A stretch of DNA of 64,000 nucleotides from Lacipirellula parvula (GTDB lineage Bacteria > Planctomycetota > Planctomycetia > Pirellulales > Lacipirellulaceae): the NCBI RefSeq assembly GCF_009177095.1, contig NZ_AP021861.1, forward strand, positions 4,756,501 through 4,820,500. The letters are read 5' to 3'. This document shows, one piece after another, positions 1 to 64,000 of the stretch. Both the position numbers and the translations under genes were made by a program. The notes beneath the pieces were generated by a model. That model did no database searches. It was not told the DNA's origin and saw nothing but the letters and a program-made list of their open reading frames with translations. Positions within the stretch are counted from its first letter, which is position 1. Every line of letters starts with the position of its first letter.

Positions 1-1786
1 CGCCGAGGGCGTATGACTCGGCTTTGCTGAGTCCCGAAAGATTGGCGTAGGCCCCGGTGAGGAAGACCGCCCAATCGGCTGCCGTCAGCGTACCGTTGAA
101 GTTGAGATCGCTACGGCCAAAGGCGTGGCCGCCGTTACCCGCGTAGGCGACCGTGGTCGCCAGCGGCGAACCGTTCACCATCAGGCTAATCGCCAAGTCT
201 TGCGTCGGCGATTTCAACCAACCGCCGCCGGCTGACAGGATGATCTGCTGGCCGACGCCCAGCGTGCCGGCGTCGCCAGTGGTGACTTCGGTGAACGTCA
301 GGTTATTCCCGGCGGCTGAGGTGATCTGCCAGGGGTTGTTGCCATCGACCGAGCCGTTGCCGGTCGAGTCGTAATGGCCGGTGATCGACGTCAGCGCCGT
401 TGGATTGATCGCTCCAAACGGCGAGCTGATGGTGAGTGCCGTGAGATTGACGGCTGCCGTCGTATTGTTTGTCAACGTGATCGCGCCCGTGTCGCGATTG
501 ACCGTCACATTGATGGCGGCCGCCGGCACGATGCGGAAAATCTCGCCTTGGCCGAGCGCGGGGAAGAAGGCGTTCCCGAACTTTACGATGTACAAATTGC
601 CGGCGTTGTCTTCGCCGAACGACGTCACGAACTGGATGTTCGCTCCGCCGCCGATGGCGGTTTCGAAAGCCGTCGTGTGGTTCGTCAGGCCAGTGAGATT
701 CGTACCGTCGTAGCTAGACGTCGGCGTGCTTGTGTTGAAGTTGCCTGAGTAAACGTTGCCGTTGGAAAAGTCGGAGAAAAAGTAGCGGCCTTGAAGTTCC
801 GGAACAGGGCCGCGATACACGTAACCGCCGGTGATCGAGCTGCCAACAAGTTGCGTCGGGTGGGGCAGGGGGTTGCTGTAGTGGGCGTAGTCGAAGATGG
901 GGTTGAGGTCGCCGGGCGAGCCGGGGCCCCCGACGCCGGGTTGGGTCGTCGCGATGGTGCCCTCGCGCGACGTCCAACCGAAGTTGAGGGGCGGGTTGGC
1001 GGGATTGGCGAAGAAGCTGCTGGGGACGTAGTTCACCTCTTCGGCGGTGTTGAACCCGACGTCGCCGATGTAGAAGTCGCCCGTTTGGCGATCAAAGCCC
1101 GAGCGGAACGGATTGCGAAGCCCCGTCAACGCCACGCTGACGCCGGCATGCGTGGCGTCCGTAGCCGGGGTGGGGAAGCTGGCCGTCAGATCGAACCGCA
1201 GCATCTTTCCGTAAACCGACGTTGGGCTTTCGATGAGCGCGGGGTTGAATCCTGCTTCATCGGCCTGGGTGCCGCCGTCGCCCATCGTGACGAACAACTC
1301 GTTGTTGTTGCCATTAGGGCGGAAATGAACTTGGTTGATCGTATGGAAGACGTTGTTGAGGTTCTGATATTGAAGCAGGCGGCGCTGGAGGACGGGCGTA
1401 CCCGAGACGACTTTGTATTCGTCGAGGGCGTTCGTGCCGTTGTTGTTGCTGGTCGTATAAAAGAGGCCGTTTGTTTGGTAGTCGGGGTTAAAAGTTAGGC
1501 CAAGGAGTCCGCCATCGGAATTGATCGATCCGGCAACGTCGAGAAAAGTGCTGAATGTTTGAGTTTGCATGTCGAACTTACGAATGCGACCAAGCTGGTT
1601 GCCTGTATCGCTCCGTTCGACGATGTAGAGAGAGCTATTGTCGCCGGGCGCCTGTGTCATGCCGACGGGCTGATTGAGACCGCCGACAACGCGTTCCACC
1701 GTGTAGGCGGCGCGCGCCGACTCGCCCCAGCCGGCGGTTAGCCAGCAGGCGACGAGCAAAGCGGTTATCAGCGATTGTTGATGCAT
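1..1786 (-). CDS. Secreted PQQ-type sugar dehydrogenase-like protein with dockerin repeat (partial)
   Basis: The frame is open from an ATG at 1786 to the left edge, giving 595 visible codons; the C-terminus lies outside the window. A Sec-type signal (MHQQSLITALLVACWL, cleaved near SARAA) precedes a glucose/sorbosone-dehydrogenase-like beta-propeller, recognised by the opening VERVVGGLNQPVGM, then GGLLGLTFNPDY, GDGGTQADEAG, GLRNPFR and the closing GEIFRIVPA. A beta-rich linker of roughly 130 residues follows, then a dockerin-like calcium loop (DLNFNGTLTAADWAVF) from about residue 560. A PEP-CTERM tail probably follows off the edge. Known members of the family oxidise aldose sugars outside the cytoplasm with PQQ; the substrate here cannot be read. 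Confidence 0.85.
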   Translation of the reverse strand, partial: MHQQSLITALLVACWLTAGWGESARAAYTVERVVGGLNQPVGMTQAPGDNSSLYIVERSDTGNQLGRIRKFDMQTQTFSTFLDVAGSINSDGGLLGLTFNPDYQTNGLFYTTSNNNGTNALDEYKVVSGTPVLQRRLLQYQNLNNVFHTINQVHFRPNGNNNELFVTMGDGGTQADEAGFNPALIESPTSVYGKMLRFDLTASFPTPATDATHAGVSVALTGLRNPFRSGFDRQTGDFYIGDVGFNTAEEVNYVPSSFFANPANPPLNFGWTSREGTIATTQPGVGGPGSPGDLNPIFDYAHYSNPLPHPTQLVGSSITGGYVYRGPVPELQGRYFFSDFSNGNVYSGNFNTSTPTSSYDGTNLTGLTNHTTAFETAIGGGANIQFVTSFGEDNAGNLYIVKFGNAFFPALGQGEIFRIVPAAAINVTVNRDTGAITLTNNTTAAVNLTALTISSPFGAINPTALTSITGHYDSTGNGSVDGNNPWQITSAAGNNLTFTEVTTGDAGTLGVGQQIILSAGGGWLKSPTQDLAISLMVNGSPLATTVAYAGNGGHAFGRSDLNFNGTLTAADWAVFLTGAYANLSGLSKAESYALG

Positions 1787-1919
1787 GTTGTTGCGGCAGA
1801 CAAAAACTGGGGCTCAGTTCGGTTCGCTAGATTGGATACGTTTCGTTCGGCAGTTCCAGTTTCACGCGTTCTTAACGTCGTTGTCGGCTCGGTTGCTTGA
1901 GCCTTTGATTTAAAGGGGC

Positions 1920-1982
1920 GCCGCTGTCGACCGCACCTTCCTGGCTGCCCCCCAGGCAGGCAGGCTGCGGATCGACAGCGGC
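1920..1982 (-). terminator. Long hairpin downstream of the GH51 gene
   Basis: An 11-bp perfect stem (GCCGCTGTCGA at 1920-1930 with its complement at 1972-1982) is extended by CCGCA/TGCGG after one bulged A. It begins 13 nt past the GH51 stop on the minus strand. Only a short CCCCTTT tract follows, so intrinsic termination is plausible but not textbook. The rest of 1787-1994 shows no gene. Confidence 0.4.
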
Positions 1983-1994
1983 CCCGATGCTTCG

Positions 1995-3533
1995 CTATCC
2001 CGTGAGCTCGATCTCCACCGCGCTCACCGAGGCCGCCGGGAATTCCCACTTCCCGTCGTTCGAGAGCGTCCGCTCGGCGATCTGCATCACGTCGTCACTG
2101 TTCAAATCGGAGACCTCGACCATCGGGTCGTCCGCGATTTCAAACGCCGTCGCACGCTTGATCGTCGCGCCCGCGAGGTTTAACTCTGCGGACGCCGCCC
2201 GATCGCGATTCGTGTTCACGACGTGCAAGAAAAGTTTGTCGCCGGTCCGGCTTGCCACAACGTCCAAGCCATCCGGAACATCAGTCACTTCCACCGCCTG
2301 CTCGCCGATGTGATGGCGGTAGAGCTTCATCACCCGCGCGACCGGCATCAAATACGACTTGCCGTGCGGCGTCGGCATCATCACCGCGTTCACCTGCCAC
2401 CGCGTGCCGCAAAAATCGGCCGCGGTGGCGATCTTCAGCACGTCGCCGTGCCGCTGGTGGTTGTTCAAAATCCGCCCGTAGGAAACCCCCGTCGCCCAGG
2501 TGGAAAGAACATCGCAGCGGTTACGTCCCGGAATCGCAAAGTGGCACTCCGTCATCGCCAGCGGCACGTCGCGGCCCTTTAGTCCGTCGCGTGTTTCGCG
2601 AATCTTGCGGTCGTTGATCTGCCAAGCGTTCATCAGGCAATCCCACGTCGCCGCCGGATCGCGACGGTAGAGTTCGCCTCGCAGCACCGGACGCTCATCG
2701 CTATCCGGGTTGAACATCTGATGGAACGCGAGCATGTCGACGTGGTCGCCCGCTTGCTCGTACATGTCGGCCGCCCACCCCGAATCGCCCCAGGCGATCA
2801 CTTGAATGGAGGGATCGACCTGCCGCATCGCCTTTGAAAACTCGATCGTCTTGGCGATCGCCTCGCCCTTGTTGAAGCCTCGGTTGTCGTACGAGGTTTC
2901 ATTTCCCAACTGCCAGTAGCGAATCGTCAGCGGATCGGCGAATCCGTGGCCGCGGCGTTCGGCGTTATCGGGATCGTTGCAGTAAGCGACCCAGTCGGCC
3001 GCTTCCTGAGCGTCGCCCCACCGCATGCTCCCCTTCGCTTCGCGATACTGCTTGCGACCGTCGCCAGCGAAATTGACGCACATCAGCGGCTCAGACTTCA
3101 CCTGCCGGCAGAAGTCGATGAACTCAGCCGTCCCGATCTGGTTTGATTCGAGGCCGCCCCACATGAGGTTGACCATCGGGGGACGCTTGTCACGCGGCCC
3201 GACGCCTTCGCGCCAGCGGTAGAAATCGGTAAAGATCCCGCCCCAACGCATCATCGTCGGCGCCAAATCTTGCGTAGCGGCGATCAAGTCTGGCCGCCAA
3301 CGATCTTGCAAATGGTCCCACGAAGCCTCGACAGAGCTGTCGGTGACGCCCAACGGCTCCATGAATTGCATATAGAGATAAGGAGACAACTCGAATCGCG
3401 GCGTCAGATCGACCTGTAGCAGCGATCCTTTCTCAGCCGCGGCATGCGCGTTGCGCGCACTCGCTAGCGTCGCCGCGGTCGCGCCAACGACCAACGACTT
3501 CACCGCATCGCGGCGAGAAAGTTGCCGAGCCAT
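1995..3533 (-). CDS. GH51 alpha-L-arabinofuranosidase-like glycosidase, exported
   Basis: This 512-residue protein has a twin-arginine-type signal (SRRDAVKSLVVGATAA, cut after NAHAA), so it is probably exported folded. The (beta/alpha)8 hydrolase shows the clan GH-A pair: the acid/base Glu in QLGNETSYDN near residue 212 and the nucleophile Glu in MTECHFAI near residue 328. MRWGGIFTDFYRW and the beta-rich C-terminal third fit GH51. The expected activity is release of alpha-L-arabinofuranosyl side chains from arabinoxylan, xyloglucan or pectin. Length is normal for the family. It is transcribed away from the XylR-like regulator at 4076, with a palindrome 46 bp upstream of its start, which suggests control by that regulator. 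Some GH51 enzymes are endoglucanases, so specificity is open. Confidence 0.85.
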   Translation of the reverse strand: MARQLSRRDAVKSLVVGATAATLASARNAHAAAEKGSLLQVDLTPRFELSPYLYMQFMEPLGVTDSSVEASWDHLQDRWRPDLIAATQDLAPTMMRWGGIFTDFYRWREGVGPRDKRPPMVNLMWGGLESNQIGTAEFIDFCRQVKSEPLMCVNFAGDGRKQYREAKGSMRWGDAQEAADWVAYCNDPDNAERRGHGFADPLTIRYWQLGNETSYDNRGFNKGEAIAKTIEFSKAMRQVDPSIQVIAWGDSGWAADMYEQAGDHVDMLAFHQMFNPDSDERPVLRGELYRRDPAATWDCLMNAWQINDRKIRETRDGLKGRDVPLAMTECHFAIPGRNRCDVLSTWATGVSYGRILNNHQRHGDVLKIATAADFCGTRWQVNAVMMPTPHGKSYLMPVARVMKLYRHHIGEQAVEVTDVPDGLDVVASRTGDKLFLHVVNTNRDRAASAELNLAGATIKRATAFEIADDPMVEVSDLNSDDVMQIAERTLSNDGKWEFPAASVSAVEIELTG

Positions 3534-3578
3534 AAGAACTCAAAAGCTGCCGGCTGGTAAATGACAGATGAGGGCCGC

Positions 3579-3597
3579 CATGACCAAAACAGTCATG
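3579..3597. promoter_or_regulatory. Palindrome CATGAC-N7-GTCATG upstream of GH51
   Basis: A perfect 6-bp inverted repeat with a 7-bp spacer lies 46 bp upstream of the GH51 start, flanked by CCG on both sides. Position and symmetry suit a repressor or activator site. This is inference from the sequence only. Confidence 0.35.
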
Positions 3598-3609
3598 CCG
3601 CGCCGCTGC

Positions 3610-3837
3610 CTACCAGCGTGGGAAAAGTAGTTCGCGAATTGCCTGGAAGTAGTAGTGCCGCCTGTCGAGCGTTGCAGCCAACGCCGCATCCATGAAAAGC
3701 GAGACGTCCTTGCCGGCCGCGCGAGCGCGGTTCCTTAATGTCTCTACCTGCTCGACAGTGTTTCCATTTTGCTTGGAACCGTAATTTCCAACAATGAGAT
3801 GGAGCGTCTGCGTCATTGAGATATATTGCTTATTCAA
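3610..3837 (-). CDS. Small hypothetical protein (weakly DsrE-like), doubtful
   Basis: An open frame of 75 codons (or 68 from an internal ATG at 3816) lies in the divergent gap between GH51 and the XylR-like regulator. The reading MTQTLHLIVGNYG followed by an amphipathic helix and KDVSLFMDAA recalls the first beta-alpha-beta unit of DsrE-like sulfur-relay proteins, but it stops well short of the usual length of about 110 residues. It could be a truncated gene or a chance frame. No clear ribosome binding site is visible, and its 5' end overlaps the direct repeats at 3815-3850. Confidence 0.25.
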   Translation of the reverse strand: MNKQYISMTQTLHLIVGNYGSKQNGNTVEQVETLRNRARAAGKDVSLFMDAALAATLDRRHYYFQAIRELLFPRW

Positions 3838-3850
3838 ATTGAGATATATT
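3815..3850. promoter_or_regulatory. Tandem direct repeats ATTGAGATATATT
   Basis: Two identical 13-bp copies sit at 3815-3827 and 3838-3850, 23 bp apart (about two helical turns), in an AT-rich patch between the divergent GH51 gene and the AraC-type regulator. AraC-family proteins commonly bind direct repeats about 21 bp apart, so these are candidate sites for the regulator at 4076. No experimental evidence is implied. Confidence 0.4.
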
Positions 3851-4075
3851 CCGGCCCCGCTTCTCTTGGTTCCGCCGGCCCTCCGGACTAGAATTTACCG
3901 AAGATCGCAGCCGTTTCCAGCCCTCCATGGCATAGGCCGACTGCGAACTTCGGACGGATGGCGGCCTTCTTTTCATCCGTTCCGCACCATTCTTGTCGCT
4001 CCTTATTGAGAAACTTGTTTCTGGCCGCCATGCTTTGTGCTGGTGCGGCCAGCGCACCTTGCGGAATCTTGGCCT

Positions 4076-5308
4076 ATGTCCGAGCGCCTACGCGTCGCCC
4101 TCGACATTGAAACGTCCCTCGTTTACGGACGGCGACTCCTGGAAGGAGTCTCGCGCTACCTCCGCGCCAACCGGCCTTGGTCGATCTATATCGAACAGCA
4201 CGAACTCGGCAGCGACCTGCCCGGCTTCCTCAAACGCTGGAACGGCGACGGCATTATCACCCGCCAAGCGAGCCCCGAGTCGATCAAGCTCCTCAAGCGG
4301 CGTCATCTCGCCGCTATCGATCTCGGCGACATCCATCCCCATCTTGGTTTGCTGCGGATCGGCTCCGCCCAAGTCACCATCGGGCGGATGGCGGCTGAAC
4401 ACCTATTGGAGCGAGGCTTCGAGCATTTCGCCTGCTGCGGGTTCGAAGGCGAGCATTGGTCGCAGCGTCGCCGCGACGGCTTCATCGCCGAGATCGGCCA
4501 CGCCGGCTTTCAAACGAGCGTCTACGAGTCGCCGAGCGCCGGTCTGCAGGTTTGGAAGCGCGATCAGCAACGGCTCGTCGAGTGGATCAACTCGCTGCCG
4601 CGTCCCGTCGGCGTCTTCGCAACGAATGATATGCGCGGCCAACACATTCTCGACGCCTGTGCCCGGCTCGATCTCGCGGTCCCCGAACAAGTCGCGGTGA
4701 TCGGCGTCGATAACGACGATCTTGTCTGCAATCTCTGCAACCCGGCTCTTTCGAGCATCATCCCCAATCCGGAGCGCATTGGTTACGAAGCGGCTGGTTG
4801 GCTCGATCGGATGATGCAAGGCGAAACGCCGGCCGCGCTCGACATCGAGATCCCGCCGCTCGGCATCGCCGTGCGGCAGTCTTCGGATGTGTTCGCCGTT
4901 TCCGATCCAACTCTTGCGGCGGCGCTTCGCTTTATCCGCGAACGGGCCTGCGACGGCGCCACGGTCACCGATCTGCTGAACCACCTGTCGGTGTCGCGCA
5001 GCTGGCTCGAACGAAACTTCCGCAAGTTGCTCAACCGCTCGCCGCAGGCCGAGATTCGCATGGTGCAGATTAAGCGGTGCAAGGAACTGTTGCGGACAAC
5101 GAACCTCTCGCTCGAAAAGATCGCCGGCCTCGCCGGATTTGAACACCCCGAATACATGAGCGTGGTGTTCAAGCGCGAGACCGGCCGCACCCCCGGACAG
5201 TATCGCAGCAATGGGTCGGCCCCCGTCGGCGCAGCGGCTGCGGGCGGAAACTCGATCAGCGCGGCGAACGCCATCGACGTAAAGAAGCGAAATGGCATGA
5301 TGATATGA
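4076..5308 (+). CDS. XylR-like transcription regulator: sugar-binding domain fused to AraC HTH
   Basis: A 410-residue protein. Residues ~1-270 form a periplasmic-binding-protein-like sensor of LacI/XylR type (MSERLRVALDIETS at the start, GVFATNDMRGQHILDAC, VAVIGVDND). Residues ~285-385 form an AraC-type double helix-turn-helix (VTDLLNHLSVSRSWLERNF, then LEKIAGLAGFEHPEYMSVVFKRETGRTPGQYR). This architecture is that of E. coli XylR, a xylose-responsive activator. ATG 4076 is preferred over the in-frame ATG at 4037 because homology begins there. Its stop overlaps the next gene's start as ATGA, so regulator and PSCyt gene are probably cotranscribed. It likely senses a pentose or related sugar and controls GH51 and/or its own operon. 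Confidence 0.85.
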   Translation: MSERLRVALDIETSLVYGRRLLEGVSRYLRANRPWSIYIEQHELGSDLPGFLKRWNGDGIITRQASPESIKLLKRRHLAAIDLGDIHPHLGLLRIGSAQVTIGRMAAEHLLERGFEHFACCGFEGEHWSQRRRDGFIAEIGHAGFQTSVYESPSAGLQVWKRDQQRLVEWINSLPRPVGVFATNDMRGQHILDACARLDLAVPEQVAVIGVDNDDLVCNLCNPALSSIIPNPERIGYEAAGWLDRMMQGETPAALDIEIPPLGIAVRQSSDVFAVSDPTLAAALRFIRERACDGATVTDLLNHLSVSRSWLERNFRKLLNRSPQAEIRMVQIKRCKELLRTTNLSLEKIAGLAGFEHPEYMSVVFKRETGRTPGQYRSNGSAPVGAAAAGGNSISAANAIDVKKRNGMMI

Positions 5309-7779
5309 GTGACGAGCAGACCACTGCCGACGTGCGTACGACGCTGCGACGCGCTGCGACCGCTGCACGTCTGTTGTCGGCGATTGCGTTCCTCGGCTTG
5401 TTAGTCGGCGACGTCGAGTCGTCCCATGCGGCTCCAGTAAACTTCTCTCGTGAAGTGAAGCCGATCTTGGCCCGCCGTTGCTTTGCCTGCCACGGTCCCG
5501 ACTCGGGCGAAGGGGGCCTCCGGCTCGACAGCCGCGAGCACGCCCTCGCGGAGCTTGATTCGGGCCTACTTGCGATCGTGCCGAAGGACGTTGATTCGAG
5601 TGAGTTGCTCGCAAGAGTCACTGCAGAGGATGAGTTCACGCGGATGCCGCCGGAAGGTAAGCCGCTCACGGAGCACGAGATTGACGTGCTCCGTCGCTGG
5701 ATCGCCGAAGGTGCGGAGTATCAGAAGCATTGGGCGTTCGTCGCTCCAGAAAAGCACGAGCCGCCGGTGATTGAGGGCGAGAATAAGGCGTGGGTGCGAA
5801 CGCCAATCGATGCATTCATCCTCGCGCAGCTCGAGGCGAATAATCTGCAGCCGGCGCCGAAGGCGGATAAGCGAACGCTCTGCCGCCGCGCTTACTACGA
5901 CCTCACCGGCTTGCCGCCCACTGAACAACAGCTTGAGGAATTCCTCGACGACGAATCGCCCGACGCTTGGGAGAAGTTAATCGACAAGCTGCTCGCGTCG
6001 CCCCATTACGGCGAGCGTTGGGGCCGGCATTGGCTTGACCTCGTCCGTTTCGCCGAGACCAACAGCTTTGAGCGCGACGGCCAGAAACCGAACGCTTGGA
6101 AGTACCGCGATTACGTCATCCGCAGTTTTAACGACGACAAGCCGTATGATCAGTTCATCAAAGAACAGCTCGCGGGCGATGAACTTGACGAGGTGACGCG
6201 TGATTCGATCATCGCCACCGGCTACTATCGCCTCGGAATCTGGGACGACGAGCCGGCCGATTCAGTCCAGGCGCGCTCGGATGAGATGGACGATCTCATC
6301 GCGACAACCAGCCAGGCGTTCCTCGGCCTCACCGTTGGGTGCGCCCGCTGCCACGATCACAAGATCGATCCGATCCCGCAGAAGGATTACTACGGAATGG
6401 CGGCGTTCTTCGGCGACGTCACCTCCTACGGCGATCGCGGCGACCAGACCTCATGCAATCAGTGGGATCTGAGCCCGCCGGAGACGGCGGCACGTCGTCG
6501 CGAGCTCCGCGAGCAGGCCGACCTCGTGAATCGTGAAGTGGTCTCGATGGAAGAGGTCGGCGTCAAGCGGATGGAAGCTCCCGACCAGCGCCGGAGCGAA
6601 ACGCACGATCGCGAGCGACTGCTGAAACGTAAGCTAAAAAAGTATCTCAACGCGTCGGAGTGGGAGCAGTACCAAGCGACGCGGCAGCGGCTCGACGCGG
6701 CGCACGCCGAGCTGCGCGAACTCGGCGAACCAGAGTCGGCCCTCGCGCTCGCGCGCTGCAACGCGCATCCCGAGCCAACGCACCTCAACGTCCGCGGCAA
6801 CCCTCACGTCCCGGGCGAAGTGGTCGAACCCCGCTTCCCGCAACTCTTCGGCGTCGAGCAGCCGACGATTCCCGCAGCGCCGGCAGGCGCGCGTTCGGCC
6901 GGCCGGCGCAAGGTGCTCGCCGACTGGATCGCGTCCAACGACAACATGCTCACGTCGCGGGTGATCGCGAACCGCGTCTGGCAGCACCACTTTGGCCGCG
7001 GCCTCGTCCGCTCGGCGAACAACTTTGGCGAGCTCGGCGACGTGCCGACGCATCCCGAACTATTAGATTGGCTCGCGATCTGGCTCACCGAGCATGAGTG
7101 GAAACTGAAGCCGCTCCACCGGTTGATCATGACCAGTAGCGCCTACCAGATGTCGAGCCAGGCCGACGCCGTCGCGCTCGCCGCCGATCCGCTCAACGAC
7201 AATCTCTGGCGATTTGACCTGCGCCGCCTCGGCGCCGAAGAACTCCGCGATGCGACGCTTGCCGCTAGCGGGAAGCTGAACCTTGAGATGTACGGCCCGA
7301 GCTTTTACCCCGAGATGTCGCCCGAAGTCCTCGCCACGCAGTCGATGCCAGGCCAAGGCTGGGGCAAGTCGTCGTCCAAAGAACAATCGAGACGCAGCGT
7401 CTATATCTACGTGAAGCGCTCGCTGCTGACGCCGCTCCTCACGGCATTCGACTTCCCCGACGTCGACGCCAGCTGCGAAGCACGCTTCAACACAACCCAA
7501 CCGGGCCAAGCGCTGTCAATGCTCAACGGCCAGTTCGCCAACGAGCAAGCCGGCTACCTCGCCAATCGCGTCCGCACCGAAGCGGGCGACGATCCGAAAG
7601 ACCAAGTCGCCCGCGCGATCGAAATCACCTTAGGCCGCGAAGCGACCAAAGAAGAAATCGCCGACGGCCTCGAGCTATTAAATCAACTCACAAAAGAACA
7701 CAACCGCGACCCGCAAGAAGCCCTCCGCTACTGGTGCCTAGTCGCGCTCAACCAAAACGAATTCCTGTACCTAGACTAA
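5305..7779 (+). CDS. PSCyt1-DUF1549-DUF1553 planctomycete cytochrome-like protein
   Basis: This 824-residue exported protein has an N-terminal hydrophobic segment (residues ~18-42), then PSCyt1 with one haem-binding motif CFACH (KPILARRCFACHGPDSGEGGL). DUF1549/PSCyt2 follows (HWLDLVRFAETNSFERDG), with a second CxxCH-type motif, CARCHDHKIDPIPQKDYYG. An acidic/basic helical insert follows around residues 395-480, then DUF1553/PSD1 (RVIANRVWQHHFGRGLVR). The role of these families is unknown; they are abundant in planctomycetes and usually sit beside a DUF1501 gene, as here. Translation is coupled to the upstream XylR-like regulator through a 4-bp overlap, linking it to sugar metabolism. A periplasmic electron-transfer or carbohydrate-processing role is inference. 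Confidence 0.88.
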   Translation: MSDEQTTADVRTTLRRAATAARLLSAIAFLGLLVGDVESSHAAPVNFSREVKPILARRCFACHGPDSGEGGLRLDSREHALAELDSGLLAIVPKDVDSSELLARVTAEDEFTRMPPEGKPLTEHEIDVLRRWIAEGAEYQKHWAFVAPEKHEPPVIEGENKAWVRTPIDAFILAQLEANNLQPAPKADKRTLCRRAYYDLTGLPPTEQQLEEFLDDESPDAWEKLIDKLLASPHYGERWGRHWLDLVRFAETNSFERDGQKPNAWKYRDYVIRSFNDDKPYDQFIKEQLAGDELDEVTRDSIIATGYYRLGIWDDEPADSVQARSDEMDDLIATTSQAFLGLTVGCARCHDHKIDPIPQKDYYGMAAFFGDVTSYGDRGDQTSCNQWDLSPPETAARRRELREQADLVNREVVSMEEVGVKRMEAPDQRRSETHDRERLLKRKLKKYLNASEWEQYQATRQRLDAAHAELRELGEPESALALARCNAHPEPTHLNVRGNPHVPGEVVEPRFPQLFGVEQPTIPAAPAGARSAGRRKVLADWIASNDNMLTSRVIANRVWQHHFGRGLVRSANNFGELGDVPTHPELLDWLAIWLTEHEWKLKPLHRLIMTSSAYQMSSQADAVALAADPLNDNLWRFDLRRLGAEELRDATLAASGKLNLEMYGPSFYPEMSPEVLATQSMPGQGWGKSSSKEQSRRSVYIYVKRSLLTPLLTAFDFPDVDASCEARFNTTQPGQALSMLNGQFANEQAGYLANRVRTEAGDDPKDQVARAIEITLGREATKEEIADGLELLNQLTKEHNRDPQEALRYWCLVALNQNEFLYLD

Positions 7780-7794
7780 ATCTCCCCCGCATTC

Positions 7795-7865
7795 CTTTGC
7801 GCCTTCGCGCCTTTGCGTGAGACCATCTTCATTAAGATCTCACGCAAAGGCGCGAAGGCGCAAAG
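7795..7865. repeat. Perfect 28-bp inverted repeat, dispersed-repeat type
   Basis: Arms at 7795-7822 and 7838-7865 are exact reverse complements, separated by 15 nt, and read CTTTGCGCCTTCGCGCC... outward. Similar cgcaaag/gcgaag strings occur in spacers of many unrelated bacteria. The element lies between the PSCyt gene's stop (7779) and the DUF1501 start (7888) and could act as a transcript-stabilising or attenuating hairpin. Translation through it gives the meaningless RKGAKAQRRR, which argues against starting the downstream gene at 7813. Confidence 0.8.
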
Positions 7866-7887
7866 AAGACGAAGAGAAAGCAAAGCG

Positions 7888-9324
<1,437 letters not shown>

Positions 9325-9400
9325 TTTGTGAGAAACTTTTCACTCATCTCGTATTAACTATTAGTACGTCTTCACTCGTCAGCATCGAAAGATATCAATC

Positions 9401-10222
9401 ATGTCCAACAACGGCAGAGCCTTCCGACTCGACGGACGCGTCGCCCTCGTCACTGGCAGCACTCGCGGTCTCGGTAAGCAAATCGCGTTGTCGCTGGCCC
9501 AAGCTGGCGCCAAGGTGGCGATGAACTACGCCAACGACCACAGCACGGCGATGGCTGCGTTCGCCGATCTGCAATCGGTCTCGCAAGAGTCATGTATCGT
9601 CCGCGGCGACGTCACCGACGCGGCGAACGTCGACCGGATGTGTCAGGAAGTCGCCGACACGCTCGGGCCGATCGACATCCTTGTGATCAACGCGACATGC
9701 GCTCAACCGGAGCTGCCGTTTGAAGAGTACGAATGGGACTTCTTCCAAACGATGCTCGACTTCTTCGTGAAGAGCCCGGTGCTGTTGATGAAGTCGTGCC
9801 TGCCGCACATGAAGGAACAGCAGTGGGGTCGCGTCATCCACATCACGAGCGAGGTCCTCGCACTCGCTTCGTCGCCGTTCAGCGCGTACGTCGCTGCTAA
9901 GGGTGGCCAGACGGGCCTCGCGCTCAGCACCGCTCGCGAACTCGCCGGCTCCGGCATCACGGTCAACATGATCGCTCCCGGTTGGATCCCCGTCGAACGA
10001 CATGCCCACTACTCGAAGGAGCAGATGAACGGGTACCTCGAAAACGTCCCCGCCGGCCGGATGGGAACTCCCGACGACGTGGCGCCGACGGTCATCTACC
10101 TCGCCAGCGAGGAATCGCGGTTCGTCACCGGCCAAACGCTTTCGGTCAACGGCGGCAACACGGTGCTGAAGAGCGTCCTCAGCGAGAGCGGCTACATGTT
10201 CAGCGGGAACGCGAGCGAATAG
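9401..10222 (+). CDS. SDR family oxidoreductase (FabG-like)
   Basis: A 273-residue classical short-chain dehydrogenase. The Rossmann cofactor motif TGSTRGLG is at residues 18-25. The catalytic set Ser150 (ITSEV), Tyr163 and Lys167 (YVAAK) is complete. The usual NAG motif is NAT (97-99), a conservative departure. The C-terminal GRMGTPDDVAPTVIYLASEESRFVTGQTLSVNGG is typical of FabG-like enzymes. It is cytoplasmic and NAD(P)-dependent. It lies 76 bp after the DUF1501 gene, with a CGAAAG-rich leader, so it may belong to the sugar-linked operon and reduce or oxidise a sugar or keto acid rather than serve fatty acid synthesis. Substrate is not determinable. Confidence 0.85.
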   Translation: MSNNGRAFRLDGRVALVTGSTRGLGKQIALSLAQAGAKVAMNYANDHSTAMAAFADLQSVSQESCIVRGDVTDAANVDRMCQEVADTLGPIDILVINATCAQPELPFEEYEWDFFQTMLDFFVKSPVLLMKSCLPHMKEQQWGRVIHITSEVLALASSPFSAYVAAKGGQTGLALSTARELAGSGITVNMIAPGWIPVERHAHYSKEQMNGYLENVPAGRMGTPDDVAPTVIYLASEESRFVTGQTLSVNGGNTVLKSVLSESGYMFSGNASE

Positions 10223-10377
10223 TAAGCGAGTTTTTTGGCGTCGCGTTAGATCATGCTTTGAGAAGAGGCGGCAAACAATGAACGGGCAGACACAGGCAAG
10301 CAACGGCGAGCAGCAGTCGCCCAAGCGTCGATTGACGCGATGCCTTGAAAATCATGTAAACACGGCGGCTGCGGGAG

Positions 10378-10845
10378 CTAGCGCGATTGCTGATGCTCAG
10401 CCAGCGCTTGACGCAATTGCGCGCCTGCTTGCTCCAGCGTCGGGAGGGCGGCGTGCACCGCTGCCCACTCTTTCCGTCGCGACGCCTCTTCAATCGTAAA
10501 GGCCGCATCGACCGCCAGCAGGCCGTCGAAGTTCGCCGCCAGCCCCTTCAAACTGTGCGCGACTCGCTCGGAGGCCGCTGCATCTTGCTTCTCGACGGCG
10601 CCGCGCAGCCGCGTCTCCAGCTCAACGCTATCTTCTAGATAGACCGTGATCAGCATCCCGAGCAAATCGCCGTCGCCATCGAGGCGTTCCAACGCCGCCC
10701 TTAGGTTGCAAACACGATTGGCCGCCGCCTCGCCTTGGGAATTCCCCGCCGCTTTGCCGCCCGCAGCGGCCCCTGATGATTCCGATTGCATCGATTGCTC
10801 TGTTCCGGAGGAGCGTGGTGGCGTCGCGTTCCCATTGTGGAGCAT
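10378..10845 (-). CDS. Orphan histidine phosphotransfer (Hpt) protein
   Basis: A 155-residue protein with a low-complexity Ala/Gly/Ser N-terminus (~1-40) and a four-helix Hpt domain (~45-150). The phosphorylatable His is His97 in AHSLKGLAANFDG, the family signature. It would relay phosphate between receiver domains of a multistep phosphorelay in the cytoplasm. No kinase or receiver is encoded nearby, so its partners are elsewhere in the genome. Start choice is uncertain: ATG 10845 gives the full frame, while an internal ATG at 10791 would remove part of the disordered N-terminus. No strong ribosome binding site precedes either. Confidence 0.8.
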   Translation of the reverse strand: MLHNGNATPPRSSGTEQSMQSESSGAAAGGKAAGNSQGEAAANRVCNLRAALERLDGDGDLLGMLITVYLEDSVELETRLRGAVEKQDAAASERVAHSLKGLAANFDGLLAVDAAFTIEEASRRKEWAAVHAALPTLEQAGAQLRQALAEHQQSR

Positions 10846-11024
10846 CCTGCCGCACGACGCAATTCGCCCACGCGATTCAGCGTTCCCGTGCCGTCATATC
10901 GAATCGATCGCGGCAAATGCAGGCGTTTTCCTACATGGAGACAGCGACTTTGCAAAGCGCCCAAAGCATCGTAGAATCGTGAGTCTCGCCGCGGACCAGC
11001 TGCGGCGAGTGAGTCGTTCGCGAC

Positions 11025-11097
11025 GGGGCCATAGCTCAATTGGGAGAGCGCTGCTTTTGCAAGGCAGAGGTTAGGGGTTCGATCCCCCTTGGCTCCA
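11025..11097 (+). tRNA. tRNA-Ala (anticodon TGC)
   Basis: A 73-nt cloverleaf. Acceptor GGGGCCA pairs with TGGCTCC (one G-T). The D arm is GCTCAATTGGGAGAGC. The anticodon arm CTGCT-TTTGCAA-GGCAG gives TGC. The T arm is AGGGG-TTCGATC-CCCCT, with discriminator A at 11097. CCA is not encoded. No phage or integrase gene or repeated attachment core is visible next to it. Confidence 0.95.
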
Positions 11098-11174
11098 CTT
11101 CTTCTCGTTCGCATGGAATCGACGGTTGCAGCCGTCGCTTCCAAGCTGATTCATCAGGTAACGGCGTCAGTCAG

Positions 11175-11384
11175 ATGAATCCCTCCACTTGCGACAAATG
11201 CGGCGGCAGCGATCTACACGAGGGAACGGTTGACGCGTTCCAGCCGATTGTCTTTCGCCCAACCGGCCCCAACGAATACCTGCCGAAATCCGTGACGGTC
11301 CTGGCCCGGCTCTGCGCCACCTGCGGGGTCATTACGCTATCGGCGGACGCCGCCTCGCTCAAGGCGTTTCATTTGAAGCCGTAA
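11175..11384 (+). CDS. Small zinc-ribbon protein
   Basis: A 69-residue protein, MNPSTCDKCGGSDLHEG at the start, with two CxxC knuckles (CDKC at 6-9 and CATC near residue 49) that would bind one zinc. Between them is a beta-rich stretch containing FRPTGPNEYLPKSV. Such proteins are common in planctomycetes and usually annotated hypothetical; nucleic acid binding or a protein-assembly role is possible. ATG 11175 is chosen because the longer frame from 11040 would run out of the tRNA gene. It is 77 bp downstream of the tRNA and on the same strand. Confidence 0.65.
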   Translation: MNPSTCDKCGGSDLHEGTVDAFQPIVFRPTGPNEYLPKSVTVLARLCATCGVITLSADAASLKAFHLKP

Positions 11385-11463
11385 TTCGGACGGCACGGCA
11401 TTCGCTCCTAGCGTTGGCAGTCCATTCAACGCCTGCCAACAATTCTTGAATTGGAGCGATGCG

Positions 11464-11934
11464 ATGAGTCTTCTTGCTGATTTCGTGGCGCGTACCCTGC
11501 AAACTGCAGCCCCGGCTACTGCTGCGACGACGGCCGCGGTGGCCGCCTGCGGCGCGCTGGAAAACGATAGCAGCGCCGCCCCCGTCAACGCGGTGAGCCA
11601 CATCGCCTGGGGCGACGAAGCGGCGGAGCACGACGAACTATCTGCGAAGTATACGCTTACCGGCGCTGCCTTGAACGCCGCGGCGATCACGTCGTGGGCG
11701 GCTGTTTACGAACTTGGCTTCGGCCGAGCCGCCCGGAACGGGAATGTTTCGCGAGCGCTTCTCGGCGGCGTCGCCACGGCCGCAGCGGCTTACGTGGTTG
11801 ACTACCACGTCGTGCCGCGACGGCTCACGCCAGGCTTTGAGAAGCGACTCTCGTCGCCGTCGATGTTCGCGGCGTATGCGGCGCTCGCCGCCAGTTTGCC
11901 GCTGGCATCGCTGATGCGTTCCAAGCAACGCTAA
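11464..11934 (+). CDS. Uncharacterised small membrane protein
   Basis: A 156-residue protein with about four weakly hydrophobic Ala-rich segments (near residues 10-32, 65-85, 92-112 and 132-150). A conserved-looking stretch, VNAVSHIAWGDEAAEHDELSAKYTLTG, recalls a family of uncharacterised bacterial membrane proteins with APINAxSH. It probably sits in the cytoplasmic membrane. ATG 11464 is preferred over 11446 because GGAG lies 7-8 nt before it. No function can be assigned. It is 79 bp after the zinc-ribbon gene. Confidence 0.6.
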   Translation: MSLLADFVARTLQTAAPATAATTAAVAACGALENDSSAAPVNAVSHIAWGDEAAEHDELSAKYTLTGAALNAAAITSWAAVYELGFGRAARNGNVSRALLGGVATAAAAYVVDYHVVPRRLTPGFEKRLSSPSMFAAYAALAASLPLASLMRSKQR

Positions 11935-11972
11935 ATAAGCGCCGCTCGCTTCGCTAGCAGGCTGCAGCGACG

Positions 11973-13262
11973 CTACTTGTGATAATGGTTCGCTGCCGGC
12001 AGGTTTGCCTCGCCACGGCGACGCCAGGCCTTCCGTAGCGGAACGAACGTTAACGCCACCGCGGCGCCCAGCCCAAGCATACGCCGATCGCGGTGGTCGT
12101 TAGAATCCGCATGAACATCCGCCGACGCGAGGGAGCCTTCGGTTCCCCATTCCGCGAAGGCAGCGTCGTACTTAGCGGCGTCGCTCTGAGAAGTCCCGTT
12201 CAACATTGGCGCGACGGCCACGTCGTCGCCGTTCAGGCTTGAGAGTTCGATTGCCTCCAAAAAGTCGACGACTTCCGGCGGCAGGCCCGCCTCTTCGGCA
12301 ACCGCCGCTTCTTCAGCGGCGGCTGGCGTCGCTGGTGCGTGAGCGGCTTCAGCCGTCTGCTGCTCCCGCTTGTTGAACGACGCCGGCGATAGCGTTGTCA
12401 GGGAAGCCAACTCGATTTCAGCACGATCGTCCGCAGGGACGTCGCCTTCGGGCTGATCCGCAAAATGCAGCCTCGTACTCGCGGCGTCCGCTACTTCGTA
12501 GACCACGGCCCGGCCGCGCAGACCTTCGCTGCGAATCGCCTCGTCGCTGCGCGCTTCGCCACGGCCGCTAAGCTCTTCGAGGCGAGACTTCGCCCGCGCA
12601 ATGCCCTCTGTTCCGTGCCCGTTCGAGAGCGTAAGACCCGTCGGCGCCACGAACGGCGTCAGCGCGATTTGCCCTCCCTCGTTGCTGCCATGACTCGGCT
12701 GCTCCGACGGCATTGGCGTCGGGATTACGGAGAGGTCGCTGTTGATAGACGGCGACGACTGCTCCGGCGATTGCAGCGTCAGATTGTAATCGCCGTCAGC
12801 CGTCAAGCCGGGGACGTCGAACCCCTTATTGTTCGATAGCGATGATTCGCCGAACGAGGTTAGGGTTCCGTCGTTGAACTCCCTCGTCACGAAAATATCT
12901 TCGAGGCGGCCTCTGACCACGCTGACCAGCGCTTCGCCGCTAATCGAGAGCGTGCCGTTTGTACTGAGAATGAACGTCTGATCGCGGAGATCTTTGAAAT
13001 CTTCCACGTTGAACGTGCCGATGGCGCTTTCGCTCGCGGCGACAGTGCTGAAATCGAAGGAAAGAGAGATCAGCCCGCCATCAGTCGCCGCGAACTGCTC
13101 ACTCCCGTCGAACTCAGTCTTCAAATCGCCGACGTTCGTCGACAGCGCGATCCGCGATTCGCAGCGCTCAAACCGCAACCGACGGCGCGATAATGCTGCG
13201 CTCCGCGCGTTGGCGGCGCGAGCAGTCGAGACGGAGCGAATCCATTGGAAAAGGCGACCCAT
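11973..13262 (-). CDS. LEPR-XLL-like surface protein with C-terminal membrane anchor
   Basis: A 429-residue protein whose N-terminus (RRRLRFERCESRIALS, residues 26-41) resembles the planctomycete LEPR-XLL motif (FExLExRxLLS), with Cys-Glu-Ser replacing the usual Leu-Glu-Pro. Then comes a beta-rich region with repeated Asp/Thr/Ser (~50-180), a Pro/Ser-rich linker, an acidic Ala/Glu-rich region (~300-360) and a C-terminal hydrophobic segment plus basic cluster (MLGLGAAVALTFVPLRKAWRRR). That end resembles a cell-surface sorting tail without PEP. It begins 54 bp after the kinase stop, so it is likely the third gene of the sigma-kinase operon and may be its target. Function unknown. Confidence 0.7.
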   Translation of the reverse strand: MGRLFQWIRSVSTARAANARSAALSRRRLRFERCESRIALSTNVGDLKTEFDGSEQFAATDGGLISLSFDFSTVAASESAIGTFNVEDFKDLRDQTFILSTNGTLSISGEALVSVVRGRLEDIFVTREFNDGTLTSFGESSLSNNKGFDVPGLTADGDYNLTLQSPEQSSPSINSDLSVIPTPMPSEQPSHGSNEGGQIALTPFVAPTGLTLSNGHGTEGIARAKSRLEELSGRGEARSDEAIRSEGLRGRAVVYEVADAASTRLHFADQPEGDVPADDRAEIELASLTTLSPASFNKREQQTAEAAHAPATPAAAEEAAVAEEAGLPPEVVDFLEAIELSSLNGDDVAVAPMLNGTSQSDAAKYDAAFAEWGTEGSLASADVHADSNDHRDRRMLGLGAAVALTFVPLRKAWRRRGEANLPAANHYHK

Positions 13263-13316
13263 ATCGTATGGTCCGAAGCTGGTGGCAGCGGCGACATCCT
13301 GTCTGGCGGCGAATCG

Positions 13317-16280
13317 CTACGGCGATCCGTCGAGCGGCTGGCGAGGAGTTTCTAATTTAACCCAAATCGGGTGATCGTGCAAAAAAGCGAACGCGGCCTC
13401 ATTTTTCAACGCGGCTAGATCGTTCCCTTGTTCCGCCGCTTGGCGGAGAGTTTCAACGGTGGCCGTTTCCACAGCTGCGAGCGACTCTGGTTCGTCCGGC
13501 GTTCTCTCGCCACCGGCGTCCATTTCGCGCAGGAGCGTAGCTGTCTCTGCTAGCTCGCTCGCAACTTTGCCCAGATGTTCGCCATCCTTCGGCCATAGCT
13601 GCCGGCGCCGTAGCGTCACGTCGGCCGCATCCTGTAAGCGTCCGGCTGCGCGGAGCGCTCGGGCGTAATTGAAAAAGTGCTTGCTGAGGAATTCGCGATA
13701 CTCGGCGATTTGCGGAGCGGCGTCGAACGCGATTTGCTGATGCTTGATCGACGTCTGGTACACGGGAAGCGATTCCTCCGCGCGGCCCGACGATTCGATC
13801 GCCATCGCGCGGTTGTTCAACACCGCCCCTGCCAGGCTGCGGAAGGTGAGCTCGCGCGGATAGTCTTGCGCGAGCTGCAGCGCGATTTCTTCCGATGCGG
13901 CGAACGATTCGATGGCGCCCGAAAAGTCTTGCAGTTCCTGCTGAGCTTGGCCGAGGTTGTTCAAGAACACCGCCAAGTCGCGGCGGTAGAGCACGACGGC
14001 GCCCGACTTCCGCGCCAGCTGCCGCTGTAAATCGATCGCTTTACGGTACGAGACGCACGCTTGTTCCCAATCTTTGCGGTGACCGAGGATGGCGCCGAGA
14101 TTGTTTTGGCACAGCGCGAGGTCGCTGCGGAACGCATCGCGCGAATCGTTCTCGGCGACAAGCTTGTCGAGCAATGCGATCGCGTTCCGGCACGATGCTT
14201 CGGAGTGGCTCCAGTCATCGCCGCGCTCGACGAAGCTGAGGTTGTTGAAGCCAATCGCCAGATCGTGCCGCAAATCGACGTCGTTTGGTTTTGCCTCAAG
14301 CAATTGTCCCAGCAAGCGGATCGTCGCACTGAGCGATTTGCGAGCGGCCGGCTTCTCGCCCAATTGCCCCTGCAGCAGGCCCAGGTTGCTGTAGGTTTCG
14401 GCTAGCGCTTGCTCAGGTGCGTCGGCGCCCGGCTCGCGGTCGGCGATCGCTTGCTGCAAGGCGACCGCCTTCGCGTAGGAATCTAGAGCTTCTTGCGATT
14501 CGCCGATCGCCGCCAGCAATAGGCCGAGGCTGTTGTAAGTATTTGCCTGTCGGGCGCGCAGCGACTCATCCTCGGGCGCCGCGGCGATGAGTTGATCGAA
14601 CAGCGCGAGCGACTGCCGGCAGAATTGGAGTGCATCGTCGCGTTCGCCGAGGGCCTCGGCAATGACGGCGGCCTTGTTGTAGGCGCCTGCCATATCTGAG
14701 GCGAGCAGCGCGTCACCGTTCGCCCGCGCAATGAACTGACGGTAGTACTCGAGCGTGTCATTGAGCAGATCGCGCCGCAATGGTTCGCCGCCAGGAAGAC
14801 GCGCCAGATCGTTCGCGACCGTGCCGAAGCGATCGACCACTTGTCGGGCTTGCTGGTAGTGCTCTTCCGCTCGTTGGCGGTTCGCTTCCGAAGCGGCAAG
14901 CGCTTCCTTGGTACGACGCTCGCCCTGTGCGATCATCAGCGCCGAGGTGGCGGAGACGCAGGTGAGCACTACAAGGAACGTGGCGGCCAAGGCTACCGAC
15001 CTGCGGTGCCGCAACGCCCACTTGGCGGCACGGTCGGTGAGAGTCGGCCGGCGGGCTTCGGTCGGTTCGCCGTTGAGGAAGCGACGCAAATCATCCGCCA
15101 GGGACTTCGCCGTGGGATACCGTTCGTCACGCGACTTCGCGAGGGCTCGCAGCGCGATTGTTTCCAAGTCGTACGGCACTGCTGGATTCAAACTGCGCGG
15201 CGAAACGGGTTCCACCGATTCAATCTGCTGCAAAATCTCCTGGCGGCCGCTGCCGACATGCGCGGGACGAAGCGTCAGCAGTTCGTACAGCGTCGCGCCG
15301 AGCGCGTAGACGTCGGTACGGCAATCGACGAAGGCCGAGTTGCCTGCCGCCTGCTCGGGGCTCATATAGCGGATCGTGCCGACGATGTCGCCGGAAATCG
15401 TTACGCCTGAATCGGATTGAATGCGAGCGAGCCCGAAGTCGGTGATCCAGAGCTTACCGTTGCGGTCGAGCAGCAAGTTCGACGGCTTCACGTCGCGATG
15501 GATGACGCCCAACTGGTGCGCGTGATCGAGCGCATCAGCCGCCTGCAGCATCAGTCGGGCGACGCTATGGCAGTAAGTGCGACTATGCGTCGACACTCGC
15601 GTGGAGAACGCCGAGTCGATCGCCGTCTCTCGTTCACGTTCCGCGGCCTTCATCACCGCGGCGGCGTGCGAGTGAGAGATCGTCGGATCGCTGGGAGTTG
15701 CGTAACCACGCAGGTCGTCGATGGCGTGCTCCAGCGACTGCCCAGCGATGAACTGCATCGCAAAGTAATGGACGCCCCGCTCTTGGCCGACGGCGTGAAC
15801 CGGCACGATGTTCGGATGATGGAGCTGCGCGGCCGCTTGCGCTTCGGTGCGGAAGCGCGCGATCTGCCGCTCGTCGAGCATCGCCGCGAATGGCAGCACC
15901 TTCAGCGCGACCTGACGATTAAGCGAGAGCTGCCGTGCTTCGTAAACGACGCCCATGCCGCCGCGGCCGACTTCGCGAATGATTTCGTAGTCGCCCAGCC
16001 GCTTGGGCCGTTGCCCGCCCGTCATCACCTCGTCGGGCCGCGTCGCTGCAGCGGGACGGAGGTTCGTCGTCATCTGGTGGAGAACTTGCAAGCTATCGGC
16101 GTACGACCGCAGCTCATCCGCAAGGTCTGGATATTCCGCCGCGAGCCGCTCGACGTCGGGCGGAAGCCCTGTCGATTCAAGCTCGCTCATGTATTGATCG
16201 AGGATCGTCGCCAGTCGTTCACTGTGCGCCTCGATCTGGGGGGAGACGATCGTTTCGTCTTCGTTGCCGCCGGCGGTCAT
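13317..16280 (-). CDS. Membrane-bound Ser/Thr protein kinase with TPR repeats
   Basis: A 987-residue Hanks-type kinase. Residues 1-90 form the helical N-terminal region common to planctomycete kinases. The kinase domain (~97-402) has the glycine loop GRGGMG (105-110), ATP-binding Lys127 (VALKVL), HRDVKPSN (catalytic Asp263), DFG (281-283) and SPEQ. An insertion of about 45 residues (~191-236) separates the hinge from the alphaE helix. A transmembrane helix (428-450) precedes roughly eleven TPR-like units, which would be extracytoplasmic. All catalytic residues are present. Its ATG overlaps the sigma factor's TGA as ATGA, so the pair is translationally coupled. The kinase probably phosphorylates the sigma factor or a partner, as in other planctomycete ECF-kinase pairs. 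Confidence 0.93.
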   Translation of the reverse strand: MTAGGNEDETIVSPQIEAHSERLATILDQYMSELESTGLPPDVERLAAEYPDLADELRSYADSLQVLHQMTTNLRPAAATRPDEVMTGGQRPKRLGDYEIIREVGRGGMGVVYEARQLSLNRQVALKVLPFAAMLDERQIARFRTEAQAAAQLHHPNIVPVHAVGQERGVHYFAMQFIAGQSLEHAIDDLRGYATPSDPTISHSHAAAVMKAAERERETAIDSAFSTRVSTHSRTYCHSVARLMLQAADALDHAHQLGVIHRDVKPSNLLLDRNGKLWITDFGLARIQSDSGVTISGDIVGTIRYMSPEQAAGNSAFVDCRTDVYALGATLYELLTLRPAHVGSGRQEILQQIESVEPVSPRSLNPAVPYDLETIALRALAKSRDERYPTAKSLADDLRRFLNGEPTEARRPTLTDRAAKWALRHRRSVALAATFLVVLTCVSATSALMIAQGERRTKEALAASEANRQRAEEHYQQARQVVDRFGTVANDLARLPGGEPLRRDLLNDTLEYYRQFIARANGDALLASDMAGAYNKAAVIAEALGERDDALQFCRQSLALFDQLIAAAPEDESLRARQANTYNSLGLLLAAIGESQEALDSYAKAVALQQAIADREPGADAPEQALAETYSNLGLLQGQLGEKPAARKSLSATIRLLGQLLEAKPNDVDLRHDLAIGFNNLSFVERGDDWSHSEASCRNAIALLDKLVAENDSRDAFRSDLALCQNNLGAILGHRKDWEQACVSYRKAIDLQRQLARKSGAVVLYRRDLAVFLNNLGQAQQELQDFSGAIESFAASEEIALQLAQDYPRELTFRSLAGAVLNNRAMAIESSGRAEESLPVYQTSIKHQQIAFDAAPQIAEYREFLSKHFFNYARALRAAGRLQDAADVTLRRRQLWPKDGEHLGKVASELAETATLLREMDAGGERTPDEPESLAAVETATVETLRQAAEQGNDLAALKNEAAFAFLHDHPIWVKLETPRQPLDGSP

Positions 16281-16909
16281 ACCACCCCCCGGGCGCCGAG
16301 CCGCTCACGAAGTTGCTTCACGGCCCGCAGCCACAGCATTCGCACCGCGCCAGACGAGCGTTCCATGCGGCGGGCGATCTCTTCGAACGGCAACGCCTCG
16401 ATGTGCCGCAACACGATCACATCACGGTAGTCGGTTGGCAATTCCGCGAGCTGGTCGGCCAACACAAGCTCCACCTCGCGGCGATGGGCGCCGGCGCTTG
16501 GCGAAGATCCTGGATCAGGAATCACCGCTTCCAGCCGCGCGGTCGATTGCTCAAGCGCCGTGGCGAGCCGTTCCAATGACACCTCGCGGCGAACGTCCCG
16601 CTTTTCGGCAAGGACGTGCTGCTCGACGACGCGACAGAGGTTGTTAACGAGAATCTTCCGCAGCCAGGCGATGAATTCCGCCGAGCTCTGCCCGCGGAAC
16701 TGGGGGAAGTCGCGGTGGGCTTCGAAGAATGTTTCCTGCACCACATCGGACGGACTCACCCGCACCCGCAGATTCTTCTCCAGCTGGGCGAGGACGAGGA
16801 GCTTTAGGTAGTTTGTGTAAAGCTGCAGCAATTCGCCCAACGACTCGACGGAACCCGTTTGGGCCGCGGTGAGGAGTTCGTCGGTTCTGGTTCGGCTGTG
16901 ATGGGGCAT
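16277..16909 (-). CDS. ECF-type RNA polymerase sigma factor
   Basis: A 210-residue sigma-70 family protein. Region 2 spans ~30-95 (PSDVVQETFFEAHRDFPQFRG, the -10 binding helix, and FIAWLRKILVNNL). A charged linker follows. Region 4 spans ~145-205, with the HTH LPFEEIARRMERSSGAVRMLWLRAVKQL. It lacks an adjacent classic anti-sigma factor; instead the overlapping downstream gene is a Ser/Thr kinase, an arrangement characteristic of planctomycetes. It directs RNA polymerase to an unknown regulon, possibly including this operon. It is divergent from the GH9 gene across 218 bp. Confidence 0.92.
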   Translation of the reverse strand: MPHHSRTRTDELLTAAQTGSVESLGELLQLYTNYLKLLVLAQLEKNLRVRVSPSDVVQETFFEAHRDFPQFRGQSSAEFIAWLRKILVNNLCRVVEQHVLAEKRDVRREVSLERLATALEQSTARLEAVIPDPGSSPSAGAHRREVELVLADQLAELPTDYRDVIVLRHIEALPFEEIARRMERSSGAVRMLWLRAVKQLRERLGARGVV

Positions 16910-17001
16910 AAATGGGCGCCATTCCTTTCAGTATGGAACTGGCCGCTTGGCTGGCGAATTGTCACCAGCTTTCGAACATTTTTCCTGATTGCCGAGAAAC
17001 T

Positions 17002-17035
17002 GGGCGAATGGAGGGGTAGGGGAAGGGATTCGCCC
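17002..17035. promoter_or_regulatory. Hairpin with G-rich loop between sigma factor and GH9
   Basis: GGGCGAAT (17002-17009) and ATTCGCCC (17028-17035) form a perfect 8-bp stem around an 18-nt loop with three G tracts (GGGG, GGGG, GGG). It lies 92 bp before the GH9 start in the divergent gap. It could be a 5'-UTR structure or binding site; together with the first GGG the loop could form a G-quadruplex. The rest of 16910-17127 shows no gene. Confidence 0.4.
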
Positions 17036-17127
17036 TTATTTTGCCCCGTCGCTCCCGTTCGATTATAAACGCCGTACGACTTTTCGCCCGCGCCCTGAAT
17101 CTGACGCAATTCCCCGGGAAAAGCCCG

Positions 17128-18822
17128 ATGCCTGGTCTCCGCTGGCTCTGTTCGACCTGGTGCCTGCTCGCCGTGCTGGCAGCCGATGCGGCAGCGGATG
17201 ATCAAGCTGCTCCGCCAACGGCCCCCTCGATCCGCCTCAACACCATCGGCTACCTGCCTGGCAAACCGATGGTCGCCACGGTCGCTGCAGTCACCACGGA
17301 CGGGGGCAAGTATCAGATCCGCCGGCTCCGCGACGGGGCGGTCGTGTGGGAGGGCGATCTGTCGGCGCCGCAGCCGAACGCCGACACCGGCGAACAGCTC
17401 GCAACTGCCGACTTCACGAAACTCGCCCCCGCGGCGGGTGAGTACGAAATCGTGCTCGTCGACTCGGGCGAACGCACAAGATTTCACGTTGCAGAGAACC
17501 TTTACCACGAGCCGTTCCGCGTGGCGACGCGGGCGATGTATTTGTGGCGCTGCGGCATGCCGGTCTCCGGCGATCACCAAGGCGCCCACTTCGAGCATGG
17601 CCCCTGCCATCTCGAGGACGCTTACCTCGACCATGTCGGCGGCGGCCATGTACAGCGGGCGAGCGTCGGCGGCTGGCACGACGCCGGCGACTACAACAAG
17701 TACGTCGTCAACGCGGCCGCGACCGTGGGGATGATGTTCCGCGCTTGGGAAGATTTTGGGCCGGCGATTCAACAGATCAAACTCGACATCCCGCCGACGG
17801 ATTCCAAGCTGCCCGAGTTCCTTGCCGAGATCAAATGGGAACTCGATTGGCTGCTAACGATGCAAGCCGACGATGGCTCGGTCTATCACAAGGTAAGCGC
17901 GCTGAACTTCGGCGGCCTGATTGCCTCGGACCGCGACAGCGATCCGCGTTACCTCGCCCCTTGGAGCAGCGCGGCGACCGCCGCGTTCACCGCGACGATG
18001 GCCCAAGCGGCGCGGCTCTACGCACCGTACGACGCGACGTTTGCTGACCGGTGCCGGGCGGCTGCGCTCCGCAGTGCGGAGTTCTTGCGAAAGCACCCCG
18101 AAGACCACGAGGCGGACCAATCGGCATTCAACACCGGCGGCTACCATGCACCAGACGGCGACGACCGCCTGTGGGCCGCGGCGGAAGTGTGGGAGACGAC
18201 CGGCGATGCTGCCGCTTTAGCTGAACTTGAAGAGCGCCTCGCCGCTCATCCGAACTTCGACGTCGACTGGGATTGGCAGCATCTTAAGAATCTCGGACTG
18301 CTGACTTATCTCTTCTCTGAACGCGAAGGGAGAAACCCCGAGCTCCTCGAGCGATTGCACAAAGGCGTCATCGCCGCGGCTGATGAGACGGTCGCGGCGG
18401 CGGCGAGTCATGGGTACGCGCGGCCGTTCACGAAATATTACTGGGGCTGCAACGGCACGGTCGCTCGTCAGGCGACCGGACTCGAGGCCGCCTACCGACT
18501 CTCCGGCAACGAAGCCTATCGCCACGCCATGCTCGACGGGCTCAATCATCTATTCGGCCGCAACTGCTTCGGCCGCTCGTTCGTCACGGGCCTCGGCGGG
18601 CAACCGCCGCTGTTTCCCCATGATCGTCAATCGGCTGGCGACGCCGTGGCGGCGCCGTGGCCTGGCTATCTGGTCGGCGGCCCCAACCCGAAGGCGACCG
18701 ATTGGTCCGACGCCACGGAGGACTATCGAACCAACGAAATCGCCATCAACTGGAACGGGGCGTTGATCTATGCGCTTGCTTCGCAGTTGCTGCCGGTCGA
18801 CCACTCCGCAACATCACGCTAA
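17128..18822 (+). CDS. GH9 endoglucanase-like glycoside hydrolase
   Basis: A 564-residue exported enzyme. The signal peptide is MPGLRWLCSTWCLLAVLAADAA. An N-terminal CelD-type Ig-like domain spans ~33-120 (IRLNTIGYLPGKPMVA), and an (alpha/alpha)6 GH9 domain spans ~125-560. Catalytic features visible: GGWHDAGDYNKYV with Asp185/Asp188 (base) and the C-terminal acid Glu537 in NEIAINWNG. The HDRQS and GGPNP elements of GH9 are also present. Family members cleave beta-1,4-glucans by inversion (cellulose, xyloglucan, mixed-linkage glucan). ATG 17128 is chosen over 17041 because the signal peptide starts there and GGGAAAAG precedes it. No dockerin or PEP-CTERM is present, unlike its GH44 neighbour. 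Confidence 0.9.
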   Translation: MPGLRWLCSTWCLLAVLAADAAADDQAAPPTAPSIRLNTIGYLPGKPMVATVAAVTTDGGKYQIRRLRDGAVVWEGDLSAPQPNADTGEQLATADFTKLAPAAGEYEIVLVDSGERTRFHVAENLYHEPFRVATRAMYLWRCGMPVSGDHQGAHFEHGPCHLEDAYLDHVGGGHVQRASVGGWHDAGDYNKYVVNAAATVGMMFRAWEDFGPAIQQIKLDIPPTDSKLPEFLAEIKWELDWLLTMQADDGSVYHKVSALNFGGLIASDRDSDPRYLAPWSSAATAAFTATMAQAARLYAPYDATFADRCRAAALRSAEFLRKHPEDHEADQSAFNTGGYHAPDGDDRLWAAAEVWETTGDAAALAELEERLAAHPNFDVDWDWQHLKNLGLLTYLFSEREGRNPELLERLHKGVIAAADETVAAAASHGYARPFTKYYWGCNGTVARQATGLEAAYRLSGNEAYRHAMLDGLNHLFGRNCFGRSFVTGLGGQPPLFPHDRQSAGDAVAAPWPGYLVGGPNPKATDWSDATEDYRTNEIAINWNGALIYALASQLLPVDHSATSR

Positions 18823-18854
18823 TTCGCAGTGAGACTTTTGCCATTGCGTGCGGA

Positions 18855-18919
18855 GTCATTCCGAGCGGAGCGAGGAATCTAGCAGCTAAGTGGCGCTCGA
18901 AGATTCTTCGCTCTCCCTG
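18855..18919. repeat. Dispersed palindromic repeat (GTCATTCCGAGCGGAGCGAG type), copy 1
   Basis: GTCATTCCGAGCGGAGCG starts at 18855; GAGCGAGGAATCT (18868-18880) pairs with AGATTCTTCGCTC (18900-18912) with one mismatch. On the opposite strand it reads FLAPLGMT, a familiar spurious peptide of such repeats. A related copy is at 52060-52131. Together with 18981-19125 it fills the gap between GH9 and the LacI gene; no gene is visible there. Confidence 0.75.
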
Positions 18920-18980
18920 CAAAACTTCTCGGCCCTTCTGCCGCCCGTTTGCAAAATCAACGAACGGGCTGGAAATAGAA

Positions 18981-19125
18981 TTGACACCGGTGGCACATTC
19001 GACCAAATTGCCATCGGTGGCAACTCATCTTTTCGGCTTTTCTTCGGGTTTATTCACTGGAATACGCATAACCGGCCCCGCACCTGCGACCGGTGGCATA
19101 TAGTTGGCAAACTGACCTGCCAACT
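18981..19125 (+). promoter_or_regulatory. Operator-like repeats and possible promoter before the LacI gene
   Basis: A perfect -35-like TTGACA is at 18981, with a weak -10 (CAAATT at 19004) 17 bp on. The octamer CGGTGGCA occurs three times (18988, 19015, 19091). The second copy is part of the perfect palindrome TTGCCATCGGTGGCAA (19008-19023). A further inverted repeat, AGTTGGCA-N8-TGCCAACT, lies at 19102-19125. Shared TTGGCA/TGCCAA half-sites suggest LacI-family operators and autoregulation; this is inference. Confidence 0.5.
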
Positions 19126-19160
19126 GAAACCCCAGCGTCTTCCACAGAACCGTGACCAAG

Positions 19161-20171
19161 ATGCCCGCAACGATTTACGACATCGCGCGCCAGGCTGGGG
19201 TTTCGAGCTCCACAGTCGCCCGCGTCCTCCGCGGCGACACGAAGGGCGATCGCAAGGACAGCGCCGAACGGGCGGCCCGCATCCGGCAAATCGCCGACAG
19301 CCTCGGCTATCGCCCGAACCTGCGGGCGCGGGCCTTCTCTGAGCAACGCACCAAGGGAGTCGGCCTCCTCTACACCGACGACGCGTGGGTGTTCGAAGGC
19401 GTCAACGATAAGGTCTTGCAAGGCCTCGTCCGCGAATTGCGGAAGCACGATCATCACCTTCTCCTCGTCCCCGTCGACGAAGGGGGCGACTGGGAAGAAC
19501 TGCTGCTCGGCGGGCACGTTGACGGATGCGTCACGTTCCAGCCACTCTCGGAACCAGTGCGCAACGGCATCCGCCAAGCTGCGCTCCCCTGCGTGCTGCT
19601 GGGCGACAACTCCGACTGCGATCTGCCGCACATTGTCGTCGACGACGTCGCCGGCTCTTACTCCGCGGCCCGTCACTTGATCGCGCTCGGCCATCGCCGC
19701 ATCGGGCTGTACGTTCACAACACGGTCAAGCCGCACTGCAGTATTCAAGAACGCTTCCAAGGTTTCGAAACCGCGATGACGGAAGAGGGGCTGGAGCCCA
19801 ACTTCTGGCATTGCTCGGAAGACGAAATGATCTCGGTCCTCACGCGCGGCGGCGCTAGGCCGACGGGACTCATTTGCTATAGCGATCTCGAGTCGACGCT
19901 TATCGGCCACGCGATGTGGCAATACGGGCTGAAAATCCCCGCCGACCTCAGCCTGATCGGCTTCAACGATAAGTTCGCGACGAAGTACATGACGCCGCCA
20001 CTGACGACGGTGGGCTTCGACGCGAACCAGATCGGCACGCTTGGCGCCGAGTTGATCATCCGCAGTCTCACGAGCGACGGTTTGTCCGAAGATCAACCGC
20101 CGACGTCGATCCAAGTGAAAACGCAACTGATCGTGCGCGGCTCCACCGCCGCTCCGCCCAAGAACGCCTAA
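19161..20171 (+). CDS. LacI family transcriptional regulator
   Basis: A 336-residue repressor. The DNA-binding helix-turn-helix is at residues ~4-25 (TIYDIARQAGVSSSTVARVLRG), followed by the hinge (RIRQIADSLGYRPNLRARAFS) and a periplasmic-binding-protein-like sensor domain to the end (GVGLLYTDD, DDVAGSYSAARHLIALGHRRIG, LIGFNDKF, TTVGFDANQIGTLGAELI). Effector is probably a sugar. ATG 19161 is preferred over the upstream in-frame GTG 19152. It lies between GH9 and a PEP-CTERM/DUF1559/GH44 block on the same strand and probably controls one of them and itself through the repeats at 18981-19125. Confidence 0.9.
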   Translation: MPATIYDIARQAGVSSSTVARVLRGDTKGDRKDSAERAARIRQIADSLGYRPNLRARAFSEQRTKGVGLLYTDDAWVFEGVNDKVLQGLVRELRKHDHHLLLVPVDEGGDWEELLLGGHVDGCVTFQPLSEPVRNGIRQAALPCVLLGDNSDCDLPHIVVDDVAGSYSAARHLIALGHRRIGLYVHNTVKPHCSIQERFQGFETAMTEEGLEPNFWHCSEDEMISVLTRGGARPTGLICYSDLESTLIGHAMWQYGLKIPADLSLIGFNDKFATKYMTPPLTTVGFDANQIGTLGAELIIRSLTSDGLSEDQPPTSIQVKTQLIVRGSTAAPPKNA

Positions 20172-20292
20172 ATCCAACAACCCGTGAGGGATATCGAATT
20201 AACACATTTAACCGTCCCCCAAGGACCCCGCTCTCCTCTGATGAATCAGCCTGAAGCGAACTTCTTTTCTCACTTCTCTTGAAAGGCGACTA

Positions 20293-20934
20293 ATGATGCA
20301 GCGAAGCAAACTCCCCGCGCATGTAATTGGCGCAACCCTGGTCGCATTGTTGTACTCAGCGTGTCCCGCACAGGCCGACATGTTGCTCTCCGGATTCGAA
20401 GGAGACCTCACGTCATCCGCGGGCCCCGCCTGGGCGACGAATCTGACTCGTAGTTACACGGCGGTCGGAGCGACGCAGGGCGCCACGGCGCTACAACTCA
20501 CGCACGGCACTGGTTGGACGCAAGACTTCATTCTCGACGGTGGAGCTGTCGCTCCGCTGGTCGCGGCCAGCACGAAGTTCACGCTCGACGCCACGACGCC
20601 GGCCACCTCGGAATGGCGGCAGCTTTTCATCGTGATGCAAGGCGCCGGCCTCGGTTGGTCGCAACGCGGGCCGTGGGAACTCCCGGCCGGCGTCACGACG
20701 CCGGTGACGCTCGACCTGCAAGCCGAAGGTTTTAACACGGCAGCCGCGGCGGGCGACAAATCGTGGTGGCAGATCGTGTTGATCGTCCAAGGCGGCGACA
20801 CGGGAGCGCCGTCGCAAATCACCACGACGATCGACAACATTCGTTTGAACCCTGTGCCCGAACCAGCGACTGTCGGTTTGGCGCTCGGCGGAATGATCGG
20901 CATGGCGCTCGTCCGTCGACGCCGTGCTGCGTAA
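20293..20934 (+). CDS. PEP-CTERM protein, beta-sandwich (paralogue of the next gene)
   Basis: A 213-residue exported protein: signal peptide (residues 1-28, cut near AQA-D), a carbohydrate-binding-module-like beta-sandwich (MLLSGFEGDL, WRQLFIVMQG, TTTIDNIRLN), and a C-terminal PEP-CTERM tail (VPEPATVGLALGGMIGMALVRRRR) for exosortase-dependent sorting. The ATG is preceded by AAAGG. It aligns by eye with the protein at 21246, which has the same start (LLSSFDTDLSSSLG), WRQAFVVLNG and STIDNIRF, but carries an inserted dockerin. It may bind polysaccharide at the cell surface. Ligand unknown. Confidence 0.8.
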   Translation: MMQRSKLPAHVIGATLVALLYSACPAQADMLLSGFEGDLTSSAGPAWATNLTRSYTAVGATQGATALQLTHGTGWTQDFILDGGAVAPLVAASTKFTLDATTPATSEWRQLFIVMQGAGLGWSQRGPWELPAGVTTPVTLDLQAEGFNTAAAAGDKSWWQIVLIVQGGDTGAPSQITTTIDNIRLNPVPEPATVGLALGGMIGMALVRRRRAA

Positions 20935-21245
20935 GAATCGTTCGCAGGCGGCGTCATCGGCTGCGGGCCGATGGCTCCGACTTGCGAGCCGCGCGACGCC
21001 GGCCTGCCCTGCGCCTTGGGGGGCAGTGGGGCAGGTCGGCCGCGGGGCGAAAACTGCTTTTCGAATTCTTTTCAACGGGTCTGAAGCATTGGTCTGAACG
21101 ATCGGCGGCGCCGCACGAACCGCGGCGCCGCCATCGACGAGAGTCGCATGACCATGGATGCGTGGTCCATGAGTCGCGTCAAACCGGGCAGCGCGGCCGT
21201 GCGATTTAGTCACCTACACCTCGATTTCAGGAAAAGGGCGTGGAA
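20935..21245. other. Intergenic gap with a GC-rich hairpin
   Basis: Between the two PEP-CTERM genes is a perfect 11-bp stem, GGCGGCGCCGC (21104-21114) with GCGGCGCCGCC (21122-21132), loop of 7 nt and no T tract, so it is not a clear terminator. It may stabilise the upstream mRNA 3' end. No convincing gene is seen. AAAAGGG at 21232-21238 is the ribosome binding site of the next gene. Confidence 0.5.
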
Positions 21246-22151
21246 ATGAACCGCAACACTCTTCGATCCAGCAGACGCCTGGCCGGTTGCATCGCACTAA
21301 TCGCAACCATCTTCTTCGGCAACGCCGCCGTCGTGAACGCTGACACGCTACTCTCCTCGTTTGACACAGATCTGAGCAGCTCGCTCGGCGTGAATTGGGA
21401 AGTCTTTGGACCGAATTGGTCAACCCAGCATGTCGCCCAACTGTCTCAAGGAACGGGGGCCCTCCGCGTTCAACACAACCCAAATTGGGAAGTCGGCCTC
21501 AAGCTCGTCGGCGGCGAAGCCCTCGCGCAACTGATCACCACGAGCGATCGACTCGAATTCGACGCGATGGGAGCGTACGGCATGGCTTGGCGTCAAGCAT
21601 TTGTCGTCCTCAATGGAAACAATGAATACGTTGGCTTTCAACAAACCGAAGAGTTTGGATTGCCGGTTCCAAGCGACCCGTTTAATCACATCGTCATCGA
21701 ATTGACCGATGCGAACCGCAATGCCGCTGGCGCGCAGAATTGGAAGGCGATGGCTCAAGCATGGCTAAACGCTCCCGCCGGCAATACGAAAACTTACTTC
21801 GAGCTGATGATCGGCTTCCAAGGAGGCACCAACGCGCCAACAGCCGACTTCAACTTCGATACCGCCGTCGATGGGAAGGACTTCCTAATCTGGCAGCGCA
21901 ACTTCGGCAACATGGAAGCAGGGCCTGAGCAGGGCGATACAAACTTCGACGCAATCGTCGACGGCGTTGATCTGAACGCCTGGAGTACCGAGTTCGGTCG
22001 GCCAGTCACGTCCACCATCGACAACATTCGCTTCACCACGACGCCGGCAATTTCGGCCGTGCCCGAACCGGCGAGCGGACTCGGCTGCTTCATGGCTTTC
22101 GCACTCACTGCGGCGGCACGGCGACGTCACCGATCTCACGTAAGCGCATAA
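21246..22151 (+). CDS. PEP-CTERM protein with internal dockerin cassette
   Basis: A 301-residue exported protein: signal peptide (~1-33), a beta-sandwich like the gene before it, then two dockerin-type calcium loops at ~201-254 (DFNFDTAVDGKDFLIWQRNF and DTNFDAIVDGVDLNAWSTEF), then the last strand of the sandwich (STIDNIRF) and a PEP-CTERM tail (VPEPASGLGCFMAFALTAAARRR). The dockerin thus lies inside the domain rather than between domain and tail. ATG 21246 is preferred over GTG 21240; AAAAGGG sits 7 nt before it. It is likely surface-attached, with a role in polysaccharide binding or assembly. No cohesin is encoded in the window. Confidence 0.82.
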   Translation: MNRNTLRSSRRLAGCIALIATIFFGNAAVVNADTLLSSFDTDLSSSLGVNWEVFGPNWSTQHVAQLSQGTGALRVQHNPNWEVGLKLVGGEALAQLITTSDRLEFDAMGAYGMAWRQAFVVLNGNNEYVGFQQTEEFGLPVPSDPFNHIVIELTDANRNAAGAQNWKAMAQAWLNAPAGNTKTYFELMIGFQGGTNAPTADFNFDTAVDGKDFLIWQRNFGNMEAGPEQGDTNFDAIVDGVDLNAWSTEFGRPVTSTIDNIRFTTTPAISAVPEPASGLGCFMAFALTAAARRRHRSHVSA

Positions 22152-22162
22152 AGGACGGTGCG

Positions 22163-22636
22163 ATGAGAAGATCCGACGACAAGCGTTGGCGCTTCATGTA
22201 CGGCAGCTGCTCCATGAGCGTTCTTGGCGGAGCAACGCTCTTGCTGCTTCAGCTCGGGTGCTCCGGAAGCAATCCGTATGACTTGGTGAACGTCTCCGGC
22301 AAAGTGACGTATGAAGACGGATCGTTGATCCCTGCCAAGTCGATCATGCTCAAGTTCAATCCGGAAGTAGCTGCGATCGATACGAAGACGCACCCGCGAA
22401 AAGGGTTCGCCTTAGTGAATGTGAGCGACGGGACGTTCGAGTACGCCACGACGCACACGCACGCGGATGGACTCGTGGCTGGTAAGCACAAGGTTTTGAT
22501 CGTCGCCTACGGCGAAGAAGGTAAATCGGCGAAAGTTGTTCCACCGGAATACCTCCGCCCCGATACGACGCCAGTTGAGATCGATACGGAAAATGCGTCT
22601 CTTGAAATCAAGGTGAAGAAGCCGAAAGGCGCCTGA
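22163..22636 (+). CDS. Planctomycete lipoprotein, carboxypeptidase-regulatory-like
   Basis: A 157-residue protein with a type II signal: basic N-terminus, hydrophobic core and lipobox LQLGC (lipidated Cys at residue 33). The mature part has the opening VNVSGKVTYEDGSLIPAKSI typical of the small planctomycete transthyretin-like/carboxypeptidase-regulatory-like family, with TFEYATTHTHADGLVAGKHKVLI in the middle. It lies 11 bp after the PEP-CTERM gene and 80 bp before DUF1559, the common order of this family. Envelope-located; function unknown. Confidence 0.8.
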   Translation: MRRSDDKRWRFMYGSCSMSVLGGATLLLLQLGCSGSNPYDLVNVSGKVTYEDGSLIPAKSIMLKFNPEVAAIDTKTHPRKGFALVNVSDGTFEYATTHTHADGLVAGKHKVLIVAYGEEGKSAKVVPPEYLRPDTTPVEIDTENASLEIKVKKPKGA

Positions 22637-22716
22637 CAGGGGCCGCTTCGTTTTTCAAGTCTCAAGCGATTCGCGCCGTCCCGGACGACACGAGCACTTT
22701 AGATAGGTAGGTTACC

Positions 22717-23892
22717 ATGAATCGCGATCTTCCTAGTCGCCGTCGACGCGTCTCAGCAGTTCGCACGCAACGACACGGCTTCACGCTGGTGGAATTGCTC
22801 GTCGTGATTGCCATCATTGGCGTCTTGGTCGCGCTATTGCTCCCGGCGGTGCAGGCCGCGCGCGAGGCCGCGCGGCGCTCGCAATGCACCAATAGCATTC
22901 GGCAACTCGCGATCGCGTGCGTTACCTACCACGACGCGAAGAAGAGCTTCCCGCCCGCGCTGACTTATTCTGAGGCGGCCCTGAGGGCCCGCGGGAACAC
23001 CCCGACGGCGAACGGCATGAGCGGCGTCGACGGCAACCCGTACCACGGCCCGAATTGGGCCATCATGATTCTTCCTTACATCGAGCAGCAGCCGCTGTAC
23101 TCCCAATTCAATTTCAAAGAATACATTTCCGCTGACGTCAATCGCGAGCCGCGCGGCGCTAACCTTCCGACGATGCTGTGCCCGACCGATTCGGCGTTCA
23201 ACACGCAAATGTACAGCGCCGTTGCGGCTCAGGGCGGCGACAACTGGGCACGCGGCAACTACGGCGCGAATAGTTCGTTGTCGCATTGCAAAGACGGCAA
23301 CTTGGCATTCTCGCCCACGCAAACCGAGCCCGCTCACATTTGGTTTGGCACTTCTTCTTGGGGCGACCTTTCGTGGACGCGCGGCGTGATGGGCGGCAAC
23401 ACAGCGCTGTCGATTAAGCAGATTGCCGACGGCACGTCGAACACGGTGCTTTTGACCGAACTGCGTGCTGGCCTAAGTCCCGGCGATCGTCGCGGCATTT
23501 GGGCAATGGGCATGGCGGGAGCGAGCAGCGTGTGGGCTCACTCGACGGATGACTGCATTGGTCCTAACTCATGCATCGCGGGAGCCGACAATATTCTCGG
23601 CTCCAATCGAGCCGTGGCCGAGGCCGGCGAGGGAACGCTCCTGCAAAACTGCATGGGCGTCAGTAGTGGCGGCAGCACCAGTTTTCAAGCGGCGCCGCGT
23701 AGCCAGCACGTCGGCGGCGTTAACGTTGCCTTCGCGGATGGGAGCGTATCGTTCATCACCGAGAATATTGAAACGCACCATGGCGCAGGCGAGAACATTG
23801 CCTACGAACTGACGGGCTTCCGAGATCTTGGCGCTTGGGAGAAAATCATGTGTTCCTCCGACGGCGGATCGTTCAATCGCAGCGAGTTCTGA
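22717..23892 (+). CDS. DUF1559 pseudopilin-like protein
   Basis: A 391-residue protein. A basic leader is followed by the prepilin cleavage/methylation motif GFTLVELLVVIAIIGVLVAL (Gly21/Phe22, Glu at +5), so it is exported through a type II/IV pilus-like system. The DUF1559 (SBP_bac_10) domain follows (LLPAVQAAREAARRSQC, NWAIMILPYIEQQPLY, TSNTVLLTELR) and ends with the H-X9-DG signature (HVGGVNVAFADGSVSF). The family is massively expanded in planctomycetes; its function is unknown. It sits between a lipoprotein and GH44, as part of the CAZyme block. A second DUF1559 gene is at 44404. Confidence 0.92.
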   Translation: MNRDLPSRRRRVSAVRTQRHGFTLVELLVVIAIIGVLVALLLPAVQAAREAARRSQCTNSIRQLAIACVTYHDAKKSFPPALTYSEAALRARGNTPTANGMSGVDGNPYHGPNWAIMILPYIEQQPLYSQFNFKEYISADVNREPRGANLPTMLCPTDSAFNTQMYSAVAAQGGDNWARGNYGANSSLSHCKDGNLAFSPTQTEPAHIWFGTSSWGDLSWTRGVMGGNTALSIKQIADGTSNTVLLTELRAGLSPGDRRGIWAMGMAGASSVWAHSTDDCIGPNSCIAGADNILGSNRAVAEAGEGTLLQNCMGVSSGGSTSFQAAPRSQHVGGVNVAFADGSVSFITENIETHHGAGENIAYELTGFRDLGAWEKIMCSSDGGSFNRSEF

Positions 23893-24024
23893 AAAAAGCT
23901 AGCAGCTAGAATTGGCGCCCCGACGCTTGTTGTGACGATCGCCGCCAACGCTAAGAATTGAACGCATCGCCATGCGAAGGCGCAACCGCGCGTCAACGCA
24001 TGGCCCGGCTGATGACTCCACCCG

Positions 24025-26016
24025 ATGAGGCGACGACGCATGACGTTCAATGCTTGGCGCGGACTTCTCGCCATCGGCGCACTCCAGGCGGCGCTCTCTC
24101 TCTCATCGACGCCGGCCCGCGCGATCACGCCCGACAATCCCGGCGCCGCCGACGTACGGCTGACGGTCAACTCGCTTGCCAAGCCTGCCCGGCCAATCTC
24201 GCCCTACATCTACGGCATGAACTTTTTCGCCGGCTCGTCGCTGAGCAATCCGGTGACGCTCGACCGGCTCGGCGGCAATCGCTGGACCGGCTACAACTGG
24301 GAAACCAACGCCTCGAACGCCGGCAGCGATTGGTATCACCAGAGCGACAATTTTCTTACCAACGGCCAAAGCAATACGGCACCCGGCTTCGCGGTGCTTG
24401 GCTCATTGCAGTCGGCCGCCGCGCACGATCGGGCCCTCATCGTCACTGTGCCGACCGCCGGCTATGCCGCCGCGGACGCATCCGGGCAAACGGTTACCGA
24501 AGCACAAGCGGCTCCGTCGTCCCGCTGGAAGGAAGTCGTTGCGCAAAAAACGACGAAGTATCCGGGGGCGTCGCTATCGCTCACGCCGAACAAAACCGAC
24601 GGTTACGTGTTCACCGACGAATTCGTCAACTGGGTCGAGAAAACGAAGCAGCCGGGGCAGGAGGTTTTCTACAGCCTCGACAACGAGCCCGGCTTGTGGA
24701 ACAGCACGCACGCGCGACTCCACCCGAGCCAACCCACGTTCGCTGAGCTCCGCGACAAGACGATTGCCCACGCGGCCGCGATCAAGAACGTGAATCCCAA
24801 CGCAAAAGTCTTCGGCGGCGTCGGCTACGGCTGGCAAGACTTCGTGCAGCTACAAGACGCCGGCGACCGCGTGACGTCACCCTCGCATCCCGGCGGCGAC
24901 GAGTCGGGCGAACTTCATTTCTACGAGTGGCTGCTCAAAGAGACCGCCGCCGCGGAAGCGGCGCAAGGCCGCAAGCTGATGGATGTGCTCGATTTTCATT
25001 GGTACCCGGAAGCGACCGGCGGCGGCGTCCGCATCGTCGAGAACAACAATTCGCCGGCCGTCGTCGCGGCGCGTGTCCAGGCGCCGCGCTCCCTGTGGGA
25101 TCCGACGTACGTTGAAACGAGTTGGATCAGCCAATGGGGCACTTGGAGCGGCAGTCCCGGCAACCCGGGCCCGATTAAACTGCTGCCGCGCGTCCAGCGC
25201 GACATCAACGACTTCAACCCCGGCACGCGGATCGGCATCACTGAATACAACTACGGCGGCACGAATCACATTTCGGGCGGCATCGCTCAGGCCGACGCGC
25301 TCGGCGTCTTCGGCGTGCAGGACGTTTTCGCGGCGACCTTTTGGAGTTTGCACGGCGATAGCCAATCGCAGTACGCCGCCGGGGCGTTCAACATGTACCT
25401 CAATTACGACGGCAACGGCGGCAGCTTCGGCGACGAGTCGATCACCGCCGCAACGAGCTCGCTCGATCAGTCTGCGGTCTACGCCAGCCTCGATTCAGAA
25501 GATCCGAACCGCATGGTGCTCGTCGCGATCAACCGCACCGCCGCGGCGAAAACGACGGCGCTGGAAGTGACGCACGACCAACGGTTCGATCTCGCCGAGG
25601 TTTACCAACTCACCTCCGCCAGCGCGACTCCGCAGCGGGTCGCTGATATTCCAATCGAGCTGGTCAACGCCTTTCTCTATACAATGCCCGCCTACAGCGT
25701 TTCGACGATCGTGCTCCGCAGCGGGGCTGACGGTGATTTTAATCTCGATGGCGTGGTCGATGGCGACGATCTCTCTGTTTGGAAAACCGGCTACGGCACG
25801 CCAAGCGGCGCGACCTTCCGCGATGGCGACAACGACCGCGATGGCGACGTCGACGGCGACGACTTCCTCGCTTGGCAACAGGCCGCGTCGGGCAGCGGCT
25901 CTACGACTGTTCAAGCCGCCGTTCCCGAACCTAGTTGCGTCGCGCTGTCGCTCATCGCGCTCGGCATGCTCAGCCAACGGGGGCGAAAACCCGCAGCACG
26001 CGCGGCAACACGGTGA
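24025..26016 (+). CDS. GH44 endoglucanase/xyloglucanase-like with dockerin and PEP-CTERM
   Basis: A 663-residue exported enzyme: Arg-rich N-region and signal peptide (~1-33), then a GH44 catalytic domain (DRLGGNRWTGYNWETN at ~80-95; acid/base Glu221 in SLDNEP; nucleophile Glu407 in GITEYN) and its beta-sandwich (to ~570). Two dockerin-type loops follow (DFNLDGVVDGDDLSVW, DNDRDGDVDGDDFLAW) and a PEP-CTERM tail (VPEPSCVALSLIALGML). Family members cleave beta-1,4-glucans including xyloglucan. An alternative ATG at 24040 has GAGG 9 nt upstream. The last 47 bp overlap, tail to tail, the lipid kinase on the other strand. Confidence 0.88.
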   Translation: MRRRRMTFNAWRGLLAIGALQAALSLSSTPARAITPDNPGAADVRLTVNSLAKPARPISPYIYGMNFFAGSSLSNPVTLDRLGGNRWTGYNWETNASNAGSDWYHQSDNFLTNGQSNTAPGFAVLGSLQSAAAHDRALIVTVPTAGYAAADASGQTVTEAQAAPSSRWKEVVAQKTTKYPGASLSLTPNKTDGYVFTDEFVNWVEKTKQPGQEVFYSLDNEPGLWNSTHARLHPSQPTFAELRDKTIAHAAAIKNVNPNAKVFGGVGYGWQDFVQLQDAGDRVTSPSHPGGDESGELHFYEWLLKETAAAEAAQGRKLMDVLDFHWYPEATGGGVRIVENNNSPAVVAARVQAPRSLWDPTYVETSWISQWGTWSGSPGNPGPIKLLPRVQRDINDFNPGTRIGITEYNYGGTNHISGGIAQADALGVFGVQDVFAATFWSLHGDSQSQYAAGAFNMYLNYDGNGGSFGDESITAATSSLDQSAVYASLDSEDPNRMVLVAINRTAAAKTTALEVTHDQRFDLAEVYQLTSASATPQRVADIPIELVNAFLYTMPAYSVSTIVLRSGADGDFNLDGVVDGDDLSVWKTGYGTPSGATFRDGDNDRDGDVDGDDFLAWQQAASGSGSTTVQAAVPEPSCVALSLIALGMLSQRGRKPAARAATR

Positions 26017-26911
26017 GCTTCAGCTCGCGCTCGCCTTCTTCCGGCCGCAGCCACGGCTCGCCATCGACATGAGCCGCGAACGGCAAATCGCTCTCGACGG
26101 TCATCGCCGAGAACTCGCCTTGCTCAGCCCATGCGCTGGCCGCGCGTTCGCGACCGAGCGAGCGGTAGATTTCCCACAGCATCCGCAATCGCGACGCCGG
26201 CCGAGCGACCAAGTAGTCGAACCGCCCATCGTCGATTTTCGCATCGGGCATGAGGTAAAACTTGCCGCCCGAGCGGCACCCGTTGCTGATCGACAAAATC
26301 GCCGACTCGCGTTTGAGCCGCTGGCCGTCGACCGTCAGTTGCAGCCGGGCGATCGGCGGACGGCGCACCAGCGTTTGCAGCGCAGCGCGTAAATACAATC
26401 CTGAACCGCGCGGCCAAGTGAGCCGGTGGCTGGCGAGATTGATCTCGCCTTCTAGCAGTGCGCCAAGGTTGTTGATCGCATACCGACGCCGCCCCGTGGC
26501 GGTTTCGACGATCGCCGCGTCGACGGCGCGCGTTTGGCCGTCGGCCAGCAACTTAACATTCCGCAGCAGATTCTTCTCAATTCCCAGCGCAAACGCAAAA
26601 TCGTTCCCCGAGCCGGCTGGGATGACGCCCAGCGGCGGCCGTTCACTATCAGCAATCGCCAACAGTCCATTGGCAACTTCATGAACCGTGCCGTCTCCGC
26701 CAATCGCGACGACGCCGTCGCATCCTGCGGCCGCCGCTCGCGTGGCAAGTTCCACCGCCTCGCCACGACATGTCGTTTTCAGGAGTTGCAACTCCACGCG
26801 ACCAGCGAGCGCCTGCTGCATCTGCTCTGCGAGTAACGCCGTGCGTCCGCGATCGGATTGCGGATTCAAGATGGCGGTGAGGCGGCGCATCTGGCTAGTA
26901 TCGACAAGCAT
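25970..26911 (-). CDS. Diacylglycerol/lipid kinase family protein (YegS-like)
   Basis: A 313-residue protein with the DAGK catalytic domain: RRLTAILNPQSDRG near the N-terminus, the nucleotide-binding GGDGTVHEVANGLL, and GVIPAGSGNDFAFALG. The C-terminal sandwich domain (LSISNGCRSGGKFYLMPDAKIDDGRFDYLV) is complete. It would phosphorylate a lipid or diacylglycerol at the cytoplasmic membrane face. The start is placed at ATG 26911; 26890 is an alternative and the frame extends to 26980 without homology. It converges on the GH44 gene and overlaps it by 47 bp. Confidence 0.85.
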   Translation of the reverse strand: MLVDTSQMRRLTAILNPQSDRGRTALLAEQMQQALAGRVELQLLKTTCRGEAVELATRAAAAGCDGVVAIGGDGTVHEVANGLLAIADSERPPLGVIPAGSGNDFAFALGIEKNLLRNVKLLADGQTRAVDAAIVETATGRRRYAINNLGALLEGEINLASHRLTWPRGSGLYLRAALQTLVRRPPIARLQLTVDGQRLKRESAILSISNGCRSGGKFYLMPDAKIDDGRFDYLVARPASRLRMLWEIYRSLGRERAASAWAEQGEFSAMTVESDLPFAAHVDGEPWLRPEEGERELKLTVLPRVLRVFAPVG

Positions 26912-27044
26912 TCGCGACTTTGGAAGCGAGAAACGCCGCGTTACGTGCGGCGGGGACGTGCCGCTCCGAGTTGCTTTCACCCAGCCGCCCCTCTAAGCTG
27001 TTGTCGATAGGATTGCTGGAAGATTGTCCAGTCGTAAGCCGCGC

Positions 27045-27878
27045 ATGAGCGAACCATCGCCGATGATCAAATACGAGGTCAAGAAGCTCGGGGTAGGGGG
27101 CGTCCTCGATCAGGCGATCGCGGTGCTGCGCGACCACTTCGGCGTGCTGCTGATCACCTCGCTGATCGTCGTCGTGCCGCTGGCTTTGGTCAACGTGGTC
27201 GTCGCCTATTGGCTCCAACCGCAGATTCCGCCTGAGCCGCGTTCTCCTGACGAGCTCGTTGAATTCTACGAGGCGATTTTCACGCCGCTGCTCCCGCTGA
27301 TTCCCCTCTGGATCATTCTCGCGTTCATCGCCTCGCCTCTCTCCTACGGGGCGGTGGTGTACGCAGCGTCGCAGTTTTATCTCGGGGGGGCGGTCACGTT
27401 CAAATCGGGTTGGAAAAGGGCGTTCGAGCGCAAGTGGGCGTTGATTGGCACTTGGTTGCTCTACACCATCCTGCTCACAGTGGGCATGTTCCTCTGCATG
27501 GTTCCTTATTTCATCTTTCTCTTTTGGTTTTTTGTTTTCGTTCAAGTCGTCGTGCTCGAGCGCAGGGGCGGCGGCGGCGCGCTTGAGCGCAGTAAATCGC
27601 TGATGTCCGGGCACTACGGCGAAGCGATTATTCTGTCGCTCATCGTATTTTTCATTACCACGGCGTTGTCGATGTTTTCGCACCTCTTCAGCAATCGGCT
27701 ACTCGCCGGCATCCTCCAAATCATCGTGCAATCGGCAATGATGACGGTCGGAGCCGTCGCTACAACCGTCTTCTACTACTCGTGCCGTTCTGATCGGGAT
27801 GGATTCGACCTGCTCTGGCTCGCTGACATGGTCGCGGCTCCCGACGAGCCGGCGCCAGACGCCAATCAGCTTTGGTAA
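27045..27878 (+). CDS. Multi-spanning membrane protein ahead of the DUF4129-MoxR module
   Basis: A 277-residue protein with about six transmembrane segments (for example LLITSLIVVVPLALVNVVVA, LIPLWIILAFIASPLSYGA, YTILLTVGMFLCMVPYFIF, IILSLIVFFITTALSMF). It has the look of the glycerophosphodiester phosphodiesterase-membrane-domain/YciC-like superfamily: an amphipathic VGGVLDQAIAVLRDHFG start and a loop VLERRGGGGALERSKSLMSGHYG. ATG 27045 is chosen over TTG 27024. It lies 48 bp before the DUF4129 gene, probably in the same operon. Function unknown. Confidence 0.75.
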   Translation: MSEPSPMIKYEVKKLGVGGVLDQAIAVLRDHFGVLLITSLIVVVPLALVNVVVAYWLQPQIPPEPRSPDELVEFYEAIFTPLLPLIPLWIILAFIASPLSYGAVVYAASQFYLGGAVTFKSGWKRAFERKWALIGTWLLYTILLTVGMFLCMVPYFIFLFWFFVFVQVVVLERRGGGGALERSKSLMSGHYGEAIILSLIVFFITTALSMFSHLFSNRLLAGILQIIVQSAMMTVGAVATTVFYYSCRSDRDGFDLLWLADMVAAPDEPAPDANQLW

Positions 27879-27926
27879 CCCTTCGCCTCGCCGCCGTTCG
27901 TTTCACGCCGCTTCGTCTGCAACCGC

Positions 27927-28577
27927 ATGCCCAGCGCCACGCTCCCCGCCGCTGAAGAGATTCGCAGTTCCGCGCGACTGATCCTCGAGCGCCCTGAGTT
28001 CCAGGTTGAAACCGCCCCGCCTGGCGGCAGCGAGCTGGTGCGCTTCCTCGAATGGACAATCGAGTTACTTCTCGCGCCTTTTCGCTGGCTCTTTAACGCG
28101 ATGGATGGGCTGCCGGAGCTGCTTCGCTGGATCATTGTGTTCGCGCTAGCTGGTCTGCTCATCCTGCTACTGGGGCATATCTTCTACACGTTCGCGACCG
28201 TCCTCAGGCCATCGACTCGACGCCGCACTGCGGAAGAAATCCTGGTCAGCGATGAGCAACGGCCCGCCGATTTCGAAAAACTTGCCGACGCGGCGGCCGC
28301 CGAGCGCGACTACATCGGCGCCATCCGCTGCTTGTTCCGCGCGGCGCTACTCAGCCTGCAACAGCGTGAGCAGCGCCGCTTGCGGCCCGGCATCACCAAT
28401 CGCGAGCTGTTAGCGCGGCTGCGCGACCCGCAGCTACGCGATTCGCTCCGGTCGTTCGTCGAAGTGATCGACGCCGGCTGGTACGGCCGTTTGCCATGCG
28501 GCGCCGGCGAGTATCACCGTTGCCGCGAGGCGTACCAATCGATCCGCGCCTACAGCGAGGCGAAGGTCGATGCTTAG
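27927..28577 (+). CDS. DUF4129 membrane protein
   Basis: A 216-residue protein with one strong transmembrane segment (WIIVFALAGLLILLLGHIFYTF, ~72-93) and a C-terminal cytoplasmic DUF4129 domain (FRAALLSLQQREQRRLRPGITNRELLARL, then DAGWYGRLPCGAGEY). DUF4129 is found at the end of transglutaminase proteins or next to MoxR/DUF58 genes, as here. It overlaps the DUF4350 gene by 8 bp. The role in the MoxR module is not known; a membrane scaffold is a reasonable guess. Confidence 0.82.
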   Translation: MPSATLPAAEEIRSSARLILERPEFQVETAPPGGSELVRFLEWTIELLLAPFRWLFNAMDGLPELLRWIIVFALAGLLILLLGHIFYTFATVLRPSTRRRTAEEILVSDEQRPADFEKLADAAAAERDYIGAIRCLFRAALLSLQQREQRRLRPGITNRELLARLRDPQLRDSLRSFVEVIDAGWYGRLPCGAGEYHRCREAYQSIRAYSEAKVDA

Positions 28578-29892
28578 CGCACGCAACGTCATCGTCGGCG
28601 TCATCTTGCTGTTGCTGCTGTCGCTGGGCAGCGCGATTTGGATGGCGTTCACCAACGTGCCTGGCCAGGATGGCTGGGGCGCCGACTCCAGGGGCGTCCG
28701 CGCCGGCGGCTTCCGGGCGGCTCACGACGTCTTGCTATCGCTGGGCGTCGCCGTCGACCGCCAGTTGATTCCGTCGATGACCGACGCGGAACACGATTCG
28801 ACGTTCGTCATCTGGGCGCCAATGACAACCTTGGTCGACATGGAACCGGCCCACCTGACGCAGCTCAGCCGGTGGGTAGAGCAGGGGGGGCGCCTTGCCG
28901 TCACGCGGCCAGCGGCGGATCGCGGGCTGTTCGCGAAAGCTCGAGCATCGGCGAACAAAAATCCCAAGGACGTCCTCACCGAGTTAGGATTGCCTGATGT
29001 CTTCTTCCTCGAAACCAATGTGCTACCGCAAGGCGAAGTCACTGATCTGGTCGACGAAGCCGCAGGTCGGCCTTGGCGTCAAATCGGTAAGAATTGGCTA
29101 CAAGAGAAATCGACCAAGGTGCGCTACGTCCAAGTGAAGCTTCACGGCAGCTGCCGCGAGTGGGACGGGGTCAACGCGATTTGCGTCCCGGAGAAGGAGG
29201 CGTGGTCGATCTCGTACGACGAGCCGCAGCCCGTCGGCCGCGTGACGTTCGTCGACAAGGACGACGAGCGCCGCACGCTCGCGGCGATTTTCCCCGTCGG
29301 CAAGGGAGAAATCGCCGTCATGGCGTCGCCAGCGATCGCCTCGAACTGGTTGCTCGGCGAAGCCGATAACAGCGTCCTTGCCTTCCAACTAATGACGCTG
29401 GGACGCTCGCGCGTCGTCTTCGATGAATTTTATCATGGACTCACCATCCGCGGGAACGCCCTCTGGCTGTTCACGCAGCCCGGTTACGCGGCGCTCGCAC
29501 TCGCCATCCTCGCCGTCGCGGGTTGCTGGATCTGGCGGAGCGCGGTTCACCTCGGCCCGCCGATCGCCGATCGCCCTGTATCGCGGCGGTCGATTGCCGA
29601 ATATGTCGAAGCAATGTCCCGCTTCATGCTCCGCGGCCGTGGCAGCGATCGGCATCTTCTCAGCAAACTGCGGAGCGGCACGTTATGGTCGCTGGCCGAA
29701 TCCTCCGGCCTGCCGCCCGACCTCGACGACGTCGACCGCATCGCCGCCGCCATCGCCCGCCGCGATGGGAAGCGATCGGCAGACTTCACGCGCGCGATCG
29801 ATCAGGCCGATCGCGTCCTCGCCGACGCCAAGGCCAACCCCGCAGCCATCCTCGACGCCATCAGAAAGGTAAACGCTTGTCTCTCGAACTAA
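28570..29892 (+). CDS. DUF4350 membrane protein
   Basis: A 440-residue protein with an N-terminal transmembrane segment (VIVGVILLLLLSLGSAIWMAF). An extracytoplasmic DUF4350 domain follows (GVRAGGFRAAHDVLLSLGV, LSRWVEQGGRLAVTR, GKGEIAVMASPAIASNWLLGEADNS), then DEFYHG, a second transmembrane segment (YAALALAILAVAGCWIWR) and a cytoplasmic helical tail. GAAGG before the ATG serves as ribosome binding site. It overlaps the gene before it by 8 bp and the MoxR gene by 16 bp, so the module is translated in a coupled way. Confidence 0.85.
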   Translation: MLSARNVIVGVILLLLLSLGSAIWMAFTNVPGQDGWGADSRGVRAGGFRAAHDVLLSLGVAVDRQLIPSMTDAEHDSTFVIWAPMTTLVDMEPAHLTQLSRWVEQGGRLAVTRPAADRGLFAKARASANKNPKDVLTELGLPDVFFLETNVLPQGEVTDLVDEAAGRPWRQIGKNWLQEKSTKVRYVQVKLHGSCREWDGVNAICVPEKEAWSISYDEPQPVGRVTFVDKDDERRTLAAIFPVGKGEIAVMASPAIASNWLLGEADNSVLAFQLMTLGRSRVVFDEFYHGLTIRGNALWLFTQPGYAALALAILAVAGCWIWRSAVHLGPPIADRPVSRRSIAEYVEAMSRFMLRGRGSDRHLLSKLRSGTLWSLAESSGLPPDLDDVDRIAAAIARRDGKRSADFTRAIDQADRVLADAKANPAAILDAIRKVNACLSN

Positions 29893-30824
29893 CCTATCGC
29901 GCCATCCGCGAGGAGATCGCCAAGGTCGTCTTCGGCCAAGACGAGACGATCGAGCTGTCGTTGGCTGCGCTCTTCAGCAGCGGGCACATCTTGCTCGAAG
30001 GGCCGCCCGGCGTGGCGAAGACGCTGCTCGTTCGCACGATCGCCGCGGCGATGAACTTGTCGTATCGCCGTATCCAGATGACGCCCGACCTGCTGCCGAA
30101 CGATATCACCGGCTCGTCGATCTACCGGGAAACGTCGCGCGATTTCGAATTTCGCCCGGGCCCGGTGTTCACGAACTTCTTGCTCGCCGACGAAATCAAC
30201 CGCGCGTCAGCCCGCACTCAATCGGCGCTGCTCGAAGCGATGCAGGAACAAAGCGTGACCTACGATGGCGTCTCGCGGTCGCTTCCCGATCCGTTCATCA
30301 CATTCGCAACGCAGAACCCGATCGAACAAGAAGGAACCTACCCGCTGCCACTGGCGCAGCTCGATCGGTTCATGTTCAAGGTGATCGTGACGTACCCCGA
30401 CACGCAGGATGAAATCCGCGTGCTCAAGGAGCATCACGCCACTGGCGGGCGTTCCGATCCGGCCCGCATGAATGTGCAGCCAATCGTCTCGCCTGAAGAC
30501 ATCGTCGCAGCGCGGCTGGAGATTCGGCAAACGCACGTGCGCGACGAAGTGGTCGACTACGCCTGCCGACTGCTGCAAGCGACGCGTAACGACGACTCGC
30601 TCGCCGTCGGGGCGAGCCCTCGCTCGGGCCTCATGCTGCTGATGGGGGCCAAAAGTCTCGCCCGCTTCGCCGGCCGCGACTACGTCACGCCCGACGACGT
30701 GAAGCACGTGCTGCTCCCCGCGATGCGGCACCGCGTGGTGCTCAGCGCGGCGGCGGAACTTGAAGGAGCGACGACCGATGAAGTCCTCGCCAATCTTATT
30801 GAATCGGTCGAGGTTCCACGGTGA
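29877..30824 (+). CDS. MoxR family AAA+ ATPase
   Basis: A 315-residue AAA+ ATPase: Walker A GPPGVAKT near residue 42, Walker B LLADEINRA, sensor-1 region ATQNPIEQEGTYPLPLAQLDRF and the lid domain (SPRSGLMLLMGAKSLARFAGRDYVTPDD). A TTG start at 29877 is preferred: AGAAAGG lies 6 nt upstream and the product begins SLELTYRAIREEIAKVVFGQ, where homology begins; no ATG is suitable. MoxR proteins act as chaperone-like ATPases, often for metal insertion in VWA-domain partners; the DUF58 gene downstream is the usual companion. Confidence 0.92.
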   Translation: MSLELTYRAIREEIAKVVFGQDETIELSLAALFSSGHILLEGPPGVAKTLLVRTIAAAMNLSYRRIQMTPDLLPNDITGSSIYRETSRDFEFRPGPVFTNFLLADEINRASARTQSALLEAMQEQSVTYDGVSRSLPDPFITFATQNPIEQEGTYPLPLAQLDRFMFKVIVTYPDTQDEIRVLKEHHATGGRSDPARMNVQPIVSPEDIVAARLEIRQTHVRDEVVDYACRLLQATRNDDSLAVGASPRSGLMLLMGAKSLARFAGRDYVTPDDVKHVLLPAMRHRVVLSAAAELEGATTDEVLANLIESVEVPR

Positions 30825-32143
30825 CCATCCGGCCGGCGCCACGACTGCTGGGGGGAATTTTCGCAGCGGCAGCACTCGCGCCGCTGGCGTTCGCGTGGCC
30901 GCCGATTCTTGGCGTCATCTGCGGTCTGTGGTTACTCCTCGCCGTGTTAGCGTTGCTTGAATACCGAAACCTCAAGCCGATGCTTGCTGGAGTAAGCGTG
31001 CAACGCCGGCTCCCCGCGAACGCCGCGCGGGGCTTGCCGTTCGTCTGCGAAACGACAGTTGCCAACAGCGGCTCGCTCCCAATTCATGCCGTCGTTCGCG
31101 AGGGTGTTCCGCCCGCGGCGTTGCAGGGGCCAGCGTTCGTGCCGCTTGAACTCGCCGCCGGCGCCAGAAAGACGATCACGGCGAGGCTGACAATCCCTGT
31201 CCGCGGCCAGCATTCGTTCGGGCCAGCTTGGGTTCGCATTCGTGGCCCTTGGAAACTCTTGGAAGCGCAGCAAGGCTTCGATCTCTCAGGTGGAATCAAA
31301 GTCCTTCCCGAGACCTATGCCTCGCGCGAGACGCTCAGCCAAGACCAACGCGCGCGGCTAATGCAACTCGACAAACTGACGCGCACCCGCCGTCACGGCG
31401 CCGGCAGTGAATTCGAGTCGCTCGCCGAGTACCGCCCCGGCGACGACCCCCGCCGCATTGATTGGCGCACCACCGCCCGCGTACGCCGCCCGGTGATTCG
31501 CCGCTACCAGGTCGAGCGCCACCGCGACGTGATGATCGTCATCGACTCTGGTCGATTGATGGGCGCCTCCGTCGGCAATGGCACGAAGCTCGACTGCGCC
31601 GTCGACGCCGCGCTGATGCTCGCCCGCGTCGCACTACAAACCGGCGACCGCTGCGGCATTGCCGTCTTCGACGACGCGGTTCGCGGCTACCTGTCGCCGG
31701 TCGCGGGGGTCAGCGCGATGGGACCGCTCGCCGATCAAGTCTACGCCCTCGACTCCCAGATGCGCGAGGCAGACTTCGGAGCAATGTTCGCCGAACTGCA
31801 AGTCCGCCAGCCGCGACGCTCGCTGATCGTCGTTCTCTCCGATCTCGTCGACGAAGAGACTTCGCAGCGGATGCGAACCTCGATGATGCGCTTAGCGAAA
31901 CGGCACGTCGTGCTGTTCGCCGCGTTGCAAACGCCGCTGCTCGCGGCGGCGCTACGCGGTGAAGTGAATTCCCTGCTCGACGGGGCCCGCAAAGGGGTCG
32001 CCCTCCGATTGCTGCGGCAACGGCGCCGCGCCCTGCACTCGCTGCGTCGCGCCGGCGTCCACATTCTCGACGTCGCGCCGAGCGACCTGTCGATCCCGTT
32101 GATCAACCAGTTCATCGAACTGCGTTCGCAAGACCTGCTCTAG
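30821..32143 (+). CDS. DUF58 protein (VWA-like, MoxR partner)
   Basis: A 440-residue protein with two N-terminal transmembrane segments (~10-50), a beta-rich domain and the DUF58 core (EFESLAEYRPGDDPRRIDWR near 195-215) leading into a VWA-like fold (VMIVIDSGRLMGAS, with a DSG in place of the DxSxS metal site). It starts with GTG at 30821 that overlaps the MoxR stop as GTGA. It is likely the membrane-anchored substrate or adaptor of the MoxR ATPase. The divergent MIDAS motif suggests metal binding may be lost. Confidence 0.88.
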   Translation: MTIRPAPRLLGGIFAAAALAPLAFAWPPILGVICGLWLLLAVLALLEYRNLKPMLAGVSVQRRLPANAARGLPFVCETTVANSGSLPIHAVVREGVPPAALQGPAFVPLELAAGARKTITARLTIPVRGQHSFGPAWVRIRGPWKLLEAQQGFDLSGGIKVLPETYASRETLSQDQRARLMQLDKLTRTRRHGAGSEFESLAEYRPGDDPRRIDWRTTARVRRPVIRRYQVERHRDVMIVIDSGRLMGASVGNGTKLDCAVDAALMLARVALQTGDRCGIAVFDDAVRGYLSPVAGVSAMGPLADQVYALDSQMREADFGAMFAELQVRQPRRSLIVVLSDLVDEETSQRMRTSMMRLAKRHVVLFAALQTPLLAAALRGEVNSLLDGARKGVALRLLRQRRRALHSLRRAGVHILDVAPSDLSIPLINQFIELRSQDLL

Positions 32144-32146
32144 CGG

Positions 32147-33196
32147 CTAAGCTTTCCCAGCCGGCAAGAACGCCGATGCCAAGTCCTCAGCGGAAAGCGC
32201 GAGCATTTCCTCTCGCCAGCGACTACGGCGTTCGCGAATCGCCCCGTGCGCCAAATAGAGAATCCAGAAGACGCCGCTCGCCGCCGCGAAAACGAGGCGA
32301 CCGTCGGTGGAGAGATGGCTCTGCCGCAGAAAGCTTTCGATGGAGGCCGCCGCGACGAGCATTCCCGCCACGCCAATCGTCATCGCTCCCGCTTCAATGC
32401 CGGCGCGTCGCAAGCTCTCGGTGCGCGTCAGCATCCTCGGGCTCACCACCGCCTGTCCCAGCTTCAGCCCGATGCCGCCGCACAAGATGATCGCCCCCAT
32501 TTCCGTGATGCCGTGCGGCAGAATCCACGCCCACATCTCGGTCGTCAGGCCAGCGCGATAGTGAACGGCGATGAACGATCCCAAAATCATGCCATTCAAA
32601 ATCATCAGAAAAATCGTCGGCACGGCAGCCAGCACGCCGAGTCCGAGCGCCATGATGCCGACCTTCAGATTGTGCGAAAACAGGAACGACGCGAACACAA
32701 ACTTGTCGCCGCCTCCTTTTTCCCGGCCACTGCGCAGCACTTCAATCAGTTGATCGCGACTCGCCCCCGGCTGCCTGGGGTCGCCCGCCGGCATGAGCGC
32801 ATAGGCAGCGACCGGATCGCTCAGCGACGCGAAAAACGCCAACAGCGCCCCGGCGATCAGCAGCGCCGCTGACGCCGCATGGAAGCGCCAGTTCCGCACG
32901 ATCAGCCGCGCGAACCCTTCGTTCACAAACGTCCAGGCTCCGCGAAACATCGACTGTTGCGGCGGCAAGTAGATGACGCTGTGGGCCGCCGACGCCAAAC
33001 CATTCAGGTACTGCTGCAACTGCCGATCGCTGCTCCGCGTTCCCGCCTGCGCAACATGCACGGCGACGCGGCGATAGAGGACGTCGAGCCGTTCCAACTC
33101 CGCAGGCTCAAGATCCCGCGGCGAGCGACGCGCACGCTGCACCAATTGGTCCAGTTCGTCCCAAAGCGGCTTGTTGCGGGCGTAGAAATGGCTCAT
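32147..33196 (-). CDS. SpoIIM-like (stage II sporulation M) membrane protein
   Basis: A 349-residue membrane protein. A soluble helical N-terminus (~1-100, FYARNKPLWDELDQLVQRARR) is followed by about five transmembrane segments with the SpoIIM core (FSHNLKVGIMALGLGVLAAVPTIFL, LNGMILGSF, ILPHGITEMGAIILCGGIGLKLG). SpoIIM acts in forespore engulfment in Bacillus, but the broad family occurs in non-sporulating bacteria, usually beside RDD, DUF58 and MoxR genes as here. It is on the opposite strand, 3 bp from the DUF58 stop, and divergent from RDD. Confidence 0.88.
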   Translation of the reverse strand: MSHFYARNKPLWDELDQLVQRARRSPRDLEPAELERLDVLYRRVAVHVAQAGTRSSDRQLQQYLNGLASAAHSVIYLPPQQSMFRGAWTFVNEGFARLIVRNWRFHAASAALLIAGALLAFFASLSDPVAAYALMPAGDPRQPGASRDQLIEVLRSGREKGGGDKFVFASFLFSHNLKVGIMALGLGVLAAVPTIFLMILNGMILGSFIAVHYRAGLTTEMWAWILPHGITEMGAIILCGGIGLKLGQAVVSPRMLTRTESLRRAGIEAGAMTIGVAGMLVAAASIESFLRQSHLSTDGRLVFAAASGVFWILYLAHGAIRERRSRWREEMLALSAEDLASAFLPAGKA

Positions 33197-33285
33197 ATTC
33201 GCTGATCCCCCGTGCGACGGGGAAGTTCGCGTCCTCGCGACGTCGGAAGCTAATTAACTCCGGTTCTCCGGCTCGGCATCATACC

Positions 33286-34110
33286 ATGAATCACCAGGTC
33301 GCATTCGAAACGCCCGAGAACATTCATGTTTCGTATCGCCTGGCCGGCGTCGGCACGCGATTCGTCGCGTGGTTTGTCGACCAACTCATTTTGACCGCCT
33401 TCTGCATCCTGTTTGCAATCGTCTCCCTAATTGTCGGCGCATCGCTCGGTTGGTCGCTAGGCGGCTGGCTGCCGAAGCTCGATCCCAAAACTTCCAGCGA
33501 TCCCGCTGAGAACGCGCGGCAAATTGTACTCATTGCCGGCGGCGTCTCCATGGCCGTGTGGTCGCTCGGAGGGTTTGTCTACTTCGGTCTCAGCGAGTTA
33601 ATTCTCCGCGGCCAGACGATCGGCAAACGGTTAATGCGCATTCGCGTCGTCAACACCGATGGCTTTAGTCTCCACCCCGCAGGCGTGCTGGTCCGAACGA
33701 TCTTCCGCCTCATCGACCAGCTGCCGGTGCTCTGGATCGTGCCGGTGATCACCAAGCAGCAACAACGCTTCGGCGACATGACCGCGCGTACGCTCGTCGT
33801 CAGCGACGAGACCACTGAATTGAGCCCCCTGCGCGAGGCTCTAGCGAATCACCCGCCCGCTGAGAGTCGCTTCCGCTTCGATGCGACGATGCTGAAGAAG
33901 TGTCGATCGATTGACTTCGAAGCTGCCGAGCAACTCGTGGAGCGCTGGAACACGCTGGCCGAACCGCTGCGAGACACCGTCGCAGAAAAGATCGTCACGG
34001 CCATCGCCGGTCGCGTGGGGACGGAAGCGCCGCCGCCAGCGGAGCAACGGGCGTTTCTAATCGACTTGCTCGCCGCAGAGTTCCGCCGCCAAAGCCGCAG
34101 CCTTGGTTAG
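33286..34110 (+). CDS. RDD family membrane protein
   Basis: A 274-residue protein with the RDD domain (~20-170): R25-x-x-A-W-F-V-D (RFVAWFVDQLILTAF), two further transmembrane segments (LIAGGVSMAVWSLGGFVYFG; VLWIVPVI), GQTIGKRLMRIRVV and RFGDMTARTLVV. A cytoplasmic helical C-terminal domain (~185-274) is specific to this lineage. RDD proteins occur with SpoIIM in this module in actinobacteria and others; some act in ion transport but the role here is unknown. It is divergent from SpoIIM across 89 bp. Confidence 0.88.
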   Translation: MNHQVAFETPENIHVSYRLAGVGTRFVAWFVDQLILTAFCILFAIVSLIVGASLGWSLGGWLPKLDPKTSSDPAENARQIVLIAGGVSMAVWSLGGFVYFGLSELILRGQTIGKRLMRIRVVNTDGFSLHPAGVLVRTIFRLIDQLPVLWIVPVITKQQQRFGDMTARTLVVSDETTELSPLREALANHPPAESRFRFDATMLKKCRSIDFEAAEQLVERWNTLAEPLRDTVAEKIVTAIAGRVGTEAPPPAEQRAFLIDLLAAEFRRQSRSLG

Positions 34111-34143
34111 GCAAACCGATTCGGCGATCATCGAACGCGTGCT

Positions 34144-34971
34144 TTAGCCCTTGCGACTCAATCCGCGGACGAAGCGGCCGCCCGATTCATACACCGGCCC
34201 CAGGCCGCGGACGCGCACCAGCTTCACAATCGCCTGCCGAAGCTCGAGCCCTGCGATCGAAAAATCGAGCGCGTAGTACGGCGCCCGCAAATACTGCGTG
34301 TGAATGAGACCGATGCCGTCGTGCGAAACGTTGGTCGTCGTCATGCGAATCGGTTTGCCGGTGACGCGAAAGTCTTCACCCAGCGGTACGGCCACGACGG
34401 GCGCGACCGCGGCGTATCGCTTGTAACGCCGACGTTCCACGCCCTTAAACTCGCGGGATGTCAGCATGCGCACCAACCGCTGCAGATGCTCCGGCGGCGT
34501 CGAATCGACTGGTTCCTCGGGAGCATTCCCCAAATTGGCAATGAGTCCGTCTTCCGCGGCAAGCAGCGTGACGCCGCTGTAGTCGGCGAGATTTTCGGGA
34601 TCGAACGTCGCGTAGACGATGGCTCCGCAGCTCTGGCAATACCAAGCCTGTGCGTTCGCCCGCGGCGTTGGCGCACGAAACGCATGCCAAGTCGCACAGC
34701 CGGCGCAGTTGCCGTGGCCGAGAACGTCGGCCGCCTCAAGTTGTTGATCGGTGGCAGCCGCGGTTCCGATCAGCGCGCTCGATACGGCGCCGCTCGTAGG
34801 GCACTCGATGACCGCTTCTTCAATCCCCTGGCCGCGCAGCGTCTGCAGTTGTCCCGCATCGAGCTGGGCGCCCTTCTCCAACAGCTTTTCGCGCTGCCCG
34901 TCGTACAACGACGCCGCGAGAATGCTGCCGGGAGCAATATCCTCAAGTCGAACTTTGCGATAGGCAACCAT
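34144..34971 (-). CDS. PilZ-domain protein with zinc ribbon
   Basis: A 275-residue protein of three parts. Residues ~1-60 resemble the domain found in front of HD-GYP proteins (VRLEDIAPGSILAASLYDGQREKLLEKGAQL). A zinc ribbon spans ~89-115 with two CxxC pairs (Cys89/92 and Cys112/115). A C-terminal PilZ domain carries the c-di-GMP-binding motifs RRRYKR (180-185) and NVSHDG (214-219, the D/NxSxxG box). It is a likely c-di-GMP receptor. ATG 34971 is preferred over 35100; AAAGGA is 8 nt upstream. It converges on the RDD gene. Effect on motility or surface attachment is inference. Confidence 0.82.
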   Translation of the reverse strand: MVAYRKVRLEDIAPGSILAASLYDGQREKLLEKGAQLDAGQLQTLRGQGIEEAVIECPTSGAVSSALIGTAAATDQQLEAADVLGHGNCAGCATWHAFRAPTPRANAQAWYCQSCGAIVYATFDPENLADYSGVTLLAAEDGLIANLGNAPEEPVDSTPPEHLQRLVRMLTSREFKGVERRRYKRYAAVAPVVAVPLGEDFRVTGKPIRMTTTNVSHDGIGLIHTQYLRAPYYALDFSIAGLELRQAIVKLVRVRGLGPVYESGGRFVRGLSRKG

Positions 34972-35390
34972 TGCGATTTCCTTTGTGCCGATGCGAAGGA
35001 AGTTTCGCGCGGATGAGTCGGCGGAACGAGACTTCTGACGAGACTGCACAACCCTATGCCACTGTTCCCGCCTGCGAAGAATCTCTGCGGGTAAACGCAC
35101 CGGTCTATCCCAAACTTGCGCTCGGTCGCAGCGGGAATCGCCCGCATGATCGCGCGCACCTGCACGATCGTCATGATGCGAACCATTGCTTGCCGCCGCC
35201 GCGACAGCCAGCGGCGCCGTCGGCCAGCGCGAAGTCTGTCGTTCAACACGGCAAATCTCAAGAAACAGTGAGATTCGCCGCTCTTAAAAGTGTCGCAAAA
35301 ACGCAATTCCCGCGGGTTGTCGCCCCTGCGGGCTTGGCCGACAATCGAGTGCTGATCGTCTCTCTTCGTTCACCCAGGCAGACCCCTCCC
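34972..35390. promoter_or_regulatory. Divergent intergenic gap, PilZ / GH5-like
   Basis: 419 bp with no convincing gene. An inverted repeat AATCTCA-N8-TGAGATT is at 35254-35275, and a GC-rich hairpin CCCGCGGG / CCTGCGGG lies near 35310-35332. Either could be a regulator site or 5'-UTR structure of the GH5-like gene. A frame open through the gap has no recognisable content. Confidence 0.35.
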
Positions 35391-36545
35391 ATGAAGCTCA
35401 TACCGCTACCTTCGCGTCATTTCTCTTCCTGCAGTTCGAGCCTCTTTGCCGCCGCTATGGCCTGCACGCTGCTCGCCGCCTCAGTCGCCGCGGCCGGCGA
35501 ACGCTGGTCGGCGGAGAAGGCCAATGAGTGGTACGGCAAGCAGCCGTGGCTCGTCGGCTGCAACTTCTCGCCGAACACCGCCATCAACCAACTCGAAATG
35601 TGGCAAGCCGAGACGTTCGACCCGGAGACGATCGACCGAGAACTTGGCTGGGCTGCGTCAATTGGTATGAACACCGTCCGCGTCTTCCTACACGACGTGC
35701 CGTACCAGGACGACGCCGAGGGTTTCTTCAAGCGCATTGATCAGTTCCTCGACATCTGCGCGAAGCACAAAATCCGACCGATGGTCGTCCTGTTCGACGG
35801 CGTCTGGGATCCAGATCCCCAATCGGGCCCGCAACGTCGCCCGCGCTTGGGCGTCCACAACAGCGGCTGGGTCCAGGGTCCGGGCCGCGTCATCCTTGCT
35901 GATCCCAAAAAACAAGACGCGCTGAAGGGTTACGTCACCGCCGTCATCAAGCGCTACGGCCAGGACGAACGCGTCCTCGCGTGGGATCTGTTCAACGAAC
36001 CCGATAACCCCAACTCGAACAGCTACGGCCCGCTGGAATTGAAGAACAAGGACGAAGCCGCTGAGCGGCTCGTTCGCAAGAGCTTCGAATGGGCCCGCGA
36101 GGTGAATCCGTCGCAACCGCTGACCGTCGGCGTCTGGCGCGGCCCTGAATGGGACGCTCACGACAAGCTGAACCTGGTCCACAAGGCCGCGCTCGAACTG
36201 AGCGACGTTATTTCGTTCCACAACTACGACGGACCCGAGATTCTCAACGGCCGCATCGCCCAGCTTCGCAAGACCGGCCGCCCGCTCATCTGCACCGAGT
36301 TTCTCGCCCGCGGCAACGGCAGCACGTGGGAAGCAGTGCTGCCGATCTTCAAGAAAGAAAAGATCGGCTGCTACTGCTGGGGCCTCGTCGACGGCAAGAC
36401 GAACACGAAGTACCCGTGGCCGACCTGGGCGATGCCGGAACTGGGCGAACCGAAGCCTTGGCATCACGAGATCTTCCACACCGACGGCAAGCCCTACAGC
36501 GACGCCGAGGTGAAGTTCATCAAGGGACTCACCGGAGCCAAATAA
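35391..36545 (+). CDS. GH5-like / clan GH-A glycoside hydrolase
   Basis: A 384-residue exported enzyme. The signal peptide (~1-35) ends in SVAAAG. A (beta/alpha)8 barrel follows with LGWAASIGMNTVRVFLHDV, the acid/base Glu203 in DLFNEPDNP, and the nucleophile Glu303 in LICTEFLARG. CYCWGLVDGKTNTKYPW closes the barrel. These fit GH5-type cellulases, mannanases or xylanases; the exact family is uncertain (GH5 or a relative). ATG 35391 fits the signal peptide; upstream frame extension has no content. A strong terminator follows 46 nt after the stop, so it is a single-gene unit. Confidence 0.8.
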   Translation: MKLIPLPSRHFSSCSSSLFAAAMACTLLAASVAAAGERWSAEKANEWYGKQPWLVGCNFSPNTAINQLEMWQAETFDPETIDRELGWAASIGMNTVRVFLHDVPYQDDAEGFFKRIDQFLDICAKHKIRPMVVLFDGVWDPDPQSGPQRRPRLGVHNSGWVQGPGRVILADPKKQDALKGYVTAVIKRYGQDERVLAWDLFNEPDNPNSNSYGPLELKNKDEAAERLVRKSFEWAREVNPSQPLTVGVWRGPEWDAHDKLNLVHKAALELSDVISFHNYDGPEILNGRIAQLRKTGRPLICTEFLARGNGSTWEAVLPIFKKEKIGCYCWGLVDGKTNTKYPWPTWAMPELGEPKPWHHEIFHTDGKPYSDAEVKFIKGLTGAK

Positions 36546-36591
36546 TTGCGAACAATCGCCGCCTGACGGCGATTACGAATAGACGACCGAG

Positions 36592-36625
36592 CCGGCGGAG
36601 GAGCCTTTCCTCCGCCGGCTTTTTT
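36592..36625 (+). terminator. Rho-independent terminator after the GH5-like gene
   Basis: A perfect 10-bp stem, GCCGGCGGAG / CTCCGCCGGC, with an 8-nt loop is followed by six T. A smaller hairpin ATCGCCG-CCTGA-CGGCGAT at 36556-36574 precedes it. Confidence 0.92.
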
Positions 36626-36743
36626 CGTGGCTGCTCGATTGGCTAATCGCGGGCGCTGGAGCCGCCAACCACCGACAGTGGTCGTCGACTAGGATGAGGT
36701 GCGACCGCCACGCGCGGCGAACTCCTTCCCAGGCGCCCGATGC

Positions 36744-39185
36744 ATGACGTTCAGCAGCCTCAGCTTCTCGCTTCACGCAACCAGTTTCGCCGCCGCACTG
36801 TTGATCGCATGCTCCGCCGGTATGACGGCCCATGCAGACGACCCCACGGCGGAGCAGGGGAGCGGACTAGCACTTTGGTACGACGCACCAGCCGAGCGTT
36901 GGACTGAGGCACTCCCCATCGGCAACGGCCGACTCGGCGCTATGATCTTCGGCGGCGTTGCCGAGGAACGGCTGCAACTCAACGAAGACACCCTCTGGAC
37001 CGGCGGCCCGCATTGTTACGATCACCCCGGCGCCGCCGAGGCGTTGCCGGAGCTTCGCCGGCTGCTATTCGCCGGCCGCCAACGCGAAGCGGAAGCCCTG
37101 GCGATGGAGCGATTCATGTCGATCCCGCTCCGCCAGCGCGCCTACCAGCCGCTCGGCGACCTCAAACTCACGTTTCCCGTTCATGGGAAGGCCGTAAACT
37201 ATCGCCGCCAACTCGACCTCGACGCCGCCATCGCAACTACGGAGTACGAAGCCGACGGCTTCCGCTACCGCCGCGAGATTTTCGCCAGCGCCCCGGCACG
37301 GGCGATCGTTGTACGCCTCTCCAGCAACCGCGCCGGACAGTTGTCGTTCAACGCTGCGCTCGACAGCCCGCAAACCGATCTCGAATTCAGCGAGGTGCGT
37401 TTCGGAGCCTCGCCCAAGCCAAGTCTCCGCCTCACTGGCCGCGTCCGCGATCAAGTCGATCAAACCGGCGCCCCCGTCCCTGGCGAAATGAAGTTCGCCG
37501 CCAACGTGACGCTCATCGAAACTGACGGCAACGTCTCGATCGACGCGCGAGCGCTCCGCATCTCCCACGCCACGCACGCCACGCTGCTTGTCACCGCTGC
37601 GACGAACTTCGTCAATTTCCAAGACATCTCCGCCGATCCGATCAAACGCAGCGACGAGGACGCTGAACAATCCGCGCGTGACTCGTTCGAAACGCTCCGT
37701 CGCGATCATCTCGCAGATTACCAGCCGCTGTTCCGCCGCGCAACGCTGCAACTCGGCCCGCCGGCCGGCGACGCCTCACTGCCGACCGATCAGCGCATCT
37801 TAAACTATGCGGAAGACCAAGATCCGCGACTCGCCGCGCTCTTTTTTCAGTACGGTCGGTACTTGCTGATCGCCTGCAGCCGTCCCGGCGATCAGCCGGC
37901 TAACCTGCAAGGCATGTGGAACGACCGGCTAAAACCGTCGTGGGATAGCAAGCATACGACGAACATCAATTTTGAAATGAACTACTGGCTCGCTGAAATC
38001 GCCAACCTGCCGGGGTGTGCGGAACCGCTCTTTGCCGCCGTCGACGACCTCGCCGTCAGCGGCGCTCGGACCGCACGCACCCACTACGACGCCGACGGTT
38101 GGGTCGTCCACCACAATTTTGACTTGTGGCGCGGTACGGCGCCGATCAACAACTCGACGCACGGCATCTGGCCGACCGGCGGCGCGTGGCTCTGCCACCA
38201 TCTGTGGCAGCACTATCTCTATACTGGCGACAAAACCTTCCTACGCGAACGCGCGTACCCGCTAATGCGCGGCGCTGCCGAGTTCTTCGTTGACACCCTC
38301 GTCGAAGATCGGCGCCCCCCAGAACATTGGCTCGTCAGCGGCCCCAGTAACTCGCCAGAGCAGGGAGGCCTCGTGATAGGTCCGACGATGGACCATCAAC
38401 TCATCCGTGACTTGCTGGCGAATTGCGTCGCAGCGGCGGCGATCGTCGGCGACGATCGCCCCGAAATCGCGAAGTGGCAAGCCATGCAGCGCCGCCTCGC
38501 CCCCAACCGCATCGGCCGGCACGGTCAGCTGCAGGAATGGCTCGAAGACGTCGACGATCCGCACAATGATCATCGCCACGTTTCCCACCTCTGGGGACTC
38601 TACCCCGGCAGCGAAATCACCGTGGAGACTCCCGAGCTACTGCAAGCCGCACAGAAGTCTCTAGAATTTCGCGGCAACGAAGGTACGGGCTGGTCGCGAG
38701 CCTGGAAAATCAACTTCTGGGCGCGGCTTCGCAACGGTGATCGCGCCTGGCACGTGCTCAACGGCCTGCTCACGCTTACCGATTCGCCCAAAACGAAGAA
38801 CCGGGGCGGCGGCGTCTATCCCAACCTCTTCGACGCCCATCCGCCGTTTCAGATTGACGGCAACTTCGGTGCGGCGGCCGGCATCGCTGAAATGCTGCTG
38901 CAGTCGCATCTCAGCGGACCGGACGACTCTGCGATCATCGAACTCCTGCCGGCGCTGCCCGTCGCTTGGAGCGAAGGCGAAGTCGCCGGCTTCCGCGCCC
39001 GCGGCGGTTTCGAACTCTCCTTTGCATGGAAGGGCGGAAAGCTCGCGCGAGCGACCGTCAAATCTTTGCTCGGCAAACCACTCACAATTCGCTGCGGCGA
39101 CCACTCGCTCTCGCTGCCAACGAAAATCGGCGCCGAGTATGAACTCGACGCCGATCTTCAGTTGAGTACTGCGAGCAAGGAGTAA
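36744..39185 (+). CDS. GH95 alpha-L-fucosidase-like enzyme
   Basis: An 813-residue exported enzyme: signal peptide (~1-32), N-terminal beta-domain opening LWYDAPAERWTEALPIGNGRLGAMIFGG and ERLQLNEDTLWTGGP, then an (alpha/alpha)6 barrel with GMWNDRLKPSWDSKHTTNINFEMNYW and HRHVSHLWGLYPGSEI, and a short C-terminal beta domain. These are GH95 signatures, full length. Family members remove alpha-1,2-fucose (or L-galactose) by inversion, for example from fucosylated xyloglucan or glycans. ATG 36744 fits the signal; the in-frame ATG at 36699 adds a non-signal extension. It converges on the next gene, 28 bp away. Confidence 0.9.
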   Translation: MTFSSLSFSLHATSFAAALLIACSAGMTAHADDPTAEQGSGLALWYDAPAERWTEALPIGNGRLGAMIFGGVAEERLQLNEDTLWTGGPHCYDHPGAAEALPELRRLLFAGRQREAEALAMERFMSIPLRQRAYQPLGDLKLTFPVHGKAVNYRRQLDLDAAIATTEYEADGFRYRREIFASAPARAIVVRLSSNRAGQLSFNAALDSPQTDLEFSEVRFGASPKPSLRLTGRVRDQVDQTGAPVPGEMKFAANVTLIETDGNVSIDARALRISHATHATLLVTAATNFVNFQDISADPIKRSDEDAEQSARDSFETLRRDHLADYQPLFRRATLQLGPPAGDASLPTDQRILNYAEDQDPRLAALFFQYGRYLLIACSRPGDQPANLQGMWNDRLKPSWDSKHTTNINFEMNYWLAEIANLPGCAEPLFAAVDDLAVSGARTARTHYDADGWVVHHNFDLWRGTAPINNSTHGIWPTGGAWLCHHLWQHYLYTGDKTFLRERAYPLMRGAAEFFVDTLVEDRRPPEHWLVSGPSNSPEQGGLVIGPTMDHQLIRDLLANCVAAAAIVGDDRPEIAKWQAMQRRLAPNRIGRHGQLQEWLEDVDDPHNDHRHVSHLWGLYPGSEITVETPELLQAAQKSLEFRGNEGTGWSRAWKINFWARLRNGDRAWHVLNGLLTLTDSPKTKNRGGGVYPNLFDAHPPFQIDGNFGAAAGIAEMLLQSHLSGPDDSAIIELLPALPVAWSEGEVAGFRARGGFELSFAWKGGKLARATVKSLLGKPLTIRCGDHSLSLPTKIGAEYELDADLQLSTASKE

Positions 39186-39213
39186 CCTCGAATTCAAGGT
39201 TGCTCGTTCGCGA

Positions 39214-42200
39214 CTAATGTTGCCGCCGTCGCAGCGCTAGCCCCCCGATGCCGATCAGCGCGAGCGCCGCAGCCGCCGGTTCAGGCACTGCCGCAATCGC
39301 CGCGGCTACGCTGATCGTCCCCGTCGTCAGCAGCTGCGAAGTATTCCATGCCCGCCCGCCGCCGAGCGCCGGCAAGCTGAGCGTGAATGTCCCCGTCGCC
39401 GTCGTGAAGTCGAGGATATCGAACGAATTGCCAATCGACGGCGAGAAGCCGTTGATGAAGTCAATGTCGAGCGTGCCCCCTGCGGCGAGCGTGCCGCTGA
39501 GGCTGAGCTTGTCGTACTGCCCCGCCGTGGCGCCGCCGAGTTCAAACAGCGCCGTCGAACCCGTATTAAACGCCGCGTTGCCGTTGACTGTCAGCGTGCC
39601 GGCGCCAGTCGTGCCCGGATTAACGACGCCACTCACCGTCAGCGCGCCGCTCGTCGCGCCGGTTCCACCCAGGGTGGCTCCTGCGGCAACCGTGTACGCC
39701 CCGCCGCCAGTATGCGTACCGTTGACGAGCAGTTTGCCGCCGGCGACGCTCGTCGTACCGGTGTACGTGTTGGCGCCACTGACCACCCAAACGCCGCCGC
39801 CGGTCTTCTCCAGATTGACGACGCCTCCCTTGGCGGAGTTCGTAATCGCCGATGCGAGCGTATTGTCGTTCGCGTTAGCGCCAGCCAGCGTGAGCGTCCG
39901 CGGCGTCGTGCCGAACACGATCCGCGTGTTGCTCTTCAAGCGAAACCCGTAGCTCGCGCTAAGTCCCAACGTGCGCCCGTCGTCGCTGATGCCGGTGACC
40001 GTAGTTCCCGCCGGAATTAGCGGAGCGGTCAGCGGCGGGGCTCCGATGCCGCCGGCGTCAGGATCGGTCGCCGTCATCCCGACAATGATGTCGCTGCTGT
40101 CGGCGACGTCGTAAATGCCGGTCGGGTCGCGGGTGAAATCGTCGAGCGTGCCGTTGCGATCTTCCGCATCGTCGCGGCCGAGCGCCCCGGCATTCGAGAA
40201 GACCACGGCCCCGGTTCCCGACGAATCGATCGTCGCCCCGCCGGTACCGATGGTAAAGAGCCGATTGGTGGAATCGCCCGTACCGACGTACTTCAGCGTG
40301 CTCCCCTGGATGAACAGGTTCGCCGCGTCGCTCGTCGCCGAGCCAATGCTGCTCGCCACGCCGCCGTTCGAGAGCTTGTCCGCCACGAGCGTCGGCGCCA
40401 CTTCTTTGTAATAGGTCGGCCCGACCGACAGATTGTTGTTGCTCGAATCCGCGGCCGCTTGGGCTTCAGAAGTCGTGGTGTACTTCGTCAGGATCGTCGT
40501 CGAGCCGGTGTAGGTGTTGTCGCCGAGCAACTGCACCGTGCCACCGTTGCGAACCTCTAGGCTGTTGCCGCCAGTGAGTTGCGCGTTCGGCAGCGTCAGC
40601 GTTCCGGCGCCGCCGCCGAGGTGGTACTTGCTGTTCGCAGGCGTGATCGAGCCGGTGAACGTCAGCCCCGTTTCCGGCGCGGCGACGGTCATGTTCGCGG
40701 CGTTCGCCAGCACGCCGGTGAAGTCGAGCGTCGCCGCTGCGTCGCTCGCCGCGAGCATCAAGCCGCCGCGGCTCGTCGGATCGATCTTCGCCATGAACGC
40801 CGCGTTGTTCGCGACGCCCGTATCGACGCCAACGGCGCCGCCGCGGGCGACGATCAATCCCGCCCCGACGTTGAGCGAGTCATTGTTCGCATAGTGCAGG
40901 TTGCCCATATCGATGATTTCAGACCCGGCGTGAGAATTGTTCCCCGCCGCGACATTGATCACCAGCACGCCGCTGCCTGTCTTGCGCAAGCCGCGGTTTT
41001 GCCCCGAGTTCAACGGGTCAGGGTGAATGCTGCCCGTGATCACCGTCTTCCCGGTCCCGTCGAAGACAAAGCGACGCTCAATATCTGGCTCGTCGTTCTC
41101 CCAAATATCGAGCCGACCTGCGACGGTAAACGTCTTGCCCGCCGGCAGCATGTTGACGATGCCGCGGTTATTCGTCTGGGTGATGTTGCCGGCCCAGGTG
41201 AGCGAATGGTCGCCTTTGATCGTCTGCCATTGGGCGACGATCATGTTGTTCGAGATCACCCGCGCGTCGTCGGTCGAGAGCAGGTTGTAGCCGAACTGGT
41301 TCGCCGGCCCCGCTTGGCGATAGCTCGACAGTGAATCGTCGCTCGGATCGCTTGGCAGCGCTCCCGGATTGCGCCCCAGTGCGTTGTCGTGGCCAAGCAC
41401 AAGATTGCCGCGGCCCGCGCGAACGCTGCCGGCGTAGGTATTGTTCCCGTTGAGTTCCACTGTCGACAGCGGCAGCCGCGCCCCGTTGCCTTGACCGCCG
41501 ATCACCAGATCGCCGGCGCCGCTCATCACGCCGTTGACGATCAGTTTGCCTTGCGAACGATCGCTGTCGTTGATCTTGAAGTCGATCGCCGTCAGCGCGT
41601 CGGAGTTGTTGATCGCCAACCCGCCGTTGAGCGTGACCGTCACTTCCGGCGCCACAATCCGGAGCGCCGAGTTGCTGACGCCGCCGGCCCCAGGATCGCC
41701 GGTGTAGCTCAAGCCGCCGTTGATCGTCAGGTTCCGCGTGCCGGCAATCTCCAATTGCTCGTTGTCGAGGAAAACGTTCGCGTCGATCACATTGTTCGAG
41801 CCCGCCACGCCCTTCGTTTCCACGAAGGCCGTCCCCGCCGTGAACATTTCCGAACCAAGCCCGAACTGGTTCTTCCAGATCGTGAGATCGGCCGCTTCGA
41901 CGATCGTGTTCGCGTCGGCGTCGCCCTTATTATTGTTGCTTTGCGCCGTCGTCCCCAGATTGCGCTGCCAGATTAAAAAATCGGCGCCGTTGACGTACGA
42001 GTCGCCGTTGAAATCCGCGTTGCCGACGAGCGTCGGCGGCACGAAGCCGTTGCGGAAGGTCAGCGTCCCGCCGGAAATCTGCGTCGTCACCGCCGCCGAG
42101 GATCCGCCGATATTGAGGCCCGCAACCGTGACCCCGCCGCCCGTGTTGACGTTCAAGTTCGCAGCCAGCGCCTGCGACAAGTTGGCCGTATGGAGCGGAT

Positions 42201-42372
42201 CGTTCGGAAAATTCGCCGTCTGCCAGTTGCCGTTCAGCTGCCACGTTTGGGCGCCGGTTTTCGCTGGACTCCAAGCGAACTCAATCAGCGGGCTCTGGGC
42301 GAACGCCGTCGTCGGAATTGCCGCCGCAGCCGTAGCCGCGGCCCACGTGGAAAATCGCCTCACTCTGCTCAT
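39214..42372 (-). CDS. Autotransporter-repeat PEP-CTERM protein with N-proximal dockerin
   Basis: A 1052-residue surface protein: signal peptide (~1-25), one beta-helix rung, then a dockerin pair at ~118-171 (DFNGDSYVNGADFLIWQRNL, DADANTIVEAADLTIWKNQF), then a long beta-helix with autotransporter-associated strand repeats (ELNGNNTYAGSVRAGRGNLVLG; TGSTTILTKY; VWVSGANTYTGTTSVAGGKLLV) and a PEP-CTERM tail (VPEPAAAALALIGIGGLALRRR). No outer-membrane autotransporter barrel is present. The dockerin breaks the beta-helix near its N-terminus, where it would interrupt a rung. A role in adhesion or in displaying polysaccharide-active enzymes is inference. It converges on the GH95 gene. Confidence 0.82.
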   Translation of the reverse strand: MSRVRRFSTWAAATAAAAIPTTAFAQSPLIEFAWSPAKTGAQTWQLNGNWQTANFPNDPLHTANLSQALAANLNVNTGGGVTVAGLNIGGSSAAVTTQISGGTLTFRNGFVPPTLVGNADFNGDSYVNGADFLIWQRNLGTTAQSNNNKGDADANTIVEAADLTIWKNQFGLGSEMFTAGTAFVETKGVAGSNNVIDANVFLDNEQLEIAGTRNLTINGGLSYTGDPGAGGVSNSALRIVAPEVTVTLNGGLAINNSDALTAIDFKINDSDRSQGKLIVNGVMSGAGDLVIGGQGNGARLPLSTVELNGNNTYAGSVRAGRGNLVLGHDNALGRNPGALPSDPSDDSLSSYRQAGPANQFGYNLLSTDDARVISNNMIVAQWQTIKGDHSLTWAGNITQTNNRGIVNMLPAGKTFTVAGRLDIWENDEPDIERRFVFDGTGKTVITGSIHPDPLNSGQNRGLRKTGSGVLVINVAAGNNSHAGSEIIDMGNLHYANNDSLNVGAGLIVARGGAVGVDTGVANNAAFMAKIDPTSRGGLMLAASDAAATLDFTGVLANAANMTVAAPETGLTFTGSITPANSKYHLGGGAGTLTLPNAQLTGGNSLEVRNGGTVQLLGDNTYTGSTTILTKYTTTSEAQAAADSSNNNLSVGPTYYKEVAPTLVADKLSNGGVASSIGSATSDAANLFIQGSTLKYVGTGDSTNRLFTIGTGGATIDSSGTGAVVFSNAGALGRDDAEDRNGTLDDFTRDPTGIYDVADSSDIIVGMTATDPDAGGIGAPPLTAPLIPAGTTVTGISDDGRTLGLSASYGFRLKSNTRIVFGTTPRTLTLAGANANDNTLASAITNSAKGGVVNLEKTGGGVWVVSGANTYTGTTSVAGGKLLVNGTHTGGGAYTVAAGATLGGTGATSGALTVSGVVNPGTTGAGTLTVNGNAAFNTGSTALFELGGATAGQYDKLSLSGTLAAGGTLDIDFINGFSPSIGNSFDILDFTTATGTFTLSLPALGGGRAWNTSQLLTTGTISVAAAIAAVPEPAAAALALIGIGGLALRRRQH

Positions 42373-42548
42373 GGTCGCTCAATCCTTCTCCATTGCAGCG
42401 CGTCGCACGCCGTGCGAGCAGCCTGGTGCAGGGGCTGATCGCGCCGTCCAGCGCGCAGCCGATAACTCGATTGATTGCCAGTCGTCAGTACGAACGTTGA
42501 AAAGATCAGCGCCTTCGCCAGCAGCGACGGCGCGAAAAGGGGGCGTCC

Positions 42549-42577
42549 GAGCGACCGCGGAGCCTCCGCGGCCGCTC
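42549..42577 (-). terminator. GC-rich hairpin after the CBM96-like PEP-CTERM gene
   Basis: A 12-bp stem, GAGCGACCGCGG with CCGCGGCCGCTC (one G-T type mismatch), 5-nt loop, lies 44 nt past the stop on the minus strand, followed by CCCCCTTTT. A weak intrinsic terminator is likely. The remainder of 42373-42620 shows no gene. Confidence 0.45.
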
Positions 42578-42620
42578 GTTGCCGAATTCACAGTCGTGGG
42601 AATGGCCGTTCGCCGCCCGC

Positions 42621-43583
42621 CTAGCGACGGCGAACCGCCAACATTCCCAAGGCGCCCAATCCGAGGAGCGCGAAGCTCGCCGGTTCCGGCACGATGAGCA
42701 ACTGCGGCGAGAAGGGCGAGTAGCCGTTCGCGTCGGTGGCGTTGCTCGCTCCCGACCACGGACTGCCGAGCGGATTGCTCGGATTCGTCGTGTCGGAGTC
42801 GTAACCAGTGTCGACGGTGAGCGTCGTCATTTCCTTCGGATTGAACAGATAGTTAAAGTTTTTCCAGTCATTGATCGGAATCTTGCCGTCGTGGGCGATG
42901 CCCGCGACGATCGTCACGGTCGTCTTTCCCTTGGACAACGCGCTGGCGATGAATTGGTCGAGCGCAGGGCTGTCAAATAGCATCTGGTCGCCGACGGCTA
43001 AACGATTCTGCGTCCCCAAGGCGCCGAATAGCTCCACACCCAGCGGAATCAGCGGCTGCACCAGCGGGCCGGCCCCGTCGGGATCGACCGTGTCGTAATC
43101 CTTCGTGCCGTTGTTGAAGTCCGGCGTTAATCCTGGAGCCGTCAGGTAAGTGATTCCGGTTTCCGTCCAGGTATTGCCAGCGTGGTCTGGATGCAAACCG
43201 TAGAACGCGATGCCCGGCCGATTCGCCGGATTCGGCGTCGCGGTATCGGTGATGCGGTTCGGCGTGAGATTCGTGTTGCGGTACGTCAATCGCACCGCCG
43301 TCTTCTTCGTGCCGAGCAGCGGCTGACCGGTCAAATCAAACTTCAAATAAATGAAGCTGTTACGGTCATTGCCGTCGTTGGCATTTCCCAGCGGCCAGTT
43401 GTCGACGATACGGGTGGCGATCTCGTTGCTCGTCCCGCGGTTCGTGGTCGGCGTCTCTTCGCGAACTTCCGCGTCGGCGCCGACGCCGAAACTTGTCGGG
43501 ATGACAGCGGCCTGCGTCGACGTCCCAACAACTAATAGCGCCCCGCACGCGAGGCAAGAGGCGAACCATCGCTGCAACTTCAT
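42621..43583 (-). CDS. PEP-CTERM protein with DNRLRE/CBM96-like domain
   Basis: A 320-residue exported protein. The signal peptide (MKLQRWFASCLACGALLVVG) leads to a beta-sandwich of DNRLRE/CBM96 type (ADAEVREETPTTNRGTSNEI followed by FIYLKFDLTG), then an acidic Asn/Asp-rich linker and a PEP-CTERM tail (VPEPASFALLGLGALGMLAVRRR). CBM96-like modules bind polysaccharides such as alginate. Start 43583 is chosen because GGAGG lies 9 nt upstream; the frame extends another 119 codons with no signal or domain. Likely surface anchored through exosortase. Confidence 0.82.
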   Translation of the reverse strand: MKLQRWFASCLACGALLVVGTSTQAAVIPTSFGVGADAEVREETPTTNRGTSNEIATRIVDNWPLGNANDGNDRNSFIYLKFDLTGQPLLGTKKTAVRLTYRNTNLTPNRITDTATPNPANRPGIAFYGLHPDHAGNTWTETGITYLTAPGLTPDFNNGTKDYDTVDPDGAGPLVQPLIPLGVELFGALGTQNRLAVGDQMLFDSPALDQFIASALSKGKTTVTIVAGIAHDGKIPINDWKNFNYLFNPKEMTTLTVDTGYDSDTTNPSNPLGSPWSGASNATDANGYSPFSPQLLIVPEPASFALLGLGALGMLAVRRR

Positions 43584-44403
43584 TAGACGATTCCTCCAAG
43601 CACCAGTAAGGCGGGCACAGCGAACGCTTCGTTCGCCGCGCCGCAAGATCAGACGAATGAGAAGAAACGAAAAGCTTGGCGGTTTGGCGACGACCGACGT
43701 TCTGTCGCACCGACGCCGCCATAACGCGACTCTAAACTCTTTTATCTCTTGAACCGGCGAATCAGGCAATCGACGTCGCGCCGAGGCTCGACTCAGTTCA
43801 AGATCGTCGTTGGCTGCGTCGCAAGAGGGCCAGGTGGCGAAATGGAAGCATTTCGTCGTCGACCCCCTAGAAAACGCAAACGTCGGACGATTGCGGACGA
43901 GATTCGGATCGCTCGCATCCTGCAAACAACCCTCTGCCATCCACGAGTTCTATTGTCATTGAATTCCGTCTGAATTGACTAGACAAACCGGAAATCCCCC
44001 ATTCGCATGCTGGGAAAACGGGTTTTCATGCCCGCGCCGCATTGACGAGAACGCCGCAACGAGTTGACTCGGCATTCCCCGAGGGATTTCGCGCGCCGGC
44101 GATCACAACAACACCTTTAGTTGCGTTCTGGCGGAACTTGCCTGCGTCAACCAGTACTACGATGCAACGAAGCGGCGAGATACGATGCAGGCGTGGCAAC
44201 GAAATCTTCGTCGCCGCCTCATCAGTTCTGAATCGTTCGCTCTTCCTGATTCTTTCGTCGACTGGAGCCTTCAGCACCAGTCGACGACCGCACGCAGAAA
44301 AGCCGTGACCGTCCCGGGCAGTCGCGCGGCGACCCCGACGACGGCCGATTGTACGACCGCTTCGCACCTTGCTCTCCCAGCTTCTTTTCGAAGGAATAGT
44401 ACG
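43584..44403. promoter_or_regulatory. 820-bp divergent gap between PEP-CTERM and DUF1559 genes
   Basis: No gene is supported. A near-palindrome GAAAAC-GG-GTTTTC lies at 44014-44027, comparable to a LacI-family half-site pattern, and the DUF1559 ribosome binding site AAGGAA lies just before 44404. The gap is unusually long for this window and probably carries promoters for both genes. Confidence 0.4.
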
Positions 44404-45486
44404 GTGACCGTAACGACTCCCCGCCGTCCGCGATTGATCGGTTTCACGCTCGTCGAGCTACTGGTGGTGATCGCCATCATCGGCGTGCTGGTGGCGCTGC
44501 TGCTCCCCGCAGTGCAGGCTGCGCGTGAGGCCGCACGCAACTCGCAGTGCAAAAACAGTCTGAAGCAAATCGGGCTGGCGATGCTCAACTTTGAAAGCGC
44601 CAAGAAGGAATTCCCCGCCGGCGGCTGGGGCTTTCGCTGGATGGGCGACCCAGACGCTGGCACGGGACCGCGGCAGCCTGGCGGTTGGGTCTACCAAGTG
44701 GCTCCTTACATCGAGCAGGCGGGCGTCACGCACATTGGCGGCGGAACGAAAGGCCAAGTCAAATACGACGCCCTGGCCGCTCAGCGCGCTGTCGTCGTTC
44801 CGATGTTTTACTGCCCAAGCCGACGCCCCGCCGACGCCATGCCCTCGGTTGAAATGTGCTTCAACGCGGGCAATCCCGAGACCGAAGCTCGTACCGACTA
44901 CGCGGCCAACGGCGGGGCCAGATACGTCTCGACGGCTGCAGGGCCGCCGCCTAACAATGACTTCACCGACTGCGTCGGCGGATTCCCAAACTGCGCGTGG
45001 ACGCAGTCAAACGATACCATCAACGCCTTCACCGGCGTCGTCACCGCGCGATTAGGCGCGAAACTCCGTCAGTTTTCGGACGGCTCCTCAAACACGTTCA
45101 TGGTGGGCGAAAAATACGTCCCGGAAGCTTTCTACAACAACGTGTCCTACCGTCCAATTGTCGTCGGATCGCCGAACGCCGGCGACGACAATCCCGGCGA
45201 TAACAGTTCGATGTATCAAGGTTACGATCAAGACACGGTGCGGTGGCCCAGCGGCGAGATCGACAACAACGGCATCGCTAGCGGCAATCTTCCCTTGCGA
45301 GACTCGCAATATGGCGCCAACCCGCAGACCTATGCTGGCGGCGGCCATCAAAGCATGGGAAGCGCCCACGCGGGCGGCGTGAATCTTGTTTATGCTGACG
45401 GGTCAGTGCATGCCATCGCGTTCGACGTCGGCCCGCTCGTGTGGAATGGTCTCGCGGATCGACAAGACGGCAACGTCGCTCAATAA
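44404..45486 (+). CDS. DUF1559 pseudopilin-like protein
   Basis: A 360-residue protein starting with GTG at 44404 (AAGGAA about 8 nt before). The short basic leader (VTVTTPRRPRLI) precedes the prepilin motif GFTLVELLVVIAIIGVLVAL, then the DUF1559 domain (LLPAVQAAREAARNSQCKN, VYQVAPYIEQAG, SSNTFMVGEKYVP) and the H-X9-DG tail (HAGGVNLVYADGSVHA). Translation from the ATG at 44185 would add a 73-residue N-terminus that blocks prepilin-type processing, so it is rejected. A hairpin terminator follows at 45565-45594. It sits beside a PEP-CTERM gene and a glycosidase, like the DUF1559 gene at 22717. Confidence 0.9.
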   Translation: MTVTTPRRPRLIGFTLVELLVVIAIIGVLVALLLPAVQAAREAARNSQCKNSLKQIGLAMLNFESAKKEFPAGGWGFRWMGDPDAGTGPRQPGGWVYQVAPYIEQAGVTHIGGGTKGQVKYDALAAQRAVVVPMFYCPSRRPADAMPSVEMCFNAGNPETEARTDYAANGGARYVSTAAGPPPNNDFTDCVGGFPNCAWTQSNDTINAFTGVVTARLGAKLRQFSDGSSNTFMVGEKYVPEAFYNNVSYRPIVVGSPNAGDDNPGDNSSMYQGYDQDTVRWPSGEIDNNGIASGNLPLRDSQYGANPQTYAGGGHQSMGSAHAGGVNLVYADGSVHAIAFDVGPLVWNGLADRQDGNVAQ

Positions 45487-45539
45487 ACAGGATTTGCAAA
45501 CAGGATTTGCGTTCGCTTCTCGCGCGGAAAAAGCCTCCA

Positions 45540-47129
45540 TTGCAAAGCAGAATTCTACTTCGAAGCAGCGCGGCAATCGCCGCGCTGCTTTTTTCGTTCC
45601 AGCGCGTACCGTCAGCGTCGGCCGCGGAGGCGCCATCGCCTTGGCTAGCCGCCGAAGCGTCATCCTACAGTGCGGAATTCAACACTGCTGACGCTGCGTC
45701 AAAGGCTGCCGACCTCATTTCCAATCGCGAGGCCGCCGCCTGGATCGCCGCCAACGCCCCTGCCTTTGAGTGCCCCTCGCCGCAAATCGAAAAGATCTAC
45801 TACTTCCGCTGGTGGACCTACCGCAAACACATCCGCCAAACGCCCCACGGCCGCGTCCTCACCGAGTTTCTGCTGGCCGTCAGCCACGCCGGGCCGTACA
45901 ACACCGTCTCGTGCGCTCTCGGCCACCACATCGCCGAAGGACGCTGGCTTCGCGATCAGGCGCTGCTCGACGAGTACATCCGCTTCTGGCTCCGCTCCGG
46001 CAAGGACGGCGGACCGCCGCCACATTTCCACCAATTCAGCAGTTGGCTCGCGAGCGCCATGTGGGATCGCTATCTCGTCACGGGCGATCGTGCCGGCACG
46101 ATCAACTTGCTCGATGATCTCGTCGCCGACTACCGCCAGTGGGAAGTTGAGCGCCAGCATCCCGACGGCCTCTTCTGGCAATACGACGTTCGCGACGGGA
46201 TGGAAGAGTCGATCAGCGGCGGCCGCCGCGTCGAGAACATTCGCCCGACGATCAACGCCTACATGGCCGCCAACGCCCGTGCGATCGCGGCCATCGCCGA
46301 GCTAGCGGGTCGCCCCGAACTTGCCGCCGAATTCCGCGCGAAGGCAACATCGCTCCAAGAAAAACTTCTCGCCGCGCTGTGGGATGAGGAAGCGCAATTC
46401 TTCAAAGTCCGCCGCCCGGATGACTCGCTCAGTGATGCCCGCGAAGCGATCGGCTTTCTCCCGTTCACCTTCAACCTTACGCAACCCAAACACCTCGCTG
46501 CATGGCGACAGCTGAACGATCCCCAAGGTTTCAAAGCTCCTTGCGGCCTCACCACCGCAGAGCAGCGCCACCCGCAATTCCGGACGCACGGCACAGGGAC
46601 GTGCGAATGGGACGGCGCCGTTTGGCCTTTCGCTACTAGCCAAACGCTGGGCGGCCTCGCGAATGTGCTCCGCGGCCCGTCGCAGCTCTACGTCACTCGC
46701 CGCGATTTTCTCAAGCAGTTGGAAACCTACGCCCGCGCACACGAGCGCGATGGCCACCCCTACATCGGCGAATACCATGACGAACAAACTGGCGCGTGGC
46801 TCATCACCGGCCCGAAGGCCGAACGGAGCCGGCACTACAACCACTCAACGTTCAACGATCTGGTGATCACCGGCTTGGTCGGCCTCGTCCCGCGCGCCGA
46901 CGCGACCGTCGAAGTCGATCCGCTGCTGCCTTCCGACGCTTGGGACTGGTTCCGCTTGGAGAACGCCCCCTATCACGGCCATCTCGTCTCGATTGTCTGG
47001 GACCACAACGGCACGCGCTATCACGAAGGAGCAGGACTGGCGATCTGGATCGACGGCCGCGAAGCCGCGCGATCGCCGACTCTTCAGCGGCTCACCGCTC
47101 AGTTGCGCGAAGACGGCGAACAGCCTTGA
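45540..47129 (+). CDS. MGH1-like (alpha/alpha)6 glycoside hydrolase
   Basis: A 529-residue exported protein with a proposed TTG start at 45540 (GGAAAAAG upstream), giving a signal peptide MQSRILLRSSAAIAALLFSF cut near ASA-AEA. The alpha/alpha barrel (RWWTYRKHIRQTPHGRVLTEF, HQFSSWLASAMWDRYL, DGLFWQYDVRDGMEESISGGR) resembles MGH1-like/GH63-related glycosidases; CEWDGAVWPFATSQTLGG and AWLITGPKAERSRHYNHSTF are conserved barrel motifs with likely acid residues Asp and Glu. A small beta domain ends it. Substrate unknown. The frame also opens at ATG 45441 inside the DUF1559 gene. A terminator-like hairpin lies inside the signal-peptide codons. Confidence 0.75.
   Translation: MQSRILLRSSAAIAALLFSFQRVPSASAAEAPSPWLAAEASSYSAEFNTADAASKAADLISNREAAAWIAANAPAFECPSPQIEKIYYFRWWTYRKHIRQTPHGRVLTEFLLAVSHAGPYNTVSCALGHHIAEGRWLRDQALLDEYIRFWLRSGKDGGPPPHFHQFSSWLASAMWDRYLVTGDRAGTINLLDDLVADYRQWEVERQHPDGLFWQYDVRDGMEESISGGRRVENIRPTINAYMAANARAIAAIAELAGRPELAAEFRAKATSLQEKLLAALWDEEAQFFKVRRPDDSLSDAREAIGFLPFTFNLTQPKHLAAWRQLNDPQGFKAPCGLTTAEQRHPQFRTHGTGTCEWDGAVWPFATSQTLGGLANVLRGPSQLYVTRRDFLKQLETYARAHERDGHPYIGEYHDEQTGAWLITGPKAERSRHYNHSTFNDLVITGLVGLVPRADATVEVDPLLPSDAWDWFRLENAPYHGHLVSIVWDHNGTRYHEGAGLAIWIDGREAARSPTLQRLTAQLREDGEQP
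45565..45594 (+). terminator. Rho-independent terminator overlapping signal-peptide codons
   Basis: A perfect 10-bp stem, GCAGCGCGGC / GCCGCGCTGC, with a 4-nt loop AATC, then six T, lies 78 nt after the DUF1559 stop. The same bases, in frame with the next gene, encode the hydrophobic core of its signal peptide (SSAAIAALLFS). It could end the DUF1559 transcript and attenuate the next gene. Confidence 0.85.
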
Positions 47130-47206
47130 TTGGCGGCCGCGTTCGCACTCCGCTATGCTGTCCCTCAGTTTCGCCGTCAGCCCACCCTCGCCGCGGAATT
47201 CCCCTC

Positions 47207-48295
47207 ATGCTGCCATCGCGCTCCATCGGCTGGCTACTTTCGGCGCTCCTTTCGCTTGGCGTTGCTGAGCAACTTCGCGCCGCCGATCTCGCCAAACAGC
47301 CCGGCTTCGTCAGTTCCGAATTCATCTACGAATCGGCCCCGTTCCCCTCCTGCCACGCCTCGACGCTCGTCGAAACGGGCGACGGACTGCTCGCCGCGTG
47401 GTTCGGGGGCACCTACGAACGCCATCCCGACGTCGCGATTTACACGTCGCGCTTCAAAGACGGCAGGTGGTCGGCGCCCGTCGAAGTTGCCAACGGCGTC
47501 GAATCCGCCGAGGTCCGCTATCCCACATGGAACCCCGTCCTCTTCCAACCGAAGTCGGGGCCGCTCTGCCTCTACTACAAAGCTGGCCCCAGCCCCTCGA
47601 CGTGGTGGGGGATGCGGATGACCTCGACCGACGATGGCCGCACTTGGTCGAAGCCCGAGCGGCTCCCCGACGGCATCTTCGGCCCCATCAAGAACAAACC
47701 GGTGCAACTCGCCAGCGGCGACCTCCTCGCTCCCACCAGCAGCGAGCACGATGGCTGGCGCGTCCACTTCGAACGCTCCACCGACGGGGGCCAAACGTGG
47801 ACCGCTACCGAGCCTGTGAACGACGGCGAAGAGTTCGCTGCGATCCAACCAAGCATCTTGTTTCATCAAGACGGCCGACTCCAAGCCGTCGGCCGCACGA
47901 AAGAAGATGGCGTCTTTACCACCTGGTCCGACGACAACGGCAAAACGTGGAACCCCATGGAAGCCACCGGCCTGCCGAACCCCAACTCCGGCACCGACGC
48001 CGTCACGCTTGCGGACGGTCGGCAACTGCTCGTCTACAACCACAACTCGGTGAAAGGCGACGCGGGCCGCACGCCGCTCAACGTCGCGGTCTCGGAGGAC
48101 GGCAAGCGGTGGTCCGCCGCGCTCGTGCTTGAAGACGACGCGACGCGACACTTTTCTTACCCGGCGGTCATCCAAACCGCCGACGGCAAGGTTCACATCA
48201 GCTACACCTGGAACCGCGAGCGGATCAAGCATGTCGTCGTCGATCCGGCAAAGCTTGCTGTCGCGCCAATCGTCAACGGCGAGTGGCCGAAATAG
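47207..48295 (+). CDS. Sialidase-like (BNR/Asp-box) exported protein
   Basis: A 362-residue six-bladed propeller: signal peptide (~1-26, LLSALLSLGVAEQLRA), then CHASTLVETGDGLLAAWFGGTYERHPD and four Asp-box motifs (STDDGRTW, STDGGQTW, SDDNGKTW, SEDGKRW). PVQLASGDLLAPTSSEH is typical of exo-alpha-sialidase family proteins of planctomycetes and Bacteroidota, many of which act on rhamnose or glucuronate chains rather than sialic acid. The arginine triad of true sialidases is not clearly seen, so the substrate is open. ATG 47207 fits the signal; the gene starts 77 bp after the glycosidase. Confidence 0.8.
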   Translation: MLPSRSIGWLLSALLSLGVAEQLRAADLAKQPGFVSSEFIYESAPFPSCHASTLVETGDGLLAAWFGGTYERHPDVAIYTSRFKDGRWSAPVEVANGVESAEVRYPTWNPVLFQPKSGPLCLYYKAGPSPSTWWGMRMTSTDDGRTWSKPERLPDGIFGPIKNKPVQLASGDLLAPTSSEHDGWRVHFERSTDGGQTWTATEPVNDGEEFAAIQPSILFHQDGRLQAVGRTKEDGVFTTWSDDNGKTWNPMEATGLPNPNSGTDAVTLADGRQLLVYNHNSVKGDAGRTPLNVAVSEDGKRWSAALVLEDDATRHFSYPAVIQTADGKVHISYTWNRERIKHVVVDPAKLAVAPIVNGEWPK

Positions 48296-48587
48296 CAGGA
48301 GCCGAACCGAACGCGGCGGCCGGCAGGGCTTCGCATTCGGCAGCTTAAGCGAAAGCACGAAGCGACGTTACGAAATTGCGTATTCCGACGCGGCTTTAGT
48401 CCACTCGGCGCCGACGAAAAAAGCGGAAGAAATCCGCCGAATTCAGCAAAAAAGTCTTTCTCGCTGCGCGTCTCAAATCACGGGCATTTCGCTGCCTCCT
48501 GACGCCGTCGTACGGTTGGTCGCGCCCCGCTTTTCTACTAGGATGGATTGAACACGCACGTCCAATCCCCATGGCGGCCTCCGATCC

Positions 48588-50513
48588 ATGACGTTTCTTC
48601 GGCTTCGCTTCTTCTCCCTGCTCACAGCGCTGCTCGCCGGCGGATCATCGTTCGGCGCGCTCGCGTATGGCGCTGACGTCGACTTCGCCCACGAGGTGAT
48701 CCCGCTGCTGCAAAAGCATTGCGCCAGCTGCCATACCAACGGCACGTATAAAGGGGGCATGTCGCTCGACACCCGCGAGTCGCTGCTCGACTCCGGCATG
48801 GTCGAAGCCGGCGACAGCTCGGCGAGCTACTTAATCGACCTGGTCACCAGCGACGACCCCAAAATGCAAATGCCCCCCAAGGGCGAACGGCTCACCGCGG
48901 AGGAAGTCACGGTTCTGCGTCGTTGGATCGACGCCGAGCTTCCTTGGGAAGCAGGCTTCACGTTCAAAACCGAGACCTACGACGCCCCGCTCAAGCCGCG
49001 GCGGCCTGAGCTGCCGTCTTCGGTTGCCGGCGTCGAGAATCCGCTCGATCGCATCATTTACGCCTACTGGCAGGAACACGGTCTGCACGTGCCGGCGCCC
49101 CTCAGCGACGCCGAATTTTATCGCCGCGTCAGCCTCGATCTCGTCGGCCTGCTCCCCAGCGCCGAAGCGGTCGACGCCTTCGTCGCCGACAAATCGCCCG
49201 ACAAGCGAGCCATCCTCGTCCGCCAGCTCCTCGACGACGACGTTGCCTACGCCGATCACTGGCTCACCTTCTGGAACGATTTGCTCCGCAACGATTACGC
49301 CGGCACCGGCTACATCGACGGCGGACGTTCGCAAATCACCGGCTGGCTCTACAACGCCCTGCTCGACAACAAACCCTACGACGACTTCGTCCGCGAACTC
49401 ATCTCCCCCACGAAAGAGTCGGAAGGTTTTGCCAAGGGCATCATCTGGCGCGGCCAGGTAAACGCCAGCCAGCGGCCGGAACTGCAGTTCGCCCAAAACG
49501 TCGGCCAGGTCTTCCTCGGCGTCAACTTGAAGTGCGCTTCTTGCCACGACAGCTTCGTCGACAACTGGAAGCTCACCGATTCCTACGGCCTCGCGGCGAT
49601 CACCAGCAATGAGCAACTGGAAATCCACCGCTGCGACAAGCCAACCGGCGAGATGGCGAAGGCTTACTTCCTCTTCCCGGAACTTGGCGCCATCGACGGC
49701 ACGGCCCCGCGGGAGAAGCGGCTCGAACAGCTCGCCGGACTGATGACCGCCCCCGACAACGGCCGGTTGACGCGCACGATCGTCAACCGTCTCTGGCACC
49801 GCCTGATGGGTCGCGGCATCGTCCATCCTGTCGACTCGATGGGCGCCCGCCCGTGGAACGAGGATCTGCTTGATCAGCTCGCGATCCAACTTTCCGACTC
49901 GGGCTACGACCTAAAGAAAACGTTGGAACTGATTGCCACGTCGCAGGTCTATGGCCTCAAGAGTGCTCCGTGGGACGAGTCGGCCCCGGTGGAAGATTAC
50001 ATCTTCGCCGGCCCGGCGCCCAAGCGGATGACCGCCGAGCAATTCGTCGACGCCCTCGCCGAGGTCGGCGGAGTAGCGCCGGAAAAGTCTGAGAATGACG
50101 CGATCTTCGTCGAAGCCGTCAAACAAGTCAGCGGGGCAGGGGAGCGGCCCTTCGTTCGCGCCTCGCTCATTCAATCGACGCCGCTGATGCGGACCCTCGG
50201 CCGCCCCAACCGCGAGCAAGTCGTCACCACCCGCCCCGGCGAAGTGACGACCCTCGAAGCCCTCGAACTGAGCAACGGCGAGCCCCTCTCCGATCTGCTT
50301 GCTGCCAGTGGCCAGAAACTGGCGGCTACCTATGCCAACCTTTCGGCGGCCGAAATCAGCCGCGCGCTCGTTCGCGCCGCATTGTCTCGCGAGCCGACCG
50401 ACGAAGAATTGCAGTTGCTGGTCGAAACCGCCGGCGAATCGCCGACGCCCGACACCCTGGCCGACGTGCTGTGGTGCATCGTCATGCTCCCCGAATTCCA
50501 ATTGGTTCGTTAA
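48588..50513 (+). CDS. PSCyt1-DUF1549-DUF1553 protein (short form)
   Basis: A 641-residue exported protein: signal peptide (~1-29), PSCyt1 with CASCH (residues ~43-47, LLQKHCASCHTNGTYKGG), DUF1549 (ADHWLTFWNDLLRNDYAGTG and a second CASCH, NLKCASCHDSFVDNWKL) and DUF1553 (RTIVNRLWHRLMGRGIVHPVD). It is 183 residues shorter than the paralogue at 5305, mostly because the helical insert between DUF1549 and DUF1553 is absent. It is followed 17 bp later by DUF1501, the normal pairing. Function of the families is unknown; a c-type-cytochrome-like role is suggested by the CxxCH motifs. Confidence 0.9.
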   Translation: MTFLRLRFFSLLTALLAGGSSFGALAYGADVDFAHEVIPLLQKHCASCHTNGTYKGGMSLDTRESLLDSGMVEAGDSSASYLIDLVTSDDPKMQMPPKGERLTAEEVTVLRRWIDAELPWEAGFTFKTETYDAPLKPRRPELPSSVAGVENPLDRIIYAYWQEHGLHVPAPLSDAEFYRRVSLDLVGLLPSAEAVDAFVADKSPDKRAILVRQLLDDDVAYADHWLTFWNDLLRNDYAGTGYIDGGRSQITGWLYNALLDNKPYDDFVRELISPTKESEGFAKGIIWRGQVNASQRPELQFAQNVGQVFLGVNLKCASCHDSFVDNWKLTDSYGLAAITSNEQLEIHRCDKPTGEMAKAYFLFPELGAIDGTAPREKRLEQLAGLMTAPDNGRLTRTIVNRLWHRLMGRGIVHPVDSMGARPWNEDLLDQLAIQLSDSGYDLKKTLELIATSQVYGLKSAPWDESAPVEDYIFAGPAPKRMTAEQFVDALAEVGGVAPEKSENDAIFVEAVKQVSGAGERPFVRASLIQSTPLMRTLGRPNREQVVTTRPGEVTTLEALELSNGEPLSDLLAASGQKLAATYANLSAAEISRALVRAALSREPTDEELQLLVETAGESPTPDTLADVLWCIVMLPEFQLVR

Positions 50514-50530
50514 ACGATTTCCATTTCGCT

Positions 50531-51967
50531 ATGAATCAAAAACAACTCGATCGCCGCAGCTTCCTCCAAGCCACCTCCGCCGCCGCCATCGCCACGATGG
50601 GGATGTCGGCGCCGCGGCTCGCCCTCGGCAGCGCCGGCGAACAACTCGTCCAGCCGATCCCCAAGGCCGACGCCTGCATCCTGCTCTGGATGGCCGGCGG
50701 CATGGCGGCGCCCGACACCTTCGACCCCAAGGCGTACCTGCCGTTCGAAAAAGGCCTGCCGGTCGAACGCGTCCTTAGCACGTTCCCGGCGATCGACACG
50801 GCGGTCGACAACATCAAGATCACCGCCGGCCTCGAGAACATCGCCAAGGTGATGGACCGCGGCACGCTCATTCGCTCGCACGTGCAGCCCGACCTCGGCC
50901 ACATTCTCCATAGCCGCCATCAGTACCACTGGCACACCGGCTACGTCCCGCCGCAAACGGTCGCCGCCCCGCACATCGGCAGTTGGATGGCCCGCGTCCT
51001 CGGCGCCCGCAACCCGGTAATGCCGGCGTTCGTCGACGTTGGTCAGCGGCTCGAGGGCGTCGGCGAGAAAGAAGAACTGAAGGCCTTCCACACCGCCGGC
51101 TTCTTCGGCGGCGAATACGGCCCCTTCCTACTCCCGTATCCGCAAGACGCCGTCGGCGCCGTCCGCCCACCGAAGGGAATGACGCCCGACCGCTTCGAAG
51201 CCCGCTACAAACACTTTCGCGAACTCGCCCTCCGCGGCGCCCTCGGCAAGCATGGCAGCGATCATCAACAAGAGTCGATGATCCGCGCCATGGAAAACGC
51301 CCATCGCCTGCTCAGTTCGCCCGACCGCGTCGCGTTCGATCTCTCCGACGAACCGAAACGCAGCTACGACCTGTACAACAACGGCCGCTTCGGCCTCGGC
51401 TGCTTGCTAGCACGCCGGCTCGTCGAAGCCGGCACGCGATTCGTCGAAGTGACCACCGAGTACGTTCCCTTCGAAGGCTGGGACACGCACGAGGAAGGTC
51501 ACTCGCGACTCGTAAAGATGAAGGAGTCGATCGACCGCCCCATCGCCCAGCTGATTCTCGATCTCGAAGAGCGCGGCATGCTCGACCGCACGCTCGTCAT
51601 CGTTGCTAGCGAGTTCAGCCGCGACATGATGATCGAAGGCGTCCCCGGCAGCACCGCGAAGGACCAATCGCGGGCCAAGAGCGACACACTCGAACAGCCG
51701 GCCCACTACGGCCTCCACCGCCATTTCACCGGCGGCAGCAGCTGCCTGCTCTTCGGCGGCGGTTTCAAGAAGGGCTTCCTCTACGGCGAAACGGCCGCCG
51801 AGCGTCCTTGCCTCGCGATCAAGAACCCCGTCTCCGTCACCGACCTCCACGCCACCATCTTCCACGCGATGGGCGTCTCGCCGAAGACCGAGTTCACCAT
51901 CGAGAAGCGCCCCTTCTACGCCACCGAAGACGGCAAGGGCCAAGTCGTCGAAGAGCTCTTCGCGTGA
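50531..51967 (+). CDS. DUF1501 family exported protein (Tat signal)
   Basis: A 478-residue protein with the twin-arginine motif DRRSFLQATSAAAIATMG and DUF1501 hallmarks (ACILLWMAGGMAAPDTFDPKAY, RSHVQPDLGHILHSRHQYH, GCLLARRLVEAGTRFVEVT, GWDTHEEGHSRLVKMKESID, VIVASEFSRDMM). It begins 17 bp after the PSCyt gene. ATG 50531 is used; an upstream in-frame ATG at 50471 would overlap the PSCyt gene. It has the same length as the DUF1501 protein at 7888, though the sequences have diverged. Exported, reaction unknown. Confidence 0.92.
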   Translation: MNQKQLDRRSFLQATSAAAIATMGMSAPRLALGSAGEQLVQPIPKADACILLWMAGGMAAPDTFDPKAYLPFEKGLPVERVLSTFPAIDTAVDNIKITAGLENIAKVMDRGTLIRSHVQPDLGHILHSRHQYHWHTGYVPPQTVAAPHIGSWMARVLGARNPVMPAFVDVGQRLEGVGEKEELKAFHTAGFFGGEYGPFLLPYPQDAVGAVRPPKGMTPDRFEARYKHFRELALRGALGKHGSDHQQESMIRAMENAHRLLSSPDRVAFDLSDEPKRSYDLYNNGRFGLGCLLARRLVEAGTRFVEVTTEYVPFEGWDTHEEGHSRLVKMKESIDRPIAQLILDLEERGMLDRTLVIVASEFSRDMMIEGVPGSTAKDQSRAKSDTLEQPAHYGLHRHFTGGSSCLLFGGGFKKGFLYGETAAERPCLAIKNPVSVTDLHATIFHAMGVSPKTEFTIEKRPFYATEDGKGQVVEELFA

Positions 51968-51989
51968 GCGGGCGAACTCGCTTGCATTC

Positions 51990-52192
51990 GGACAGGATAA
52001 CAGGATTGCTCAGATCAACATGATCTGGCGAGAGCGAGCTTCAGTTAAGCGTAGCGTCTGTCATCCCGAGCGGAGCGAGGGATCCAGTAGCTCAAACGAG
52101 CTTTCAGATACTTCGCTCCGCTCAGAATGACGCTGTCGTTTGATATTAAAAACCAATCCTGTCGATCTCCTACCCATCCTGTGATCCTGTCC
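51990..52192. repeat. Nested dispersed repeats in the 51968-52417 gap
   Basis: An outer inverted repeat, GGACAGGATAACAGGAT (51990-52006) with its complement at 52176-52192 (one mismatch in 17), encloses a second element at 52060-52131 whose 25-bp arms start GTCATCCCGAGCGGAGCGAG (five mismatches). The inner element belongs to the family at 18855. No gene is visible in the remaining gap. Confidence 0.75.
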
Positions 52193-52417
52193 AGTCTTAA
52201 CTAACCGGCAGCCACTCACCCTATTCTGCGCGACCTCGCCAAACCCCCGCGAGTACGGCCCCACTGGCCCGTCAATTGCAGGAATTTCAGGCTCCTCCGC
52301 GCGAAACAGCGAAGATATCCATTGTTTTGACGCTGCATACCGGCTATCGTCCCGGCGCACGGATCCCTTTATTTCTCCCGGCCGCCCGTTTGCGGCCCTG
52401 ATTGCAGGAACGAGACC

Positions 52418-54373
52418 TTGGCGAAACTCCTCCCGATTGGCAGCCTGCTGGCCCTCGCGCTCACATGTCTACTCCCGTCGCTGGCAACGGCGGCGGTCCC
52501 CAGCGACACCATCATGTCGTCAGCGACCAAAGGCTTCGCCTCTGTCGCCAACGCCAAGCAGCTTGAGGCCAACTGGAACAAAACCCAGATGGGCCACCTC
52601 GTCAAAGACGAGGCAATGCAGCCGTTCGTCACCGATATGAAGCGGCAGATTGAACGCAAACTCTCCGACACCCGCACCAAGCTGGCGATGACTGTCGAGG
52701 ATCTCCGCGACGTCGCCACCGGTGAAATCGGCCTAGGTTTGGTCGCTCAGGAATCAACTCGCGCCGCCGTGGCCATCACGGTCGACGTGACGGGCAACGC
52801 CCCGGCTGCCCAAACGCTGCTCGGCAAGATCGACCAAGAACTGGCCCGCCGCAAGGCAAAGCGTTCCGACGTCACCGTCGGCGGCGTGAAGATGGCCGTC
52901 TACGCCATCCCCCCGCAACACGACAAGGACATCGCCCGTGAGGCGGTCTTCTTTATCAACCAAGATCTGCTCTGCGCCACTGACAGCCGTGCCGAGGCCG
53001 AGGCGATGATCGGACGCTTCGGCGGCAAAGGCCAGTCGCTCGCCAGCGTCAAACCGTACACGACCACGATGGGGCGCTGCGCCGCCGAGGCGGACAATCT
53101 CGTCCCCGAACTCCGTTGGTACATCGAGCCCTTCGGCTACGCGAAAGCGAGCCGCTCGCTAGCCCCTGGCGAAGAACTCGCCAAGCAGGGCAAGGACTAC
53201 GTCAACATCCTCGAGAACCAAGGCTTCGACGCCATCCAAGGCATGGGCGGGTTCGTCAATCTCGCCGCCTACGGTTCGTTCGAAGTTCTCCACCGCACCT
53301 CGGTCTACGCCCCCGCGGTGACCACCGACCCCACGAAGTACAAGCTCGCGATGCGGATCATGCAGTTCCCCAACGCCGAGAAGATGCCCCCCGAGCCATG
53401 GATTCCGCGGTCGCTCGCCAGCTACCGCACGTTCAACATGGACATGCAAAACGCCTACTTGTACTTCGGCTCGCTCTTCGACGCGATCGCCGGCTACGAA
53501 GACGCGTTCAAAGACGTGATCGAAGGCCTTGAGAAAGATCCGTACGGCCCGCAGGTGGTCGTCGACAAAGACTTCGTCGCTCACCTCGGTCAGCGCGTCT
53601 CGCTCTTCACCGACTACGAACTACCGATCACCACGAAGAGCGAACGGTTCATGTTCATGGTCGAACTGAAGGACGAAGCGGCCGTCGCCGCGACGGTCGA
53701 GAAGTTCATGAAAGCCGATCCGAACGCTCAGCAAAAGGAATTCCAAGGCAAAGTCGTCTGGGAGATCAAACCCGCTCAGGAAGAGATTCCGGAGCTGGAG
53801 ATCGACCTTGAACCAGCCGGCGAAGAAATCGACGTCGTCGAAGACGGCAGCCTGAAGCCAGGCGCCATGAGCACCTCGGCCGTCTGCGTCACCGACGGCC
53901 ATCTGCTGGTCGCCTCGCACCTGTCGTTCCTCGAAAAGATGCTGGCCGCCAAGGCCGCCGGCGACAAGCTCGCCGATGCGACTGATTTCCGCGAAGTTGA
54001 AGCCTCGCTCAATCAGCTTCTCCCCGGCGCCGTGGCCGTTCGCTGCTTCCGCCGCACCGACGAAGCCTACCGCCCGACCTATGAACTCCTCCGCCAAGGC
54101 AAAATGCCCGAATCGGAAACGCTGCTCGGCCGCCTGCTGAACCGCCTCCTCACCTCGCCGGAAGACGAGGAAGTCGGCGCTCTGCGGAAGCAAAAGATCG
54201 ACGGCCGCCAATTGCCGCCGTTCGAAATGGTCCGCCGCTACTTCAGCCCGGCCGGCATCGTCGTCCGCTCGCTCGACGACGGCTGGTTCGTCGTCGGCGC
54301 CACGCTCACCAAGCAAGGCGCCGTCGCCAAGCTTGGCGAAGCGAGCAGCGGCGAAGGCGCCCAAGTTCGCTAA
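52418..54373 (+). CDS. Uncharacterised exported protein, planctomycete-type
   Basis: A 651-residue protein starting with TTG (AGGAACGAG 8 nt before). The signal peptide is MAKLLPIGSLLALALTCLLPSLATAA. The mature protein is mixed alpha/beta with repeated AKQLEANWNKTQMG, VAVYAIPPQ- and TDGHLLVASH-like strand-helix units, and resembles DUF3352-like planctomycete proteins. Residues ~460-485 form an acidic Glu/Asp linker. No catalytic motif is recognised. It stands alone between a repeat-filled gap and a bidirectional terminator. Function unknown; envelope location likely. Confidence 0.7.
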   Translation: MAKLLPIGSLLALALTCLLPSLATAAVPSDTIMSSATKGFASVANAKQLEANWNKTQMGHLVKDEAMQPFVTDMKRQIERKLSDTRTKLAMTVEDLRDVATGEIGLGLVAQESTRAAVAITVDVTGNAPAAQTLLGKIDQELARRKAKRSDVTVGGVKMAVYAIPPQHDKDIAREAVFFINQDLLCATDSRAEAEAMIGRFGGKGQSLASVKPYTTTMGRCAAEADNLVPELRWYIEPFGYAKASRSLAPGEELAKQGKDYVNILENQGFDAIQGMGGFVNLAAYGSFEVLHRTSVYAPAVTTDPTKYKLAMRIMQFPNAEKMPPEPWIPRSLASYRTFNMDMQNAYLYFGSLFDAIAGYEDAFKDVIEGLEKDPYGPQVVVDKDFVAHLGQRVSLFTDYELPITTKSERFMFMVELKDEAAVAATVEKFMKADPNAQQKEFQGKVVWEIKPAQEEIPELEIDLEPAGEEIDVVEDGSLKPGAMSTSAVCVTDGHLLVASHLSFLEKMLAAKAAGDKLADATDFREVEASLNQLLPGAVAVRCFRRTDEAYRPTYELLRQGKMPESETLLGRLLNRLLTSPEDEEVGALRKQKIDGRQLPPFEMVRRYFSPAGIVVRSLDDGWFVVGATLTKQGAVAKLGEASSGEGAQVR

Positions 54374-54401
54374 CTGCGAATTGCACGGCTCAACGCAAAC
54401 C

Positions 54402-54435
54402 AAAAAAGCTCCCTGGCATTCCCAGGGAGCTTTTT
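54402..54435. terminator. Bidirectional rho-independent terminator
   Basis: AGCTCCCTGG (54407-54416) pairs perfectly with CCAGGGAGCT (54422-54431) around a 5-nt loop, flanked by six A on the left and five T on the right, so it can work on both strands. CAACGC and GCGTTG further out extend the symmetry. Confidence 0.9.
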
Positions 54436-54459
54436 GCGTTGAAGCGTGTCGCCGCTTCC

Positions 54460-54552
54460 CTAGCCCCGGGCTCCGCCCGGGGGTCGGTAACCATTCCGCT
54501 AGGCATCGCCGCACGTTACGCTATCCCACCTCCGGGCGGAGCCCGGGGCTAG
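54460..54552. repeat. Inverted pair of a dispersed GC-rich repeat
   Basis: A 21-bp sequence beginning CTAGCCCCGGGCTCCG at 54460-54480 has an exact reverse complement at 54532-54552, 51 nt apart. A direct copy, 28 bp long, is at 58544-58571. Confidence 0.8.
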
Positions 54553-54572
54553 AAAAAAGAGCGTCGCGCCAC

Positions 54573-56993
54573 CTACCTCGGCACAACCATCTTCGCCCAA
54601 AACGGCCGCTGCCGATCAGCCCGCGTCCGCACATCCTCCAGCAGCACCGACGCACTCGGCTTGATCCCCCCTTCGGGGTCGGGCAACTTCCGGTTGTTCA
54701 GCGTCAGCCGCATTGGCTTGTTGAAGTCGACGTAGTCGGGGCTCAGCCACAACGTCACGCCATACCCACGCGCGTCGGCGGTGAGGCGATTGTATTCATT
54801 GTCCGGCGTGATCCGCCCCTTGATGTGCGCCGGCGTCACGCGACCGCCCGACCAATCGGTCGGGTAGATCATGAACTGGTTCTCCAGCTCATCGACCTCA
54901 ATCCACCAAAAGAAGTTGTCCCACGGCCGTAGGGCGCCGCAGTCGAACTTCGCCGGCGGCCCGCCGCGCTTCTTGAAGCTCATCCAATCGAACATGTTGA
55001 GGATTTCGTCGTGGAACGGCTCGTGCCCGCGCCCCTGGTACTCGGCGAGCGTCGTGTCGAACCGCTTCAGCCGCAGATACTTGTTCCAAACCTGCGCGTT
55101 CTCGGCGATCGTTCGCCCATCCAACTGTCCGGCAACGAAGTACAGCGGAATGTATTCCGCATTCTCCCACGTGTGGGCGATGTATTTCTGGTCATTCTCG
55201 TAACGCGGAATGATCGGAATCGCCCCCGCCCACATGTCCGGATGCGACTGCCCCATGTCCCACGCCGCTTCGCCGCCGATGTCGTGGCCCGTGAGATAGA
55301 CGCGATCGGTATCAATGCTGAACCGCCGCATCGCATCGCGCAGCGACGTTAGCACGGCCAGATGCTCGCGGCCCGAATACTCATAGTCGTACTGGTGCGG
55401 CTTCTGCCACTCGACCGCGATCGTGATGTACCCATGCCGCATCGCCTGACCGCGCCGCACTCCCTCGGCGCTCCCCTCGACCGGCAGCGGACTCCCCGCC
55501 CAAAAGTCGAGTTCTTGCTCCGGCGTGTTGTACGAACCGTTCAACACCAGCAGCGTCGGGTAGCGGCGATAGGGGTCGTACTCCGGCGGCAACTGCACGT
55601 GGTAGGTAAAGTCGCCATCCTCCGTCTGCCCCGGGGCCAGCAGCGTCAGAAACGCCCCCGACGCATTCTTCGCGTACTCGACGTCGTGCCACGGCGGCTT
55701 CATCCGTGCGACGAGCTTCGCCAACTGGTCGACCGACGAACCTTCGGTGCTTTCAATGTTCTGCAAAATCGGCCCGCGATCGGCTGCCTTCGGCTCGCGC
55801 AAGTACCGCACGACGCCGTCGCGCAGCTTGATCAGCGCGAGCGCCGTTTGAATTTCCTGCTTCGCCCCCTCGGCGCCCAACAGCCAACCGCTGATCGCCA
55901 GCGATGATTTCTCCTCGGCCGTCAGTGAATTGTCGTCGAGCAGCTGCACGAACGGCGCCATCCGGTCGACCGTGTTGTGGCTCAGCTCCTTGACGACCTC
56001 CTCGGCAATCGGCGCCATCAGCCCGCGCTGGTCGGGATCCTTCATCTCCGCCACGGTTGCTTGCAGCAGTTCGCCGATCTGCTTAATCCGCCGCTGCTCC
56101 TGCTCGTAGCTGGTCATCATCTCGCGGACTTGAATGAGCGTAGCGCCCGAAACTTCCTCCGCGGGAAAGATCTCCAACATCTCGCCGACCAACTTGTGCT
56201 GTCCCGCCTTGCGCCGCAGCTCAAGCTCGGTCAGCATCTGCCGCGCGCCGCTTTGCCGCAGCTCGCCGACCATCGACTGCAAATCTTTCTTCTCAGGAAA
56301 CTCCTCGATGATCCGCTCAAGCTCCCGACGTGCTTCCGGAAAGCGACCCGCTTGCTGATAGAAGCGCACCGCCTGCAGCCGCGCTTGCCAATCGTTCTGC
56401 GGAATCGCCTGGGCGATGATCCGCGCGAGCGTCTCGGGCGGAATCGAAGAAGTCGCCATGCTCGACTCCCACGCCACCGATCGCTCGGGCCCATGCAGCG
56501 ACGCCAACTTCGCGTAACGCGGCGTTAGTTCGGTGATTCCTTGCACGATCGACAACGGCCCGTCGATCGACTGCATCTCGTAGATTCGCCGGCCATATTC
56601 GTCGAACGGCGTGATCGCGATCGCCGGCCCGACGGCGCCGAGCTTCGACGCCCCCTCGGCCGGATGCTGCCAAGGCTTGATCGCGAGCAACTGCTCCGGC
56701 GCCTGGTCGATGATGCCGTTCTCGTTGACGCGGTGAGCACACACGAACGTCCGCCGCAGCCCGTCGTCGACCACCAAAATTTGCTTCGTCGCGACGGCGC
56801 CCGCCTGGCTCGTCGGCTTCTCCGGATTGTCAGCCACCCCGGTCGTCCGCGCGACGACGCCGCTCAGCACGCGGCCGTCCATCAGCTGCACCTTCTGGGC
56901 ATGGCCATTTGCGGCGACGCCGCAAATGGCCACCGCCGCCACAGCTGCGATGAATCGGGAAACATACCGGCAAACTGGCTGGCGAACGTGCAT
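54573..56993 (-). CDS. Exported alpha/beta hydrolase with GxDxG motif
   Basis: An 806-residue protein: signal peptide (~1-32), a region with VQLMDGRVLSGVV like other planctomycete proteins, a helical repeat region (~190-400) and a C-terminal esterase/PHB-depolymerase-like alpha/beta hydrolase (~450-720). The nucleophile elbow reads YLTGHDIGGEAAW: Asp, not Ser, occupies the nucleophile place (codon 55281-55283). The acid (AGQLDGRT) and His (GRGHEPFHD) positions remain. GHDxGG elbows occur in haloalkane dehalogenases and epoxide hydrolases, so it may be an Asp-nucleophile enzyme or an inactive homologue. It converges on the gene before it at the bidirectional terminator. Confidence 0.78.
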   Translation of the reverse strand: MHVRQPVCRYVSRFIAAVAAVAICGVAANGHAQKVQLMDGRVLSGVVARTTGVADNPEKPTSQAGAVATKQILVVDDGLRRTFVCAHRVNENGIIDQAPEQLLAIKPWQHPAEGASKLGAVGPAIAITPFDEYGRRIYEMQSIDGPLSIVQGITELTPRYAKLASLHGPERSVAWESSMATSSIPPETLARIIAQAIPQNDWQARLQAVRFYQQAGRFPEARRELERIIEEFPEKKDLQSMVGELRQSGARQMLTELELRRKAGQHKLVGEMLEIFPAEEVSGATLIQVREMMTSYEQEQRRIKQIGELLQATVAEMKDPDQRGLMAPIAEEVVKELSHNTVDRMAPFVQLLDDNSLTAEEKSSLAISGWLLGAEGAKQEIQTALALIKLRDGVVRYLREPKAADRGPILQNIESTEGSSVDQLAKLVARMKPPWHDVEYAKNASGAFLTLLAPGQTEDGDFTYHVQLPPEYDPYRRYPTLLVLNGSYNTPEQELDFWAGSPLPVEGSAEGVRRGQAMRHGYITIAVEWQKPHQYDYEYSGREHLAVLTSLRDAMRRFSIDTDRVYLTGHDIGGEAAWDMGQSHPDMWAGAIPIIPRYENDQKYIAHTWENAEYIPLYFVAGQLDGRTIAENAQVWNKYLRLKRFDTTLAEYQGRGHEPFHDEILNMFDWMSFKKRGGPPAKFDCGALRPWDNFFWWIEVDELENQFMIYPTDWSGGRVTPAHIKGRITPDNEYNRLTADARGYGVTLWLSPDYVDFNKPMRLTLNNRKLPDPEGGIKPSASVLLEDVRTRADRQRPFWAKMVVPR

Positions 56994-57206
56994 GCTTCCA
57001 TTTTGACCAGGGCAGGGCGAGGGTCAAACTTTGCGGCCGCCCCCGCCGCCCAACTTGCCTTGACACTCCCCCGCCTGGGCGGAAGATGGGGCGGCTGGGG
57101 TCGATTCTGACGGTCGCATCGGCTAAAGTCGGCGTCCCGCAAGCAGCCCCCAGCGAACGCGATGCAGAGCAGACGCCAGGCGGAGAAGGAACGAAGTACC
57201 CGAGCG

Positions 57207-57455
57207 ATGACGATACGGACCGCCCTCAAAACGCTGCTCGGCCTGACCCTCGCGCTGCCGATGCTGCAGTCGCTCCTCTACTGGGTCGCCGGCCTGCTCG
57301 CCTCGATGGGCGACCACGCCGCCGCCACCGCCTTCCAACGCCTCCACATCGGCGTCGGCGTCGCGTGGATCATCTGCCTCATCGGCCTGGTGATCGCGCT
57401 CGCCCTCAAGGCAATTGGCGATCTCTCGGATGATGCTGAGGACCTGCATGAGTAG
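57207..57455 (+). CDS. Small two-helix membrane protein
   Basis: An 82-residue protein with two hydrophobic segments (TLLGLTLALPMLQSLLYWVAG, ~9-29, and VGVAWIICLIGLVIALALKA, ~51-70) and an acidic end (LSDDAEDLHE). No family is recognised. It is divergent from the alpha/beta hydrolase gene. ATG 57207 has no strong ribosome binding site; an in-frame ATG at 57162 would add a polar stretch. Moderate chance of being real. Confidence 0.5.
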   Translation: MTIRTALKTLLGLTLALPMLQSLLYWVAGLLASMGDHAAATAFQRLHIGVGVAWIICLIGLVIALALKAIGDLSDDAEDLHE

Positions 57456-57566
57456 CGGCGCTTGTGACTCGTGACTCAGTGGGCAGTGAAAGCCTCTCAC
57501 CCGCGAGCCCCCATCTGGGCGGAATGTTGTAGCTGGGAGCGTAAACCCTTTTTATAAACGCTCTGG

Positions 57567-57602
57567 CTCCCTCCCCCTTGAGGGGAGGGTTGGGGAGGGG
57601 TT
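57567..57602. repeat. Pyrimidine/purine-rich dispersed repeat
   Basis: CTCCCTCCCCC-TTGA-GGGGAGGGTTGGGGAGG contains an inverted core (CCCTCCCC / GGGGAGGG) and resembles a repeat widespread in bacterial spacers, whose frames read LPNPPLKGEG and PPQPSPQGGG. It is the only structured element in the 57456-57754 gap. Confidence 0.55.
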
Positions 57603-57754
57603 GAACTGCACCCACGGCTGCCATCATCAACTTCGAGGCGCCAGCACGCGCACTTCGCTCTTGAGCCCCCGCGCCGCGATCCCGTACCATCCCGCCGCGT
57701 CTCTTCCTCCACGCCCATCCGCCGCTGCCGCGTTGCAACGACTGGAGATATGCC

Positions 57755-58540
57755 ATGCGCCGCCATATCGCTTGCCTCGCCGCCGTCTACCTCGCTGCGC
57801 CTGTTGTGCACGCTCAGACAGCGCAAAGAATCCCGGCTACCTTTCAAGCTTCGCCGGCGGCGCACGCAGAGACCAACTCACAGGCGGTCGACGTCGCTCT
57901 GCAACAAAAACTCGAACTGCTCCAACAACGCATCGCCGAACGCGACCGCTTGCAATACGAAATCGATCGCCTCATCGTCGAAACGCAAACACCGCAAAGA
58001 ATGACCGTCTACCTCGACTTGGTGGAAATCGACGTCACTGCCGCCGAGAAGTCTGGCTTTAAATCGTCGACGCCCGGCGTGTGGAACGCTGCTCAGATCG
58101 AGGAACTTCGCAAGCAGGGCGCCGCCCGCTCGATCGTTTCTCCTCAATTAAACGCCGTCAACGGACAAGTCGCCACGTCGACCTACGGTTCCGAAGACAG
58201 TGCAGTCGAAGGCCCCGTGACCAAAGTTCAAGTCCAGGGCGACTCGCTCGGGAACAACCGCGTGCGCGTCACGTTCCGGTTGCATCGCATGACTCCAGAC
58301 CGCAGCGGCAAAGCCGTCGGGCGCACCAACGAATTCGTCGTCGACACGCAATTGGAAACTTCGTTTGGCGAACCGCAAACATTGCAAGGGTTGCGGTCGA
58401 CGCGCACGCGCACCACGCGGAGAGCGCTGGGACGCGTGACGGAAGAAGTCGCGATCGACACCGTGCTGATCGTGAGAGCCGACGCCGAAGTATCGAACGT
58501 GGGCGCCATCGTCCCCGCTACCGCGATCTCCCCGCGCTAG
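57755..58540 (+). CDS. Exported secretin-like domain protein
   Basis: A 261-residue protein: signal peptide (~1-20), a coiled-coil helix (~45-80, ALQQKLELLQQRIAERDRLQYEI) and a beta-rich domain with ARSIVSPQLNAVNGQVATSTYG, which resembles the conserved strand region of secretins (type II/III secretion). No pore-forming repeat is complete, so it is a short relative rather than a full secretin. ATG 57755 fits the signal peptide. No secretion genes are nearby. Function unknown, envelope location likely. Confidence 0.65.
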   Translation: MRRHIACLAAVYLAAPVVHAQTAQRIPATFQASPAAHAETNSQAVDVALQQKLELLQQRIAERDRLQYEIDRLIVETQTPQRMTVYLDLVEIDVTAAEKSGFKSSTPGVWNAAQIEELRKQGAARSIVSPQLNAVNGQVATSTYGSEDSAVEGPVTKVQVQGDSLGNNRVRVTFRLHRMTPDRSGKAVGRTNEFVVDTQLETSFGEPQTLQGLRSTRTRTTRRALGRVTEEVAIDTVLIVRADAEVSNVGAIVPATAISPR

Positions 58541-58543
58541 CCT

Positions 58544-58571
58544 CTAGCCCCGGGCTCCGCCCGGGGGTCGG
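58544..58571 (+). repeat. Direct copy of the CTAGCCCCGGGCTCCG repeat
   Basis: A 28-bp exact copy of 54460-54487, starting 3 nt after the stop of the secretin-like gene. It may act as its mRNA 3' end hairpin (CCCCGGGC / GCCCGGGG). Confidence 0.8.
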
Positions 58572-58645
58572 CTGCCACGCCGCAAGACGCCATCGCGCGA
58601 ATCGCTACGTTGACCGCACCCGCATCACCGTCCCAGCGGGACGAC

Positions 58646-58802
58646 CGACAATAGCCCAGCAATTTATTGCTGGGTAAAGAAGCCGGCGCATGATGAAGTC
58701 CCGTAGGGACGACTGAGTGACTCCGGAATTCAATTGTCCCTACGGGACATCGGTCCCGGTGGCGGAATCATGACCCAGCAATAAATTGCTGGGCTATTGT
58801 CG
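58646..58802. repeat. 157-bp nested palindromic element (REP/MITE-like)
   Basis: Outer arms of 30 bp (58646-58675 and 58773-58802) are exact reverse complements, starting CGACAATAGCCCAGC; each arm is itself a hairpin (CCCAGCAAT-TT-ATTGCTGGG). Inside are a 13-bp exact pair, GTCCCGTAGGGAC (58698-58710) and GTCCCTACGGGAC (58736-58748). The spacers between outer and inner arms are 22 and 24 nt, so the structure is nearly symmetric. No open frame of note is inside. Confidence 0.88.
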
Positions 58803-59133
58803 AATCTCCCTCCGGGAGAAAAAGACGCAACTCGCTCGAAATACACTTTTGGGCCAAAGCCTAGGCTGCGCTGTAATAGGCCGTTGGCCAATTCGACAAC
58901 TCGCAACTTGCCACTCTCCAGAGGGGTGGCCGAAAATCGTTACTCCACCACCTCATCCTCTTTTGCTAAGCTGCAACGGTCTGGCCGCCGCTGCGCGCTA
59001 GCATGCTCGGCGCGGGCGACAGACGACGCTGCGCTTCGAGCACGCGAATGCTGCAACCAGCGCATAAAGCGACGCGAATGGCGCGTCGTGGCGTGACACG
59101 ACATCTCGCAACTCGAAAAACTGCAGCACCTTA

Positions 59134-59174
59134 CGATTAATGTCGCCAAAAATCGCATCACGCGACATTAATCG
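59134..59174. repeat. Perfect 13-bp inverted repeat (CGATTAATGTCGC)
   Basis: Arms at 59134-59146 and 59162-59174 are exact complements around a 15-nt spacer. Not a terminator: no T tract. ATTAATGTCG cores occur in ends of some Tn7/Tn5053-type transposons, so it may be a relic. The rest of 58803-59256 shows no gene. Confidence 0.6.
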
Positions 59175-59256
59175 ACGACAGAAAGACGCACGGCGTCCAG
59201 CGGTAACCGCTCCGGCGACTCGTTGAGCCGCGGCTACTGCTGGCGACTACTCGGGG

Positions 59257-60219
59257 CTACGTCGTTGTGAAGCGGCTGAGGATCGCCGCTGCGTGCCACT
59301 TGAGCATCGTGAGGTGCCCGGCCCGAGGATCGATCGTCAGTTCGCTCCCGGCGACGTGCCGCTGGAAGTAGTGGCCCATCGCAGGCGGCGCGATCGGGTC
59401 GCACCCGCCATGCCAGAACGAAATCGAAGACGCCGGCAGCGAGTCGAGGCTAAAACCCCACGGCCCGCCGAGTAGCGTCACGTCCGTGACAATCCCGTCC
59501 GGTCCGCACCGCGTCGCCTGACTGAGCGTTTCGATGGTGGCCGCGCGATACTCGGCGTTACACAAAATGAGTTCACGATCCGACGCCGCCCAGTGCGACG
59601 CGATTTGCTCAAGGGTTCGATCAGGATGCTTCCGCAACCGATTCGCTTCGATCTTGAACGCCAACCGCGCGAGCCGCGGCCGCCGACCGACCCACGCGAT
59701 CGTGCGGTCCTCGCTCCCAGCCGGGGCGCCGGCGACGCACAGCGGCGTATGGCCCGAGACGATCGCAATCTGAGTGAGCCGCTCCGGCATGCAGCGAATG
59801 CAACTCAGCGCGTAGGGAGCTCCGCCCGAGAGCGCGAGCACGCCAAAGTTCGTCCCTGCGTAGCCAAGCGCATCGGCCACGCAGGCGACATCGCTCGGCC
59901 AATCAAGAATCCGCCGGCCCGATTGGTAGTCGGAAAGCCCGATCCCCGGCCGCTCGAGCGCCATCAATCGGACGCCGGCTGCCGTCGCTTCGTCGGCGAT
60001 CAGCCCCGCCTCGATCCGGGCGCCCGGCGTTCCGTGGAAGTAGAAGACAGGGATGCCCGCCGGGTCGCCGAATTCGGCATAACCGATCCGCCGTCCGCTC
60101 GCGGTGCGAATCTGGCCTTCAATCGGACGTGGACGTGCGGCCGCCAGCGCGCGGCCGCTCAGGGCAACCGCGGGCAGCAGGGAGAGTCCGGTCAACAGCG
60201 CCTGGCGGCGAGTCTGCAT
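59257..60219 (-). CDS. Tat-exported alpha/beta hydrolase
   Basis: A 320-residue protein with the twin-arginine-type start MQTRRQALLTGLSLLPA and cleavage near ALAAA. The alpha/beta hydrolase has the oxyanion-hole motif YFHGTPGARIEAG, nucleophile Ser in LALSGGAPYAL (the first Gly of GxSxG is Ala), acid Asp in GGCDPIAPP and His in AGHLTMLKW. All three catalytic residues are thus present. Esterase or lactonase activity is likely, substrate unknown. ATG 60219 is preferred to the TTG at 60228 because the Tat motif follows directly. Confidence 0.82.
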   Translation of the reverse strand: MQTRRQALLTGLSLLPAVALSGRALAAARPRPIEGQIRTASGRRIGYAEFGDPAGIPVFYFHGTPGARIEAGLIADEATAAGVRLMALERPGIGLSDYQSGRRILDWPSDVACVADALGYAGTNFGVLALSGGAPYALSCIRCMPERLTQIAIVSGHTPLCVAGAPAGSEDRTIAWVGRRPRLARLAFKIEANRLRKHPDRTLEQIASHWAASDRELILCNAEYRAATIETLSQATRCGPDGIVTDVTLLGGPWGFSLDSLPASSISFWHGGCDPIAPPAMGHYFQRHVAGSELTIDPRAGHLTMLKWHAAAILSRFTTT

Positions 60220-60372
60220 AGCAATCAACGGGGGGCGGGCGTTCTCTGTTCGGGCTTATCGGCGACATCGTCGCCGGGGCTCCCCATCATGCAGTTTTTG
60301 TGCCCGGGGCGAAATGACCGGACCGCGCCCACGCCCGCAATTGGCGAATTTTGCGGGTCGCCCCGCCGCCCG

Positions 60373-61857
60373 CTACAGCAGCGGGCTCAGCAATCTCGCG
60401 AAATTCTCGCCAATCCGCCGCAGCTGCGGCCGCCGCTGATAGCGGGCGAGATCCATCATGTGCGAGCGGTCGATGTAGTGCTGCTGCAATTCTCGCAGCT
60501 CGCCGGTGAACTCCGGGTCGTACAATGCGAGCAAAATCTCGAAATTCAGCCGCATACTCCGCGGGTCGAGATTCACCGACCCGAACAGCGAATACGAGCC
60601 GTCGACCGTGATGCTCTTCGTATGGAGCAAGCCATCGCTGAACAGCATGATCCGCACGCCAGCCCGCAGCATATCGCCCTTGAATGCCCCGCTCGCAAAT
60701 CGTACCAGCAGCGAATCGACGCGAGCCGGGATCACCAGAATCACCTTCACCCCGCGCCGGGCCGCCGCAATCAGTGCGAGGCTCAGTGGTTCGCTCGGCA
60801 CGAAATAGGGCGTCGTCAGCACCAGTTCTTCGCGGGCGGCGTAGATCGCGGTGATCAACATCTGCTCGACGGCGTCGGTCGCCAGGGCCGGGCCCGACGG
60901 CATCACCTGCACGGTGCAGTCGCCGCGACTTGGCTGCGGGTGGGCGTCGCCGGTCGCTTGCAGTTCGGTCAGATCGGAATTCGTTTCGACGAACCAATCG
61001 GCCAAGAAGGTGATCGCCAGCGCCTCGACCGCCGGACCTTCGATGCGGACCATCGCATCAACCCATTCGCCGACGCCGGCGTCCTTTTTGAAGAACCGCG
61101 GATCGACCAAGTTCAAACTGCCGGTATAAGCGACGCGGCCATCGATCGCGACGATCTTCCGGTGGAGCCGCAAGTCGAACCGCACGAACGGCGCCCGCAG
61201 CAATCCGCCCGGCAGGGCCGCCTGCACATGGACGCCCGCTTGCCGCAGTCGCGCCGCTTGCTCGCTTTTGAGGAACGCGCGACTGCCGAGCGCATCGACG
61301 AGCACCCGGCAGACGACCCCGCGACTCGCCGCCTCGACGAGCGCGTTGCCGACCTTATCAGCCTCGCCGCCGTTGCTCCAAATGTAGAACTCCAGATGGC
61401 ATGTCCGCTGGGCCGCGTCGATATCGGCGATCAACCGCGCAAAGACATGCTGCCAATCGTTGATCAACTCGACCTGGTTGCCGCGCAGCGACGGCACGCC
61501 AATGAGCGACTGCCCCAACTGCGAGAGCGATTCGAACTCGGGCGAGAGCCGCGACCAATCGACGAGACTACGCTGCGGCAACTCGGCAAGCCACTTGCGA
61601 ATCGGCGGATAAAGTTCGACGAACCGCTTCGCTCGCCGGCGTCCCAGCCGCAGCTCGCCGATCGTGAGATAAGCGAGCGGTCCGACGATCGGAAAGCCGA
61701 AAATCACCATCACCCACGCGAGCGACTCGCCCGTCGGCCGCCGCTGCATGATCACCCGCCACGCGAGCGCCACCTGCAACGCCACATGGGCCGTCGCAAT
61801 CACCCAGGCCCAGAAGGTCCAGGAACTCAGCGATTGGATGATAGCGCTTGGCGGCAT
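60373..61857 (-). CDS. cls: Cardiolipin synthase (phospholipase D family)
   Basis: A 494-residue membrane protein: two N-terminal transmembrane segments (FWAWVIATAHVALQVALAW and LAWVMVIFGFPIVGPLAYL) and two PLD/HKD motifs, LHRKIVAIDGRVAYTGSLN and LLHTKSITVDGSYSLFGSVN. TPYFVPSEPLSLALIAAARRGVKV and RSMRLNFE are standard. Family members condense two phosphatidylglycerols (or PG and a related lipid) into cardiolipin at the inner membrane. ATG 61857 opens the first membrane helix; a longer frame to 61989 runs through heptamer repeats and is rejected. It follows an EEP nuclease-like gene, as clsB follows ybhP in E. coli. Confidence 0.93.
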   Translation of the reverse strand: MPPSAIIQSLSSWTFWAWVIATAHVALQVALAWRVIMQRRPTGESLAWVMVIFGFPIVGPLAYLTIGELRLGRRRAKRFVELYPPIRKWLAELPQRSLVDWSRLSPEFESLSQLGQSLIGVPSLRGNQVELINDWQHVFARLIADIDAAQRTCHLEFYIWSNGGEADKVGNALVEAASRGVVCRVLVDALGSRAFLKSEQAARLRQAGVHVQAALPGGLLRAPFVRFDLRLHRKIVAIDGRVAYTGSLNLVDPRFFKKDAGVGEWVDAMVRIEGPAVEALAITFLADWFVETNSDLTELQATGDAHPQPSRGDCTVQVMPSGPALATDAVEQMLITAIYAAREELVLTTPYFVPSEPLSLALIAAARRGVKVILVIPARVDSLLVRFASGAFKGDMLRAGVRIMLFSDGLLHTKSITVDGSYSLFGSVNLDPRSMRLNFEILLALYDPEFTGELRELQQHYIDRSHMMDLARYQRRPQLRRIGENFARLLSPLL

Positions 61858-61870
61858 GTAGGAACTGTTC

Positions 61871-61963
61871 AGTTGGCAGTTGGCAGTTGGCAGTATGTGC
61901 ATCTTCACCAGTTGCGCAAGCCCTCTTCTTCGCAACTGACAACGGACCACGGACAACTGGCAG
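61871..61963. repeat. Heptamer repeat cluster
   Basis: Three tandem TTGGCAG (61873-61893) and a related inverted block with CAACTGACAACGG and ACAACTGGCAG (61933-61963) lie between the nuclease and cls genes. Such heptamer clusters are common in bacterial spacers, and their frames read NCQLPTANCQL-type peptides. Confidence 0.7.
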
Positions 61964-61966
61964 TCT

Positions 61967-62695
61967 TCACTTAACTTCAAAGTCCACAATCAACGGCAAA
62001 TGATCCGACGCCCGTTTCGCCAGTCCAGTATGACCTCCGAACGCAGCGAGCGAACTGATGGGGCCGCGACAAAAAATCCGATCGAGCCGCCGCAACGGGG
62101 CCGCCGCGGGGAACGTGCGGATCGTCCCGCTGGCCAGTTCGAAGCCGGCCGGGTGCATGATCTTCTTGCCGAGGTTCTCCCACACGTCGTTGAAGTCCCC
62201 GCCAATCACCAGCGGCGTTTCCGCCCCCAGCTTAGAGAATAGCTCGCCCCCCAGCAGACGCCGAAGCTGGATTTGCCGCTCGAAACCTGCGAGGCCGAGA
62301 TGAACATTCGCCAATCCAATCGTCCGCGCGTGGCCGCGCACCTCCGTCTCCACCTGGCAGACGAGCGCACAGCGCCGCTTCTTCAGCGGGATCGTGAGAT
62401 CGACGTCGACCGCATCGATGATCGGCCAGCGGCTCAAGATCGCGTTGCCGTAGTGGCCAACCGAGCGGAGCCGCACGTTGCGCTGATAAGCGCGATGGGG
62501 AAGCTCGACCGCTTCAGCAAGCAAATCAACCTGGCAATCATGCCGCGACCGCTTGGCCCCGTCATCAACTTCCTGCAGGAAGGCAACGTCGGGCTGGTAG
62601 TGCCGGATCGTTTCGATGATCCGCGCGAGGTCGTAGCGACGGTCGAGACCGCCGATCCCCTTGTGGATGTTGTAACTCAGCAGCCGGAATTGCAT
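61967..62695 (-). CDS. Endonuclease/exonuclease/phosphatase (EEP) family protein
   Basis: A 242-residue protein with all EEP motifs: SYNIHKGIGG at the start, AFLQEVD (metal-binding Glu), NVHLGLAG, GGDFNDVW and ASDHLPLIVDF (catalytic His). It has the size of YbhP-type proteins. It could hydrolyse a phosphodiester in nucleic acid or lipid. It lies directly before cls on the same strand, probably cotranscribed, matching the ybhP-clsB pair in E. coli and suggesting a role with phospholipids. No signal peptide. Confidence 0.88.
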   Translation of the reverse strand: MQFRLLSYNIHKGIGGLDRRYDLARIIETIRHYQPDVAFLQEVDDGAKRSRHDCQVDLLAEAVELPHRAYQRNVRLRSVGHYGNAILSRWPIIDAVDVDLTIPLKKRRCALVCQVETEVRGHARTIGLANVHLGLAGFERQIQLRRLLGGELFSKLGAETPLVIGGDFNDVWENLGKKIMHPAGFELASGTIRTFPAAAPLRRLDRIFCRGPISSLAAFGGHTGLAKRASDHLPLIVDFEVK

Positions 62696-62749
62696 GCCAC
62701 AAGACTGAGGGGAGGGGGGCGCCGAGTCAAGTGCGGACCGCCCATTCCG

Positions 62750-63838
62750 CTAGTTATGCGAAATGTTCCCCTTCGACTCGCCATTCAAATGGCGCCGGAG
62801 ATAGGTGGCCCGTTCGATGTTGCGATCCGCCTGATCAAGCTCGACGCCCGACAGCTTTTGCAGGTGAGCCGGCTGCGTGTGGATCAGCAGCTTGTTAACC
62901 GTCGGGATCGACAGGTCGTTGATCAGCCCCAGGTTGATCCCCATCCGCACGCTCGAGAGGAGATGCATCGTCTCCTCGCTGCTGATCGTTTGCGCGGTCC
63001 GCAGAATGCCGTAGGCGCGGCTCACGCGGTCGTGGAGCGTCTCTTGGCTGTTCTCAATGAGGAAGCTGCGGGCTTGGCGCTCGTAGTCGATGAGCACCGG
63101 CACGACATCAGCTACCTTCTTACCGAGCTCTTCTTCCGTCTGCCCGAGGGTGACTTGGTTGCTGATCTGGTAGAAGTCGCCGGTCGCCTGCGAACCTTCG
63201 CCGTAGAGGCCGCGGACGGCGAGGTTGATTTTGTGGAGGCTCTTAAACACCTTCTCAATCTGACGCGTGATCGCCAGCGCTGGCAGGTGGAGCATCACGC
63301 TCACGCGAACGCCGGTGCCCGTATTGGTGGGGCACGCGGTGAGGTAACCGAGCCGTTCGTTGTAGGCGTAGGTGACCTGCTCCTCGATCATGTCGTCGAG
63401 CTTCGTCGCCTGCTCCCACGCATCGGCCAGCGCGAGGCCGCTATGCATCACCTGGATCCGCAGGTGATCTTCCTCGTTGATCATCACGCTGAAGCATTCC
63501 GACGGATCGACGAACACCGCCCGCGCCCCTTCGCTCGAGGCATGCTCGCGGCTGATCAACTGGCGTTCGACCAGGAACTGCCGATCGACGTCGGCGAGAT
63601 CGTTGACGTTCAGGTAGATCGATTCGCCCGGCGCCTTGCCGGAAGTGCGCAGCGCTTCGACGCGGCCATGCAGAATCTTCTCGATCTCAGCGCGATCGGC
63701 GTCGGTAGCCCGCGAAATGAACGGGAAGTCGGCCAAGTTCCGCGCCAGCCGGATGCGGCTCGAGATCACGATGTCGGACTCGGGGCCGGAGCCGCGGAGC
63801 CATTCACCGCTCGTGCTGGCGAGATCGTCGAGAGTCAT
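62750..63838 (-). CDS. mcsB: Protein arginine kinase McsB
   Basis: A 362-residue ATP:guanido phosphotransferase-like protein: SSRIRLARN (residues 26-34), the NEED loop (121-124), catalytic-site Cys169 in LTACPTNTGTGVRVSV and the C-terminal phosphoarginine-binding/dimer region. It is the bacterial arginine kinase that marks proteins for ClpCP degradation in Bacillus; planctomycete copies are common. The end of an upstream gene that looks like mcsA lies at the window edge, in the usual mcsA-mcsB order. ATG 63838 opens the conserved N-terminus; no Shine-Dalgarno is visible on this strand. Confidence 0.93.
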   Translation of the reverse strand: MTLDDLASTSGEWLRGSGPESDIVISSRIRLARNLADFPFISRATDADRAEIEKILHGRVEALRTSGKAPGESIYLNVNDLADVDRQFLVERQLISREHASSEGARAVFVDPSECFSVMINEEDHLRIQVMHSGLALADAWEQATKLDDMIEEQVTYAYNERLGYLTACPTNTGTGVRVSVMLHLPALAITRQIEKVFKSLHKINLAVRGLYGEGSQATGDFYQISNQVTLGQTEEELGKKVADVVPVLIDYERQARSFLIENSQETLHDRVSRAYGILRTAQTISSEETMHLLSSVRMGINLGLINDLSIPTVNKLLIHTQPAHLQKLSGVELDQADRNIERATYLRRHLNGESKGNISHN

Positions 63839-63958
63839 AAGGAGGCGTCAGGTGCTAGTTGTGGTGACTTGGTAGCCGCGGGTCAACGACCCGCCGGAGC
63901 GGCGCTCAAACGGTGCAACAGTGGAACTGCTAAGCATCCCGCTCAGCAGCACAACTCG

Positions 63959-64000
63959 CTATTGCTCGCCTTTCGCTTCGCGAAACCCCGCTTCAATCTC
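63959..64000 (-). CDS. mcsA: C-terminal end of probable McsA (partial)
   Basis: Reading leftward from the window edge, 13 codons (EIEAGFREAKGEQ) end in TAG at 63961-63959. A UvrB/UvrC-motif protein (McsA) usually precedes mcsB and ends in such a charged helix. The assignment rests on position and helix character alone, as most of the gene is outside. A 120-bp spacer separates it from mcsB. Confidence 0.45.
   Translation of the reverse strand, partial: EIEAGFREAKGEQ

Follow-up and report, generated by a model that had tools for sequence, protein, structure and literature searches.

Dockerins are usually regarded as end or linker modules. The type I cellulosome dockerins of Clostridium and Ruminococcus resemble the module described here, in a protein designated P2, in having two calcium loops and in being joined to carbohydrate-active proteins. 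In the available portion of a survey of Ruminococcus flavefaciens, the dockerin was C-terminal in 156 proteins, internal in 32 and N-terminal in 19 (PMC2930009); "internal" denotes there a place in the chain, with no interrupted domain described in that portion, whereas the dockerin of P2 splits a domain. According to the accessible parts of two further reports, the internal dockerins of R. flavefaciens bound cohesins, as did the C-terminal ones (PMC5301203), and the ends of a dockerin can clasp together (PMC5934362), a property that suits insertion into a loop. A cellulosome combines a multi-cohesin scaffoldin with many dockerin-bearing enzymes; in the genome studied here one cohesin ORF was found against about 180 sampled dockerin ORFs. 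The planctomycete "planctosome" (PMC6461901) likewise places dockerins and cohesins outside cellulosomes; it was proposed for peptidases, in another planctomycete family, and the accessible part of that paper describes no in-domain dockerins. Domain insertion, in which one domain interrupts another, is known more generally, some families acting only as inserts (PMC13114784), and a term search of the accessible text of that paper found the words dockerin, cohesin and EF-hand absent. In the literature on inserted or internal dockerins, on planctomycete or non-cellulosomal dockerins and on domain shuffling, dockerins inside domains were not recognised in the titles and abstracts of the matches listed, which included few subscription papers, and in a similar set of listed matches none combined "dockerin" with "PEP-CTERM".

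The window, that is, the whole 64,000-nucleotide stretch of Lacipirellula parvula DNA that was analysed, lies in a genome of 6.92 Mb and carries a cellulose-degradation cluster in the order GH9 cellulase, LacI regulator, P1, P2, small protein, DUF1559 protein and GH44 enzyme. The small protein 3' of P2 had no match in the Pfam scan. The signal peptides of P1 and P2 were assigned by reading of the sequence, as was a dockerin-like loop pair of the GH44 enzyme, which stands in the usual place, after the domain and before VPEP. The features are as follows.

17041..18822, plus strand: GH9 cellulase, carrying a CelD_N domain and belonging to the conserved locus (Pfam E=8.7e-78; synteny).
19152..20171, plus strand: LacI-type regulator, part of the conserved locus (Pfam scan; synteny).
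20293..20934, plus strand: P1, with signal peptide, uninterrupted CBM-like jelly roll ending TTTIDNIRL, and PEP-CTERM tail, without dockerin.
21246..22151, plus strand: P2, with signal peptide, dockerin-interrupted jelly roll and PEP-CTERM-like tail (BLASTP, alignment, profile).
21348..21842, plus strand: the P2 jelly roll up to the insert, matching positions 1-143 of the 157-position profile (profile; strands E50-52 to E185-193 of a weak model).
21846..21998, plus strand: P2 dockerin-like module with two complete calcium loops, within the jelly roll (own-genome profile, 64.2 bits).
22002..22040, plus strand: STIDNIRF, the strand that closes the P2 jelly roll, matching profile positions 145-157 (profile; model strand E254-264).
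22056..22151, plus strand: P2 PEP-CTERM-like sorting tail, with VPEP, a hydrophobic stretch and an arginine-rich end (sequence reading; sub-threshold profiles).
24025..26016, plus strand: GH44 enzyme (Pfam GH44, E=5.1e-53).

P1 (213 aa) and P2 (301 aa) share 29% identity over 196 columns in BLASTP (E=2e-14), the local alignment ending at ...QGG-T-AP, where the P2 insert starts, while MAFFT brings TIDNI and the PEP motif into register past the insert. These alignments bear out the paralogy proposed in an earlier note on this DNA. At 29-36% identity, the two are old paralogues and not near copies. The idea, also put forward there, of an insertion between adjacent paralogues is not supported. Ten uninterrupted relatives, of which six lack a dockerin and four carry it after the domain, were used to build a jelly-roll profile, which matched P2 over positions 1-143 (79.1 bits) and, beyond the dockerin, over positions 145-157 (3.8 bits, weak alone); with the dockerin excised, a single match over 1-157 reached 94.9 bits. 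In the P2 protein of G029, pieces of 91.3 and 8.3 bits gave 116.6 after excision; in that of G037, pieces of 70.4 and 4.0 gave 73.1 bits, with no gain, the automatic cut being too wide. Alone, the post-dockerin piece of the internal-dockerin proteins scores 3.8-8.3 bits. As judged from sequence, the P2 dockerin splits a CBM-like jelly roll between its penultimate and last strands; it does not stand between complete domains, and its placement within the domain agrees with the earlier note. The extent proposed there, 21846-22007, keeps its start and loses its end, since the profile dockerin stops at 21998 and the remainder is linker. Two independent records show the same architecture, Lacipirellula limnantheis NZ_CP036339.1 and the MAG PNKX01000010.1, and it is therefore not an assembly error.

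The AlphaFold model of P2 is weak (mean pLDDT 51.5, below 50 in the dockerin region, six sequences); that of P1 (mean pLDDT 57.5) places the last strands, E160-168 and E175-186, adjacent in the chain. Compared with solved structures, the P2 model appears as a jelly roll, with a top Z of 11.9 over 139 residues and many CBMs among the matches, in a re-comparison confined to the chains on Foldseek's list. The ten best alignments end at model residues 264-268, past the dockerin and the following strand, and all include the strand at 22002..22040. The modelled fold resembles the jelly rolls of CBM27, CBM11, CBM22, CBM28 and CBM29 (Z about 9.5-11), at 9-20% identity; P2 differs from them in being interrupted, and its sugar binding is putative. 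Non-CBM chains (Cry11Aa, meprin beta, a virus turret) also reach Z 9.9-10.7 against P2, and the matches of the P1 model form a more mixed list (best Z 10.4). At E<=1, Pfam gave no CBM family in P1 or P2 apart from a sub-threshold match of P1 to the glycan-binding SGBP_B_XBD (E=0.038).

The insert of P2, DFNFDTAVDGKDFLIWQRNFG...GDTNFDAIVDGVDLNAWSTEFG, contains by reading two loops of the form D-x-N-x-D-x3-D-x2-D, in agreement with dockerin type I (PF00404), for which D-x-[ND]-x-D-x3-D-x2-D followed each time by a helix is expected; the low-confidence model has helices H213-221 and H234-239/H243-250. The Pfam profile Dockerin_1 (PF00404) gave the module 14.9 bits, under its gathering cut-off of 22.9, and for this reason the module is named "dockerin-like", although such a cut-off is a convention and not a structural feature. 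When the profile was instead made from dockerins of this genome, with P2 itself possibly among the seeds, the score was 64.2 bits over P2 residues 201-251 (51 residues, 21846-21998). The P2 tail reads VPEPA...RRRHR. With TIGR02595 (cut-off 16), P1 scored over the threshold (20.2 bits) and P2 under it (12.8), while by the Pfam PEP-CTERM profile (cut-off 20.7) both were under, P2 with 14.0 bits; one exosortase is encoded elsewhere in the genome (E=9.9e-56). The cohesin profile PF00963, which can miss divergent cohesins, matched at E<=1 a single ORF of this genome, of 4005 codons on the minus strand (G000 6326607-6338621; L245:108-12122), with 43.7 bits over two cohesin-like stretches that are followed by a dockerin of its own.

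The jelly-roll family was searched in 43 genomes and found in 10; the domain occurs in 10 of 396 genomes of the order and in 3 of 392 in the phylum sample, namely the window's own and two remote ones. An internal dockerin is present in four genomes of the genus Lacipirellula (G000, the genome studied here, G034, G036 and G037) and in G029, of another genus, where its sequence type differs from that of Lacipirellula. Unforeseen in the earlier note, G010, G019, G035 and G040 carry the dockerin after the last strand of a complete domain. Dockerin-free copies were found in G000, G034, G036, G029, G010 and G019 (a fragment in G038 was left out), so that copies with and without a dockerin coexist in three further genera (G029, G010, G019). 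The order GH9-LacI-P1-P2 with GH44 nearby is shared by G000, G034 and G036; G029 has the same locus genes with GH9 on the opposite strand, G037 lacks P1, and other genomes vary. Relatives of P1 and P2 also lie in LacI/glycoside-hydrolase loci of other genera (L088, L089, L090, L091), where gene order is varied and the dockerin-free copy is sometimes absent.

Among G000, G034 and G036, the dockerin is the best-conserved part of P2, with 89-93% protein identity vs 78-79% in the sandwich and pN of 0.04-0.08 vs 0.12-0.14, while synonymous divergence is near or at saturation in both (pS 0.61-0.81). Since synonymous sites are near saturation while the dockerin protein is the best conserved, the insert is old and selectively kept, and the module, its two calcium loops intact, is under purifying selection. 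The transfer had been thought recent; this view fails on the near-saturated synonymous sites, on the presence of the internal dockerin in five genomes of two genera, and on the lack of a near-identical donor among the sampled dockerins of the genome. As a recent copy of another gene the P2 dockerin was rejected: among the matches listed for 185 sampled dockerin hits of this genome, some of them overlapping, the best DNA match by bit score had 75% identity over 100 nt and the next-best 80.6% over 62 nt.

In a tree of 15 rows, all of which have a DN-type last strand, the internal-dockerin group forms one side of a branch (support 70/65). When the very long row G040 is left out, all dockerin carriers fall on one side (89/94.6), with the internal dockerins as a subgroup (75/68) and the "after" ones as a weakly supported one (64/44.7). 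On the other side are the six dockerin-free copies, and the loss from P1 in many lineages that would have told against an insertion was not seen. AU tests on the 15 rows rejected no arrangement, and in BLASTP, P1 was a better match than P2 for the "after" proteins of G010, G019 and G035. On a plain reading there is one dockerin-bearing lineage, of putative orthologues, in which the place of the dockerin differs by one strand, a change that may have run in either direction.

The dockerin sample of the genome comprised, among the matches listed, 294 places in 117 regions and 180 ORFs, 179 of them with a profile dockerin; in the usual order, the median distance between the last repeat and the PEP motif is about 17 residues. 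Further interrupted domains were found through longer post-dockerin tails and then by a search with one such case. An unnamed domain of 120 residues, without a Pfam match in the proteins scanned, gave 40 profile hits in the genome, equal to 37 domains once split pairs were joined. A dockerin interrupts three copies: L115 and L146 share one site, and L227, whose second dockerin repeat is degenerate, has a second one (the other 33 copies were not each read by eye). In G036, G035 and G034, the counterparts of L146 are interrupted where L146 is. Excision of the dockerin raised the pieces of L115 from 35.5 and 42.0 to 81.3 bits, of L227 from 34.8 and 49.5 to 98.3, of L146 from 31.7 and 25.3 to 63.1 and of L218 from 25.2 and 23.1 to 53.6, modest gains of 4-14 bits over the sum of the pieces. 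L106 is a probable third split site; its last strand is recognised by a G-x-V-x-Y resemblance, and the profile match grew by a single position on excision, from 110 to 111. The same unnamed domain occurs uninterrupted in a secreted protein at the edge of the window (minus strand, about 1-1812, the ORF being truncated at the window start), followed by the start of a dockerin-like repeat.

A beta-helix cap is interrupted in L205 (profile 2-43, dockerin, profile 42-79) and likewise in L223 of G036, and is whole in L204, L138, L152, L235, L240 and L241; here, joining the pieces gave a score close to their sum (39.3 vs 38.2; 36.5 vs 39.4). In total, the genome has five clear proteins of this kind (P2, L115, L146, L227 and L205), with four clear sites in three host families, and L106 as a further, probable case. 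Such dockerins in other, unrelated domains suggest that the module behaves as a plug-in part. The notion of a cassette thus draws more support from the other hosts than from the P1/P2 pair: recurrence in other folds of the genome speaks for it, while its recent movement is not supported. A dockerin before a DN-type strand as a common design was discarded, P2 being the only case among 135 sampled ORFs with readable repeat and PEP motif; the other DN match in that set, L163, proved to be a missed second repeat.

Among the top 60 dockerin DNA pairs, 47 have hosts without a mutual BLASTP hit. High DNA identity across unrelated hosts, at most about 81% in the best 32 of the 60, was not used as proof of recent movement, because protein conservation together with codon bias could produce it, and exact repeats of 63-66 nt within some dockerin ORFs were an artefact of overlapping hits of one ORF. 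At the protein level, the internal dockerin of G037 gave a score of 155 with its G000 counterpart, higher than with any of the 177 other dockerin hits sampled in G000 (maximum 153), and the internal dockerins of these two genomes therefore represent one lineage. When the "after" dockerins were compared with the internal ones of G000, G034 and G036, 59-98% of this 177-member pool scored as well or better; for the G029 internal dockerin against that of Lacipirellula, 93% of the G000 pool scored as well. The G029 dockerin resembles other dockerins of G029, and also those of G010 and G040, with 90 matches at E<=0.001 in G029, 73 in G010 and 3 in G019. DY..WR stands in the first repeat at 14 of the 14 G029 loci read, P2 included, and most of the 13 further loci share a worn second loop, in what is a biased sample of best matches to the query. 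Against such a genome-wide style, the "after" dockerins of G035 (L056), in the window's genus, and of G019 (L054), in another, show a mutual similarity exceeding that of 93-97% of the G000 pool. In the two genera compared, the P2 dockerin thus matches the style prevailing among the dockerins of its genome, with one comparison contrary; we take it as a lead, and not as a result, that either in-domain dockerins arose separately or copies were replaced or homogenised within a genome.

The reading preferred here is that P2 is likely a secreted, probably surface-held protein of a cellulose locus, with a CBM-like jelly roll that tolerates a dockerin-like module before its last strand. Concerning the origin of this arrangement, an ancestral dockerin standing after the domain may have shifted, inside the gene, to a place one strand further in, for instance through tandem duplication of last strand and dockerin with loss of the outer copies. 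Sequence is known to change position within a gene in type I restriction specificity subunits (PMC3077401), the accessible part of that paper dealing with a restriction-modification subunit and not with a dockerin. Such a move fits the tree without G040, with carriers on one side (89/94.6) and internal ones as a subgroup (75/68), the occurrence of internal and "after" genes in the same locus, and the status of "after" as the usual order both in the genome and in G040. It is nevertheless unlikely: the "after" proteins of G019, G010 and G035 are nearer to P1 by BLASTP, their orthology to P2 resting on the tree, the internal dockerins of G000, G034 and G036 are no closer to the "after" ones than random (59-98% of the pool), no remnant strand was seen, and the AU tests reject no arrangement. 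It is improbable that a P2 ending at the dockerin acquired the last strand and tail of its neighbour P1 by 3' recombination, even if P1 copies and four of the five internal P2 copies read TTIDN, STIDN or similar and the corresponding residues are TIIDN or TVIDN in the "after" proteins of G010, G019 and G035, for the tails past the strand are not alike within a genome and a prior loss of the strand would be required. Hardly credible is a jelly roll complete without its last strand, with TIDNIRF present by chance or as part of a linker; this stretch is indeed short and gives 3.8 bits by itself, but its profile coordinates are contiguous, a DN-type last strand is found in all 15 tree rows and the structure alignments include it.

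Independent insertions or replacements, by which dockerins of local type entered these proteins on separate occasions, once or twice ahead of the last strand and also behind it, are a serious possibility, which we nonetheless hesitate to accept. The internal dockerin of G029 is of a type common in that genome (90 matches; DY..WR at 14/14 loci), 93% of the G000 pool score as well as it does against the Lacipirellula one, and in-domain dockerins recur at other sites; however, the G029 loci are a biased sample of best matches to the query, the dockerin type shared by G035 and G019 contradicts a style proper to each genome, the host tree brings the internal rows together (75/68), and a loop struck twice would have to be a preferred site, while one insertion followed by homogenisation would look identical. 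A broader proposal, tentative and on balance doubtful, is that the dockerin of the Lacipirellulaceae is a mobile cassette, repeatedly plugged into loops of unrelated beta domains and kept to one style per genome by replacement or concerted evolution, each genus having its own dockerin at the same or a neighbouring loop.

For the preferred reading, a jelly roll tolerant of the module, the DNA and its translations show that the domain is interrupted, that this arrangement is conserved across the genus and that two further families of beta domains in the genome are interrupted in the same manner. A dockerin, as a compact calcium-folded module whose ends meet, could be plugged into a surface loop with the host fold left intact. 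In the usual order of domain, dockerin and PEP-CTERM, the dockerin would lie between domain and anchor; one strand earlier, it would lie at the end of the sandwich that is far from the anchor, with its docking face outward. The predicted partner is a cohesin, perhaps that of the 4005-codon ORF; alternatively, the role may be purely structural, the dockerin perhaps only stiffening the protein. Natural in-fold dockerins reveal loop sites that tolerate a dockerin, and matched related domains with none, one after or one inside make the effect of dockerin position measurable. If the one-style-per-genome pattern held on an unbiased sample, the origin of the large planctomycete dockerin repertoires would become testable, the contrast being replacement by copying vs divergence under the specificity of one cohesin. 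Apart from the PEP-CTERM proteins, the genome has a second class of dockerin proteins (for example L192, L191, L190 and L214), without a PEP motif, in which the dockerin is followed by a long Ala/Ser/Glu-rich tail, often of 70-210 residues.
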